From Apoderus coryli (lineage: Eukaryota; Arthropoda; Insecta; Coleoptera; Attelabidae): a stretch of DNA of 64,000 nucleotides. Within the stretch, counting starts at the first letter, position 1. The number at the start of each line of letters is the position of its first letter. The stretch covers positions 29,279,715 through 29,343,714 of the forward strand of contig OU452200.1 of assembly GCA_911728435.2 (NCBI GenBank). The letters are read 5' to 3'. Below, one piece after another: positions 1 to 64,000 of this stretch. Both the position numbers and the translations under genes were made by a program. The notes beneath the pieces were generated by a model that did not search any database, had not been told where the DNA came from, and saw only the letters and a program-made list of their open reading frames with translations.

Positions 1-1400
1 AATCCCTAGAAAATCACCCCAAGAACGAAAATATGAACAAATCCGTTTACGTTCCAAAAAATAAATGAATTAATTGAAATCCAACTCAACCCATGCGTAT
101 CCATCGGGTTTGTTTAGGTTGATAGGGAATTTTTGTTAAAGTTCTATCCGCTTGAAGGTAATTAGGTATGCTCCCGTATAATTTGGCTTTCTGGAAAGTA
201 TTTACAACAAACTACCGTGGCGCTTAACAGATTGAAATTAGATCTAGGTATAACCTGTAACCATTTCTATTTTAAATTATTTTCTTTGAGAAATAGAAAA
301 ACTGTGATTAGGTTGCAATTTTGCTCTTGTTTTAATGCGCTACTATAATTGGATTTACATCCAGGTATACAGCACCCTGAAAGCATATTAAACGCGACTA
401 AGAACCACGAATCATAACTGAAAAATCAGATACTTACCTAAAAGTCCTGCTGAATGTATTAATAATAATTATTATTAAATATACATATGTACAAACCCTC
501 GTACAATATCTAGACTGGAATTCGACGTTGCCAAATATACTCTTTCATGGCTTATCTATGGAAGGCTGTGCAACAGCTTAATTTTCTTAGCGAGGTCTAT
601 TATTTTAGGCATCAATGAATCAACGATGAATACGAAGAATAAAATCTTTAATATTTGTTGCATATTTGTAATTGTATTTCTTTATTAGTTCAATCTTCTA
701 TTCTAGGTAATAAATATTCATAATATCTGAAGTATAATAGGTACTGTTATTTTGTCTCTTATAGTATAAAAAATAGTAGATAACATCAATATGCGACACA
801 ACATGTTAACAAACATTAGATTTTTTTTAATCATAAAAACCGTTTCCCAACAAAATTCCCTAAAAAAAGACGTATTTACATTCATAGTATAGAGGAAGAG
901 CATAAAAATCACATAACTCTTTAATACATGTTACATAACATTAACATCAATTTAACTGCTGCCTAACATCGACTCTAGTTCATTAATTTAATTTTATTTA
1001 AATTTACCTTTTGAACGGTAACGCCAATTAGAATAATAAACGCTGTATTGTATATAAGGTGGGTGCCACACTATACTGCCAATGATGGAAGATAGATACT
1101 GGATATACCGGATGTCCATTATCTAATGTTGGTACCGGCGCAAGTGGCGACAACGGAAGCGGTGTTGGTAACATTTCAGACATGTCTATCCGAGTACCTT
1201 CGCCAGGCAATAAAATATAATTATTATAATAGATATTTATTTCAAATATTGATTTTATTAATAGCAGTCCAAATTCAAAAGATACCTATTGAGTATCTAT
1301 TTGGGATACCGCAAGAGTTTTTAAATTTAAACGGTTTCTTCTGTGCTATTAAAACTATCAACACACGAAATATATATATATATTTTTTTCATCAATATTT
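1..1400. other. AT-rich non-coding stretch
   Basis: No coding exon, RNA gene or recognisable repeat could be supported here. Open frames are short and have no family signature. The last ~50 bases run into a TA-rich microsatellite-like tract next to the mariner relic that follows. Confidence 0.5.
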
Positions 1401-1403
1401 TGA

Positions 1404-1995
1404 TTACACATTTATGCACCCGTGCATCATTGTCCGGATGAAACCACACTTTTTCTTCGCTAAAATCGGTCGTTTCTGTTTCAAAACTGTGTCAAATCTA
1501 CCCAACAGATGCAAATGATATTTGCCGGTGATCTTTTTACCTTTTGGAAGGTATGAGATATGATTGACACCACGCGAATACCTGAAAAATGTGTCCATGA
1601 CTTTGTTAACCGACAGACATATCTTCATGCGTGCACATTTTCCCATAGAAACCCAGTGCCAGTATTGTTGCTTGGTGTCTGGTGTAGAGTGATGGATCCG
1701 TCCTTTCTACGGTACCGAAAGGCCGAAAAAACTCATGTGGATTGCCTAAACACTCATTTGAAGTGGTCACACAGTCGATGGTGAGCAATCGAGGCACGCA
1801 TCACGCGGGCAGCTTCTTCATATCCAAATATTCTTGCAAAATGTGATGCATGCGCTCGGTTTAGATGCCTACAATCTCAGCCAACTCACGTACTCTCTAT
1901 GTTCGAACACCAATATCATTGTGCATGTATTTCATCGACGATCTCCGGCGTAACTGCATCTTTTGGGCTACCTGACCGCTTTTAATGGCTGTCAA
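1404..1995 (-). pseudogene. mariner-type transposase relic
   Basis: Read on the minus strand, pieces in different frames add up to the middle of a mariner (DD34D) transposase. One piece reads RIHHSTPDTKQQ...WVSMG, matching the region just after the first catalytic Asp. The next reads YLPKGKKITGKYHLHLL followed by a basic run, which in mariners leads to the QDNA motif. Here the QDNA-like site has decayed to FIRTMMHGC, so the second catalytic Asp is gone. An upstream piece (about 1800-1995) resembles the N-terminal helix-turn-helix linker (SGRPKDAV-like) but has frameshifts and stops. The function of the intact family is cut-and-paste transposition at TA sites; this copy is dead. I saw no terminal inverted repeats. 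The family call is secure; the exact boundaries are not. Confidence 0.75.
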
Positions 1996-2389
1996 AGATA
2001 AACTAAATATGAATAATAATAGCGTCTTTATTTTTTCAAGTACGAACTTACAAAATTAGTTACAAATGTGGCGAGATCTACCTTAAGATATTCTCTCTAA
2101 CCACCTGAAGTACTACTTGATATAATACAAATAACACCGTTTTATAATCTATTTGACACTATATGTTCCTTTACTTTTTTCCTAAATATAGAAACAGAGA
2201 ATAAATACTTCACACAATCAGGGAGAGCGCTGAAACATGGCCGTGGTAAGTAGTTCCTTACGGTTATATTTGTTAATTTTGAAGGCCAAGGTCAAAAAAT
2301 GGAATTCAAAAAGTTCATTCATTTTGATCCAATTTGAAATCACTCCCTAATATGATTATATTTACGAGGCCCATCAGGTAAGTCTCGAA

Positions 2390-2560
2390 GGTGCAAACAC
2401 AAGCTGCTCTCCGTATACGTAACAAAATCGTTGAGCAGGTATCATCCTTCAGATATCTAGGAGCACTGGTGTGTACTAGTTGCGTTCGACGAAAGAGGTA
2501 CTATCAAGAATTGAACAGGTCAGCTTGTAATAACAAGATCTTATTCTGCTCATTTGGTTA
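2390..2560 (+). pseudogene. LINE reverse-transcriptase C-terminal fragment
   Basis: The plus strand reads NKIVEQVSSFRYLGALV, the motif that follows the RT catalytic domain in many non-LTR retrotransposons (consensus like VEQV-x-SFKYLG). The open frame continues for about 30 codons and then stops. No YxDD box or endonuclease remains nearby, so this is a short isolated relic. Clade cannot be assigned. Confidence 0.5.
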
Positions 2561-3740
2561 GCAACGGTAGACCGTTGGAGTTACACTTTCCTACTCCTTC
2601 TTTGTCCATGGTATTAGACCAGAGACCAGTCTCGACCAACTCGAGCACTGAAGTCTCCTAGCAGCTATTTTTAATGGCAAATTCGACACCATGGATACGG
2701 GCACCGTTTAGGGCACCTTTTATAGCCCCCTCCGCATGAGGGGTAAGCAGAGTCAACCCTAAAAAGGACTGCTCAGTCACAAGTGCAGGACAAAAGCAGC
2801 CTCACACTCCTAAATCCTGCTGAGCTGAACGGCCATCACACACTCGCCGCCTACTTGCCGGTTTGTCATGAGGAGCTTCCACAATCCTGCGCGATTCTCC
2901 GATTGCTGCAGTGCTTTTGATAGTGACGTTAGGGATCATCTTTCGTTGGAATACGCCTGTGACTAAGATTTTTAACGAGGTATTGCTGCTGCACATCAGC
3001 AATCACACGAGCTCAGACAGAAACTGAAGTCCGAACCAATGGCATAGTGTTTACGATTGGAGACTCCAGCTCTGCTGCAATCGCTTGCTGGGGTGTCCAT
3101 GGATGCATGAGTAAGATGGTGGAATCGCATCCTAGATGACGTGCAAGGGCAAGGGATGAAGGCCCTCTGGTGTGATGTATAACGAGATGAACGTCGTCGA
3201 TTTAGTTGTCGCACTGTTTGCGACTACAGGCAGTACAGTTCGCCAAGAGTGCCGTAGCAGAGAAGTCATTTTAAATGTAAATATCCTGTTATGACAAACA
3301 ATATGCACAAAAAAGAAGTACCGTCTCCTTCAAACAACCCACAAGTACACTCTGTGTCTTTGTAGGATTCAGCACGAGTCCATGTGAGAAAGATAGTTTT
3401 GCTAATATTTTTAAGTTGCTAATGATAGACTCGACTGCCACAATGGTATTCTATCTACTAAAAGAATAAGAAAAATAAAAGTAAATTTGGCAATCGTCAG
3501 CAAATTGGTGTAAAGCAATTGTGGTGCAATGCATGGCACGAATTCCGGCGGAAGGGTCTGATTAGCTTTAATTGTTTTGCAACGATCTTTTACAGTACTT
3601 TTAAAAATGTAGGCAGAGGCCTACGAATAGATGGCCGTTGAGGGGGCAGTGTTGCTAAGTTACTGCGCGGGAAAATCAAAATGTCACAGACTTATCAAAT
3701 CAACCCCATAAATATTTTTTTTTCGTCTATTTCCTCAGGA
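2561..3740. other. unassigned non-coding sequence
   Basis: Somewhat higher GC than the neighbours between about 2.6 and 3.25 kb, with several short open frames on both strands and no family signature I can recognise. Probably old repeat sequence. Confidence 0.4.
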
Positions 3741-3744
3741 AATT

Positions 3745-3927
3745 GTAATTTTTGAATAAAGTAGTTAGTTTGTTACGTTAGTTTATTGGAAATAATGGAA
3801 ATAAGACAACTATAATAATGATAATTATTAAAATTCTGTTTCGTTACACAGGTCATATATTTTTGATTATTATTACTATTATAACTTGTCGGGAAAGTTT
3901 TGGGGTGACACAACCGATTTTTTTATT
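3745..3927 (+). repeat. 3' part of the tRNA-like composite repeat (partial copy)
   Basis: This matches the terminal part of the complete copies at 13.2, 49.2 and 58.7 kb: the block with TAGTTAGTTTGTTACGTTAG, then ATTCTGTTTCGTTAC, then CTTGTCGGGAAAG, and the end block GGGGTGACACAACCG. The tRNA-like block and everything before it are missing, so this is a 5'-truncated copy. Confidence 0.7.
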
Positions 3928-3929
3928 CT

Positions 3930-5300
3930 TTATTTGAACTAGCTGTTCGTAAGGTCTTCGTTAAAGAGTCCAATATTTAGTTTAGTTTATTTAGAATTTT
4001 CAAAGTAAAACTGTATTAAATTACCGAAACATTTATCAGTAGTAGTAGTAGTAGTATAAATATATATGATTTATTTATTATAACTCACTATACAGATTAT
4101 CCGGAAATCAAACTGGCAAACGATGACTGCAAAAGCTCTTTTTGAAGACGACTATAGCCCAATGGCCTTACAAAAAATTATTCAAATTACAGCTTATTCA
4201 GGGGGATTGAACTCAAGATATGTTTGAGCTCTTTATACCTATAAGCAAAGTATTTTAATGTTGAATTAGAACAATACAATATAAAACCTTAAACTAAAAT
4301 GTATCGTGGGTGAGAAAAATATATTTGAAAATGAACATATCGATTTGGAACACCGCTATTTAACGTAAGAACCGTTTTGACTGTCAGAGCCACCTGCAAT
4401 AAAGAATAAATAAAGGTAAATGTTGTTTTGTAATAAAATGTATAAGCAAATAAAGCGAATACTGCCAAAAGGACTGAAAAATTCAAATATTTTTTAGCCT
4501 ACCATATGTCCTAGAAAATTAGTCCAAAATATCACCTCCCTAATTGTTACACCTATGGTTATGAAAAATAATTTAGCTTATACAAGCTGCAATTTGAATA
4601 ATTCAAAGAGTTTTACTTCCGTAGTCAATTTGGTTTTCAGATAATTATTATTGATCACTACAAAAATAAAAAACATTACATCGAAAGTAGTAGTTAAAAT
4701 ATGTACCTAATAAGTTGCAAAGGCGGACAATTTAAAGCTTTTCGAAATCGAAACAGGATAGCCTTTGAAATTTGGGCTGCCTTTATAAGACACTTTAGTT
4801 TTCATTGTAAAACTAGTTTTTTTGTGCAACATAGGATGCTGCACATACATCTCTATTGTGCATTCCATCAGAGAATCTTATAATATTCCACGTTATTTGC
4901 TGTATAGGTATGCAGGTTTCTAAAGGTGCGTATCCACCAAAGCAACATAGAACAACTTTTTTGTTTAAGTTGCAACAAATGCCAACATAAGCGTTTAGTT
5001 TCCACGGCAACAAGCAAAACAAAAATATTTTAGATGGTTTTTGTTGACTGAATATTTGAAACAAAGTTTCTCTCGCAGTGCAGTTCGGACTTAAATAGTT
5101 TGTTTAAATGTCATCCGAAAAAGAAAATATCATGATAGGAGCAGCGGATTACATTATTTTAAGCAAAAAAACTAAAAAAAGCCTTCAAGAAAAGAATGAA
5201 CATGGCTGATTGCAGCTTCTCGGTGCTCTCAGGGGAGATTATATAATGGCAGTGCACATTACCTCATATTCAGATTTAAGTATCGATCTGGAATGGCTGT
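3930..5300. other. AT-rich non-coding stretch
   Basis: Contains a (TAG)n microsatellite at about 4039-4055. Otherwise only short open frames without signatures. Confidence 0.5.
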
Positions 5301-5323
5301 TGTGCTGTATTGGACCAATTACA

Positions 5324-5515
5324 TCAAACATTTTTTAATTCTCGAAAAAACTGACCAACCAAATTTTTTATTTTCCAGTTTACTTGCACTTCATTAGGTT
5401 CAGTAATCACTTCACACAACTTAGACCATGCATCCATCATCCTTTGAATTTCTGCGTTTGTATCCTTTGGATCTGAAAAACCCTCTATATTTCGGTATGT
5501 TTTAATTAATAACAA
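5324..5515 (-). other. unidentified short ORF, weak Myb/SANT-like character
   Basis: A 63-residue open frame. The run FSDPKDTNAEIQRMMDAW, followed by a conserved-looking W and a basic tail, loosely recalls the first part of a zeste/Adf-1-type Myb/SANT DNA-binding domain, which in insects occurs in both host genes and transposon-encoded proteins. The resemblance is weak and I did not find flanking splice sites that decide whether it is an exon. Treat as hypothetical. Confidence 0.25.
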
Positions 5516-5519
5516 TAAT

Positions 5520-6985
5520 AAGTCCTTAGTCTACCTAAATCTATAGTTATTTTTTTAATTGTAAATGAAGAATGTACTTACAAAGACGATTTGCATTCGG
5601 ATCTGTTTAATGGTACACTAAAAGCAAACAACGACAGCCTGTCTCCACTGAATCAACAATACGTGGCAAGTCCAACTGGTCAACACATGCACGTTTCCTT
5701 TGATGTTTCCCGCTTCCAACGGAAGCACTCAACCTAGAAAAACATTTTAATTTTGTCGTCGAAACAATACTTTTTTGGATACGTACCTTAACATTAGTAT
5801 ACGACAATGAAGGTAATGGTCGAAGAAAAACTTAATTTACCTACCTGAAATATCTGTGTTGTAGATATTAGTTATTTTATAGTAAAGTTTCTTTTGGAAC
5901 CATCCTGTATTCATAGTGTCTTAAAGAATTAAATCATAGATTTACATTGAATGCCAATTGGATGGCGATGAGGAAGATGTTGGTAGAGATACTGTTTCTA
6001 AGTGTGGGCTTAAATGAAGACACCCGTTTATTGTTTTCAATGGTCCATTTGTAATTATAATTGATGCGAATAAGGGCTTGGTCTAGATAAATTATAGCAG
6101 ATACTGGCGTTCGGAATAGCATCATGAATATTATGTATTAAATTCAAAATAACTGCGTTGATCTTTTAGTTGAAAATACACGAACGTACAAAAGATACAA
6201 AAAGCATATTTGTAGTCAATTTCAATTGGCGTAATGGCAAATATTTTCCAGTGACCTGTTTTAAGCCAATAAAGGGCAAAATAAAATATTCACCCAAAAA
6301 CAATTGAATATAGGTATGGGAATCTTGACTTCTTATATATCATCGACCAACAATCACCCTGTATGTAAAGGGCAAAGTCGGCAGAAGTGTAGTATAGCAA
6401 AGACATTGAAAAAGTATGATAATGTCTTTGAGTAGATACAAAGTATCAACTATGTTTATGATGCTGATAATATTTTGGTTTTATTATACGAAGATATTTT
6501 CTTTTTCAGCAGTGCGTTTTATGTCAATGGATGGAATTTATATGCAAAAATCTACTGTGTAAAATACTTCCATGATTATATCTTATTATTTCATTTCAAA
6601 ACAAAAATTAAATATGCTATCAATGTATAAATAAATTTATAACTTATTAGGTTCATGATATTAAACACAACTCCCACTTGCTAATAAAAATGAATAAAAT
6701 CCGTACAGCATTCAAACTGCTATGAGCTATCTCTTGAAAGTTTATTAACGCAACATGCATCAAATAAAAATATGCTTAACAACTTCAGATATGCTTAGTT
6801 TATTTTCCTCATAAAAAATTTAGCTACAATGTTCTGTTCTATTCAGGATTTTCGATGCGTTTTATTTTTTATATGAATCATAAGAGTGCCATTTACTAAC
6901 CACACTATACGGCATCAATATAGTAATAGAATAGAATAGTTTGTGCGTGGTCAAAATCTTCTAATAAGTTCACTCTAAGAATATT
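5520..6985. other. AT-rich non-coding stretch
   Basis: A 66-codon minus-strand frame at 5607-5807 is open and precedes a GTAAGTAC donor-like site, but it hits a stop before that site and has no recognisable domain. Nothing else is supported. Confidence 0.4.
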
Positions 6986-6989
6986 AAAA

Positions 6990-7062
6990 GATCGGGTGTG
7001 TCACCCCAAAATATTCCTGGCAAGGTATAATATAATCTGAAATAAATTGTAACGAACAAAAA
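6990..7062 (-). repeat. terminal fragment of the tRNA-like composite repeat
   Basis: Begins with the end block CGGGTGTGTCACCCCAAAA in reverse orientation and continues through the degenerate CTTGTCGGG and TGTAACGAA blocks. It then breaks off just before the candidate LTR at 7073. Confidence 0.6.
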
Positions 7063-7072
7063 AATGTACACC

Positions 7073-7399
7073 TGTTGGCAACACCGCTAAGCGCCTAGTC
7101 ATATTTGAGCTGGCTGTGTCGTACAATAGAATGGAAGAGACTAGAAAGGTCTAGAGCATTCTAGTGCGATGTGGAACACGAAATGAGGTATATAAAGACA
7201 GAGAGACACACAGACAGACAGTTAACAGTTATGAATTAATAGAACAGTGTTGTGACATATAAATAAGAGTAAAATAAATATAGTCATATTAGTTCGTTTA
7301 CGTTATTAGTTTGTTTACGTGTTTCTTCTAAGTGTAAATAAATTAGTTTTAATTAACTATTGTTATTATTTGACACAACGCACCGCGAAATACGTTACA
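7073..7399 (+). mobile_element. candidate solo LTR
   Basis: The segment starts TGTTGGCAACACC and ends ACGTTACA, fitting the 5'-TG...CA-3' rule of retroviral-type LTRs. A strong TATA box (TATATAAAG at 7189-7197) is followed by a CA-rich transcript start region, and AATAAATT lies about 140 bases further on, giving a plausible U3-R-U5 order. No internal gag-pol and no second LTR are present. I do not see a clean 4-6 bp target duplication, so the boundaries are uncertain. It interrupts composite-repeat sequence on its left side. Confidence 0.4.
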
Positions 7400-7404
7400 A
7401 TAAT

Positions 7405-7623
7405 ATTATGATTATTAATGCTGTCTTGCGGTAATCCGCAACTGAAGAGACGAATCAAAGTCGAAGCGGTAGAATTCTTCTCCAACAGAAAGTGCAAAAC
7501 TTTGACTGATTAGATATTAACAGTTAGTGTGTAGGAAATGTATTGGGTTATATCCAAAATAATTTTCTCTTACGTGTGTGATTCAGTTGCGGATTACCGC
7601 AAGACAGCTTTATTATTCATAAT
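7405..7623. mobile_element. short MITE with 42-bp terminal inverted repeats
   Basis: The arms at 7405-7446 and 7582-7623 are inverted repeats of each other. The inner 27 bases (from GCTGTCTTGCGG to AACTGAA) match perfectly and the outer 15 have a few differences. The 135-bp interior is non-coding. This is the structure of a non-autonomous DNA transposon; I cannot name the superfamily. Confidence 0.65.
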
Positions 7624-7699
7624 TCAATGTGATAAAAACAATTGTTCTCATTTAAATGAGAATCCGAATTTGTGTTATGCATTTTATGCAAAAATCACA

Positions 7700-7990
7700 A
7701 ACCAATTGGATCTGGGTAACGAAACATGCAGAATCTCGAAATGGTCTTAGTCGTCTCAGGGACTTCAAAATGGTTATTTCCGTTTTTATCTCAATTACTT
7801 TCTCGCACAATGAAAGTATTTTGAAGTTCCCGGCGACGATTAAGACCATTTCCAGATGGAAATGACCATTTCCAGATGGAAACCTGTGTGTATGTGTGTC
7901 TGTATGTATTCTTCCAGGATAGCGCCTAAACGCTTTTACCAATTGATAAACTCCTCGCTGCCAAATTTCGAATAAATCGGTAAGGCAATT
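7700..7990. repeat. rearranged copy of composite-repeat sequence forming an inverted repeat
   Basis: Two inverted copies of the AATGGTCTTAATCGTC...TTCAAAATGG block flank a TACTTTCTCGCACAATGAAAGTA-like hairpin, followed on the right by the CATGTGTCTGTATGTATTC and GATAGCGCCTAAACGC blocks seen in the complete copies. A 20-base unit ending TTTCCAGATGGAAA is duplicated in tandem at 7846-7885. Confidence 0.6.
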
Positions 7991-9685
7991 AACTTTAAAA
8001 ACCGTTATTTAAATAAAACTTTAACACCTCTAGGAAACAATGCTTTGCCGGACGTATGTTTATGGGAACTTTTTTTTCATAAAATGACCTGAGAAATTAC
8101 CCCCTAGATATGGCCGCGTCTTTTTGAAACACACTGTATATTTAAGTTCGATTAGTGTTCGATTAAAAATATTTTTTATTTCGAATTTTTTTCTATATCT
8201 ACTATTTATTGAGAATTTATTATATAATAGTGTTTGTTTAAATTTTGAAGCAATTTCCCCAAAAGATTCGGTGGACTTTAGAATAAAACATATGATGTTT
8301 TGTATAGCAATCTATAGAAAACTCGAGCGGTTTGTATCCCACAACCTATAATTTGGCTCGTCGATGCAATTTTCAGTTCTTTTTTTGCACGCCACATCGT
8401 TCCCAACAGCCGACCATCATCGAGATTATCTCAACATCGTTAGAAAGATCGCCACTATGTATTTATACGCCATATTTTTTCAACTTTTTGCTTTTCTTGA
8501 TTCTTTTTTTCTTTCTACTCTTTTTACCTGCTCGTTAGGAGAATAAACAAATATAAATAAACGACTACGCAACAGTAAATTAATATAATGGAAGGAGTTT
8601 TCATATTAGTTACATACTGACCAATCATTTAATGTGATTAAGCAATTCTCCGCATGTCTTTTATAACTTACTGCTAATTAGAAACTTAAGATTATACATT
8701 TTTTCACCTAATAAGAGGCAATTGCAGCTGTCATCTTTTCATTGAATTTAAATCATGCCATCGCGCACCTTTTTTTCATAAATTTTTAGGGCCAGAAGTA
8801 CCGAAAATTAGGGTACTATTGGTAGAAATAAGCTTGTGTAATTTGCTACTTTTCATTAGTTGACATATTAATGTTACGCCGCAGTTCAATTTCAATTGAA
8901 GTGGTTCTAAAGACTGCGACTGCAGAAAAAGTTTTTGTGATGGTAACGATTTTCCATCAAATTGAAATGATCGTAGTAAAGGTATCGACTACAGTATAAT
9001 CAAATAACCCCCAGTAAAAGGGTGGTAAGAGTTGTTGAAAAAATCGTCGCACTAGCGGTGTATTGTGTCACGTTAAATAACTTCAGATCGCCAAAAAACA
9101 GTATGTACCAACGAACACAGGACGCAATTTTGCCCAAGCTGTGCAGTCACTGCAAAGAAGCCTTACAATAACGGCATTCAAATTCAGCATAAATGGAACA
9201 TCAACAAATCGGTTGTTCAAATCAATTGGTGTTTTCCATGTGATATACAAGTTGGACTTGCAAGATACATTTACTGTTAAGGAATTGTAATGGTACAGTG
9301 GCAGAATTACCATCTGGTGCACGATTTCTAGTCGTGGATATTTGGTTCTTGTTTCGTTGAAGACGCAAATTGTAATCCGCTTATTGTTAACCAAAATTTC
9401 TAATGAGAATACCCAAAGAGCTTCAAAATCGTATTATGGTTATGATCATTTTTTATATTAAGATTAATTATTTAGTTTCGTTTTAGAACATACGTCAAAG
9501 ATGACAGCAAAAATAGCTGCAACACATTCACCATTTGCATCCTGATAACGAGCAATGTTGCTATAGTGGTACTTACAATAAATTCACAGAATATCATTGC
9601 AAACTATAAGTGCGGGAATTTTTTATCGGCATAACACGAGGAACGGGTCTACAGAAAATAACCACATAATTTTTGAAAGATACAA
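7991..9685. other. non-coding stretch with no supported feature
   Basis: A 103-codon minus-strand frame at 9083-9394 is open but matches no family I recognise. Its flanks contain no obvious splice sites. I see no RNA gene. Confidence 0.4.
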
Positions 9686-9689
9686 CAAA

Positions 9690-10250
9690 CACGCTTCAGG
9701 GTTTGGTCAATGAAAGAATTGTTTCTTATTTTTCATTATGGCCCCTTTAACGGCGATATACTTTACCCAATGCGTCCCCAACTTCATCAAGTCCTCAGAA
9801 AGGTATGAGCCGTGAAACCTGCAAAATACTCATCCACTTAACCTCGAGCAAAATGTTTATGTTTATGAGCAAAAAAATCAATTTGGTGGTGGCGATTCGG
9901 GATTGTAAGCTTGAGCATTGTCTTGGTAAATGAGCACTTTGCGATACTAAAACAGTCGCCGTGACCTTCCGCGCTGTTGGGCCGTTTTGCTCTCTTCGGA
10001 GCTTTTCCGGCGAGAAAATTCCATTGTTCCTTAGTATCTGGTATGTTGTGGTGAACTCATGTTTCTTGTTGACCACTGCCAGGAAACGAGGTACCAATCG
10101 GACTGACAGTTTTGCCGTATTATTCTCGTAAACCAGTCGTCACTGTCACACACCTCTTCAATAAATATAAGATTTAATAGCGGTTTAGTTTGAAATTTGA
10201 CGGCGATTCCTTTTCCATTTTCCCGAAAAATAAAACAACAGCTTTTAAAC
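9690..10250 (-). pseudogene. second mariner-type transposase relic
   Basis: On the minus strand a frame around 9905-9945 reads VLIYQDNAQAYNP, matching the QDNA motif with the second catalytic Asp of mariner transposases. Further downstream, after frameshifts, EDLMKLGTHWVKYIAVKG resembles the C-terminal LxKLxxRWxKCIxxxG block. Upstream, NCQSDWYLVSWQWSTRN may be the degenerate region after the first Asp. Multiple stops and frame changes mean it is inactive. Confidence 0.5.
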
Positions 10251-11720
10251 AAACGTATGTCACTACCAGACTTCTTTGTTTACAGACAGGTGGCGTAAGA
10301 TTGTATGGTCGCATTAGACTTTTGTGGTTGACTCCGCTTAAGTATTATAGGATTATCCTCAGAATTATCCTCTAGTATAATAATCGCTAATCTTATTTAG
10401 TAGTAGCTATTATTCCTGATTACCTTTAACAAAGTTAAAAGGTTTGTCGGTATAATAATAAAAGAAACTAAAAATTTTAATCAAAGGTATTTAATTATCC
10501 ATTTAATAAAGAAAATATATTAATACGTTAACAAGGAAATTGATTTACGACCGAATGGTAATTAATTTAACAATAAATTTAAAGAGTAGCCAGATGTCAA
10601 GAAAAATCGGTTGGTAATTTAACTGTGTAATTGATTCGTCAGTTAATTATTAACCCACTTTGGAATCAATTTACTTTTCGTAGATATACCAGATGTTGCA
10701 TTTGCAATTTTTTATTGTTGACGTCGTGAAACTATTGCATCCTCTGATTCGAACAAACATATTATTAACAAGTCAGAAAGAGAGCGATACCTAATATTTC
10801 TTTGAACTATTTAATATATGCCTGTGATATGCTGATTTCTAAATTATAGGGGGAGATGGTTTTACAAGAATTGGATAATAATTGACCGTTTTTTTTTTAT
10901 ATAGGTACAGAAAATTATATTATTTAAGTAATTAAAAAAAAAAAAACTAATTGAAAGAAGTTGTTTCTAATGCCATTTTATGTCCAAGTACAAAGTTTGA
11001 GCCACCTACGATGAAGTAGATATTATCACATTTTTCAGCAATATAATAAAATTTTTAAAATTAACACATATAATAACGTCCTTGTAAAATACTTACTTTC
11101 TAACAATATTTTTTAAGCATTTTGGGCATTGTTACTTGGTTTTTTGGAAATAATCAAGATACAGACTTGAAAATTTTAACGCGAAGTTGTAAATAACTTT
11201 TCTACTTTTACCAATACATTATTTTAAGAAAAAATAAACAAACATAGAAGTGGCATAAAAGAAAATAATCACAAAAAGGTTTGTATCCTGCAGAACTTTT
11301 TGTATGTTTACTAATAAAACATATCAGCGTACATGTAACGTAAAGTTCCGCTAGGAAAAAATATTATTACGTGCTTTTTATATGAAATAATGCGCATACC
11401 GTCAGACCTGGAGCTTTTCATATACTTTCCGTTCAGTATTCTCGGTCAGAATATTTTGCTCGAAGCCGGAGAGCGTCAGAGTTTTTAATGTGTAAGTTTA
11501 TTGCTGTTGTTTTCTATCGACATTGCAGTGTTTTCGCGATTTCAAATTGAGTCTTGTTGTGGTAAATACAAAATATATACATTAGAGTTTGATGTTTGCT
11601 GAGTACAGATGTTTTGTCAACTGGTAAGTTTTTTTTTTGCCTTATAAACGTATGTACAAATTTGTTGTCGTTTTACGTTTTGTTTTCTCTTATGCGTTCG
11701 TTTTTATTTTTATCTTTATT
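10251..11720. other. AT-rich non-coding stretch
   Basis: Homopolymer A and T runs, no coding signature. GTAAGT donor-like sites occur at about 11489 and 11622 but I could not attach them to a supported exon. Confidence 0.4.
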
Positions 11721-11726
11721 GTAGGA

Positions 11727-11752
11727 CTGATGATGGCTTGTAAAGCCGAAAC
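11727..11752 (+). ncRNA. CTGATGA-hairpin-GAAAC cassette (hammerhead-core-like)
   Basis: CTGATGA, one T, then a five-base-pair stem GGCTT/AAGCC with a GTA loop, then GAAAC. About 40 bases later comes GTGGAGTTGACTTTTATTT, shared with the other cassettes. The CTGANGA...GAAA pair is the catalytic core of the hammerhead ribozyme, but the extra T and the lack of obvious stems I and III leave activity unproven. Confidence 0.35.
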
Positions 11753-12072
11753 TCGTTTCAAATTTCATAATTGAATTAATAATTGCGTGGAGTTGACTTT
11801 TATTTGAAATAAATAAAGATTATGCTGTAATTGTACTTACTTACAATTATTATTGGTTTAGAGACAAACTGTTTGCTGGAACTGAAACGATCGTATCTGA
11901 AAGCGTCGGAAACGTTATATGTATGATGATATGCACGGACTTTTAAGTAGGTACCTTACGATAAAGAAAACATATTGGATGTGCTCCAAGTGGGCATTAT
12001 AATTCTATATATTATTCAATTCATAGCACTTATTCATGTTTGATTTATAGTATAGTACAATAACTCTTGTAG

Positions 12073-12310
12073 GATTCCCAGTGATAAGGCTTTAGAAGAG
12101 AGCGGTGTACTTCTCTTGAAACTATCACAAAAAGTTCTTATGTTTGCTCACAACATTTCAACCAAAAAGTCATTAGAAAATTTGGAAAACAAACAAACAT
12201 ATCGCGCACAGCCATTCCTGTTCGCTATGTTCAGTAAGTTTATATTATTTTGTGTAGTAAATATTACAATTTATTGAAAATATTTTTTAACAGAATATCC
12301 TCTGGATTAG
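12073..12310 (+). CDS. candidate last two exons of an unidentified gene
   Basis: Exon-like segment 12073-12233 follows an acceptor (TTGTAG) and ends at a perfect donor (GTAAGT). It is open for all 53 codons in one frame, containing LEESGVLLLKLSQKVLMFAH and YRAQPFLFAMF. A 60-bp intron (12234-12293, ending TTTTTTAACAG) is typical of short insect introns. The codon split by the intron (A+AA) continues in frame into exon 12294-12310, which encodes KYPLD and then stops with TAG. Agreement of two splice sites, phase and a terminal stop is stronger evidence than the open frame alone. I do not recognise the protein; the predicted helix-rich, leucine-rich segment has no diagnostic motif. Upstream exons were not located. 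It could be a real host gene end or a relic of a transposon gene. Confidence 0.4.
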
Positions 12311-13105
12311 AGTCTACATCTGTGGTTGCAAAAGTATTACATTGAGAATCATTGGGTTCCCTCACAGCACTCTGCTGGGTCGTTTTAATCTGACCAGTTT
12401 GAACACTAGGCGAGAATGCCACGCATTTATTTTACTTTTTAAAATCATAAATGGAATAGGAATTTTTTACATATCAGCAACGCGTACTAATTTGTTGTAT
12501 TCTCTTTTGATTGTAACAGTGTGTGATTGTATTGATATTTTTAATTCTGGTTTGTCAGTTATTAAACATATATTTTTAAGAAATTAGTTTTAAGTAGGCA
12601 TGTTAGGTTGTTCTCATTAATTTAGTGTAAAATTTTAAATGTCTTTTTCTTCCTACCCTGTAATTGCATTTTTCTGTCTGGCAGTTGTAACTCAAAATAA
12701 AATAATAAATAAAATAAATATTATGATATTTGTAATTTTTGCTAAATGAACAAGATTGGTCGCCTACACGGAAAAAAATCAATTCTTCAAATAAGAATAG
12801 TCGTGTCATTAAAGGTAAATATTTGGTATAAGTATAATAATGCTTCAGGTAAACCAGTTTAAATATTAATCTACTCTTGGACGTGTGATGTGTAGTTAAT
12901 TAATTTAAAATTACCTTATAGTTAGAATAAGAATAACAGGTAGGATATATATTGAAGAAAATATCCTCCTATAGAAGTTATATTTGTATTCAAAGAAGTG
13001 TATGATGTTCTTATATTTATAATAGACTATTATACGATCATAAAGAATATTTGTTTGTTATAATAATTTCACTCCAACGAAAACTAACTACTTTTGAGTT
13101 TAAAT
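12311..13105. other. AT-rich non-coding stretch
   Basis: If the preceding exons are real, the first part would be 3' UTR, but I see no canonical AATAAA immediately downstream. Nothing else is supported. Confidence 0.4.
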
Positions 13106-13108
13106 ATA

Positions 13109-13163
13109 TTTTTGTTTATTTATCTGAATAGATAATTTATCTATTCAGATAAATAAACAAAAA
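13109..13163. repeat. 55-bp perfect palindrome
   Basis: Two 27-base arms (13109-13135 and 13137-13163) are perfect reverse complements around a single T. It lies at the edge of the composite repeat that follows, and its right arm includes the left copy of that element's 16-bp flanking repeat. Confidence 0.9.
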
Positions 13164-13312
13164 AATCGGTTCTGTCACCCCAAAATATATGATATGCGTA
13201 ACGAAACAGAGTTTTAATAATAATTGTTATTATAAATGTATTATTTTCATTATTTCCAATAAACTAACGTAACAAACTAACTACTTTATTCTAAATTTAG
13301 AAAAAAAAGTAA

Positions 13313-13378
13313 TGCCAGAGCTAGGACTCGAATCCGAAACCTTCCGCATGCGAAGCGAATGACCTTCCAATGACCCAA
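13313..13378 (-). repeat. tRNA-Ala(CGC)-like block inside the composite repeat
   Basis: CTTCGCATGCGG gives a CGC anticodon loop and the following GGATTCGAGTCC is a slightly changed B box. The 5' acceptor strand cannot be matched, so this is repeat-borne tRNA-derived sequence and not a tRNA gene. Confidence 0.6.
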
Positions 13379-13669
13379 CAGAGACCTGGTAAGAAATATT
13401 GTATTTTATTTTTTATATATTTATATACGTTCTAACTAACCACTGGTGACATTTTAAACGCTAATTTCTCGTGAATTATGGGGGCAAATATCAAAAGTGA
13501 CCTAACGCTATAAAGCAGATAAAAATGCTTTTAAATGATGTATCAGTCGACCCCTACTGATATAGGAAAATTTAGTGATTGTGTCCACTCCTATCACAGG
13601 GCATAAGCGATTTCAACCGAAATCTAACGGCTTCATCCTAGGATTGGCCCAAAATCATATACCAAAACT

Positions 13670-13681
13670 TAGCTCAATTGG
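13670..13681 (+). promoter_or_regulatory. A-box-like pol III element on the opposite strand of the repeat
   Basis: TAGCTCAATTGG fits the tRNA A box (TRGYNNARNNGG) and is followed by a D-arm/anticodon-arm-like stretch. No B box follows at tRNA spacing. The same element is found at 49368-49379 on the minus strand. Confidence 0.4.
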
Positions 13682-14033
13682 TTAAAGCGTTTAGGCGCTA
13701 TCGTGGAAGAATACATACAGACACACATACATACACACAGACAGACAGACTTTCATCTGGAAATGGTCTTAATCATCTCAGGGAAATTCAAAATAGTTAT
13801 ATCCGTCTTTATCTCATTTTTTGACATTTGTTAACAATACTTTCCCTGTGCGGGAAAGTAATATTGTTTTATTCAGGACAACGTTGTTCTATTCAGATAA
13901 ATATCATTCACTCCTTGATAGATGGATTACTTCAGAAAAAATTATATATAAGTATATATATTTTTGTATTGACACGTGTTATATTTATGGTTGATATTGC
14001 ATTTACGCCTCTTCTTGCGTAAAGACTATGGCA

Positions 14034-14270
14034 GAGAACAACTAAGGGAGAGAATATAAACTCTGGTGGGCGCGGCTAGTTTGCGCACCTCATTCGCGCA
14101 GAGGGATTCGATGACGTACTGAGTTTAGGCAGAGGCGCCACACGCGATTTAGTCTACTTTAGCGTTGCGAGCAAACGGATATTCAGTGGCAGCGTTAATC
14201 TGAGATTTTCGATTGGAAGTGAGATATTGTGTGATTGCGAAATTTACATTCTTATCGTTTTTCCGTTAAC
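14034..14270 (+). promoter_or_regulatory. GC-richer promoter-like region upstream of the THAP exon
   Basis: The base composition rises sharply against the AT-rich surroundings (GGCGCGGCTAG, GCGCACCTCATTCGCGCAG) for about 200 bases directly before the THAP start codon. AATATAAACT at about 14052 could be a TATA box. This is an inference from composition and position. Confidence 0.35.
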
Positions 14271-14372
14271 ATGAATAAACCTAAGTGTGGCGTAGTGTGT
14301 TCAGCGGAAGGCTGTACGAACAAGAGTTATAACTGCAACTGATCGTTTTTCACGTTTCCAAAAGATCAAGCA
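14271..14372 (+). pseudogene. THAP-domain first exon with an internal stop
   Basis: The frame starts MNKPKCGVVCSAEGCTNKS and continues YNCN-stop-SFFTFPKDQA. This is the start of a THAP zinc finger (C-x4-C, then the FFxFP signature), a DNA-binding module found in P-element-type transposases and in host regulators. A TGA interrupts between NCN and SFF. The exon ends in AAG followed by a canonical GTAAGT donor, where insect THAP genes often have an intron. The remaining C2CH ligands (Cys...His) would be in the next exon, which I could not find. Best read as the first exon of a dead P-type transposon or THAP gene; a sequencing error at the TGA is possible. Confidence 0.6.
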
Positions 14373-14525
14373 AGGTAAGTTTTGTTTCGATTAACTTATT
14401 GTATTGTATTTTTATAGTGATGTGGTAGGTATATTGTCTTATTTTTGAAATGGAATTCCTCATGTAATCTTATATTATGCCTAGTTGTATTTTATAGTAT
14501 AATACCCAGTGTTTTATGTTCTATA

Positions 14526-14577
14526 GAGCTGAAATTTGGATGGTTGGGGCCCGAACCAACCATTCAAATTTCAGCTC
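14526..14577. repeat. 52-bp near-perfect hairpin
   Basis: GAGCTGAAATTTGGATGGTT and its reverse complement (one base difference) surround a GGGCCCG centre. No ORF or T-run is associated. Confidence 0.8.
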
Positions 14578-14734
14578 TCAGATAAAACGATTTCAAGAAA
14601 TTTATTTATTTCAAGAATACAGGTTTCATGAGAAAAAAGTAACATATTTATATATTGTCGTTGGGTTCGATTAACAAATCACAAACAATTTATTCATTTG
14701 TATTTATTTTTTCCTTTTTGTCATTATTTGCTAC

Positions 14735-14763
14735 GTTTCGGTGATTTTTTACACCTATATCAG
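14735..14763 (-). ncRNA. degenerate CTGAT-hairpin-GAAAC cassette
   Basis: On the minus strand: CCTGATATA, stem GGTG/CACC around an eight-base-rich T/A loop, then GAAACG. The G8-A9 equivalents of a hammerhead core are lost. Confidence 0.3.
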
Positions 14764-15768
14764 GCTTAGTAGAAAAATTACCAAATATATTTTTTGCATA
14801 CTTGTTGCAAACAAACAAATTATCATATGTTCAAAGTTTTGTTTACACAAAACATATTATATTGAACGAAAAAGTTTTACGGAACTATGAACTTAATGAT
14901 GAAATACTGCTTAAATAAGTGGTATACAGATTTTCTTTATTAAAAATAAAAAAAAAAACTTTTCATATGGCTTGGTATATATAGAACATTAAATAAAATG
15001 CAATAAATATTTTATAATAATTGTCAATACAATATCATAATTTTGCAAGACAGACATTTTATATTTCCAACTTCAGCTTTAAATTATGTGAAATGAGTAA
15101 AATAGAACATTTCGTGCACGACAGTGTTATAAATTTAGAATAGATATTGCGCTGTGTAAAGGAATACAATAATAAAAAAGAACAACCTGTCAGCGGCAAT
15201 TGCAGTGCATACTTCATTTATATATTATGCATTTTTATACCTCGAGAGCGAAAAAAATAAATATTGCGTGTCGATTTTTATACTTTGTATTTATATACAT
15301 ATCTACTCATTTTATAAAAATTACAATAAACACCAGCAAACATATAAAATGCTATACCACTTTTTTTTTTGTAACAAAAATGACCATTAATATACAGGGT
15401 GAATCACGGTAGGTGGTACATTAGAAGTTTTGGGAAAACTAACGATTCGATTGTTTTGAAACCATGACAAGGACAATACAATTTGTCAGTCAGTTAAAAA
15501 AAAACGTGTGTAGCAGTTTCGGTTCTCTAATTTCTGCTTTCGGTACTGCATAACGTTACTATTTTTTGCACGACTAAAAATATATTATATACTTGCATAG
15601 TTTATTATTTCTTAATAATAATTAATCTCTAATTGATCAAAATTTACGTTGACTTGTCGTTAAGCGTGGTCATGGCGGTGATTATTATCCTGTTTTTGTA
15701 ATGTCACGTTAAAATTTCTAGAAAAATCTTGTACCTATACGAAGAAAATGAGCGACATTAAGGTTTAA
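14764..15768. other. AT-rich non-coding stretch
   Basis: No coding support. ATACAGGGTGAATCA at about 15393 is the kind of end sequence seen in several repeats of this window (46.3, 48.4, 54.4 and 57.1 kb). Confidence 0.4.
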
Positions 15769-15771
15769 AAT

Positions 15772-17212
15772 TCAATTAAAAATGATCCACAACACCTGTG
15801 GAAATACATTCAAAGCAAAAGACGCAAATCCAGAATACCGGCTTCAATGAAGGTTGCGACGGAGGCTTACATCTCTGAGCCACAAGAAATAGTCAGAGCT
15901 TTTGCAACCTTTTTCGAAAGTGTTTTTGTGCTATCAAATGATGACTTCACGATAAAAGCACAGGATAGTGGTGATTTGGTGTCTCTTGGTTTGATTAGGG
16001 AGGACGAGGTTAGGCGAGCACTAAAAAAACTAAAACCGAAACTGACGTGTGGTCTCGATGGAATTCCTGCCTTTATACCAAAAGACTGTGCGTATGCATT
16101 GGCACAATACAATAATACAAGGTCAACCGTTTACTGACTTCTGGAAGACGGCACGCGTATGTCCTGTTCATAAATCCGGGAGGTGTTCGAATCGATTATT
16201 TATGACAGATCTTTAACCAAATAAAGAATCGTATAATACCCCAGCAGCAGGATTTTTCCACAAAAGAACAAGTGTTACAAATCTTGTCGCTTTCCTACAA
16301 CAAGTGCACACCGCACTGTGTCTTACATTTGTAGATTCTCTGGCGCTGCTCTTGAAATGCACTGTAATTAAGAATCTTGGTGTGTTCATTGATAGCGATT
16401 GAACCTTTAATTATCATGTTTCCCATATAAAGCAGAAAGCACTCAAATCCCTGGGATTTATTTTTAGAACCACCAACTCATTTAACAATACTGATTGTCT
16501 TATAGTATTGTACAACGCAATGGTAAGATCAAACCTTGAATATGCCGCTGTAGCTTGGTCTCCGATATATGCAGTTTATGTTAACTCTCTCGAAAATGTT
16601 CAACGAAAATTCCTTAAGCGATTAGCCTTCAAGATTGATGGTCAGTTTCCTGCCCGGGGATACGACCATGCTTTGCTGTTGGAGATATTTGATTCTCAAT
16701 CACTAGAGATGCGTAGGCAATTTTCCTCTCAGTGTTTTGTAATTGGTCTTATTAATGGTCTTATAGGCTGTTTGCAATTGTTGGAGATGGTGCGGTTTAA
16801 AATTCCGCAATTCAATGCGAGAAATGCCGATCTTTTCAGAGTGCCACCGGTACCCGCGAATTTTGAAACAAGAGCTCCCATCTTCAGAGAGTCTAATTTC
16901 TGTAATACTTATACCATCTATACTAGCATTAATTATTTCAATGAGAATCCCAACATATTTAAATGTGATTTGTATATTGTTCTGGGGGAGATGATTGAAT
17001 AGATTTCATGTACTTGTAAAGTGAAATATATCCGTACGATCTTATATGTTTGTATTGTATTTTTGCTACTGTCACCTTTAGTTTATTACTTTTATCAATT
17101 TAGTGTTATTATTTGTGTTTACTATATTATATTATATTTTATATTCATAGCAATTGTCTTGTAATTGGGTTGTCACCTGGTAAACAATAAAGAGATATTA
17201 TTATTATTATTA
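15772..17212 (+). pseudogene. Jockey-type LINE ORF2 relic, RT core deleted
   Basis: The segment 15772-16137 encodes the pre-RT and early RT region (DPQHLWKYIQSKR, then RRALKKLKPKLTCGLDGIP). FTDFWKTARVCPVHKSG follows after a frame change. The next recognisable part (16375-16500) is the post-catalytic KNLGVFIDSD region, and 16508-17002 encodes the C-terminus (MVRSNLEYAAVAWSP). The fingers and palm with the YADD box are absent, so there is an internal deletion of several hundred bases, plus stops and frameshifts. The 3' end carries an ATT microsatellite tail (about 17195-17211). The element would have encoded endonuclease and reverse transcriptase for target-primed transposition; it is inactive. 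Confidence 0.75.
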
Positions 17213-17635
17213 AGACGAGAAAGTCTAATATTTGGAGATTATTCGGAAAAACAAGTGGTAGGACGGGGAGCGCTTCAAAAGTGGTCTATGGTAATAGCCC
17301 AAAATTTTAAAATTGAAAATACAAGTAGATATACTGGACACTCCTTCAGGCATACATCAGCTACACTTTTGGCAAATGAAAGCGAATATGTTTTAGGGTT
17401 AACAAGGCATGATGCTTAGAAATGTTCAGCTGTAGCTGAAAGCTATTTTGAAGACTATTTGCAAAACAAGATGGAATATGCCAACAAAATTTTACATGAA
17501 AATAATGCTGCTGCCCCCTTACAAAATTCTACTAGTGGCTCATGTGCAACATTTTCTCTGAATGCAAACAGTCCTCACAAAGCTTCTGTTCCACTGACGA
17601 TAAATAATTGTACTTTTAATATTAATAAAATATAA
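17213..17635 (+). pseudogene. Crypton-type tyrosine recombinase C-terminal fragment
   Basis: The frame reads KQVVGRGALQKW, then YTGHSFRHTSATLLAN, then LTRHDA-stop-KCSAVAESYFEDYLQNK. GHSFR carries the His-x-x-Arg of tyrosine recombinases, RHDA-W-K is the normally conserved second box, and the Tyr in AESY is the expected nucleophile. This is the pattern of Crypton/DUF3504 recombinases, which integrate DNA by site-specific recombination. The Trp codon of the second box has become TAG, and everything 5' of the HxxR region is missing where the LINE tail abuts. The LINE probably inserted in, and displaced, the 5' part. A good family match on motif order; inactive. Confidence 0.65.
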
Positions 17636-18725
17636 TAGGTACTATCGTTGTTTTAATAAAATTTGTTTATTTTTGTACCAGGATGACTTTTGGTTGAATT
17701 TTTCTATAATTCAACGGCTCAGTTTACTTACCGATGCCTCAGCCATAGTAACCAGTACATCCAACATAGCGACGTAAAAACAGATTTGGTAAAGAATGAA
17801 AAACATCAAGTCTTACAAAACATTTATAATCTTAATTTCTCTATAAATTGCACAAAATTCGATTGGGGATGTTTTTTGGAAGTCTTTATGTATTCCAAAG
17901 AATGTAAAAATATATATGGTGTCCCATATCGAATTATGGTGATACCGTGTATTAGTAATATTTTCGCATATATGATTGCTTAATTTAGTAGAATTATATT
18001 GAAGTAGAAACTATTACTAATGTTAACTTTTTGCTGTTGCCATTCACATAATAATAAATAATGTTCTCAGAGGTGAACCAATATCTCATCAACCTCGTGT
18101 ACGCAACACCCTGTACGGTTGAATGCGTAGGCTATCGAGACTACAATGTCAGTATCTTTATTATAACACTGTTTACTATGACAAATTCTGCCATACTTCT
18201 TGTCACTGGCAGCAAAACGACTTGCAAACACGCCTGTTTATGTTTTCCTGCAACAATTCTTATGAGGTATAACTTACATGCAATATTATTATTATTATTC
18301 TCTAAGGGGGCAACAATATAAGGTGTGTCACTTGTCTAACCAAAACGTAAATGTATTAGTTTTCCTTATGTACATAATGGGTGCATATGTTGTGTATATG
18401 GCTCCTTTGCAAAATAACTTTGGTTGTCAATGGTTTATTACCAATAATATTTCATAATTTATTGCCAAAATATGACTAATACTAACTACTGTCTGTGGAT
18501 TGAAACATTTTAATTTTTGACGATATTTCGCGTTCATATAGAGTATACCTACATTCCCCAAAACCCTTTTTTACATAAAGAATATTCAGGTAAAAATTAC
18601 ATTCTTAATAAATGAATTATTCTAAGCAGAAGTGTTTTCAATTTAAACAATCTTATTTGTTTGTTTTTCCTTCTCTTTGAACCTTTGAGTTTTTTAATTT
18701 TTGTTTTGAGTATTCCTGGGCCGGT
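17636..18725. other. no supported feature
   Basis: Open frames of 97 and 86 codons (17690-17983 and 18061-18321) have no recognisable domains and ordinary AT-rich composition. I regard them as chance. Confidence 0.4.
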
Positions 18726-18727
18726 AC

Positions 18728-18760
18728 CTGTGAAAAAGACGAAATTAAATTCGTCGAAAC
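18728..18760 (+). ncRNA. hairpin-GAAAC cassette, diverged
   Basis: CTGTGAAAAA followed by a six-base-pair stem GACGAA/TTCGTC (loop ATTAAA) and GAAACG. The 3' side and spacing resemble the other cassettes; the CTGATGA half has decayed. Confidence 0.3.
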
Positions 18761-18879
18761 GTTAGGAAAAAAGTAATTTTGAAATTAAATAAAAACCAAT
18801 AAAAACATAATTTTATTTAATTTTGTGTTATTCATAATGCGAACCTAAGCCCAAGAATACTGAAAACAAAAATTGAATG

Positions 18880-19600
18880 CCTAATTATAATACTATCTTT
18901 ATTAGCCATAAGTTGGTACATCAACAAGTACATTGGCACGTCATGCCATCATCATCAGCATTCACTCGCTAACGAGTATGAATTATTCCAACTCCGGGAT
19001 TCCTGTTATGAACAACATGGCTCAACAGACCGATCCTCGACGGCACGTCATGTAAAACTAAGAGACACAACAAAGAAATATACTAATTTCACATTTTTTT
19101 GTACATAAACTTAACACTTAATACAATCTATAAATAAATAAATATACAGTCCCACAAATATAAACATTACAGTCAGATATCAAAAATTCTAGATAACAAC
19201 AAACACACATAACACAGCTAAAGTTACACAAAGGAAATTACAAGACAGAAAAATTATTGAACTGCAGCAGCAAACTCTTGCAAATTATAGAATGCGTTGC
19301 ACGTGAAGAATAATTTTAACTTTTTTTTTAAATACAGTCTCTGACAGCTCCTTATGTCTATAGAGAAGAATTTATAATAATCCAATTGCATTTGCCTATT
19401 TTTTACATAGGTGTTTCACGTGTGTTACCCCTCTCAAATGAGAATCAATGAACAATCCCAACATTTGGTGGATTTTGACATCGATAATCGGATCTGATCA
19501 AAACTTACTTATTTGTGCAAAACCAATTGGGAAAAGTACGATTTTTCGTGTGTTCCACACAATATTTTTTCTAGTTTTGAATATGATGATGATTTACTTC
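18880..19600 (-). repeat. probable 3' parts of old LINEs
   Basis: On the minus strand, TATGGCTAATAAAGATAG at the left end resembles a LINE polyadenylation tail. Around 19270-19450 scattered frames recall the non-conserved end of a Jockey-type ORF2. Low confidence because no RT motif is present. Confidence 0.3.
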
Positions 19601-19856
19601 AAGTTAAAAATATAAAAAACTGGATAAAGAATAATAATAATAATAATAATAATAATACACATTTATTTCAGTAATATGTAAATACATAAAATGAAACAAG
19701 TCATCGAACAGAAAAAAAGAGAGAAAACAAATCAAAATATAATAAAACTAAAGTACTTAAGTAAATCTACTCATACAATATATCATGTGTTCCCAATCAT
19801 GTAAGAATCATACATATACATTACGATTACCATAAATACACACAACAAAACAAAAA

Positions 19857-22732
19857 TTACCACACTGCAAAAAGATAATCATTTATACTATAAGGTTCAA
19901 TCTCCAGAAGTAGAGCTTTAACCTCCTTTTTGAAAACATTTAGATTTCTAGTTTCCTTCATTTTCTTTGGCAATTTATTAAAAAGTTTTACACACATAAA
20001 ATGTGGACACGTTTCAGTCAGTGTAAGACGATGTATTGGGTATAATATATCAATTGATCTGGTGTTATATGAATGATCCACAGAAGTTTCAAAACTATTT
20101 TTATTTTTAAAAAAGAACATCAGGCACTCATACACATATAGCCCGTAAATTGTCAAAATTGATTCCTTTCTAAAATGATTTCTACAACTCTGTCTATATG
20201 TAAGGCCAGTTATAATTCTTAAAATTCGTTTCTGAGCAACGAAAATATTTTGAGTTTCTCGGTCTTTTCCCCAAAAAATTATTCCGTAACGAAGCAGTGA
20301 TTCAAAGTTCGCATAATAAACAATTTTAAGACAGTGACTATTTAGATATTTGTTAATTACTCGCACAGCAAAACATACAGAATTTAGTTTCTTTAACAGA
20401 GATCTTATATGTTCCGACCACTCTAAAAATTCATTTATTTGGATACCTAAAAGTTTTGCAGTACATTCTATCTTGAAATTATTTCCAGCAATGCACATAC
20501 TTTCTGGTTTCTGAACTCTGGAATTCTTAGTTCTAAAGAGAACGACTTTTGTTTTAGATTCATTAAGTAGTAATTTATTTTTAGTGAGCCAATCTGATGT
20601 TTTTTCATATAGTGTCGAACATTCACAAATTACATTTGCCAAGATATTTTCTCGAACTAGCAATGTTGTGTCATCAACATAATTGATGATATGCCACGAG
20701 TTTCTGTCCACACTATCGTTAATATCATTAATGTAAATTACAAACATAATTGGTCCCAATATGCTTCCCTGAGCAACCCCATACACTGTAGGCAGCACAT
20801 TCGAAGAAAAACTACCGCCAACATCATTAATATCTACCCGTTGAAATCTACCAGTCAAATAAGATTGGAACCACTCCTTTGCTTGTCCACGCACTCCATA
20901 TCTATCCATCTTATCGATAAGCAACGCTCTATCTAAACAATCATATGCCTTAGAGAGATCAAGAAAAATTCCAGCAGCTAAATTTCCGCCCTCCAATCCA
21001 TTCAAGATTGCTCGAACAAATTCAAACAATGCAGTGAATGTGTTTTTACCTTTAATATAACCATGTTGATTTTCATTTAATAGCGAATAAATAGTAAAAA
21101 AATTTATCAACCTATCAGACATGGCCATCTCGAAAAATTTCGAAAAACCGGACAAGATATTGATTGGCCTATAATTGCTGAACTCGCTCGCATCCCCATT
21201 TTTAAAAATTGGCCTTACAACTGCATGTTTTAGCTGGTCCGGAAATATTCCATGTTTAAACGAGTTATTTATAATATAACATAGTACCTTAGCTATATCG
21301 GGACTGGATAATTTTATTAAACTAGTAGGTATGTTGTCGATGCCACATGAGTGTTTATTCTTAATACGTGACGAATAGTTAAGAATCTCAGAAACGGTTG
21401 TAGGGCGAAGAAACATTGATTTATTATTTATAGGGAACGTCAGTGTATGATTACTAGCCTGAATCTTACCTAAAATGTTGGGAATTATCTCTAATAAATA
21501 TCGATTATAATTATCCGCTGTATTCTTACCCCCGTCTAAATTATGAACAGTAGGTGATTTCCCTTGAATTTCACTGCAAACTGACCACATAGATTTCATT
21601 TTATTGTCAGAATTATTAATTTTGTCTTGATATGATTTTGCACGTGTCGACCTCAATAAACCATCATATTCTTTTTTTGTAGAAACATAAAGAAGTTTAT
21701 ATTTCTGGTCCACTCTATAAGCAGTATAAAGAAAATCTAAACGTTTTTTACATTCTTCTATTTCTGGAGATGAAACCTTCTTATTTCTATTGACCGATTT
21801 AATTAATTTTTCAGGAAATGTTTGTTCAAATAATTCTGAAAACTTAGAAGAAAACAACTCCCATTGTTTATTAACATTATTTTCATCCACTTTATAAACA
21901 GGGGACCATTTTTGTTCTTTTAATTTTGATAGAAATTTTTCTTTATTTTTCTGATTAAAATTTCTCATAAAAATAGGATTAACATCTTGTACAATTTTTG
22001 TTGCAAAAAGTATTTTTTGAGCATTGTGATCCGACACATGATTTTCTATAATTTTTACCTCTATATACTCTAAATTGGTAAATATATTATCGAGACAACT
22101 TGCCGAACTCCCTGCCAGCCTTGTAAATTCTCCAATGACAAAAGGGATGTTAAAAGTTTCTGTTAATGCTAGTAGTGAAGTTCTATTTCTGTTTTCTTTC
22201 AAAAATTCTATATTAAAGTCTCCTGTAATACATAGTGCATGTCTTATATTAAAAAGAGAGTGCAGCAAGTTCTCGAAGATATCTAAAAACACATTTATGT
22301 CGCCTGCGGGTGGGCGATATATATTAACAATAAAAATTTGCAATTTACCTAAGATACACTCAATTCCTGCAATTTCAACAACATTTCTTACTGACATTTC
22401 ATTTACAAAATTTACAGGCTTACATTTAATTTCACTCCTAGCATAGATAGCTACACCACCATGTTGACCCTCATCCCTGCAAAAAGCTGACACAAGTCTA
22501 AAACCACACAAATTATATTTTGGTAATTGATTCTCACTCTTCCAGTGTTCAGAGACACAAAACACTTTGCAGTCCTCATGTTCTTGCATCATATAGTTAA
22601 GTTTATCCACTGAATTTCCTATTGATTGAACATTCTGATGTATGATCGAAATGTACGCATTACTTTCGCTATTACCATCAGTCGCTTGGTAATTTCCAGT
22701 GTTTACTGGTTGTATTTTAAAAAAATCGAATC
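19857..22732 (-). CDS. LINE ORF2: endonuclease and reverse transcriptase
   Basis: The protein performs target-primed reverse transcription. Counting from the GTG at 22610, the endonuclease catalytic motifs are GDFNIEF (near residue 130) and SDHNAQ (near 193). The RT domain has SNYRPINILS, FLDLSKAYDCLD, GVAQGSILGP and the catalytic YVDDTTLL (near 650). The frame is open well upstream of 22610 and reads ISIIHQNVQSIGNSVDKLN, the normal start of the endonuclease domain, so 22610 is not the true start. The open frame reaches a TGA at about 22733 inside the end of ORF1 and contains no upstream ATG. Translation by -1 frameshifting from ORF1 at 22718-22724 is the simplest explanation. The box is YVDD instead of the commoner YADD. 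Confidence 0.85.
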
Positions 22733-23785
22733 ATTATAATTTGTAAAGGCCTTAGATTTAGCTATCTTCGATTGGTATACTGGACATGTCACGCTTCTTG
22801 CTGAATGTTGTGTAACATTGTATTTCATTTTTGTACAATTAGGACATTTATATTCATCTGCCTTTTCAATAGGACAATCTTGTGAAGAGTGAGGTTTGCT
22901 ACATTTTGGGCAGCACTCCTTGTTTTTACAATGTTTTGCTACATGTCCAAAAGTGCTACATTTGAAGCATATGGCTACGTTAAAATATTCTCGTACATAC
23001 ACTTTGAGCAAATCGAAGCAGATAGTACCTTTTTTTAAAAACCATTTTGCTACTTCTGGAGATGCTTGAAGGATCCAATTTTCTTTGTATGGGTTTCGGC
23101 AAGGTTTTTTTACAATAACATTTATTTTGTTTCGCACTGAATATCCGAGTTCAGTTTCTATTTCTACATTTAGTCTAATAATTTCTTCTAGAAACTCATC
23201 TTCAGAGTATCCTTTTTCGATTCCTGTAATCATAAACATTGGATCTTTAATTTCTTGTTCCTTTACTTTAACATCTGTTCTTCCTTTAAATACTTGTGTA
23301 AGTTTCTCTTGTTGCTCTTTGCTATGACTTTCAATCACTAACGCTCCACTTTTGAGTTCTCTAACGCTTTTCAGCCCTCCTTCAATATTTTTCAAATCTA
23401 TTTGTTGTTTAAGTTGTTTCTTCACTTCTTTTGCGTCTGTCATATCATCTATACGAATTATAGATTCGAATTTTTTAGCTGTTTCAGGAGTTTTCCACTC
23501 ATTCGAGGTTCGATTTATATTTATTTCCGGTGTGGTATTCAAAACTTGGGCGAAACTTTTCTTCGGATTAATATTATAGCCTAAGGTTTCTCCAATGTTT
23601 TTTAATTTTTCCCCTACTTTAAAACTTAATATCAAATTTTCTTTTTCCAGGTTATCTGTTTTATGTATCAGTAATGTAAATATCTCATGAATCACATCCA
23701 AAGGTTCCTGTAGTTCAGTCTTATTCGTTCCTTCTTCCATTGTCTGACTGATTTTCCTTATTTTCGCCATTTGTTTAACATCCAT
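22703..23785 (-). CDS. LINE ORF1: gag-like zinc-knuckle RNA-binding protein
   Basis: A 360-residue protein starting at an ATG (MDVKQMAKIRKI). The first two thirds are charged. A PRE_C2HC-like region (FMITGIEKGYSEDEFLEEI) follows, then tandem knuckles: CFKCSTFGHVAKHC, CCPKCSKPHSSQDC and CPNCTKMKYNVTQH. In this family the protein binds the element RNA and packages it. The C-terminus FLKYNQ overlaps the beginning of the ORF2 reading frame in the -1 frame. Confidence 0.8.
   Translation of the reverse strand: MDVKQMAKIRKISQTMEEGTNKTELQEPLDVIHEIFTLLIHKTDNLEKENLILSFKVGEKLKNIGETLGYNINPKKSFAQVLNTTPEININRTSNEWKTPETAKKFESIIRIDDMTDAKEVKKQLKQQIDLKNIEGGLKSVRELKSGALVIESHSKEQQEKLTQVFKGRTDVKVKEQEIKDPMFMITGIEKGYSEDEFLEEIIRLNVEIETELGYSVRNKINVIVKKPCRNPYKENWILQASPEVAKWFLKKGTICFDLLKVYVREYFNVAICFKCSTFGHVAKHCKNKECCPKCSKPHSSQDCPIEKADEYKCPNCTKMKYNVTQHSARSVTCPVYQSKIAKSKAFTNYNDSIFLKYNQ
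22718..22724 (-). promoter_or_regulatory. TTTTTTA slippery heptamer between ORF1 and ORF2
   Basis: In the ORF1 frame the codons are ATT TTT TTA, so T TTT TTA is a canonical X XXY YYZ -1 frameshift site. After a -1 slip the next codons are AAA ATA CAA CCA, which lead without a stop into ORF2. The ORF1 stop TAA is 15 bases beyond the site. A downstream stimulatory structure was not evaluated. Confidence 0.55.
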
Positions 23786-24078
23786 AATATTTATTTCTAA
23801 ATCATCAAATTTGTTATTTGGTTATTTATGCTAAAAAGTGAAAGAGAATAATTTATTAGATTCCAATATCCAACTCTGAGAACCAAGTACCGAGTAACAT
23901 TAAGGAAGCGGCTGAAAGAATTCAAAAAACAAATAATATGATTTGGGGTATGTGAATTTTAGAAAAGGCAGGTAATGAGAAGTTCAACATTATAATAAAG
24001 TTTATATTCGATGCTAAGAACCGAATTCTCCTGAAAAAATATTGATAGAGTGAAAAAGTAGTCCATTCTTAAGTGGAG

Positions 24079-24205
24079 TTACAATTCCAGTATTGAAATA
24101 AAAGTCCAATCTCTACGAAATAAATTTAATAGAATAATTGTTAATCAATGCCACACATGTTTCGAGACCAGACTAGTCTTATCATCAGTGGCGAACAATA
24201 ATCAA
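24079..24205 (-). repeat. left arm of an inverted pair with a CTGATGA/GAAAC cassette
   Basis: Minus-strand cassette at 24159-24188: CTGATGA, T, stem AAGAC/GTCTC, GAAACATGTGTGG, then TTTATTTCGTAGAGATTGGA. It is the inverted counterpart of 25670-25790, with about 1.46 kb of non-coding DNA between them. Confidence 0.6.
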
Positions 24206-24618
24206 ATGCAAAGCTGTGGTTACTTATATCTTTTCTAAATCAACAAATAATTCCACTGGAGTGACCTTGTGGAAAAAAAGTTTAAACAAAAAATTAAGTT
24301 TGTTAATTAAAATACTAAGTCATAGTTAATTATTTTTCGTATTATATATCATTATAATGGATTTTTTTTTGACGTTACCTAATTTTTTTAAAGTTTGATT
24401 TCGATTCGTCAAATTATGTGTCTTCATTTAAGTGCAAAAAAAAGTAACTTAAAGTGAATATGACGTGGCAGTCAAAGTGTTAAATGAAGACGCACAAAAT
24501 TTAACGAACAAAATCAAACTTATATTTTATTGTATAAATCAAACAGCGTCTGCTCCACAAAAACAAATATATTTATATTTTTATAAGTCAAGGCACATTG
24601 CCTATGTCAGTCAGACAT

Positions 24619-24649
24619 GTTTCGAGAAATCAAATATTCTCATCATCAG
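24619..24649 (-). ncRNA. CTGATGA-hairpin-GAAAC cassette
   Basis: CTGATGA, T, stem GAGAA/TTCTC, GAAACATGT. Relative to the 25.69-kb copy (GAGAC/GTCTC) the stem has a compensatory pair change, which supports a conserved hairpin. Confidence 0.4.
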
Positions 24650-24679
24650 TGACTTTCAGTACAAGATTAACAAACATTA

Positions 24680-25660
24680 GTGTTATCAATATAACATATT
24701 CTAAAATTAGAGATAAACAAATTTTATAATGAGTACAAAAATTTGAACAGTAAATGTTTCTTACCATTTTTTGACAAATTTTGTGAATATTTCTTGTAAA
24801 TCAAAACATTGTTTTATATAAAAATTTTTAAAATGAAATTAAAAAAATATATCCAAATTCAAAATTATTTTATGGCACTATGCCTATTTCTATGTTTTCT
24901 TTTTATTTATCATCACAGATGTTTTAAATATACAGGAAAATTTTAAAAGCTTTTACGGTGTAACATGGACAGTATATAATAATAATATTCAATTGTTAAT
25001 AACAAAGTGTTGAGGTTATGTTATACAGATTCCTCTTAAATCTAATTGTTGTTGAAGCAAGATCATACCTTTGCAATATTATAAACAATAAATGAAATGA
25101 AATGATTATATTGTGTTGTTATTTTGTAGACTAAGGTTTATAATTAAATTCTCGTTTGAAAAAGGATAGGGTTTGATTATAATTAGGTGGACGATTTGTT
25201 AAATGAAATGTAATTCATAATAAAGACAAAATAATTGATTATCGGATAAGAAGTGAGGTGAGGTTTTAGTAAGTGAGGGTAAGCAAGTAAGAAAATTTAA
25301 TTGAGGAAAAATTCAAATTAGTTACAATGTTTTAATTTTATGGTGGCTTAGTGGTGGTAGCTGTAGGTAATGGTTAAAAACATTGTAATGGGACTTGTAT
25401 ATTGAGTAGTTTTTGTGTTCATTATTATGATTTCCTACTAAAAGAGACATATGCAGTGACTAGCAGAAAGGGAATTTTAGGCTATGTAGAAATATGCTTT
25501 GACATCTGAAGGTTAGGTGTTAGATATTTTGGTATGTTTAATTGAGGTTAGGTTATTGATTTTGAAAATTTTTATATAAAAGGTAATAAAAATATAATGC
25601 AACGAACTTTAAAGGTATTTAAACTGTATTATTTAGGTTTGGGATATTATTAAAGGTTAT
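24680..25660. other. non-coding interior of the inverted pair
   Basis: AT-rich, no coding signature. It may be the body of a non-autonomous element bounded by the two inverted cassettes. Confidence 0.3.
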
Positions 25661-25669
25661 ATATTTTAT

Positions 25670-25790
25670 TTGCTGACTGTTCGCCACTGATGATGAGACT
25701 AGTCTGGTCTCGAAACATGTAAGGCATAGATTAATAATAATTCTACTAAATTTATTTCGTGGAGATTGGAATTTTATTTCAATACTGAAA
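25670..25790 (+). repeat. right arm of the inverted pair with a CTGATGA/GAAAC cassette
   Basis: The cassette is at 25687-25716: CTGATGA, T, stem GAGAC/GTCTC (loop TAGTCTG), GAAACATGT, followed by TTTATTTCGTGGAGATTGGA and TTTTATTTC. This is the best-preserved copy in the window. Confidence 0.6.
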
Positions 25791-28540
25791 ACATATTGAC
25801 TATAAAATATACACAAATTTACTGGCATTTTTAAAATGTCATTGTGAAGCCTAAAAAATCGCAAATTTTAAGTAAAGGAGACATTGCCAAAGTTCTAAGA
25901 GAAACTGCCGATGCGCAACAGATAATGAACAAGGTAGATGTAAGTCTTTATTTTACTTTTTTTTTTTCAGGCATCATTAATTGCTGGAGCCTGCCGAAAA
26001 AGTAAACTAACTTTTCTTCGCGTAGAAAATGTGGTATTTCATGAGCAGGTCGTTGAAGTGACTATTTCCAATTCAACCACGTACTATTTCGTGAGTTTGC
26101 TGTAACTACTTGGTGCTTTTGTTAGTATAAACTTCATTGAGATACTAAATCCAGCTAAGACCATCAAATATTCAAATACCTTTGAAAATTTGCTGACAAT
26201 GATGGCCCAGTTTTGAAAGTTGCCAAAACCCTGTTTGTACACCGGTCCTCGTTTTCGCCGGTCATCGACTACACTCTTTGCACATTCTTTGGCTGATTTG
26301 CTGAGAATTAAACAGCATAAATGAAGAAAAATCAGTCGCTGAGGGCTATGTGGAGAACTTTGTAATTAATAAACAGTAGAATGCGAACAACAAATTGGAG
26401 AGACTTCGATAGAAAAAAAAAACATCAAATCAAGAATAAAAACAAAAAATGTAAAAAAAATAATCATTATCCGTTAAATAAACTATTAGTAATGGCAGAT
26501 AAAGTTGATCCATGAATGTCAAAAACACGACAACAACAACAGGTATTAGTCCTTTATGGGCCCACAGTGAACGGCACGACATGTCGAGCACCCAATTGCG
26601 GAACGTGAAATCTCTAATACATCCGAGTAACTTCTATAAAAACTTGACTGCATAAATGTTCTTTCTGGCTAAGAGAGAAGGTGCATTAAAAGGCAAGACC
26701 AAAGACGCATGCTGTGCTCTTCGTGGAGAATAAACATTGTCAGCTCTCTAGGCTAGGAATTTAAGGAAACGTGTCTGAAACTCCAAGGATCTCATCATCT
26801 TTATCAATATGATCATCATATTATCAATAATTATAATTAGTTTTCTCCAGTTTTTAATTTTTATGTATTAAGTTCGAATAAAATTAAATCTTCTTAATAT
26901 AAGAGATTATAATAACAATAAAGAAGTACTTCAAGTAGTTTAGCTAACTTAAAGTATTGTTACATTATGTAACAAGCAATTCATTAATAAAGCCTCCGAG
27001 CGTATCTAGTGTTCGCAATAGGATACAATGAAGTTGTTACTTCTCGTCCGGCCATCGTTTGTGAACTTTGTTTCACCGGGCATACTGCCTGCTCCCACTA
27101 GATGTCGCCGAAAACATCTTGTTTCATTCATATCTCGTGATAGTATAAGCTCTTCGTAAATGTTGAAAATTTGGGTAACACTGCCTGCCGATAACCACTA
27201 ATGAGTTGTGGATCAACGAAAGGGCCCGTTTGGTGAAAGTATGGTAGTGTGAAACAAATTTCCAACATAACTTAAAGTCTTGTTACATAATGTAACAAGC
27301 AATTGAAAATAATAAGTTAGATTCGCACGCAATATGACTAGACTGGACGTGACGCATTTAGTTCGAAAGCATTTTCTCAAATAATGTGCTTTATTTATAC
27401 ATTAACTCTGGCAAGTTGAATCTTGGAGCATCTGACTAGACTTGAATGGATTGGACTGGGTTGGTATAAAAACACCTCCAGTGCTGCACGGTCTGTTTGT
27501 GGCAGTTTCTAGAATATACTGTAACCTGTAACTACACAAGGTTTAGTAATATGTCTAAGTAATGAATATAGTGACATATACTATGCAGAAGCAAATAGGC
27601 TTATTGAATTAAAGTTCTCTTAATTTATATTAAAATATATTATTAAACTAAGTATAATAATATTCTTAAAAAGCAACCATATTTCTTGATTGAAAAAAAT
27701 ATATACTTAAATTACGTCATATTACACATTTTCAAAATTAATTTAAAACAAAATGATTCTGTCAATGTGTAAGATATGTATCTGATATACTATGGTCAAT
27801 TTAAAAATACATGGTTGAGGCATTGCGTATTATCAACAGTTTTCGGCTGATATTAAATATTATGCTGTCAATGAATACATAATTTTTATATTGTTGTTCA
27901 TTTTTCATCTTTAAAAAATATTGCTAAATCTAATTAACGATATTTGTCATATAAGGCATAGGTATGCGAGGTAGAAAACGACATATGTGAAAAAATATTC
28001 TTCATTTTAATAGCCACTTAATAAAACTCACACTTTTCTGCCCATAAATCATAAAACTACCTCTTGCTACGTTAATTTGCATTAAATCATGCACACACAC
28101 ATAAGACATCACACGTACTATAGATAATATACGCATACATGTGGGAATAAGCTTCAGAATTTTTTTTTGTTCTTCTTATTTTATTTTTTTATTTTAAAAC
28201 ATGCCTTAAATTATGTCTATCTCAATAACAAACAACCCGATTAACAGAGAAATCTATGGTTTAAAAATTATAATTAGGAACATAAATCAAATGTCTCAGC
28301 ATACGCGAAAAGTTTGCCTGTTCGTTTTGCTGACGCAAAATATACTAAATACACTTTTGACAACTCATGAGCACAATTTCATATGATATGGGCAACAAAC
28401 AGTTCCTTACAATAATACACGGGTGGCTTAATAAGTCCGTGACTTTTTGATTTTCCCCCGCAGTAACTTTGATGGCAACACAGCGCCCGTAAACTGCAAT
28501 ATCGATAGACCCCTGTAAAATTTTGAGCAAACTGCGTAAT
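25791..28540. other. non-coding stretch with a short direct repeat
   Basis: A ~35-base direct repeat containing a near-palindromic TGTTACATTATGTAACA occurs at about 26946-26984 and 27271-27305. GGTATAAAAACACCTCCAG at 27462-27480 looks like a TATA region of an LTR or promoter but no transcript unit could be attached. Confidence 0.4.
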
Positions 28541-28751
28541 TTAGAGTATGTTTGGATTAAAGCATCTCTAATATGATTTCTTTTAACAAAATATCCAGTA
28601 ATATGGCTGCTTGATGAATACCTATACACGATTATGAAATACTGTTAAGCTTCTACTCAATATTTTTAAATAGAAACTTCAAAACATTGTATTATTTTCT
28701 CAAATAGTCTTCTGACAACTCAACGGACTGAAATCATGTACCTTTTAATTC

Positions 28752-28985
28752 TTATTTTACCCTGGGGCATATAAAAAAGCCACATGGTGCAAGATCGGGT
28801 GAATGATCTTGTACTAACTTGTATTTATCTAGAAACATCTTGATAGAAAAAGATCCAGGCAGCGCCTTGTATTTATGGACAACCAGTGTACAGTACAACT
28901 CCAACAGAATTTCAAAAAACATCAAGTTGATTTCAAAAAGTGTCATATTAATACAGTAGCTTGGGTATAAGCATTTTTTTGTCAT
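28752..28985 (-). pseudogene. mariner-type transposase C-terminal fragment in unit 1
   Basis: The minus strand reads FLDKYKLVQDHSPDLAPCGFFICPRVK, matching the mariner SPDLAPCDFFLFP block. The Asp three residues after Pro-Cys, the third catalytic acidic residue, has become Gly. Homologous fragments are at 32580-32750 and 34130-34290. Confidence 0.6.
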
Positions 28986-29298
28986 TTGCTTTCTCTTTTT
29001 TGTGTTGTAAGAGAAAAATTATAAAATTTTCGATGTTTAGTTCATTAAACAGGTTATTATTGTTTGCTGGATAAACGGAAGTAAGCTATAAATACTTTTT
29101 TTTTAATGTGGATAAACAGCTATTAATATTGTTTATGCACTACCACTATCTGACACTATATTACTTATAGCAGTATTAAAAAGAGTGCGGATAAATAACT
29201 ACACAAGCACTGAGTGCGGAAAAGTTCAACTTTCCGTACTAAAAAATGCGGAAAAGGACACTTTACCGCACGCTCGTAGGAAGAAACAATTACAATAC

Positions 29299-29307
29299 AA
29301 AAAAAAA
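29299..29307 (-). terminator. pol III terminator T-run of iMet copy 1
   Basis: Nine T residues on the tRNA strand begin a few bases after the tRNA 3' end, the normal pol III stop signal. Confidence 0.6.
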
Positions 29308-29310
29308 TAA

Positions 29311-29359
29311 TAGCAGAGCGTGGTTTCGATCCACGGACCTCTGGGTTATGGGCCCAGCA
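29311..29359 (-). tRNA. initiator tRNA-Met gene copy 1, 3' half
   Basis: The minus strand reads from the anticodon arm (GGGCCCATAACCC, anticodon CAT) through the variable loop, a T arm with GGATCGAAACC (A54 type, diagnostic of eukaryotic initiator tRNA), and the acceptor strand CTCTGCTA. The 5' half is 2.8 kb away at 32179-32213. The 12-bp TGCTGGGCCCAT is present at both ends of the intervening element. The B box is intact here, the A box is in the other half, so normal transcription is not possible. Confidence 0.85.
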
Positions 29360-32178
29360 AATTCAAATTCAAATTCAATTAATTTATTCAATATTAAAAT
29401 TACACAATAACAAGTCAGGCTATTTACAATTATATACAAATGTATGAACATAAATATATGAGAATATACTGTGGATATGTGCGGCCGACGCGAAGCAAGT
29501 CCACTCATCACACAGCAAAGAACCTTAAGGGCGGCATGTTGATAGCCTATTCTAGCCGTCGACTGTCTTATAACAGGTTGTGATAATAATCCGGTTCCTG
29601 ACTAAGTCTTCATCGGATATTGAGTCTACTTCTCAGATGATAACATGAGATTCTATGCAACGGATTGTTATTAAGCTGTAGATATGTCAGTTTAGAGTTT
29701 GATATACGGGAAAAAGCGTATAAAAACCCGCTTCAATGTTAGATAGTGTTCTGGTAGTACTGTTTTATTACCTTAAATTCTTATGGATTCTGTTCAAAAA
29801 TAGGTAGTGATTGATAAATTAATTTATGTTTAAAACGTAAATTATGCCATGCTCTGTAATGCGCAATATCACGTGTAAATGGAGACTTTGGGATTTGTTC
29901 TGTGTAAAATTTTTGCGCAATTTCCTGAATGTGCTCTGTCAAGTATTGTAAATTCAGTTGTCTATGTAGTTCTTCTATTCGTATACGTCTTGGACTATTT
30001 GATATCATACGCAACAGCTTATTTTCCATGACCATAAGTCTGGTTTTTTGTTTTTCCGATATTCCGCACCACACTGGGGCGCCATATGTCAGTATGGGCC
30101 TCAGTATACTTTTATAAATTATCATTTTGTTATTTACATTTAATAGGCTGTTGCGATTTATTAGGGGGTAAAGTTTCTGTATTGCTGCACCCGTTCGTTG
30201 TAGTAAGTGTGAGACGTGCTTTTTAAAAATTAGTTTTTTATCGAAAACTATACCTAGGTATTTAACGCAGTATTTGGGCTCTATTGCTGTATTATCTATT
30301 CTTAATTTATCCAGTATTTTACTTTGGTGAAAGTTCTTTTCTAATATGATTTGCTCGGTTTTTCCTGCATTTATTTTTATTTTCCATGTCCGGTAGTACT
30401 CTGTTAGTCTTGTCATATGTATTTTTAGAAATCTATTGGCTAAATTTGCGTTATGTGATGCTGCGTACATCGCTGTGTCGTCAGCATAAAGGGCAAGTTT
30501 GACGGTAGGGTTTTTGGGTAAGTCAGAAGTATAGAGAACGTACAACTTTGGTGCAATAACCGTGCCCTGTGGGACCCCTGCTCTTATGATACGGGATCTT
30601 GAATACGTGCTGTTTATTCTTACTGTGTAGGTCCTTTCACGTAGGTACGATTTAAGTAATGTAATCATGTTAGTCGGGACATGGATTCTATGTAATTTTG
30701 TCAGTAAACCGTCGTGCCATACAGTGTCGAAGGCTTTCTCTATATCAAGTAATACTAATGTAGTGGAAAGCCGTCGATTGAAGTTAATTGTGGCATCGTG
30801 AGCAATTTTAGATGCAAGCATTACTGTATTGTGCCCTGGTCTGAAACCGAACTGTTCATTAGGGGTAAGTTTTAATTTTCTATCAATAGAATTTAATCTG
30901 AATAATATAAGTTTTTCTGCTACTTTAGAAAGTGTATTCAGGAGAGAAATAGGGCGATAACTATTTGGGTCCGTACTATTTTTGCCAGGCTTTAAAATGG
31001 GTATAATAATAGATTTTTTCCATTCCGCAGGAAAGTATTGAAGTTTAAATATTGCGTTTATGATATAGACTAGTTGCGCAATGGCTTTTTTTGAAAGATT
31101 TTTAAGCAATATATTATCAATTTCGTCAGGACCGGGTGCTTTATTATTTGGGAGTTTTTTAATTACATTACTTATTTCTGTAGACGAGACAAGCATTTTT
31201 AATATTGTACGGTTGGGTATAGGTATGTAATCAGGAATTGCTCTGGCTTCGTTTTCAATTGTCACGTGCTCTGGTGTCGTGTTTGGCTGTGGTGAGTAGG
31301 TTCTGTACAGGTTGTTAGCTATTGCTTCCGTCTTTTGTTTGTCCGTCATGTACTCATTTTGACCTACTTTTAAAGTTGGGATTTGGGGAAAAGTTCGTCT
31401 TAATGCTTTGGTTACTTTCCATAGAGAATTATCTCTGGTGTTTAAGTTTCTAAGTTTATTTTCCCATATGATATTTCGGTATTCTTTTATCTTTGTTACA
31501 ATAGTGTGTTGTAAGTCAGTCATTCTCTGTTTGTCACGTATGTTTTGGTATCGCTGCCATTTTTTTCGAACTTTGTTTTTGAATTTTATCATATTTAATA
31601 TATCAGTCGGTAGTCGATCTTCAGCTGGTCTTTGCAAAACTTTTCTGGCTACCCTACTCCTAGCTAGGAGTATGGTTTCAGTGAGCTTCTTAACCTCATC
31701 GTCTAATTGTGACTTACTATCAATTTCATTATTAATTGAGATATTATTGTCTAAAATATTTCGATATCTGTTCCAGTTAACATTGTTATATATGTATTTG
31801 TGTCTTTTATCATCATTTATTGTCTCGTTCGTAAGTACAAATGTTATTGGATTATGGTCACTAGTCAGTTCTGTCAAAGATTGGAGATTTATATGTCTGT
31901 TATAATTTTTATTTAAAGCAATATCTATATAAGATGGTCTTGTTCTGTTGTTGGGGAAATGTGTAGGATAATCTGTGTGAATAATTTGTATAGCATTTTC
32001 AGTAGCATATTCATATATAGTATTACCTGCTCTATTACTCGTGTGATTATTCCAGAATGTATGTCTAGCATTTAGATCTCCTATGACTATTACTCTGTTG
32101 CCTAAGTTAAATAGTGAATCTAAATCCAGGTTTGTCAGACGGCGGTTAGGTGAATTATAAGTTGCTACTATTACGAGG
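29360..32178 (-). mobile_element. Jockey-type LINE A inserted in iMet gene copy 1 (5'-truncated)
   Basis: A 2.82-kb insertion in the same orientation as the tRNA. The 3' UTR is ~420 bases and ends in a TTTGAATTTGAATTT tail at the tRNA junction. The 5' junction cuts into the endonuclease domain, so ORF1 and the N-terminus of ORF2 are absent, as expected from incomplete reverse transcription. Perfect 12-bp target duplications (29348-29359 and 32179-32190) confirm insertion directly into the tRNA gene. Confidence 0.85.
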
Positions 32179-32207
32179 ATGGGCCCAGCACGCTTCCACT
32201 GCGCCAC
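29781..32207 (-). CDS. LINE A ORF2 (truncated): endonuclease part and reverse transcriptase
   Basis: An uninterrupted 808-codon frame. The element-derived part begins ILVIVATYNSPNRR, inside the endonuclease domain, and keeps GDLNARHTFW and the catalytic SDHNP. The RT has SYRPISLLNTLSK, LLDIEKAFDTVWHDG, AGVPQGTVIAPKLY and the catalytic YADDT. The first nine residues (VAQWKRAGP) are encoded by the tRNA 5' half fused in frame by chance; there is no ATG. Sequence is closely related to LINE B's ORF2 (roughly 60% identical by eye), so the two are the same family but not copies of one insertion. Its own endonuclease is incomplete, so it cannot be autonomous. Confidence 0.8.
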   Translation of the reverse strand: MAQWKRAGPILVIVATYNSPNRRLTNLDLDSLFNLGNRVIVIGDLNARHTFWNNHTSNRAGNTIYEYATENAIQIIHTDYPTHFPNNRTRPSYIDIALNKNYNRHINLQSLTELTSDHNPITFVLTNETINDDKRHKYIYNNVNWNRYRNILDNNISINNEIDSKSQLDDEVKKLTETILLARSRVARKVLQRPAEDRLPTDILNMIKFKNKVRKKWQRYQNIRDKQRMTDLQHTIVTKIKEYRNIIWENKLRNLNTRDNSLWKVTKALRRTFPQIPTLKVGQNEYMTDKQKTEAIANNLYRTYSPQPNTTPEHVTIENEARAIPDYIPIPNRTILKMLVSSTEISNVIKKLPNNKAPGPDEIDNILLKNLSKKAIAQLVYIINAIFKLQYFPAEWKKSIIIPILKPGKNSTDPNSYRPISLLNTLSKVAEKLILFRLNSIDRKLKLTPNEQFGFRPGHNTVMLASKIAHDATINFNRRLSTTLVLLDIEKAFDTVWHDGLLTKLHRIHVPTNMITLLKSYLRERTYTVRINSTYSRSRIIRAGVPQGTVIAPKLYVLYTSDLPKNPTVKLALYADDTAMYAASHNANLANRFLKIHMTRLTEYYRTWKIKINAGKTEQIILEKNFHQSKILDKLRIDNTAIEPKYCVKYLGIVFDKKLIFKKHVSHLLQRTGAAIQKLYPLINRNSLLNVNNKMIIYKSILRPILTYGAPVWCGISEKQKTRLMVMENKLLRMISNSPRRIRIEELHRQLNLQYLTEHIQEIAQKFYTEQIPKSPFTRDIAHYRAWHNLRFKHKLIYQSLPIFEQNP

Positions 32208-32213
32208 TCTGCT
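32179..32213 (-). tRNA. initiator tRNA-Met gene copy 1, 5' half
   Basis: The minus strand reads AGCAGAGTGGCGCAGTGGAA and on to the anticodon stem TGCTGGGCCCAT. It begins with A1 of the AGCAGAG acceptor strand, pairs with CTCTGCT of the 3' half, and holds a good A box (TGGCGCAGTGG). Confidence 0.85.
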
Positions 32214-32560
32214 CTTGGACGAAATAGAAGTAAAAATATTTTATCCGGGATAAAGAGTTTCTATGTATTACCTTCTGTCCGGTAAAAAGAAAGGGTTCTT
32301 GTGACAACAGAAAAAAGGAAAACTTTTATGTAGGTATCTCCAGGTAGAGCAAATTTCTATAGTTGAACCTATAACGTAGATGACAGTAGACAGTGTACAT
32401 TTAAGTAATAACTTAGATTCCTGTATCAAGTTCGATATTAATTTGTTGTCATTTTGCCATGTCGTTAATAGGTCGCACTCAAACAAAAAAAAAACCAAAA
32501 TTTATATAGAATTTGGTTGGCTAGGTGTCGAAGTTTTATAATAAATTTTTTTGTAGATAG
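32214..32560. repeat. right flank of tandem iMet unit 1
   Basis: Aligns by eye with 40107-40470: CTTGGACGAAATA, then TGTGACAACAGAAAAAA, GGTCGCACTCAAA and GAGGTGTCGACGTTTTATAATAA-type blocks. It is the upstream region of the tRNA gene in each unit. Confidence 0.75.
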
Positions 32561-32579
32561 CGGTCTTTGGACAACTTCA

Positions 32580-32750
32580 ACAGACTGAAAAATAATGTAA
32601 TTTTTCTGATTGTACCTTGTGAAATATATAAAAGCCACATGGAGCATGACCTGGTGAATGATCTAGCAATAACTGGTTGTATTTATCTAGAAACGTCTTG
32701 ATAGAAAGAGGTCCAGGCAGCACGTTGTATTTATGGAGAACCAGGATCTG
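32580..32750 (-). pseudogene. mariner-type fragment, third related copy
   Basis: Shares AAGCCACATGGAGCATGACC and TATTTATCTAGAAACGTCTTG with the fragments at 28.8 and 34.2 kb. It may be the remains of another tandem unit whose tRNA part is lost. Confidence 0.5.
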
Positions 32751-32759
32751 AACAAGAAC

Positions 32760-33430
32760 TGTAAGGTTTGATTATTAGTTTAACACTCTGAAATTGGGCA
32801 AAAGCTTATTCGAGCTTTTTTAGGGTCTCGGTGAAGTTTGGTCCTTCCAATGGATTTATTGACATTGAGGTTCAGATTCGTAATTTTACAAGTTTTAAAG
32901 GAATTCACAGTGGCGCGGTTGTTCAATCGCGAAAATTTTAGGCACGAGATTCGCAGACTATTTTGATTTGTTAAAGTTTTAACGCACATTTCAACGATCC
33001 ATTCTATGTCCATGCCTACAGATATAACAGTCGCAGATTGCCTAGTTTTTCAATATTTTCGTCCGTTTTTGAAGTAGTAATTAAAGCCGAGCGAGAGCCA
33101 TCTGGAACGTCTTTCCAACCATTTTGGATATGCATTACCATATACTTGCAAAAAAAAAAAAGAAATATGTGTACTGATTTTTCAAAATTTCTCAGCTATT
33201 ACAGATACATACAGGAAATCACAGATAGGATGTGTTCATAGACTCTGGCGCCGCGGGGCGTGTAACTCGCGAGAATATTTCACGCTACAGAGCTGCCTTT
33301 GAAACCTATGAATATAATTCGACTAAACTATAGGATGCAGTGAAAACGGGGACTTATGTCGAACGGACCCTTTAAAGAAACTAAAGCAAAGCAGCTAACC
33401 AAAAATTTTAACTTTTTTATTTCCGCATAT
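32760..33430. other. non-coding stretch between units
   Basis: No signature recognised apart from short AT-rich frames. Confidence 0.35.
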
Positions 33431-33438
33431 AGTATCGT

Positions 33439-33660
33439 GTGGTGCACAAGATAGTCGAGTCTATTTTCATAGAAGAAAACATGACTGGGAACTTCTATTT
33501 CATACTTTTAGAAACGTTGCCTCGGTTTGTAAGGAGAGGTGCCCAAGTGTGGCCCTCAAGATCTCAAGATTTAACGCCACTGGACTTCTCTTTTGGGGGT
33601 ACCTACTTAAAACCTAAAATTAAAATTAAACACTCAGCCAGAAGACATTGATGACCTCAA
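33439..33660 (+). pseudogene. mariner/transposase fragment, plus strand
   Basis: The frame has VWPSRSQDLTPLDFSFGG followed by TYLKPKIK, the degenerate WPxRSPDLTPLDFFLWGYLK block with the third catalytic Asp in PLDF. A homologous copy is at about 40921-41110. Only the C-terminal part is present. Confidence 0.6.
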
Positions 33661-34011
33661 AACTAGAATAAACCTAGAGTCTGTAGCAACATTTTAAACG
33701 GACTCAGACCAATTATGATATACAAGAAGAAACATTGAATAAGAAAACAGACTGCACCTTTATAATGTTTGGATAACGCAAGTATTCGTTGCCACTTAAT
33801 TTCATAAGTAATATAATGTTTTCATTTCTTAGATAGCATAACAAATCTTGGTGTGCGCTTATGAAAGCGTTCTGAACTACTTCGGAACTGCCTCCGCGAA
33901 AAAGGCTATAGAGTAAATATTAAAATATGCCTACTGTAAGCTATAATAATAATTATTATTACTAATGTCAAAATCATTTTTAAATATTTTTTGACAATTT
34001 TCTTGTAAGCT

Positions 34012-34819
34012 TTTGGATTAAAGCATCTCTAATATGATTTGTTTGACAAAATATCCAGTATTATGGCTGCTGGATGAATATACACTATTATGAAATAATG
34101 TAAAGTCTTCTGACAACTTCAACGAACTGAAATAATGTACATTTTTATTCTGATTCTACCCTGGGGCATAAAAGCCACATGGTGCAAGATCGGGTGAATG
34201 TGAATGTACTAACTTGTTGTATTTATCTAGAAACGTCTTGATAGAAAAAGATCCAGGCAGCGCCTTGTATTTATGGAGAACCAGTGACTTTTTCTACCCA
34301 ATTCAAGCCGTTTTGTAGTTGTATTCTCACGGATCCTCTGAACTTAGCTATAAGACATTATAGGTACACTAATTAAATCTACACCTTATCCAACAGAATT
34401 TCAAAAAACATCGAGTTGATTTCAAAAAGTGTTAATTGAATTCCAAAATAGTTAATTCAATTTCAAAAAGTGTCATATTAATACAATAGCTTGGGTATAA
34501 GTTTTTTGTCATTTGCTTTCTGTTTTTTGTGTTGTAAGAGAAAAATTATAAAATTTTTAGTTCGTTTAACAGTTTATTATTGTTTGCTGGATAAACAGTT
34601 ATAAATATTAATGCACTTGCACTATCTGACACTATATTAATTATAGCAAAATTAAAAAATTGCGGATAAATAACTTTACAGTACTGAGATTGGAATAGTA
34701 TCTATATAAACAGCACTGAGTGCGGAAAAGTGTAACTTTCCGCACTAAAAAACTGCGGAAAAGAGCACATTACCGCAAGCTCGTAGAAACAAATAATTAC
34801 AATATAAAAAAAAAATGAA
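34012..34819. repeat. left flank of tandem iMet unit 2
   Basis: Counterpart of 28550-29310. It contains the mariner fragment at 34130-34290 (minus strand). A ten-T pol III terminator on the tRNA strand is at 34806-34815. Confidence 0.75.
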
Positions 34820-34865
34820 TAGCAGAGCGTGGTTTCGATCCACGGACCTCTGGGTTATGGGCCCA
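34820..34865 (-). tRNA. initiator tRNA-Met gene copy 2, 3' half
   Basis: Same T arm, variable loop and acceptor strand as copy 1, ending CTCTGCTA and followed by a T-run. It begins with the target duplication TGGGCCCATAACCCA, which is the whole anticodon stem-loop. The B box is intact. Confidence 0.85.
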
Positions 34866-35318
34866 ATTCAATTTTTTTTTTTTTTTCAATCAAAAATTTT
34901 TATTTCATACAGTTACATAACAGCATTACAAACATTTATCTTAAAACTAAATATATATACAATATTTACAAAACAGAAGTGAGCATGACTATATACTACA
35001 AAAATATGTACATGATGTCGATGCAGCAGGAACCTCGCGTCGCGGCCAGGCAGGCATGGTCTTAAGCCTTTCAAGTACAAATGTTTGTTCATTATTAGTC
35101 TGAGGTAGGCTCGGCTCCAACCTAGGCTTTACCCAAGCAATGCGTCCGCAATCGGCAGTGAATGCGAAATATTTATGTAACATTTTTAAGCGACTTGTCT
35201 GTTAAGGCTTCTGAGTAATAACGCAGGAAAAATTAGGAAAAACCTGCTTAAAGGGGGTGTCGAGTCGATTGTCTGTTTGCAGCGTTGCGAAAGATAAATC
35301 TAGCGATGCGCTGTTTGT

Positions 35319-38009
35319 CTAAGGCCTATTATCCAAGTAGATGGGTAATCTCTGATAAATTAGGGGATGTTTAAAATTGAGATTATCCCTCTCTCGGTGT
35401 CGGGTCATGTCCTGTGTCAGTGGTGACTTGTGGATGTCTGTGGTGTAATATTTCTGTGCTATGTCAGTCACGTAGTCTGTAATATATTGTATGTTTGCCC
35501 GTCTATGCAGTTCATCGATGCGGGTGTAACGATCACTGCTTGTCGCATGCCGTAATATTTTGTTTTCCATACGCAGCAGTCGTAATCGCTGCGTATCGGA
35601 CATGCTACACCAGACGGGAGCAGCGTAAGTCAGTATCGGTCTTAGTACAGTCTTGTATAAAGTAATTTTATTGTCGGTCGTCAGTACACTGTTTTTATTT
35701 ATAAGTGGATAAAGACTGTGCACTGCGCTGTAGGTCCTCTGTATACTGTGACTCGTATGCGGCTTGAAACTCAGTGTTCGATCGAGCTTCACTCCCAGAT
35801 GAGTCACAGGTTGTCGTTGTGGATCGATTATGGCGTCGCCTATTTTTAGTTTTTCGAATATTTTGGTATTCTTGTATTTTTTTGTCAGTATGATTTGTTC
35901 TGTCTTGGTCGGATTTATCTTTATTTTCCAAGTTTTATAGTAGTCTTCAAGTCGCGTCATGTGGATTCGTATATGTCGATTAGCTGCGTTGGCGTGGTAG
36001 CTGTGTGTGTAAAGGGTCGTGTCGTCGGCGTATAGGGCAAGCTTAGTGTGGGGATATTTGGGGATATCAGAAGTATAAAGGGTGTACAACTTAGGAGCGA
36101 GAACTGTGCCTTGGGGCACGCCTGCTTTTAGAGTTCGGAGGCGAGATGAGGTGCTATTTATTCGCACTTTGAAAGTTCTGTCTGAAAGGTACGACTTCAG
36201 TAGTGTTAGCAGATGTCCAGGTATATTGAGGCGGAGCAGTTTGGTCAGAAGTCCTTCGTGCCACACTCTGTCAAATGCCTTTTCCATGTCAAGCAGCACT
36301 AAGTTAGTTACTTGCTGCTTGTTAAAGGCAAGTTTGGCGTCATGAACTATCTTTGATGTAAGCATGACAGTGCTGTGGCCTGATCTGAATCCAAACTGCT
36401 CTTGTGGTGTTAGTCTAAGCCTGTCGTCTGTTTTGTTTAGTCTTGTAAGGATAATTTTTTCAGTGATTTTGGACATGGTATTTAGGAGGGAGATGGGTCT
36501 ATAGCTGTTGGGGTCTTGTGGAGGTTTGCCGGGTTTTAGAAAGGGAATAACAATGGCTTCCTTCCACTTTTTGGGGAAGTATTGTAGTTTTAATATGGCG
36601 TTTATTATATATGTAGTTTGGACCAATGCTTTTCTACTCATGTTCTTAAGTAAAAGATTATCTATGGCATCTGGCCCTGGAGCCTTATTGTTGGGGAGTT
36701 TTTTAATGATTTGTAGGATTTCTTGTGGGGTGGAAAGTAACTTGTGCATTAGGTTAGGGGGGCAGTCTATTGTGGTAGGAATTTGTGAGCATTGGTGTTC
36801 AATGTCGTTATGTTCTTGTCTGGAATTAGGTAGAGGCGTATGCACCCTGTATAAGTGGTTTGCAAATGTCTCTACCTTCTCCCTGTCCGTTACCGAGTTT
36901 CTGTCATTGACTGTCAGTGTTGGTATTTGTGGGTATGTCCGTTTTAGGGCTTTCATCAGCTTCCACAAGGAGTTGTCTCGTACATTCAGATCACGTAGTT
37001 TGTCTGCCCATACCTTGTTTTTGTGTTCCTTGATCCTGTTAGTAATTGCAATTTGTAGTTCTTTAAGTTGTTCCCTGTCATTTGCATGTCTCGTTCGCTG
37101 CCACCTTTTTCGAATTCGATTTTTGAATTTGATTAGATTCAAAATATCGGGTGGCAGCCTGTCTTGTGCTGGCCTTTGGCGAACTTTTTGAGCAACTTTG
37201 TCCCTAGTTTTCTGTATTATTTCCGTCAGTGTATCCACCTCCCTGTCTATCTCCTGTCTGGTCCGTATGTCATTGTTCAGTGTTATTTGTCTGTCCAGTA
37301 ACCTTCTGTATTTAGCCCAGTCTGTGTTTTTGTAGACGTAAATGACTTTTTCATTTTTGTTAATCACTTGCTGATTCAGTTCGAACATAATCGGGTTGTG
37401 ATCACTACTAAGTTCATTAAGGGATTTTAAGTTTATGTGTCGGTTATAGTTTTTGTTCAGGACAATGTCAATGTACGTCGGTCTTCCCCTGTTAGGTGGT
37501 ATGTGTGTGGGCACGTCTGAATGCACGACCTGTATATCCTGTTCATTTATATAGTCCTGGAGTTTGAGTCCGTTATGGTTGTTATTATGGTTACCCCACT
37601 GCACATGTCGGCAATTGAGGTCCCCAAAGACTATGATTTTCTGGCCTAGCTCGAACATGGCATCCAGGTCCCTGTCCGTCAGTCGTCTGTTCGGTGAATG
37701 GTAGGCAGCTATCAGTATCAGTCCTGTAGCGAGCCTAATACTAATTGTCTCTATTCCGTTTTGTATTTGCGGGATAACGGTGTGAGGAACGGAGTTTTTA
37801 ATGAGGACAGCTATGCCCCTTTTCCCAAACGTTGCGTCATTCCTGTATACTGTATAGTTACGCAGTCGCACTCTGTGTCTGTCTGTCAGTTTTGTCTCGC
37901 TGATTGCCATAATGTCGATGCTGTGCGTTAAGATGAAATTCAGCAATTCTGGGATTTTTTGTCCCAGAGAGTTTGCATTCCACGAGCAAAGTTTGAGCGC
38001 GAAAAGGCT
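35319..38009 (-). CDS. LINE B ORF2: endonuclease and reverse transcriptase
   Basis: Complete enzyme of target-primed reverse transcription. The frame is open directly after the ORF1 stop and reads KLCSWNANSLGQKIPELLNF, the normal endonuclease start, so the domain begins well before the nominal start at 37946. Motifs: AISETKL, GDLNCRHVQWG, SDHNP in the endonuclease; SYRPISLLNTMSK, LLDMEKAFDRVWHEG, AGVPQGTVLAPKLY and YADDT in the RT. The rest is the C-terminal domain (TYAAPVWCSMSDTQ). No stops or frameshifts were seen. It lies in the same frame as ORF1, separated by one TGA (38010-38012), so readthrough or reinitiation is needed; the first in-frame ATG (DIMAIS) lies inside the endonuclease domain. 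Confidence 0.85.
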   Translation of the reverse strand, partial: SLFALKLCSWNANSLGQKIPELLNFILTHSIDIMAISETKLTDRHRVRLRNYTVYRNDATFGKRGIAVLIKNSVPHTVIPQIQNGIETISIRLATGLILIAAYHSPNRRLTDRDLDAMFELGQKIIVFGDLNCRHVQWGNHNNNHNGLKLQDYINEQDIQVVHSDVPTHIPPNRGRPTYIDIVLNKNYNRHINLKSLNELSSDHNPIMFELNQQVINKNEKVIYVYKNTDWAKYRRLLDRQITLNNDIRTRQEIDREVDTLTEIIQKTRDKVAQKVRQRPAQDRLPPDILNLIKFKNRIRKRWQRTRHANDREQLKELQIAITNRIKEHKNKVWADKLRDLNVRDNSLWKLMKALKRTYPQIPTLTVNDRNSVTDREKVETFANHLYRVHTPLPNSRQEHNDIEHQCSQIPTTIDCPPNLMHKLLSTPQEILQIIKKLPNNKAPGPDAIDNLLLKNMSRKALVQTTYIINAILKLQYFPKKWKEAIVIPFLKPGKPPQDPNSYRPISLLNTMSKITEKIILTRLNKTDDRLRLTPQEQFGFRSGHSTVMLTSKIVHDAKLAFNKQQVTNLVLLDMEKAFDRVWHEGLLTKLLRLNIPGHLLTLLKSYLSDRTFKVRINSTSSRLRTLKAGVPQGTVLAPKLYTLYTSDIPKYPHTKLALYADDTTLYTHSYHANAANRHIRIHMTRLEDYYKTWKIKINPTKTEQIILTKKYKNTKIFEKLKIGDAIIDPQRQPVTHLGVKLDRTLSFKPHTSHSIQRTYSAVHSLYPLINKNSVLTTDNKITLYKTVLRPILTYAAPVWCSMSDTQRLRLLRMENKILRHATSSDRYTRIDELHRRANIQYITDYVTDIAQKYYTTDIHKSPLTQDMTRHRERDNLNFKHPLIYQRLPIYLDNRP

Positions 38010-39788
38010 TCAAAAGTTATGTTTTGGCAGCTCATTTTGTGCAAACTCTTGGAGAACGCACAGTTTCGTCATTTTGTCTGTAACCCCTGTAAGCATTGCG
38101 TCTAGTTTCATTAAAGCCTTAACAGCTTCACTAAGATTGATCTTATTAGCAATTTGTGCCGAAACCCGACCCAAAGCTTGTAGGTCACCCATAATATTGA
38201 TTGGAGTTTGACTTACCAAAGGGGTGGTGTCATCTCTCGCGGGTTGGCTGGCCTGTGTTGTTGGTGCCGGTACTGTTTGTTGGCTAGTTGGTTTGTTAGT
38301 CCACGGGTTGGTTGTCGGTAAGGGCGCTGGTGCGTATGTCTTTTTAGTCGGTCGTTTTGTCTGCGTCTCTGTCTGTCGCTGTATATATTCCTTCCGACGA
38401 AGGAACACCTCGCAGCCTGTATAGTTGGCGGGGTGTGCGCCGCCGCAATTTGCGCAAACAGCAGGGGTGTCCCTGGTTTTTGTGCAGGTGTTGGTCAAGT
38501 GATTTTGGCCGCACTTCAGGCATTTCGGTGTGCGGCCGCAGTTGGCTGTGGCGTGTCCCCATGCCTGGCATTGGCGGCATTGTGTAATGCGGTTTTCATT
38601 TTTTCGCCGTTCCCACGTAACGCGGGTATTAAGCACTACGCTGGCTTGTGCGTTTAAAGTTCTTAGAGTGTAGTTGTTTGTGGTCACGACGAGGAATAAT
38701 GGTCTGCCAGGGGTTTTCATCCTGAAGACTCTAGAAACCGATATGTCCAAATCTTCTTTGAGATAGTACTTTACGTCCTCCTCGTCCACACCAGACAAGC
38801 CCCGAATAACAAAGGCGTGCGTTTTTTCTTCGGGGAGAGTGTAAGTGTGAAAGTCTACGTTATTGTCAGTCAGTAGAGTCTGTTTATAGGACTTGTACTC
38901 TGTAATGTCCTTAATGTATAGCATTGTGGTCCCTGCTGCATATTTTAGCGTGTAACCGTGCTGAATTTGCTGATTTAATTCCTGGACCAGCTGTCGGTGA
39001 TCAGTAGCTCTACCTCGGAGAACGATAGGCGGTATCCTCTGGTTTTTCCCTCTCGATTGATGAGCCAGCTGTTCAGTATCGCTCTCGCTGGAATCTGTCG
39101 CTGTTGCCGCGCGTTTATTTTTCCTTTTTTGAGGCGAATTTGGGCTGTTTGCTGTCCGCTTCAGGGTCCTCTTTGTAGCATTAGCAACATCTATTGATGT
39201 CGGGCTTCCAGGCAGCTCTTCGTTGGGTTTAAGACTGCTGAACCGGTTTCTCGTTAGAGGCGGTGGTGATTTCGGCGATCGCCTCATCAGTAGTTTAGAC
39301 AGAGTTGCGGTATGTTTGGGTTTCTGAAACCCGTTGACGTCGGTAATGGAAGTTGCCTGGTTCAGTATTAAAGGTGGTGTGTGTACTTCGATGGCAGAAA
39401 AATTGGGACCTTGGGTATTAATATCCATTGGGACCGAAAGGTCGTTTATTTTGTCCTTAACGAACCTTTCGCTGGACTCCATCGAAGACGTCATGATGTC
39501 CGTTAGATTATCCACTGCTTCATTTTGGCTTGATGCGACAGAGTCGGAAGGGCTGACTTTCCTGTGTCCTGTGTCGATTTTTGACGGCACTTTTGCAAGT
39601 GTTCTCCCTAGACGCGTGTGCGCATCCTGTCTATGCTTGCTCCAGTTGTGTTTTATTAGCTCTCTGTCGGTATTTTCGTCATCATTGTATAGTAGCGACT
39701 TATAGTTTTCGCATACAGTGCATGGCTTCGCTGACTTGTCTCTTTTATTATTTTTGTCAGGATTTTTTGGGATAGCCCCTTTAGACAC
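38010..39788 (-). CDS. LINE B ORF1: gag-like zinc-knuckle protein
   Basis: A 592-codon frame. The N-terminal half is charged and low-complexity. A PRE_C2HC-like domain follows (FVIRGLSGVDEEDVKYYLKE), then three knuckles: CRQCQAWGHATANC, CLKCGQNHLTNTC and CANCGGAHPANYTGC. A Pro/Thr/Gln-rich linker and a helical end (ELPKHNF) complete it. PRE_C2HC plus knuckles is typical of Jockey/X-element ORF1 proteins that bind element RNA. The frame opens with GTG at 39788; an ATG at 39811-39813 is one base out of frame because of a six-C run, so this copy may have a single-base indel at its start. Confidence 0.8.
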   Translation of the reverse strand: MSKGAIPKNPDKNNKRDKSAKPCTVCENYKSLLYNDDENTDRELIKHNWSKHRQDAHTRLGRTLAKVPSKIDTGHRKVSPSDSVASSQNEAVDNLTDIMTSSMESSERFVKDKINDLSVPMDINTQGPNFSAIEVHTPPLILNQATSITDVNGFQKPKHTATLSKLLMRRSPKSPPPLTRNRFSSLKPNEELPGSPTSIDVANATKRTLKRTANSPNSPQKRKNKRAATATDSSESDTEQLAHQSRGKNQRIPPIVLRGRATDHRQLVQELNQQIQHGYTLKYAAGTTMLYIKDITEYKSYKQTLLTDNNVDFHTYTLPEEKTHAFVIRGLSGVDEEDVKYYLKEDLDISVSRVFRMKTPGRPLFLVVTTNNYTLRTLNAQASVVLNTRVTWERRKNENRITQCRQCQAWGHATANCGRTPKCLKCGQNHLTNTCTKTRDTPAVCANCGGAHPANYTGCEVFLRRKEYIQRQTETQTKRPTKKTYAPAPLPTTNPWTNKPTSQQTVPAPTTQASQPARDDTTPLVSQTPINIMGDLQALGRVSAQIANKINLSEAVKALMKLDAMLTGVTDKMTKLCVLQEFAQNELPKHNF

Positions 39789-40038
39789 TATGTTTACCCT
39801 GGGGGGAGGACATTTTCACTTCTCTAATAGCCCCTGTACCCTACTCAGTTCAGGCACAGGGCATTTACACGTTTTTCTATTAAAATATTTATTTAAATAT
39901 GTATTTTATACACTATTTTAATAGTTTAATAGTATTTAGTTTTTCCACTGTAAGTACCGTTTCTACTATCGCACTACCTATACACCTATGTGATAGCGTG
40001 CGGAGGCGGTGTGTATACTTTGGCGGTCGGCCAAATAC

Positions 40039-40065
40039 CCGCATGCGAAGCGCACGCTCTATCAA
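40039..40065 (-). repeat. tRNA-Ala-like stretch at the 5' end of LINE B
   Basis: Minus strand TTGATAGAGCGTGCGCTTCG followed by CATGCGG directly abuts the iMet target duplication. It equals the D/anticodon arm of the composite repeats at 49.65 and 59.19 kb, then diverges. It may be a 5' transduction or template switch, or part of the element. Confidence 0.6.
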
Positions 40066-40106
40066 TGGGTTATGGGCCCAGCACGCTTCCACTGCGCCAC
40101 TCTGCT
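40066..40106 (-). tRNA. initiator tRNA-Met gene copy 2, 5' half
   Basis: Acceptor AGCAGAG, A box TGGCGCAGTGG and the complete anticodon stem-loop up to ...CATAACCCA. The upstream CTTGGACGAAATA flank matches unit 1. Confidence 0.85.
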
Positions 40107-40470
40107 CTTGGACGAAATAAAAGTTAAACATTTTGACAAGTGTAGAGCGTTTGTATGCAGGTATATATATAGTCTATAATCCCAGGTAAAAATAAGGGGT
40201 TATTGTGACAATAGAAAAAATATTATTTATGTACAGTGTAAACATATAGGGCAAATTTCTATAGTAGTTGTATAAGGTATACTGGTAGATGACACTATAG
40301 ATATCAAGTGTAAATTGAAGTAACAATAACTCAGTTTCTCGTATAAAGGGTGATATTAATTTTTTGACATTTTGCTATTTCCTTGATAGGTCGCACTCAA
40401 AAACAAAACAAAAATTCTTATAGATTTTGGTTTGCGAGGTGTCGACGTTTTATAATAAAATTAAATATAT
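40107..40470. repeat. right flank of tandem iMet unit 2
   Basis: Counterpart of 32214-32560. Just beyond it, AAATAAAACTGCGTCTACTCCACAAAA at about 40520 matches the end block of the 24.6-kb cassette (reverse orientation). Confidence 0.7.
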
Positions 40471-40920
40471 CTTGAAGTAATACATATCAGAGAGGAGTTG
40501 GAATGTATAATAGGTACGTAAATAAAACTGCGTCTACTCCACAAAATTACTCATAATATATATTATGTTCATACTTAAAATGCGGTGTCAGACATAGTAG
40601 GTATACCTTTTATAATAACGTCGTTCAATCAATTCGCAATTTTAATGAAAAGTTCTAGATTTCCAAAATCTTTCATCAAGAACTCAAACCAATTATTATG
40701 ATATACAAGACGAAATATTTAATAAGAAAACAGATTGCACCTTTATTATGTTTGGATAATGAAAATTCACAGGTGTTTCGGGAAAACCATATATAGTGTA
40801 TCCCAAGAAAATCAATGTGTGAGCAGGAAGTCTCACGAACACGATATTCCAGTCTATTTTCATAGAATTTTTTTCTTTTTTCGGTTTCTTGAACCTTGTT
40901 TTTTATAATTTTAACAAATA

Positions 40921-41110
40921 TTTTCATAGAAGAAAACATGACATGGGGACTTCTATTTAGTACTTTGAAAATCGTTGCCTCGGATTGAAAGGAGAGGTGC
41001 CCAAGCGGGGTCATCAAGATCTCCAGATTTAACGCCACTGGACTTCTCTTTTGGGGGTACTTAAAAACTAAAATTAATATTAAACACTCAGCCAGAAGAC
41101 ATTTATGACC
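40921..41110 (+). pseudogene. transposase fragment homologous to 33439-33660
   Basis: Shares AAGAAAACATGACATGGG-type start, GGAGAGGTGCCCAAG and TTAACGCCACTGGACTTCTC with the 33.4-kb copy. Frameshifted. Confidence 0.55.
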
Positions 41111-42400
41111 TCAAAACTAGAATAACTAGAGTAGAGTAGAAATATTTCGAACGGACTAGGTCAGCTTAGCAAATAGTGGAGCTCAATTGGATGCAATAAT
41201 CGTACACGGAGAGAACTTTTTAAGCTATACTTAAAATGTTATGTTACATCGGCATTTAAAATTCTAAGGTTGCGGTGGCTTGGGGTTGAACACAAAACTC
41301 AACCAACAGTGATGTTGAAGTTCCTCCTAGCAAAATCGGCTTGTTTTTGCTGAATGCTGGTTGGCAAGTTTTAAAATGAAAGCACTGTATCACATGATAA
41401 TATGAACCCACTATATCTTATGTCGTATTAAATTAATATGCTAGCTATAAAGTTGACTAATTAATTTTGTAATCAATTATTTTAATTAAACCAATAAGTG
41501 TAATGTTTCAAAACAGGAAAACATTATTAACAATTTTTAATCGTTTTGCATACTTGCGGTACTATAACTTAGCTATTTTTATGTAGTTACTCATATTCGT
41601 AATAAGCTGTTTTAATTTACTACATATAAATGGACAAAATTCGTAGTCAGGTAACACTATTGTTCAAAACTTTATAGAGATTATAAAAGCAACTGTTTGA
41701 TTGACGTGAGGTCAACTTTTCTAATTAACACTAACGGTATAACAAAAAGTGATTGATTTGATAACTCTGTGGGTATTCTGTTTGTGTTCAATGCCTATTT
41801 GGAGATGGTAAAAGTCTAGACAGCAGTAGCGGCGAATATGTTATTTCTTGTAATAAAATTCTCAAATGGTAAATATGTTCATTTATAATTGAGAGTTTAT
41901 TGAAATATCTGCGCTTATATACTATTCTATATAATTTTTTGCCTTAGGCTGTAGAATATTGTATTTTTTACAAGATGTAAGCATGTCTACCACAGAATAA
42001 TTTCTAATTTGAGTATCAGAGCTGCCTGGACCAAAACTTTATAAATCACATTAACAGCTTTTTAAAATTTTACCAATCCAACCCACCCGAATATTATTGA
42101 AAAATAGTCTAAAAAAGTTAAGCTTGTCAACGAGGAAAAACGTGAAGAAATCGGAGACTTTCAAAAAACTTCCTAAAGTACCCTCTCATTACTGTAGAGC
42201 CTCTACCAGTAAATTATACCTGGAACCGATATTTAGATTCAGGAGTTTCTGAAAATTACAAAAAATAAGTTGAAATACCTAGTGGCAAAGATGTTTTTGT
42301 GGTGGAAATTAAATATTAAACATTAACTGGTCACACTGATAATGAAACCTATAATAAACACATTGAAGAAAAAAATTAACTATAATAAAACGCTAGCTAC
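41111..42400. other. AT-rich non-coding stretch
   Basis: No supported feature. Confidence 0.4.
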
Positions 42401-43760
42401 CTTATTCACTCTAATTTTCAACCAATACGAGTAAAAGTTCGGACACATCTCCTCGGAAGCAAAAACGACTGTAAAATTTGTAATGTGTTTTTACATACAG
42501 TTAAATAATTAGATTAGGCGGTAGGTTACTTTTGGTGATACTCCTTTGACACTTGTTTTGTTATAATATAGTTTAGTTATGACATCCGAGAATGGGATGA
42601 ATTTAGTTCTAAGTGTTGGACTATAATACTGTAATTTTTAGTACAAATCACTGTGATTGTTGTTTTTTTTTTATTTTTAGTATTATTTTTAATTTTGTTT
42701 TCCTTGATACCAGTGTTTCACACTGTTTTAGGTTTACTTATATATATATAGTAAATTGTATACTTGTTTGTAATAAACTTTTCAAAAAAAAAAAGAGAAA
42801 CATTTTTAAAATTCAAATACTTCCCAAGTCGACATATTTTTCATTAAAGTAATGTCATTAGAAAAGAAAACAGATTTGATTGTTATTCTTATGGAATCTA
42901 CTCGCTTAAACAACATACCAACTTCCAATGCAAGATTGCCAACTGTTCTTGAAATTATCGCTATCCTACACCTCGTGCTTATTATTCGTGCAATAGCTTA
43001 ATTAAACTGATATATATTATATTTATACCCGCCACAGGCCCAGACACTTAATTAAACACAAACTTCACTTCCCCAAGTTTATTTTATTTTTGCTAAAATA
43101 ATTTGGATGTTCAAAAAAATCCATATAATTTATGTCATTCCATTCTATTCATTCAAATTCTGGCAACAATCAAGAAAATATGAGAAAAATTGCGGCTGCC
43201 ACACTTTATTTGTACATTTTCATCATAAACATATTCCAGCACAGTTTCCTCAACAAATCCACACATTACGCAATATATTTACACATGGAACCTAATTAGA
43301 TACTTGATTTTCCAACAAATTTAATTTACTCAGCTACCACAATATAACAAATATTAAAACATTAATATATATCAAAAAAACTCCTAATGTATGCGTATTT
43401 TTATTTCAATACTATAACTATACATGCAATAAATCTGGCAGAATTGTTTTTAAATGACACAAGTTGACACATTTCGCATTCGAATATTGATTTTTTACCG
43501 TTCTCACCATCTACGTTCCGGGCGTCTGCATTTAAAGACCATTTTAAAAACTTTTTTTATTATTTTTGAAATTGTAGCCCGTCTGCAATATTGTTACTCG
43601 ACCGGACTGGAGTCGAATTTGACGCGGATGCTAGAAATGTCAACTTTCTGTCACGTATAGAGATGCAAGAAATGTATCGATATATTATTTCTTTCATTAT
43701 TAGAGACTCAAGAAATGTATCGATATATTCCATTTAAGGTTGAACTATTGTCCCGAGGAT
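42400..43760 (+). repeat. copy of a ~1.2-kb duplicated sequence, with an insertion
   Basis: Aligns with 55780-56960: CTTATTCACTCTAA, CTTATGGAATCTACTCGC, AACAACATACCAACTT, GTCATTCCATTC, ATGTATCGATATAT and other blocks in the same order. Between about 42507 and 42797 it has sequence absent from the other copy, ending in an AATAAA-type signal and an A-run. Function unknown; a degraded ORF in the other copy matches nothing I know. Confidence 0.65.
42507..42797 (+). mobile_element. poly(A)-ended insertion in the duplicated sequence
   Basis: The inserted ~290 bases end in TAATAAACTTTTC followed by an A11 run, as in a retroposed 3' end (LINE fragment, SINE or processed transcript). No coding region is recognisable. 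Some host bases at the junction appear deleted, and no target duplication is visible. Confidence 0.45.
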
Positions 43761-43808
43761 TGCAACCATTGGCCGCTTGTAAAGCAATAAAAGAGGAAGA
43801 AAAGATAA

Positions 43809-44041
43809 GGAAGATGTTGTTGTCAAAAACGTGAATGTATTTACGGTCGATGGACAAGCTGTAAAACTAACTCATTTTCATCCTCAGAAAAATTTAATAG
43901 TTCAAATTTGAAGGGGTATAAGTCTGTAACAACCCACACCAATTCAAAATGCAGGACAGTTTTTAGATTAGTATATCAGCACACTTGCTGCTTGTCTGGA
44001 TGTGACGAACATGCGATTGATCAGAGAATTATAACTAGGTA
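43809..44041 (+). CDS. candidate cysteine-rich exon, unidentified
   Basis: Open for 76 codons with seven of its nine cysteines in two clusters: RCCCQKREC...GRWTSC near the start and TVFRLVYQHTCCLSGC near the end. The final cysteine spacing recalls extracellular Cys-rich modules, but I cannot name one. The frame ends at ACTAG/GTAATG, where a weak splice donor and a stop coincide. The next 270 bases contain another open frame in a different phase. Could be chance. Confidence 0.22.
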
Positions 44042-45020
44042 ATGCTAAATAACGTTAGTTTTGTACAAATTTAATTTACTTACCTGATTGTTAGTAATAA
44101 ATACTTAACTATATCTCAATGGGAACATAAATGTAGGTTTACATTGTGCCTATGATTGCTCTGGGGACTCAAAGGCCAACAAATAATAGGAATGCCGAAG
44201 CACAGAAGCAGAAAAATAATTTCAAAATTAATCTATCCAATCACGAAGTTATGTCAACAAATTGTACGCGACATAAAAGTTATGGACGAAATCATAACAA
44301 TCTACACCGATACTAAAAAAGCTTTAATGACCTTGAATTGTCACCATTGGAATCTCACAACTAGATAGGTGGACTGCAATGGATCTATCTCGAACTAAAG
44401 TTGCATACCGAGAAGGAAAAAAAAAGTGATGAGGCTGCAACACAACAAACAAAAAAAAAAATAAACGGGCACCACCCTTTCAGACTAATTGAAGAAGGGA
44501 GTAAACACCAAGCTACTCACTTCACTAATAAACACAAGAGTATAGGATAATACGAGTATATTAAGAGCGGCTTAGTAATCAAGTAAAATAGCACCTCCAA
44601 CAAATGGTAGTAATCATCGGAGAATACCATTTTAGTACATATATACAATATATTCTGAAATTAATCTAGATTTAAACATGGATAAAGTTGTCTGTTAATA
44701 AGATTTCCGAAGTTTTTAACTTATTAGGTATTCAGTGTAAAGGCATTTACATAAATTATAAAAGCCTCATAGATACATATAGAGAAATGTAATTTGAACT
44801 CATATAAATTAAAATGATTTGTTTCAAAGCAACTAGTTATAAATCTAGTTTAAATTGGGATTGTGGAAAAAATGTAACGACTTTTTTGTTGTGTTTGAAG
44901 AAAATGCTATTAGTAATATATTACAGGCATTCTGAAGAATTCAATTTCCATATAAATCAAACACTATCTGAAAATATTTTATATATTATGAGAGCTTTTG
45001 TCATGAATCATTTTTTAAAT
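44042..45020. other. no supported feature
   Basis: Short frames only. A-runs near 44450. Confidence 0.35.
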
Positions 45021-45025
45021 GCCAT

Positions 45026-45705
45026 TACCGATACTACATTAAAATTAATTTTTATATTCTTCATTCCGTTCTGTTTTCTAGCTGTAGAAAATTACCTACT
45101 TAAACATGAAACGATTTTATGAGAGGTACAACTTACTAGAGAACTTAAAGAAGGTAACAGTGCTTGTACACTTTTTTTCATTAAAAAAATTGAGTTAAAT
45201 AAAATTGTTTATTTCCAATTAATTATTAATTTATTTCGAAATCCATCTCAAAAACTCCTGCCCTGAATCAAATGGGATTTTTAATACAACACCATTACTT
45301 TTTAGTTGCCCAAGTACCAAAGATTGGAGTTGTGCGACGTGCTTTAGCTGTTAAATTTTGTATTCAAAATGTCCAAGAGATACTACATTAAAATTAATCT
45401 TTATATTCTTCACTCCATTCTGTTTTCTAACTGTAGAAAATTACCTACTTAAACAATAAACGATTTTATGTGAGGTGCAACTTACAAGAGAACTTGAAGA
45501 AGGTAACAGTGCTTGTACACTTTTTTTTAATTAAGAGATTGCGTTAAATAAAATTGTTTATTTCTAATAGAATATTAATTTATTGCGAACTCCATATCAA
45601 AAACTCCTGCCCTGAATCAAATGCGATTGTTAATAGTTGAAGTTATATAACGCACTTACTTTTTATTTGTGCAAGTACCAAAGATTGGAGTTGTGCGAAG
45701 CCGAC
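45026..45705. repeat. ~350-bp tandem duplication
   Basis: Unit 1 (about 45026-45345) and unit 2 (about 45382-45705) share GATACTACATTAAAATTAAT, AGAAAATTACCTACTTAAAC, GGTAACAGTGCTTGTACAC, CTCCTGCCCTGAATCAAATG and AAAGATTGGAGTTGTGCGA in the same order, with roughly 10% differences and small indels. Non-coding. Confidence 0.85.
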
Positions 45706-45709
45706 AAAA

Positions 45710-46300
45710 TGTCAAAAAGTTCTTTGCGAAATTTTGACCAACTTTTACACAGATATACTCGTAATATAAGCGAGTGCTTATGACTATTAAAATTAGTTTT
45801 TCAATCAGAGTAGTTAATTGTTTTCAAAATATTTATGAAAATATGCACAAGTATGTCAGATATATCAAAATTTCTAAAAATTAGTAACAAATGAAAATTA
45901 TTTTGCAGTGTCGAAGGTTTTCACGTAGATAAATACAAAATTAAACAACTCTTTGGAACAACATTTTTCAAAGTTTTACTCAACAACAAGAGTTTAGCAC
46001 TGCATACGAAATGTCACTTTGACAGGTAAACCACCTGGTACTACAGTTATCACAATAAAGCTAATTGCGGTATTTTATTTCATCTATCTCTAATAATAAT
46101 AAAAAAACTATTTGAAAGTATTTCTATATTGGATGACAAGATTTTGCAATAAAGGAGGAATATTTTTCTTGACTTGTGTGTTTGTAAATAAAATTTTAGT
46201 TGAAACTTTCTTACAAGGGAAAAAAGGTACAGCCATATGCAGAATACGAAACGTTGAGGCCCAGTCAAACTCAAATTAGTAAAGCATCTTTCGAGCATGT
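45710..46300. other. AT-rich non-coding stretch
   Basis: No supported feature. Confidence 0.4.
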
Positions 46301-46303
46301 GAA

Positions 46304-47021
46304 CAGGGTGTGCCAAAAATAAAAATTATCCTCTATATGCGAACGCTCGCTATATAGGATATTTTCCAGGAATGGTTATGAGCGTTGAAGCACCTTATAA
46401 CAAGTAAGTATTAGGTATTCTTTGAAATTTAAATATCAGACTCTCGATTTGCACACGGATACGCTCTATACTGTAAAGATGTATAATACACTTCGCAGTA
46501 AAATTAACGCACCACTAAATTTGGCACAATTGCAAAGTTAATTTTCTCGCAAACTGCTGAATCGACTGAGACTTCTTTTTTAAAGTGCAGCTGGAATGAC
46601 TTTGTGAAACAACTTTTCATTGAGATCGAAGTTTTAGACGGCAACTTTGATTTTTCAGTTTGTTTTCTGGTAAACGTTATTTTGAGTTAAATCTACCAAT
46701 AACTTGCAATTTATCGGTTTCCATAAAATTGGTAGAAACCACAACATCGAACTTTTTTGCAGCTTATAAGTTGGTCTTTTTAAAAAGCAATAATTTAAAA
46801 TAATGAAGCTTGTCGAAGCTGTCTTTAATTAATTTATGTGCAAAATTTACCCAAATGCCCCCTATATCTAAGCCAGTGAACAGTTAATGACAGTCAAAAT
46901 AATTCAAATGATTTTAGGTTATCGGTCCTGTAAAATTTTGTCAAAATCGGTTAGCCAGTATTTGAGAAATTAACAAAAAAGCTAATTTGACCACAAAATT
47001 TGGACACCCTGTATCTCGTTA
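46304..47021. repeat. possible MITE with ACAGGGTGTGCC-type ends
   Basis: ACAGGGTGTGCC at the left and GGACACCCTGTA at the right are inverted and bound ~0.7 kb of non-coding DNA. Similar ACAGGGTG ends occur singly at 15.39, 48.41, 54.44 and 57.14 kb. Boundaries uncertain. Confidence 0.35.
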
Positions 47022-48070
47022 ACGAAGGAGGAGGAATCTCCAGTTTTCGTTTGTTGCAACCATAATGAATCACCCTCTATAATACACCAGCCAACCCACG
47101 ATACTTTTCTAATACTTCAAAAAACGGGCAACGGTATTTCTTCGAAATAAAATATTTTTTTTTTAATTTTATGGAATCTTTGCTTGACTTTTGGTCCTCA
47201 GTGTATATAGGTATATTATAAACTTGTCAATAATAGTATAAATGAAAACGAACTGTACATAAAAAAAACGAACGACTTAAATGAAAATTTGGGAAGATTC
47301 ATATATACGCATGTTTTATATGCATACGAATAAACGTATCATTGGATAAAACGAAACCGTCTGAGTTATAAATAATTCACTTGATGTCTTCCATATAAAA
47401 TTTTATGTGTGGTAACAACCTTTAAAAGAATCTTTGGTTTGTTTCGTGTCATGTTTTAACTTTTCATTCAACTCGCAGAGCGATAAGCTTTTCAAATAAA
47501 TTTTCTGAAGAAAAGATGAGGTTGATTTTATTGTTTCGTATGTATGTACAGTGTGGATGATATCGTCGGTTATCTGACAAATCATTTCCCAATCACATAT
47601 TTCATTTCTAAACACATGCTTCAAATTTCACTGTCCTACTTCGAAACCAATCATAAGCAAAATGAAGGCAATTCTGTTGTATTTCAACACCAATGTCTGC
47701 GGTCATTTTATTTATATATTTTTATATCAAACCTCCCAGCAAAGATTAATGTACTCAATACATTAATCTTTGCTCCCAGGTACCCACATGTCATTTAGTA
47801 GAAGATATTTGCCATACGTCATTTATGAAATGAATACACAAGATTTTCTTGATTACAAATCATATTCTGAAAAACCCTGTCCTTATCTAATAATAATAAT
47901 AATTACTTTATTGTGTGAAATTAATTACACAAAAGGCGAAGTTCTCTAATCTCCGCCTTACTTCTCTTCCTGAGGTCTTACATAACATTTCTCCTGAGAG
48001 TTCACTGCATGCATTTCTATTTTTTTCCTTTAAATGTTATAAGTGATGGGTTGGCGTTTTATACACTTTC
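47022..48070. other. AT-rich non-coding stretch
   Basis: A 17-bp inverted repeat (AAAGATTAATGTACTCA and its complement) occurs at 47742-47774. No gene. Confidence 0.4.
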
Positions 48071-48079
48071 TTTTTCAAT

Positions 48080-48250
48080 GTTCCCACAAGAAGAAGTCTA
48101 ATGGGGCTAAGTCCAGTGACTTCTCTCAAAATGTTTCGTCCAGAACTTATATTTAACGCGAAGGTGGACGAATCGAGTATCGTGGATGATCTTCAAAATA
48201 CTGCAAAATAATGGTGACAGTATTGTAGATACTTCTATAATAGGCGATCG
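48080..48250 (-). pseudogene. mariner-type C-terminal fragment
   Basis: Minus strand SLDLAPLDFFLWEH resembles the SPDLTPLDFFLWGH block with the third catalytic Asp. Upstream sequence is too degraded to extend. Confidence 0.4.
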
Positions 48251-49185
48251 ACTTTGGCGTACCCTATATATTTCAGGCCTTCTCATTTAAGTGCACTTCC
48301 CTGGTATTTCAAGTTGTCTATGTGCTTACAGAACTGCCTTAAGAGGTCAATCATTCAAAGCTCATTTTAAACTACGATAGAAAATAGTTTTTGTATGTTG
48401 TATTCAGGGTGTGTCCAAATATTCTTTCAAAAAAATATACATGACATTTATAACATAATTTTATATTACTTTTCAAAAAACGATCAATTAGACGATATTT
48501 TTTATCCACATCTTTTTTTAAAAAAACGTTTGATCTTAATTAAAATTGTGGGGTATCAGGTATAAATTATAAAGTAAATTTTAAACAAATACTTGATATT
48601 AATTAATTAGGTACAAATCTGATAATAAAAATATATAGGAAATCGTCACCAGTAATGTTTTTCAAAGGAACATCTCAATCAATGCTACATACATGGTGGA
48701 GTTCCTTTCTTCGACAAGACACGAACAGTGCTAGAATTTATAGAGTAGCTAAGGTTGGATATGTACCTATACCAAATAACCTCCATGGGAACCGTCGTTT
48801 GCAGATCTTGTTTTGACGTTATTTATTTTATAACATAGAAAACAAATTAATGGACACATACAGCTGAAGCTATACAATGTGTGAGCTGTTTTGTGTGTTT
48901 GTGATCGTACTTATAACACCGACGCTACTCTATATACGAGCTGTTGCATAACAGTGCCGGCTTATCAGTTATTGAGTTTTAGTCAAGTTCATTTACAGAG
49001 AGTTTTAGGGTAAAGACAATTCACTATAATTTTCGCAGATAAAACATCAATTAGTACCGGTTTTTTTTTTATTATTTTGACAAAAAATAAACATTTGTCA
49101 ACGGCCGAATAAGGTGTTGAGAGAGTTATCATGCTGTAATTTTTATGTTAGGAAAAGCAGTGATATTATTATTAGTCACACACTT
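48251..49185. other. AT-rich non-coding stretch
   Basis: No supported feature beyond an AGGGTGTGTCC repeat end at 48406. Confidence 0.4.
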
Positions 49186-49190
49186 AAGCT

Positions 49191-49883
49191 CTTTTACTTT
49201 CCCGCATAAGGAAAGTAGTGTGAACCCGCTAAAAAAAAATTGAGATAAAGGTGGATATAACCCTTTTGAAGTTGCTTGAGACGATTAAGAAAATGTCAAG
49301 ATGGAAGTCTGTCTTTCTGTCGGTGTGTCTGTATGTATTCTTCCACGATAGCGCCTAAACGCTTTAACCAATTGAGCTAAATTTGAGGGAGTCCTAGGAT
49401 GAAGCCATTAGTTTTTAGTTGAAATCGCTTGACCCCTGTGATACGGGTGGACACAACCGCCAAAATTTCAAATAGCAGTAGATGTCGAATGAGACATCAT
49501 TTTAAAGCATTTTTCATCTGCTTTACAGCGATAGGTTATTTTTCATATTTGTCCCCATTATTCTCGAGAATATTGCGTTTAATTTCACCAGTTAGTTAGT
49601 TGGAACCTATAACTCTTATTAGAATATAATAAATTAGATAAAGGGTTTTTGGTGCATTAATAGAGCGTGCGCTTCGCATGCGGAAGGTTCTGGGTTCGAA
49701 TCCCAGCTATGGATAATTTTTTTTTTTAATTTTTGAATACAGTAGTTAGTTTATTGGAAATAAAGAAAATAATACTATTATAAGAAAAATTATTATTAAA
49801 ATTCTGTTTCGTTACGCAGGTTATAAATTCTTGATTATATTATATCTTGTCGGGACAGTTTTGGGGCGCCACAACCGATTTTA
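49191..49883 (+). mobile_element. complete tRNA-like composite repeat, copy 2
   Basis: Same order as copy 1 in the opposite orientation: TTTTACTTTCCCGCATAAGG hairpin region, CTGTCTTTCTGTCGGTG, GATAGCGCCTAAACGC, the tRNA-Ala-like block (49651-49713) with a perfect B box GGTTCGAATCC at 49693-49703, a T-run, ATTCTGTTTCGTTACGC, CTTGTCGGGACAG and ACAACCG end block. On the opposite strand a TAGCTCAATTGG A box is at 49368-49379. Confidence 0.7.
49651..49713 (+). repeat. tRNA-Ala(CGC)-like block in copy 2
   Basis: Contains GCGCTTCGCATGCGG (anticodon CGC) and GGTTCGAATCCC, followed by a T-run about 10 bases later. The 5' acceptor strand is absent, so it is not a functional tRNA gene, although its B box is intact. 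Confidence 0.65.
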
Positions 49884-49889
49884 TATAAA

Positions 49890-51435
49890 GTGTGAGTTAT
49901 CCAACCTGTCGCTAATCTCACTACATAAATAGACTGACACGGAAAAAATGCAAATTACTAACAGCCGTGTAGCTTAAGGCCTTTTCTTTCAAATGCGGCA
50001 TCTTTTTTTTTTGTAAATAAATCAGTCTGGTTGTGACCCTTGTTTGCAAAAGAGCTATAGTTTTCTCCTCGAGAAAATTTCACTTGAACCTGTGAAAAGC
50101 GCTCCGAAACTTGAAATAAAAATAAAATGTGTTAAAAAAGTAAATCAGATATTTTAAAGCCGCGCGCCTAACATTAAACAGCATCTACCGCTTCTGCGTT
50201 TTTATTAAAAATGCTTTTAATATTCATGAAGTAGCTTTTAATATTTACAACAAATTGAAATAATTTAATAACAGGGCTCAAATATGAGACTGTTGAGCGA
50301 ATGGAAATCTTGAGAAAACCGACAAACCAAAAGAACTCAGAAGTTTACGTCTACAACTCCTACACCTAATCCTCGAAACGACTCCGTAAAGTCGAAAACA
50401 ATGACGACAACAGTGCTACGCATTAGCTTAAATCCGATTTATTGTTATCGTTTAAAATTAATCTATATTTGAAGTCTTGCGTTATAAGCCCCAACTTCAC
50501 ATGCAAGGGTGACATCATCAGGCGGTAAATGTGAAGGGACACACTCTATGACAATCTTAACAGTGACAACGGGGGGCTTTAATTTAGAAAACGATTCACA
50601 AGCGTAAAAAAGTAATATATAGGAGATATTTTACAAATAAAGCTACTTATATGTTATAAAATGCGAAAATTGCACTAACTAAATTATTTAAGGTAAATTT
50701 CGTGAGCGCGCCACTGGGTAGGAGTTGCAATTTTAGCGTTTGTTAGGAATACTTTTATATTCTATAGTGGTTACGCCACTGTTAAAGAGTCTAGTGAAAG
50801 TGGGGGCGAGACTTGAGCTCGGCGATCACCCACGGCATTCTTTTGAATGCGTGTACTCATTAATACAGCGCTCCAGGGGACGAGAGTTCTCGACACCTCA
50901 ACTCGACCTTTAACTTAAAATTTTCCTTGCGTCTGATGCATGGTGTTAAAGAAAATAGAGACAATGAAATTATAGGAGATCTAATTATTTTTTAGGCATT
51001 AGTCAAAGAGAAGTTTTAGAGCACCTGTTTTTGCATTAGGTAATAATTATTATTAGATATTTTATGTCGAAATCATATTTTAAATGCATTGGCATATTCT
51101 GAGTATTATTGAACAATACCTCAGCAGAAACTGTAAATCAATCAATCTAAGTAGTTTTAGTAATGAAAAATTTGGGTAACGAGGAGAATCTTTTAGTTCA
51201 GGAATGTGTTGAGAGTATTTAAGACTTAAACCGCGGATTGAAAATCTCCTCTTTCCTTTTTTACTCTTAATATAACTAATTATAAGATATGTTAAAGCTC
51301 ATTATTTGGATACTTCGCCACTATTTAAAATTCGAAATATTAAGCAATCAAAATAATCCTTTCGGATTATTTAAAAGCCACAGCGTGATTGAAAAAATGT
51401 AAATTTGTCTGTAGCTAATATAAAAAAAAAAGTAA
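49890..51435. other. non-coding stretch
   Basis: No gene or RNA recognised. GC rises slightly near 50.75-50.9 kb without a signature. Confidence 0.35.
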
Positions 51436-51439
51436 ATTA

Positions 51440-51945
51440 AAATAATATATCCCAATCTGTTTCCGTTATTTTCTTCTATTTCAATTGTGAATTTAATTGT
51501 TGGTTCTCTAGAATTTAAAGTTCAAAAATTGTCTAATTCATTTTGATTTTGTGGCCAAATCGCGAATATATCATCGACATATCTCCACCAAATTTGAGGT
51601 TTTAGGGGTTTACATTGTATAATATGTGCCTCAATGTCTTGCACAAATATATTACTAAGGATGGGACGCAAAGGTGAGGCCATAGCCCTTCCGAAATCTT
51701 GATTATAGAAATGATCATTGAGTTGAAAATATTACGTTGTCTTTATGCACATTTTGAATAGTTCTAGTTTCATTTACATTTAACTTGGTTCTTCTAGTTA
51801 GGCTTAGATCATTCTCCAACAAGTTTCGAACTACTCTACAAAGCTCAAATCTTACTAGTAATTCGTTATTTGATATATTAATTTCGGAAAGTTTTTCTTT
51901 AAAATCTTTTGAATTTAGGATATATTTATGCGAGTTAGTCTAAAT
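51440..51945 (-). pseudogene. Penelope-like element reverse transcriptase fragment
   Basis: The minus strand reads YILNSKDFKEKLSEIN, NELLVRFEL (the decayed LVSFDV block), then after a frameshift FQLNDHFYNQDFGRAMASPL, LRPILSNIFVQDIE and IWWRYVDDIFAIWP, ending TIKFTIEIEENN. These are the RT motifs of Penelope-like elements (the FxFNxxFYxQxxGxAMGSPL and FWxRYVDD blocks). The catalytic YVDD is kept but the first catalytic Asp region and the G before SPL are changed, and the frame is broken. The GIY-YIG endonuclease that normally follows is not found. Retrotransposition by this copy is not possible. Confidence 0.75.
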
Positions 51946-54030
51946 AGGATGCGCATAAACACTTAAAAAAGGCCCCGAACTAAACCACTGTCATGTAAAG
52001 ATCACATTGATCTAGGGTCTAAGGTCAGAACACCGAATATGTGAGAAAAAAATTAGCAAATATCAGGACACTAAGGAGTTGGGGGTTGTCAAATAAGGCT
52101 AAAATATAAAAAAAGTTGACAAGTGTTAAAAAAAGAACTTCTTAACTAAAGGATTTGTGTCCGTAAATATAATAAAATAAATAATTTTGTGGCATAGCGG
52201 AAGAAATTACGGGCTCTACCTATATACGGGATTATACATTGGATTTGTCGGCCTGCCTGTGTGATGTATTTGCTATATGGTATGGTTTACAAATGCTGTG
52301 CTTTAAGGCGGATTGATGTTGGATTGAGCTCAACTATGGTACTCTGACGAGCTCATAAAAAAAGCGAAACGATATCGTAAGTATCTCTTGATCAATGCCT
52401 CAGTCTGCTTAAACAAAATTAGCCTGCGGCCCTGCGCATTTTAACAAAATCGCTTGGATAGGTAACTGAAGCCAGTAATAATTTTGTCCGCTATACCACA
52501 AAACTTTTTATTAAATAACCTCTTAACTTCAGTAAAAGTTGAATCGGATGCTACAATATAAAAAAAACGGTGTATTTAATTCATTGGGATGTTATAAATA
52601 AAACAGGATCTACGAGGACACATTTTTAATACCGCGAAATAGGGGATAACGGTAGAAAACCAAAATGGAATATTATTTTTCTTTTTCAATATAACCACCT
52701 GCAACACTACTGCATTTCTCAAATCTATGAATTATTTTTTCTAAAAATGTTGAATCATCTGGGAATTAATCAATAGGATTTCCAAAGGATGGCCGACTGT
52801 GCACTGTAAACTTCTTTCATCTTCACTTCACTACTACCAGAGGTCCAAAAACGAAGGACAACATTCGACACAGGTTTTTTTTCGGCACTGACCTTTGTCA
52901 TGCTAAGATAATCTAACAGAATTATTTGTGTATAAGGCGTCAAATTGTAAAAGTTCTTCGTTTTCTAGAAAGACTAGTAAATATGAGCAGCAAGAAAATA
53001 AGAATATTGTGATTTTTGCGCTCGAAACTACCCAAATCTGTAACATATTATTATGTCTGCTGCAACAGCAGCAAATAGCTGTTTTTGAAGAAGGGCCTAA
53101 AGTAAGTTTTTAAAAAAAATAATTTAGGTACGTGTCACAAGTAAAATTTTATGAAATAGATCTCCCAAATATTCGAAACCATAATCGTAATTATTCACCA
53201 ATCATTCTACAACTCAGATGTATCGACTGCGGGGGGTTAATTCTTGAAATCTGTGGAGTAGAAGAACCAAAAAGAGAAACCTGGGAGCTGTATTGGTTGG
53301 ATGCTCTACTCCTCGAATTTCAAGAATTGATCCCCGGATTCTTTTCATACATCCCCAAACGGTCACTCATCCAACTTCAACTGTCATTCGTGTATTTTCA
53401 AGCAACTATTGCCTTTTACTTTCCAATTTCTCTTTACTACGAAATGATCCTAATATTATATTTACCCTGTAACAAAATATCGAAATAACTCTATAATATT
53501 TACTAAAGACAATTTTGTACCGATATCTATACCTGTACATTAAATAGCCGTATACTATGTAATTGCAGTATATATTCCTGTAAATCACAATGGCAAAAAA
53601 AAATCCTCGCAGGGACACAGCGGTAGTAATTAAAGTAAACTTAGACTAGGCTATAAATCAAATTGAATGTAACAGGGATGATTGTTATCAGTTGTGTATG
53701 GCGCTCGTACTTATGCCTAGTTGATTTTCTTTATATACAGTGGCTCCAATATCCCCATGTTGTAATATTAACGTTGTTTTGCTGTATCTATATTAAATTT
53801 ATGTTTGGCTTTAGTTTATGTTTAGCATCAATTGCTTTGAAAAACGGAGAATTAAATGACAGTAATTTAGACTGTACGTTGTTAGTGTCTAATTCTTGTA
53901 TAACCTAACTGTAATTCCGAAAAAGATTTACACAAATTAAAAATAATAATATCTAAAGAATATTTTATGAAATGACTTTGTGATTTTTACTCGTGTATGT
54001 CCAATTGACCAACTAGCTTTTCGATAAACC
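51946..54030. other. no supported gene
   Basis: The frame 53132-53488 (118 codons) is open but begins without a good start context and shows no domain. A CTGCTGCAACAGCAGCAAA near-palindrome lies at 53056-53074. Confidence 0.35.
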
Positions 54031-54035
54031 CACCA

Positions 54036-54063
54036 CTGATGATGCCGCCGGGTGCCTCGAAAC
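54036..54063 (+). ncRNA. CTGATGA-hairpin-GAAAC cassette
   Basis: CTGATGATGCCGCC...GCCTCGAAACATGT, followed ~55 bases later by TTTTGTGGAGATTGACTTTT and TATTT, the end block shared with the 11.7 and 25.7 kb copies. The hairpin here is imperfect. It lies 2.1 kb from the Penelope-like RT fragment, an element class known to carry hammerhead motifs. Confidence 0.35.
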
Positions 54064-54129
54064 ATGTTTGGTGACTGAAGACCCTTAGAGGGTTTTATTA
54101 AACTTATTTTGTGGAGATTGACTTTTATT

Positions 54130-55770
54130 TCCCCATATCGAATATCGCACTCCTGTAGTGTCCCCGTATATTATTGGGTTATACCTCCAGATTCGGGGGA
54201 CATTTTAAATTAAACTAACTCGGATATCTAATTAGGAAGTATATATTTTATGATATATCGTTACAAATGCTAGTAGTTATTACTAAAGCTAAAAATGGTT
54301 CTCTTCTTAATTATTCTTAAAACTAGATTAGGTAAACTGTGTCAATCGTAGTTATTGATGACACAGCAAGACTACATAATCTATTATAAATATTATCTAA
54401 TAATATTTATAATATGTACTATAAATATAAAAATATACAGGGTAAGACATATTGCACTACACTCCACTTAAATATGAACTACTTTAAATTAAATATTATT
54501 ATTTTTAAGTTTTTATGCAACGATCATGTAATGATGGTAATTAATGCATGAGCATGAACCGGGATACGAAACGAGCCGAAGGTGAGTTTCGTATGGTTTA
54601 TGCCAGTGTATTAATAACAATTACATGAGAGTTGCATATGCCATTTTTTCTACACCCGATAAATAATTAACAACTATAAATATATTTATACTTGTATTGA
54701 CAAACGTCAAATGCACAGCATGCTTGATTGAAAAATTATGGGTTTCTATTGGTTAAAAATATGTATCGTTATGAAAAATCTGTATCATAATAGGTCTCAT
54801 TATGATACAGATTTTTGGCATATAAGTGTAATATTATAGTACGGGTGTCAAAAAAAAATAACTATATAATATGATGTGGACTTAATTCGTAATATTTGGG
54901 AAACTCTGACCTTGAATACACTTAAATTTAATTATATTAAATATCTATTTCAGTAATTTTCTAGATGAAAAAAAAAATGTCTATAAAGGGTCTCCGGTAA
55001 GATTGTGACTTAAACCTGTCAGCGTATATATATAGGGCAGTTCAAACTAACCCTAATTTGTCAAATAGAATAAATCCCTAAACACGCTTCTTATGGAGTT
55101 ACAGTGCCTCAAAGGTGAACTCCGCAACTGGCATTTAATGAAATTTTCATGTTTACTGTTAGCTATACTCATAAAACCATAACGCAATAGATGTTTCACA
55201 TCATCAAAGATGCTTGTCACGTTGGGCCAAGATTTTGATAGGTGTCATTTTACAGAGTTGAAAATTATTTTTTGAATACTCTGGTTATTCCTCTTTTAAA
55301 AAAGTATTCTATATTTATTTCGATGGAATTATATGTTTTCGAAATTCACAGGGATATGTTTAATCATTAAATTTAATAACATATAATAAGGTTAGCAGAC
55401 ACAAATGAAAATTAGATTATAAAAAATGCGTAAAACTAAATATTTTGGCCAATTCTTTAAATGCACAAATCGTAAACACGTGAGAGAATTGTTCTTTTTT
55501 TTTTCATTTAGTTCAACAGATTTTCGAAATGATGTGATCTCTCTCAGAAAAAAATATTATTGCCAGATAATAACATTATGTTGTATTCTTACAAACTTCC
55601 TCTCGTTCATTGCTGGCAAAGCAGGACACAACTCGTTAAACTTTCTGCAAATTCTGGCAATATCTTGACCACATTATCCGTGTAAAATAAATAATTTCAT
55701 AAGAACTACTTTTGAATAATTATTTGCGTTTATTTTAAAATCCGAGAATAATTGTTTCTAATTTCAACTA
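54130..55770. other. AT-rich non-coding stretch
   Basis: Contains an inverted repeat around TGTATCATAA/ATTATGATACA at 54781-54813 (20-bp arms). No gene. Confidence 0.4.
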
Positions 55771-55779
55771 ATATAAAAC

Positions 55780-56960
55780 GTGATAGCTCTTATTCACTCT
55801 AATCTTCAACAAAAACAGGGTAAAGTGCGGCACGGATTTCTGACAATCAAAACAAGTGTAAAATATGCCATGTGTTTTAACATACGTTCAAATAGTAAGC
55901 GCAGGGAATCGTGGACTTTTGTTGAGGCTTCTTTGAAGGGAAGCATTTTTAAAACAGTTCCCAAATCGTCACTTTCTTCATTAAAGTATTGTAATAAGAA
56001 AAGAAAAGAGATTTGTGTTATTCTTATGGAATCTACTCGCATAAACAACATACCAACTTACAATGCTGCCAGACTGCTCTTGAAATTATCGTTATGCTAC
56101 ACCTCGTACTTATTATTCGCGGAATAGCTTAATTAAACTGAAATATATTTACACCCGACACACCCCCGGATGCTTAATTAAACACAAACTTCATTGCCCA
56201 AGTTTATTTTATTTTTGCGAAAATAATTTGGTAGTTGAAAAAAATCCATATTATTTATATGTCATTCCATTCAATTCATTCAAATTCTGGCAACAATCAA
56301 AAAATTCGTGGATGCGACACTTTATTTGAACATTTTCACCATAAACATATTTCAGCACAGTTTACTCAACAAATCCACACATTACGCAATATATTTACAC
56401 ATGGAACATGATTAGATACTTGATTTTCCAACAAATTTAATTTACTCAACTACCACAATAATATAACAAATATTAAAACATTATTATAATATCTAAAACA
56501 ACTCCTAATGTATGCGTATTTTTATTTTAATACTATACACATGAACTAAATCTGGCAGAATTGTTTTTAAATGACACAAGTATTGATTTTTTACCGTTCT
56601 CACCATCTACGTGCCGGGCGTCTGCATTTCAAGACTATTTTAAACCAACCATGGCATACCTGTTATCCAATTGTGTAAACGTTTACTCTGGTAACCATAA
56701 AGTTGCAAGTTCAAAACAGGGTCATGGAACTGTTTTTATTATTATTGAAATTGTAGCCCGTCTGCAATATTGTTACTCGAACGGATACATTTAATTTGAC
56801 ACGGATGCTAGAAATGTCAACTTTCTGTCACTAATATAGATGCAAGAAATGTATCGATATATTATTTCTTTCATTATTAGAGACGCAAGAAATGTATCGA
56901 TATATTCCATTCCTTCTCAATTTCCTTTTAAGGTTAAACTATTGTCTCGAGGATTGCAAT
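55780..56960 (+). repeat. second copy of the ~1.2-kb duplicated sequence
   Basis: Homologous to 42400-43760 but without the poly(A)-ended insertion. The frame 55780-56127 (115 codons; TVPKSSLSSLKYCNKKRKE) is the longest in either copy and is disrupted in the other. I do not recognise the family. Confidence 0.65.
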
Positions 56961-58705
56961 TGAGTCCATTGGCTGCATAAAAGTCATCAAAATGTCATTA
57001 ATTTCCATGGTTACATAAAAATATTTTTTTTAAATCATACATTTCCACAAAAAACGGTTTTATTCAGTTAACATAATGACTTAGCTCTGAGGTATCTTAA
57101 AGCATTTTTTTTCATCTTTCAACCTATAGAGATTGTACAGGGTGTTCAATTTTAAAAAATAACTTATACATATTTTTACTAGTTGCTAACCATTTCTCTG
57201 CGCTGATTCCTTATGCCACAAAGTGTCCAGAAACTTTGACCTCAAAACTGAAACCACAAAGAATCCAACTCCTCGCCTCGCCCATGTAGATCGCTTCCAA
57301 TAAGATTATTTTTATGCGATTGTTCTGATAGTTCCTTATTGCTTTTTTCCTTAGCATTCAATTACAATTATTTTAATTTGGCCATTAAAAATGATGCCAA
57401 ATGACAAGCATATTAGTGACTTTTCTATCTTTTAAAAATTTCAAAAATGGTCTTGTTTTTTAAAATTTTAAGGGAAAAAGTTGTTTGTCTTTTATTTATT
57501 TTAACCAGGTATCCATTTTCTATTTTTTTAGTTAATTATTATTATCATTATACTTTTTCCATAAAAACTAAATCTTTAACAAAAATATCCCTAACAGTTG
57601 ATGCAAAGTTGCAATAAATTTTAGAATTATCTTCTCTACATTTCAATTTTTATCAGTTCTTTATTTATGTTGGATCAAAAGAAAAAAACTACCAAAAATT
57701 CATTTAATTTACTTTTAACTGAAATTTGAAACTCTCCAATAGCCTTAATATTTAACTTTAAAAAAGATAAATAATTTGAACAGAAAATTATCTTAGGAAG
57801 CTCTGGAATCCACTTAGTTAGCTGTAAATCAAAAAGGTCAAGTTATATATAGGTAATAGCTATCAAACCTTGTAAACAACATAAAACCTTAGACGTATTT
57901 ACTTTTTCTTGTTGTTACTACTTAGTAAAAATGTCAGAAAGATATTTAGGCATAATAATTGGGAACTTAAACATTTTGAAAATATTAGTTTAAAATAACT
58001 AAATATTTTTAAATAAGATTTGCACAATCCAAATACGCCTATTAAAAAAAAAATTATTTAAAAAAAAGACGGTTGAAAATGGGTAAAAATTAAAATACAA
58101 ATAATAAGACATATTATTATCTGTTTTGTACTTTATCAAAACTACATTTAAATTGTTTTTCATTATGTGAAGTAAGGAAAATTACACTGATATGTCGATG
58201 CAAGGGATCATTTTGAAAAAGCTATTTTTTAATCTTTTCTTTATTATCATAAATTTAGTTTATTTCTCTTTTATTATGACATTGCACTATAACCAACCAC
58301 CTCCGTATTTGCAGAGGTACTATAACGAGTAAAATGTAATATTTTCTACTGTAAAGTGTTATCTGTAGGTGTTTCGCATGCTATGCTATTACAGTGCCAA
58401 TGCCACACCTGGACTCAAATCTATTTTAAAATAAAATAACACAAAATCAATTTGTTTTCACTCTTTAAAATACTTACGTGACGTTATTACTTCCAGTTAA
58501 AAATCGTACAATTGCTTTGTTTGCTAAATCGTGTTTTAGATGGGTTTGATTATGTAAGTTCAATAACATAAAACATTTTGTTCATATGTCAAAGTTGCTT
58601 TGGAAGCGCCCTAATTGCCGACTGTCTCTATAGGCTCTTGTTTCATCATATATCTTCCATTATTTGCTTACAAGCATTTAGCGACCATTAGCGAGGTCAA
58701 CACTT
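56961..58705. other. very AT-rich non-coding stretch
   Basis: No supported feature apart from a GTACAGGGTGTTC repeat end at 57136. Confidence 0.45.
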
Positions 58706-58710
58706 TACTA

Positions 58711-59422
58711 CTTTTACTTTCCCGGACAGGGAAAGTATTGTGGACGCGCTAAAAACATTTTGAGATAAGGACGTATATAACGATTTCGAAGTTTCTTGAG
58801 ACAATTAAGACCATTTCCAAATGAAAGTCTATCTGTGGGTCTGTGTATGCGTGTCTATGTGTGTATTCTTCCACGATAGCGCCTAAACGCTTTAACCAAT
58901 TGAAATTGAAATTTTGATGTATGGGGTTTCGGGGAGTCCTAGGATGAACCGAGGGTGAACCCTTTAGTTTTGGTTCAAATCGCTTTAGCAAAATTTTCAA
59001 ATAGCAGTAGGGGTCGAGTGATACATCATTTTTATTAGTATTTTTCTGCGTTACATCGATAGGTTACTTTTGATAATTGCCCCCATAGTTCTCGAGGAAA
59101 TTGAGTTTAAAATTTTCCCATTTAGGTAATTGGGATCTATAATTCTTATTAGAATATAATAGTCATTTGATAAAGGGTTTTTGGCGTCATTGATAGAGTG
59201 CGCTTCGCATGCGGAAGGTTCTGGGTTCGAATCCCAACTCTGCCAACATTTTTTTTCTAATTTTTGAATAAATTAGTTAGTTTGTTACATTAGTTTATTG
59301 GAAATAATGATAATAATACAATAATAATAGTAATTAATAAAATTCTGTTTCGTTACGCAGGTCATATATTTTTGATTATATTATATCTTGTCGGGAAGGT
59401 TTTTCGCCGACAACCGATTTTT
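58711..59422 (+). mobile_element. complete tRNA-like composite repeat, copy 3
   Basis: Same layout as the 49.2-kb copy. It has the clearest hairpin (ACTTTCCCGGACAGGGAAAGT), a tRNA-Ala-like block at 59183-59245 with perfect B box GGTTCGAATCC (59224-59234) and end AACTCTGCCA, then a T8 run. The opposite-strand A box has degenerated here. Confidence 0.7.
59183..59245 (+). repeat. tRNA-Ala(CGC)-like block in copy 3
   Basis: GTGCGCTTCGCATGCGG, GGTTCGAATCCC and a 3' acceptor-like CTCTGCC-A. The complementary 5' GGCAGAG is not present upstream, so no cloverleaf can close. Confidence 0.6.
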
Positions 59423-59424
59423 AG

Positions 59425-61100
59425 TTATTTGTTCCAGGTCAGTTATTGCCGATACTATAAAGATTCGCTTATAGAGTACCGATAATTAAGTAATAGCAAT
59501 CCTTATCGCTTGCGTATTCTCTACCCCGTTCCTTAAAATTCATATTACAGAGTGCCGCTCCAGCAGGTCGTTAATTCTGAGTAGGCTTACAAACTTTTCC
59601 TCCTTATTCCTGAATTGCTTGGGGATTTCAGTGCACAATAATTTCTGTAGAAATCAGTTGAATAATTTGTCATGACATGAAAAATTTGAATTTTTAATGT
59701 ACAAAACGAAATTTTTTATTACAGTATACAAATCTAACATCAATAACTTAATATTCTTAAAAAAATGCTAATTTAAAATTATTTTAGCCATAGTAAATCA
59801 GAAAATCTCACCCATGCTTGTTGACTATATAAGAGAAGCTGTTAATTAAAATAGCTTGAAGCTCCAAGTATATCGTAAAATATTAACAAGAACGTTTATT
59901 TAGTGGTCACGCGAACAACTTTCGTTCTTGCTCTATAAGAAACGAGCAGTCGCTGTGGCACTTTTTATACACACATAGACTATATTTTTTATTTACTTTC
60001 AATAATGTTAGATTTTCGCTACTCAAGGTCTATCTATCTATCTTTACTAAATTTTTGGTGATGTTTAAAAGATTTAGATTATTGAATTAATTAATAATAG
60101 TTTAGAAGCTAAAATCGCACTGTTCAATAGGCCCAACAAATATACAGAGTGAGTGAGGATTTTGTACCAGGACTTTACCAAACTATATAGAATATAATTT
60201 TTAAAATGAAAATCTTAAACGATCATATTATATCTGTATTAGCTTTGTTTCTGAGATACAGGGTTCACAAATACGCGGAAACTGCCTCTTTCACTTTTTC
60301 ATCGCTGGTAAGTTTCCACCCATGGAGTCCTTTTAATTTTTTGGAACAAATATAAATTTGTCGCGGCCAGGTCTGCACTATAGCCAAGGTAATTTCTAAT
60401 ATCGAAGCCTATTTTGTGCAGCGCAACATGACTCTTGCGTAGGTACTTGCAGCATTATTTTTCTTTGATTTGATGGCCCTTTTAACTGTTATAAGATTGA
60501 AGCCTAACATGTTCCAGTTATAAAAACACATTTATCTTTATAATCAATCAACAGAATGTCTTCTGAGTTACAAAAGATTGCCGCCATGACTTTTTAGGAG
60601 ACTGCATTCAAGCAGAAGTTCTAGCTTTGGATTTCTTCTTATCAAGAATAGTGTGAAACTATCAGAATAGAGTCTGGAACATCGGTAAAAAAATAGTGGG
60701 ATTCTTGGCCACTATAATTTCGGGGGAAATGAAACTGGCAAGAGAGGGTGCTAAAAAGGGATGAATCGGAACAGAATTTTATACTGGCATAGCATTCAAC
60801 ACGGCCAAATCCATACCTAATACTTTTTTTTTATTTGAGGACGTAGTCTGTGCATCAGGTAACAGAACAAGAGGCCTCGCATGAAACCGCCTTTTTCTTG
60901 TGGATCAGGAACTGCCTAGAAGGCTTAACTTCTGTTCCACAGGCTGTCTTAATTTTTACTGTATTTATGCCGTTCTTTATGCCATTTATTCTTGTTTCTT
61001 ATATCTTATATATCGGGTTCGGGTTTCGGATTTTTTCTCTATCTCAAATCAAAATTGAGTTATATAGATTCCATAACTTTGTGTTTGCAGTTTGTCCATG
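59425..61100. other. no supported gene
   Basis: Starts as AT-rich sequence. From 60.15 kb it contains repeat-like blocks (ACAGAGTGAGTGAGG, GAGATACAGGGTTCACAAA) and may include the 3' end of the LINE relic to the right. Confidence 0.35.
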
Positions 61101-61108
61101 TACTAACA

Positions 61109-62345
61109 TTAGGGATCCGAGTCTTTGTCCACTGGGCTGTTTGTGTAAAGTTTTCTCATCTTATTCGCCATCGTTCTAAGGTTCGCGCTCGTTCTAGTGT
61201 ATGGTTCCTGGCGTCTGTTTGAGTGTCCAATCAATTTTTTTCCTCTACCATTAGGTCTACCGGTGGTATTCCTGTAATCGCTTGCAGTGCCTCGGCAGAA
61301 ATTGTACGGTTCCCGCTGGAAACTCTTACAAGAGATTTCCTTTGACATCTTTCGGCTACATTTCAGCATTTTTTTCATTTGGAAGGTATTGTACCATAAT
61401 GGGACTCTGTAAGTTACTATTGACATCATTACTCCATGGAGTGTTCTCCTCTTGATCCATCCAGGTCCTCCCAGATTGGGTTGGATTCTGTTCAATGCCA
61501 TGGTTCTTTTCTCAGCCTTTTTTACTGCTTCCAATATATGAGGACAGAAACTTATATCTTTATCGAGAGTTATTCCCAGATATTGGATTGTTCTTTTAGG
61601 TTGGATTTCAAAGGATTCAAAACTGAGCGACACTACTTGTCTCTGTCTTGGTCCTGCTAGAATTATTGCCTCTGTTTTTTCTTTAGCTAATTCAAGTCCA
61701 TTTAGTGTCATCCAGTCTTGCACCACTTCTAGGGAAACCTTGACTTTGTACACCAGATCATTCTTGCAGTCTGCCGTAACCAAGATGCCAAGATCTTCGG
61801 CAAATGCTATTGTTTGTGCTCTTTCCATCAATGGGAGACTGACGACTGGATCGTAGATGTTCGATAGGAGGGGGCCCAACACTGATCCCTGTGGTATTCC
61901 GCACGTAACTTATATTTCTTATTCCTGCTTAGGTTTGATTTTCCTATGTCCGAGATAGTCCTTGACCAGATTTATTAAATAAGTGGAGATATTTTTCCTT
62001 TCTAGGCCTCCTCACGGTGCCGAATTAAAGGTATTTTTGATGTCGAGAGCTATGAATGCACACCACTTTCTGTGCCTTGAATGGTTTCTTCTTGCTTCTC
62101 AAGAAGTTTTTTGACTTTAGAAACTGCATCAGGACTAGATCTTCCCCTTCTAAAGCCAAATTGCCAAACTTAGGGAGAGGTTCTCCCGGTAATCGAGTTC
62201 TTTTTGTATGCGGCTCTTGATCAGTTTCTCGTAGAGCTTTGATATGGCATCCATGAGGCAGATTGGTCTGTAGGATGACGGTGTTTCTGCTGGTTTACCT
62301 GGTTTTTTTATTAGTATTAAGTTAGTTCTTTTCCATTTTTCGGGA
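61109..62345 (-). pseudogene. LINE reverse-transcriptase relic (R1/Jockey type)
   Basis: Upstream on the minus strand KPGKPAETPSSYRPICLMD and ISKLYEKLIKSRI are RT fingers motifs. The frame then breaks several times (QFGFRRGRSSPDAV-like remains). From 61882 a 257-codon frame has GPLLSNIYDPVV, then FAEDLGILV, where the catalytic YADD has become FAED, so the second Asp is altered. LELAKEKTEAIIL and TIQYLGITLDKDISF follow. The C-terminus is frameshifted. Inactive. Confidence 0.75.
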
Positions 62346-62436
62346 AAAGTCTACCTAATACTTAGATGTCAATGAAAGACTAGAACCTTTGGCAATATCA
62401 TGTGGGTTTGGTACATTCGAAACAGTTTATTAAATC

Positions 62437-63730
62437 AAATCAAATCAAAACATGCTTTATTGTTGTAAATACATAGTATTTGTAAACAAAGCTCATAAAA
62501 TTTGTATCCTATGCTAACAATAATCACACAGTAATCAAAATCACAGTAATTACAATGGCAGAACAAACAAAGTAAAGCCAATACACAATTAAAATCAATC
62601 CCTTTTAGTCCCAGGTGCTCGCAAAATATTCATTTAGATTGTAAAACACATTCTCCTTAAGAAGTGATGTTACAGACCTTTTATAACATAACAAGTTTGG
62701 CCTCATTTTAATATTATTAGGGAGATGGTTAAACATTTTATGCTTAAATAAATTAGGGAATTTCTGGTTAATTCCGTTTGAGAAATCGGCATTGGAATGG
62801 AATCAAGTTTGTTGAAAGATCCAAGTTGAGTACCAAATTTTTTATAGATTAAGCAAGCCGTTTCCAGTATAAAAAGACCACACAATGGTGATATCCTTAA
62901 AGTCTTAAACAGAGGCCTACAAGTGTCTCTATTAGTTTTACGACAAGCAAATCTTACTGCGCTCTTCTGCAAAACAAACACAGAGCTGAACAGATACTGA
63001 CTGCAGCATCCCTAGAAAGCAATTCCAGAACGCAGATGACTCTCTACAAGAGAAAAATATGCTATAGCCTTGCAGTTGCCAATCTAAGTTCATTGGCTAT
63101 AACTCTAACGGCGTAACATCCTCTAGCTAGGTTCTGTCTTAAGGCCAATATATGGTCATGAAATTTTAACTTATTGTCTATCACTAGTCCAAGAAATTTG
63201 TTAGAGTTGCTAATCTCCAGTGGTCCATCCCGAATACTCATATGCTCCGTACACAAATACTTAAAGGATACTAATTTAGTCTTGCTTACATTTAGTTACA
63301 GAAGGTTTGAGTCGCACCACCTCTTAATCACCACCAGGTCCTCTGTTACTATTGTTGTCAATGAAGCAGGTTCTTTATGAGACCATAGAATAGTAGTATC
63401 GTCAGCAAATACTGTGAATTGACCTCTTATTGCAAGAGATGAAATGTGGTTGATGGAGATTAGGAATAAAATGGGACCAAGGACAGAGCCCTGTGGAACT
63501 CCATGGGGTATGAGGCACTCGTCAGAGTAAATACCCATCGACCCAACATTCTGTTTTCTATTCGTTAGGAATGATCTGAACCAATGGAAAGAGATACCTC
63601 GGAGCCATACCTAAAAAGGTTGCCAAGGAGAATATCATGATTCACGCAGTCGAATGCTTTGCTAAAGTCACAAAACACGGCCGCGGCCAAATCAACACAC
63701 ACAATAGAGTCTCTCCAGAAAGGAAAACAT
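62437..63730 (-). pseudogene. second Jockey-type LINE relic near the window end
   Basis: The 3' tail is TTTGATTTGATTTGA at about 62436-62450. Going upstream on the minus strand: a C-terminal frame (LFILETACLIYKK), then NKFLGLVIDNKLKFHDH, then PHGVPQGSVLGPILF with FADDTTILW (catalytic Asp pair kept), then after a frameshift AAVFCDFSKAFDCVNHDILL. The endonuclease and ORF1 are not visible before 63.73 kb, so it is truncated or degraded. It abuts the previous LINE relic and probably inserted into it. Confidence 0.7.
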
Positions 63731-64000
63731 CGCATCACTAGTCAATCAAAATCAGCCAGGCACCTTGTAGGACCCTGGTCAATGTCATCTCTCGAGGTTA
63801 GGCCTATTTCGTCCGGAGTATGATGAGACGGCGGAACATGCGTCTTCTTCCTGTCCTGTCAGCAGTAGCTGGAATTCAATTTGCGGCGATTGGTGAACTA
63901 ATCTTGCACACAGCTATTCGAGAGTCGTCTTCCTTAGTTATTTGAAGATTTTCATAATGCTGGTAACGAAGAATCACAATTTCATTTCTTCTTATTTTAC
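63731..64000. other. unassigned end of window
   Basis: No coding signature recognised; may belong to further LINE sequence beyond the window. Confidence 0.3.

Follow-up and report, generated by a model that had tools for sequence, protein, structure and literature searches.

Elements at genes for small RNAs

The choice of target by LINEs is usually put down to the sequence preference of their endonuclease, as at rDNA and telomeres. In the accessible portions of the literature, retroelements that target genes transcribed by RNA polymerase III (Pol III) insert beside those genes, and Dada DNA transposons insert inside them. The dictyostelid elements TRE5, TRE3, NLTR-A and NLTR-B, L1-type non-LTR retrotransposons directed to Pol III genes, insert outside the gene, 2–64 bp upstream or 40–150 bp downstream; TRE5 also lies 37–41 bp upstream of 5S genes, and the ORF1 protein of TRE5-A contacts TFIIIB (available parts of PMC5006619 and PMC5911963). 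Dada elements, which carry a DDE transposase and produce 6–7 bp duplications, occur inside tRNA, 5S and U6 genes, with U1 also hit; each family generally stays with its own gene, and the anticodon region is one hot spot, near which the orientation is opposite to that of the tRNA (available parts of PMC3706591 and PMC8869645). The zebrafish elements Mutsu (5S), Keno (U2) and Dewa (tRNA-Leu spacer) are non-LTR elements with specific targets among small RNA genes (PMC3706591, in the part available).

In the beetle Tribolium freemani, Jockey-like LINEs of ∼5 kb regularly interrupt 5S-linked arrays, and the first 30 bp are missing from 32 of the 113 5S copies, exclusively in Jockey-containing arrays; in Tribolium castaneum, Jockey-like elements are reported not to be associated with 5S, and the 30 bp missing from about 20 copies are those of the opposite end (available text of PMC11202950). 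The T. freemani case was reported there as one of array organisation and pseudogenes, and target specificity and tRNA or U6 targets do not appear in that text. Jockey-like LINEs in T. freemani 5S arrays are already in print, and as far as the available text goes without a Pol III-targeting interpretation. The available parts of PMC3747384, PMC6562904 and PMC5014426 hold nothing on the insertion pattern described below.

Two split initiator tRNA genes

In the window (the whole 64,000-nt stretch of Apoderus coryli DNA analysed), two initiator tRNA-Met (iMet) genes, both on the minus strand, are interrupted in the anticodon arm by LINEs lying in sense to the tRNA. ARAGORN called no tRNA in the unjoined window, and Rfam missed the split tRNAs; once the halves are joined, ARAGORN finds the same 72-nt tRNA-Met(CAT) sequence in both copies. 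The 3' half of iMet copy 1 (29311–29359) carries one copy of a 12-bp target duplication, TGCTGGGCCCAT (29348–29359; 11 bp if its first T is assigned to the tail of the element), and its 5' half (32179–32213) carries the other (32179–32190). In iMet copy 2, the corresponding halves (34820–34865 and 40066–40106) bear a 15-bp duplication, TGGGCCCATAACCCA (34851–34865 and 40066–40080).

The element in the first gene (29360–32178, minus strand) is 5' truncated within the endonuclease domain and ends in a tail of TTGAAT-type repeats; its ORF2 (29781–32177, minus strand) matches part of an endonuclease and a complete reverse transcriptase, with no internal stop. The second element (34866–40038, minus strand) is near full length, its 3' end being A15 followed by TTGAAT, and encodes a 592-aa ORF1 (38010–39788, minus strand) with no Pfam match, in which cysteine-rich CCHC-like knuckles are discernible by eye, and an 895-aa ORF2 (35319–38006, minus strand) with an AP-type endonuclease and a reverse transcriptase and no internal stop. 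An AP endonuclease plus a reverse transcriptase without RNase H is the hallmark of the Jockey clade, and this is what Pfam finds in both ORF2s: Exo_endo_phos families and RVT_1 only, and no RNase H. The endonuclease-reverse transcriptase ORF, the variable 5' truncation and the variable length of the duplications are those of a non-LTR retrotransposon. Protein relatives, given without genome context, reach 49% identity among the 120 listed of 230 and 802, and some of the listed matches are named BS, X-element or jockey; the 58-row tree contains no reference elements. Viral contigs yielded no LINE relative in one search and one short fragment (L016) in another, GTDB genomes yielded 58 loci (no best segment above 37% identity, the longest match at 28%), phages yielded no relative and plasmids three weak reverse transcriptase matches; none of these four sets supplied useful flanks, and a search of viral contigs for the iMet pattern returned 15 tRNAs, bacterial-type by eye, none of them split.

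The first-strand junctions of the two window insertions are 3 bp apart, and a search of the window with 11 bases of the target gives three hits (up to one mismatch allowed) against 0.13 expected. As the two iMet units are paralogous, one could envision that gene conversion or duplication made two copies of a single insertion, or that the assembly is at fault, but to this we attach next to no probability: the elements, their truncation points and their duplications all differ, and two further split iMet genes lie on other contigs. The ORF2s are 58% identical over 803 residues and agree at 40 of 152 four-fold sites, which are thus about saturated, while the matched pieces of the host-gene flanks are much more alike (84–93% downstream, 76–92% upstream); the insertions are therefore independent, and divergence of the elements excludes gene conversion or duplication as the source of the pair. 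The splitting of two iMet genes by different Jockey-type LINEs is thus confirmed, and the original prediction of two independent, same-orientation hits by a targeted Jockey-type LINE at one iMet site is borne out by the junctions, the separate duplications and the ORF2 comparison.

Between the duplication and the true 5' end of the second element lies a 27-nt piece resembling tRNA-Ala(CGC) (40039–40065, minus strand), the two together spanning 34866–40065. It is missing from a full-length copy 99% identical to this element and so is ruled out as an element part. It may be a 5' transduction from a former target; template switching onto a tRNA appears less likely, since the piece ends within one base of the end of the Ala-like duplication of another element (L129). 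The piece also hints that transcription of the element may begin upstream, in the split host gene.

Insertion inside Pol III genes across the genome

Genome-wide, 4 of the 18 iMet genes found are split by a LINE. Among 74 exact-match 5S genes, 52 are preceded by the normal GCC; the remaining 22 were all read, and each follows the tail of a LINE, with the junction at +29|30 give or take one base, the kinship of 12 of these tails to the lineage being judged by eye. Eight of 18 U6 genes are split, near +27 to +38, and three, probably four, of these are amplified copies. Duplication in arrays inflates such counts; as counted, essential gene families are burdened, with 4/18 iMet, 22/74 5S and 8/18 U6 copies split.

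The lineage was also approached from the side of the element. Matches in the genome have ORF2s 43–100% identical to that of the second window element, the one at 43% being decayed. The flank set derives from 52 matches from 51 scored among 27,708 first-look candidates; these are the best-scoring copies, so the set is non-random. The 3' flanks of 44 elements were examined and 42 were readable, L140 and L155 being left out because the 3' end was not placed or was lost. Pol III-type sequence follows 38 of the 42 (21 in Pol III genes and 17 in sequence classed by eye as tRNA-like), and all 38 insertions are in sense. Only 4 of the 42 flanks are iMet, so that most other copies have different 3' flanks, the outcome named as refuting the original prediction, and a family specific to that gene is rejected. 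Of the 38 flanks that are not iMet, however, 34 are 5S, U6, other tRNAs or tRNA-like sequence (17 classed by eye), with the cut in a similar place. The target is thus the class of genes transcribed by Pol III and not iMet alone. Targeting is not absolute, since four of the 42 flanks are not Pol III-like, one of which (L130) has a clean 13-bp duplication.

An unrelated LINE group served as control. Under a mechanical rule, written after the flanks had been seen and applied alike to both sets, 28 of 42 lineage flanks and 0 of 20 control flanks are Pol III-type (Fisher 1.8e-7; 1.2e-12 with classing by eye). None of the 17 tRNA-like flanks was scored as a tRNA by Rfam at E up to 1; since Rfam misses these, the absence of Rfam hits in the control is weak evidence where tRNAs are concerned. 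With a less strict B-box motif, a single control flank of the 20 matched, roughly 110 bp beyond the tail. At default settings ARAGORN made one call, tRNA-Glu, on 12 joined sites and none on the six that are tRNA-like; a relaxed run was set aside for inconsistent calls, including one at the non-Pol III site L130.

Of 20 flank pairs, 12 show a clear target duplication: CGTTCTCGTCC in 5S (+30 to +40, three elements), GAACGATACAGAGA in U6 (+34 to +47), TCTCACCCAGGAG in tRNA-Glu (33 to 45), duplications of 12–14 bp in six tRNA-like repeats, and one at a non-Pol III site. The RNA-coding part is hit internally in the 5S, U6, iMet, tRNA-Glu and tRNA-Gly insertions, and the cut varies by class (tRNAs, 24–33; 5S, 30; U6, about 27–38). 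One could suppose that insertion is loose and that copies persist only where multicopy genes tolerate the damage. The targets are indeed multicopy, and 4 of the 42 readable copies lie outside them, but survivorship leaves the fixed positions and the uniform orientation (38/38) unexplained, and the unrelated LINE group persists elsewhere, with 0 of 20 in such genes; we consider this explanation very improbable.

A candidate guide and comparison with known systems

Over the 456–751 bp of 3' end compared, closely similar elements occupy different targets. Those in tRNA-Glu and U6 are 99.9% identical (751 bp), those in U6 and tRNA-like sequence 97.9–99.6%; the element of iMet copy 1 is 99% identical to elements in tRNA-like repeats, and that of iMet copy 2 97–98% identical to those in Ala-like repeats. 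This bears on a sequence-specific endonuclease recognizing short motifs that happen to lie in multicopy genes, in the manner of R1 in rDNA. Such an enzyme would suit junctions constant to a base or a few per gene type (5S +30 in 22/22) and the GCGTGC directly 5' of the cut common to iMet and the Ala-like repeat, where 9 of 20 bases agree; it accords poorly with almost the same element in tRNA-Glu and U6, and when 20-base windows around the cut are compared among six target types, just 2–9 positions match (2 for 5S and U6; the highest, 9 for some pairs, exceeds the 5 expected), with no evident shared motif. We therefore regard it as unlikely, though clearly less so than survivorship.

The targeting itself is shown by the target classes, the cut positions, the orientation, the duplications, the occurrence of one element in different targets and the control group; the guide is inferred. 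Since elements that are nearly identical turn up at similar depths within 5S, U6 and tRNA genes, the guide is most naturally sought in a host complex that Pol III genes have in common. Our favored reading, which we hold to be probable, is that a diverse Jockey-type lineage inserts inside Pol III genes under the guidance of the Pol III initiation machinery. Insertion is in sense and would proceed by target-primed reverse transcription, with a first nick in the template strand about 24–38 bp into the RNA-coding sequence and a second 11–15 bp downstream (3–4 bp in the split iMet copy 4). Positioning might be provided by TFIIIB or Pol III itself, common to the three promoter types, through ORF1 or ORF2, and the site would then not be set by a sequence-specific endonuclease. 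A narrower proposal, for which we see roughly even chances, is that the initiation complex acts as a ruler, with the RNP held by TFIIIB or Pol III while the endonuclease nicks the template strand ∼30–40 bp downstream of the start irrespective of sequence; this would apply to each of the three kinds of Pol III promoter and to tRNA-derived repeats. Guidance of LINE targeting by a host complex would thereby become testable in an animal.

Insertion at +30 would produce 5S copies without their first 30 bp, and so offers a simple origin for those of T. freemani, as described in the available text of PMC11202950; the lack of a 5S association in T. castaneum, reported in that text too, counts against the favored reading. 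Like the dictyostelid elements, the A. coryli lineage is non-LTR and directed to Pol III genes; unlike them, it is Jockey-type, resides in an animal genome, includes U6 among its targets and cuts inside the RNA-coding part instead of a fixed distance away from the gene. Mutsu, Keno and Dewa are Tx1/L1-type, not Jockey. Each has one named target in the part of the source available, as against several for the A. coryli lineage. With Dada, the lineage shares insertion inside tRNA, 5S and U6 genes, but it has a reverse transcriptase and no DDE transposase, duplications of 11–15 bp and not 6–7 bp, sense orientation, and several gene types per element.

Two split initiator tRNA genes

When the halves of both initiator tRNA-Met (iMet) genes of the window are joined, they give an identical 72 nt on the minus strand, and the anticodon arm of each is interrupted by one LINE, both in the same orientation. 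Copy 1 (29360-32178, minus strand; 12-bp duplication, or 11 should one T be part of the tail) is truncated within its endonuclease, and copy 2 (34866-40038, minus strand; 15-bp duplication) is close to full length, with both of its ORFs (ORF1, ORF2) open. A 58-row tree built on database proteins makes the two sisters with support of 100; elements of the window's own genome, nearer to copy 2, were absent from it. The record of one related LINE protein (P0025) gives a weevil's Rickettsia endosymbiont as its source; host DNA may have entered a symbiont record here. The ORF2 products of the two copies are 58% identical (803 aa) and 40 of 152 four-fold sites agree, which is about saturation, while the iMet genes lie in paralogous DNA (matched pieces 84-93% identical downstream and 76-92% upstream). 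This divergence, the near-saturated silent sites and the similar flanks show that the insertions are independent, bearing out the original reading of two separate LINE hits in iMet.

The 27 nt between the duplication and the LINE in copy 2 resemble tRNA-Ala(CGC) (named by eye) and recur in repeats of the window. An element on contig C5, with ORF2 99% identical to that of copy 2, begins at GTATTTGGCC without this piece, its start directly abutting a different target sequence, and the piece has the same end as the duplication at an Ala-like target (locus L129). Because of the C5 copy and this shared end, the parent of copy 2 most likely resided in an Ala-like target and would have been transcribed from inside or upstream of it, which makes the 27 nt a probable 5' transduction. 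Dispersed tRNA-Ala(CGC)-like repeats at 13300-13380, 49640-49710 and 59180-59250 resemble one target class of the lineage.

Targets of the lineage

From the gene side, the window's own genome (428 Mb, 129 contigs; all counts are lower bounds) holds at least 18 iMet 3' parts (up to 3 mismatches permitted; every one exact), 14 intact and 4 split. In the third split gene, on C16, the LINE matches copy 2 at 74% identity across 157 ORF2 residues, and the fourth, on C11, contains LINE DNA 93-98% identical to copy 2 and has a nearly absent duplication (3-4 bp, by eye). At the third (L096+L097, C16:9180994-9183318), the 5' half of the gene shows a G-to-T substitution, and a 324-codon ORF, judged mariner-like by eye, is nested in the locus. 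Many genes among iMet loci L075-L097 have similar upstream flanks on different contigs, as if a larger repeat unit had spread.

For 5S, at least 74 exact copies of the sequence from +30 were found; the normal GCC precedes 52, and a LINE tail directly precedes the remaining 22, all of which were read. Ten of these came from the ORF2 search and 12 were picked from the gene side, the relatedness of the latter tails being judged by eye; at L206 and L208 the element-like sequence spans only ~60 bases. At least 18 exact U6 3' parts lie within ~100 kb of C16, eight split (L124, L125, L138, L139, L142, L211-L213) and ten intact (L164, L209, L210, L214-L220). Because the upstream pieces of L211-L213 are identical and that of L139 appears the same, these loci probably represent a single amplified unit. 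U6-like sequence at L125 and L164 reads N in places, and further U6 sites may escape pattern searches; the 5' flank of L165 is another element's tail followed by AAATTG of U6 (L125), seemingly a U6 gene with two tandem LINEs.

From the element side, 27,708 first-look candidates, of which 51 were scored, yielded 52 matches to copy 2 ORF2, corresponding to ~49 elements with three counted as second pieces. Flanking sequence 3' of the element was read for 43 of these and for split-iMet copy 3, which was not among the matches; with L140 and L155 unusable, 42 of the 44 flanks form the denominator. They comprise 5S (10), U6 (5), iMet (4), tRNA-Glu (1; Rfam on an intact copy of the 5' flank, ARAGORN on the joined site), tRNA-Gly-GCC (1, by eye), tRNA-Ala-like repeats (8), a second tRNA-like repeat (7), degenerate tRNA-like pieces (2) and four sites outside all Pol III classes (L116, L118, L130, L137). 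The 17 tRNA-like flanks were called by eye from an anticodon-like loop, a B-box-like core and a T run, and none received a tRNA score from Rfam; without them, Pol III-type flanks number 21/42. All 38 Pol III-type insertions are in sense orientation.

A clear duplication was present in 12 of 20 flank pairs: 5S (three elements; CGTTCTCGTCC, +30..+40), U6 (one; +34..+47), tRNA-Glu (33..45), tRNA-like repeats (six; 12-14 bp) and a non-Pol III site (one). The remaining U6 junctions fall at ~+27 to +38, the window iMet duplications at 24..35 and 27..41, and the tRNA-like repeats near 24 or 30 by hand count. The first nick lies ~24-38 from the mature RNA end and, since tRNA transcription starts a few bases upstream of that end, roughly 30-40 from the transcription start.

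Comparison with an unrelated LINE group

The control was a LINE group represented at 19857-23785 (minus strand) by a two-ORF element unrelated to the lineage, with no internal stops and an (ATT)n tail; full-length copies of its ORF2 on four contigs, four in all, are ~100% identical, and this LINE has therefore been recently active. Flanks were read ~110-270 bp beyond the tail for 20 of 50 matches, every one with an (ATT)n tail. Under a fixed rule (5S, U6 or B-box motif adjoining), drawn up after the lineage flanks had been seen and applied to longer stretches in the lineage than in the control, 0/20 control flanks scored against 24 of 40 lineage loci (L116-L155), or 28/42 with the four iMet copies; the lineage matches lay tens of bases or less from the junction. 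A looser motif occurred in one of 20 control flanks, distant from the tail. Rfam found nothing in the control flanks, a result informative for 5S and U6 only, because Rfam also misses the half tRNAs of the lineage. Fisher tests gave p = 1.8e-7 (fixed rule), 1.2e-12 (with by-eye classes) and 3.4e-5 (strict, 21/42), all too small because array copies are not independent.

Possible targeting mechanism and known systems

Near-identical elements occupy different targets. Across element 3' ends (456-751 bp), the element at tRNA-Glu is 99.9% identical to one at U6, U6 elements are 97.9, 98.9 and 99.6% identical to elements at tRNA-like sequence, and L138 (U6) is 99.5% identical to L137 (non-Pol III). 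Copy 1 is 99% identical to copies in the second tRNA-like repeat and 100% to L130 (non-Pol III); copy 2 is 97-98% identical to Ala-like-target elements and 97.9% to L116 (non-Pol III). Compared with one another, the 20-base windows around the cut sites of six target types match at 2-9 positions, where ~5 are expected by chance.

The data establish the target class, position and orientation of the lineage, along with duplications mostly of 11-15 bp. AP-endonuclease LINEs integrate by target-primed reverse transcription, and the lineage would insert in this way. Because 5S, tRNA and U6 genes have TFIIIB and Pol III in common, rather than promoters or cut-site sequence, we infer that this machinery probably positions the element.

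Among the matches listed in the open-licence literature, we found no report of a non-LTR lineage entering all three kinds of Pol III gene. In the available portions of one source, Jockey-like LINEs occur in the 5S arrays of T. freemani, with 5S copies 30 bp shorter, but not in those of T. castaneum (PMC11202950). The Pol III-gene-directed retroelements listed in the accessible part of a review table insert upstream or downstream of the gene, and the ORF1 protein of TRE5-A is reported there to contact TFIIIB, a precedent for guidance by the machinery (PMC5911963). Dada DNA transposons, as described in excerpts of two papers, insert into tRNA, 5S and U6 genes (PMC3706591, PMC8869645).
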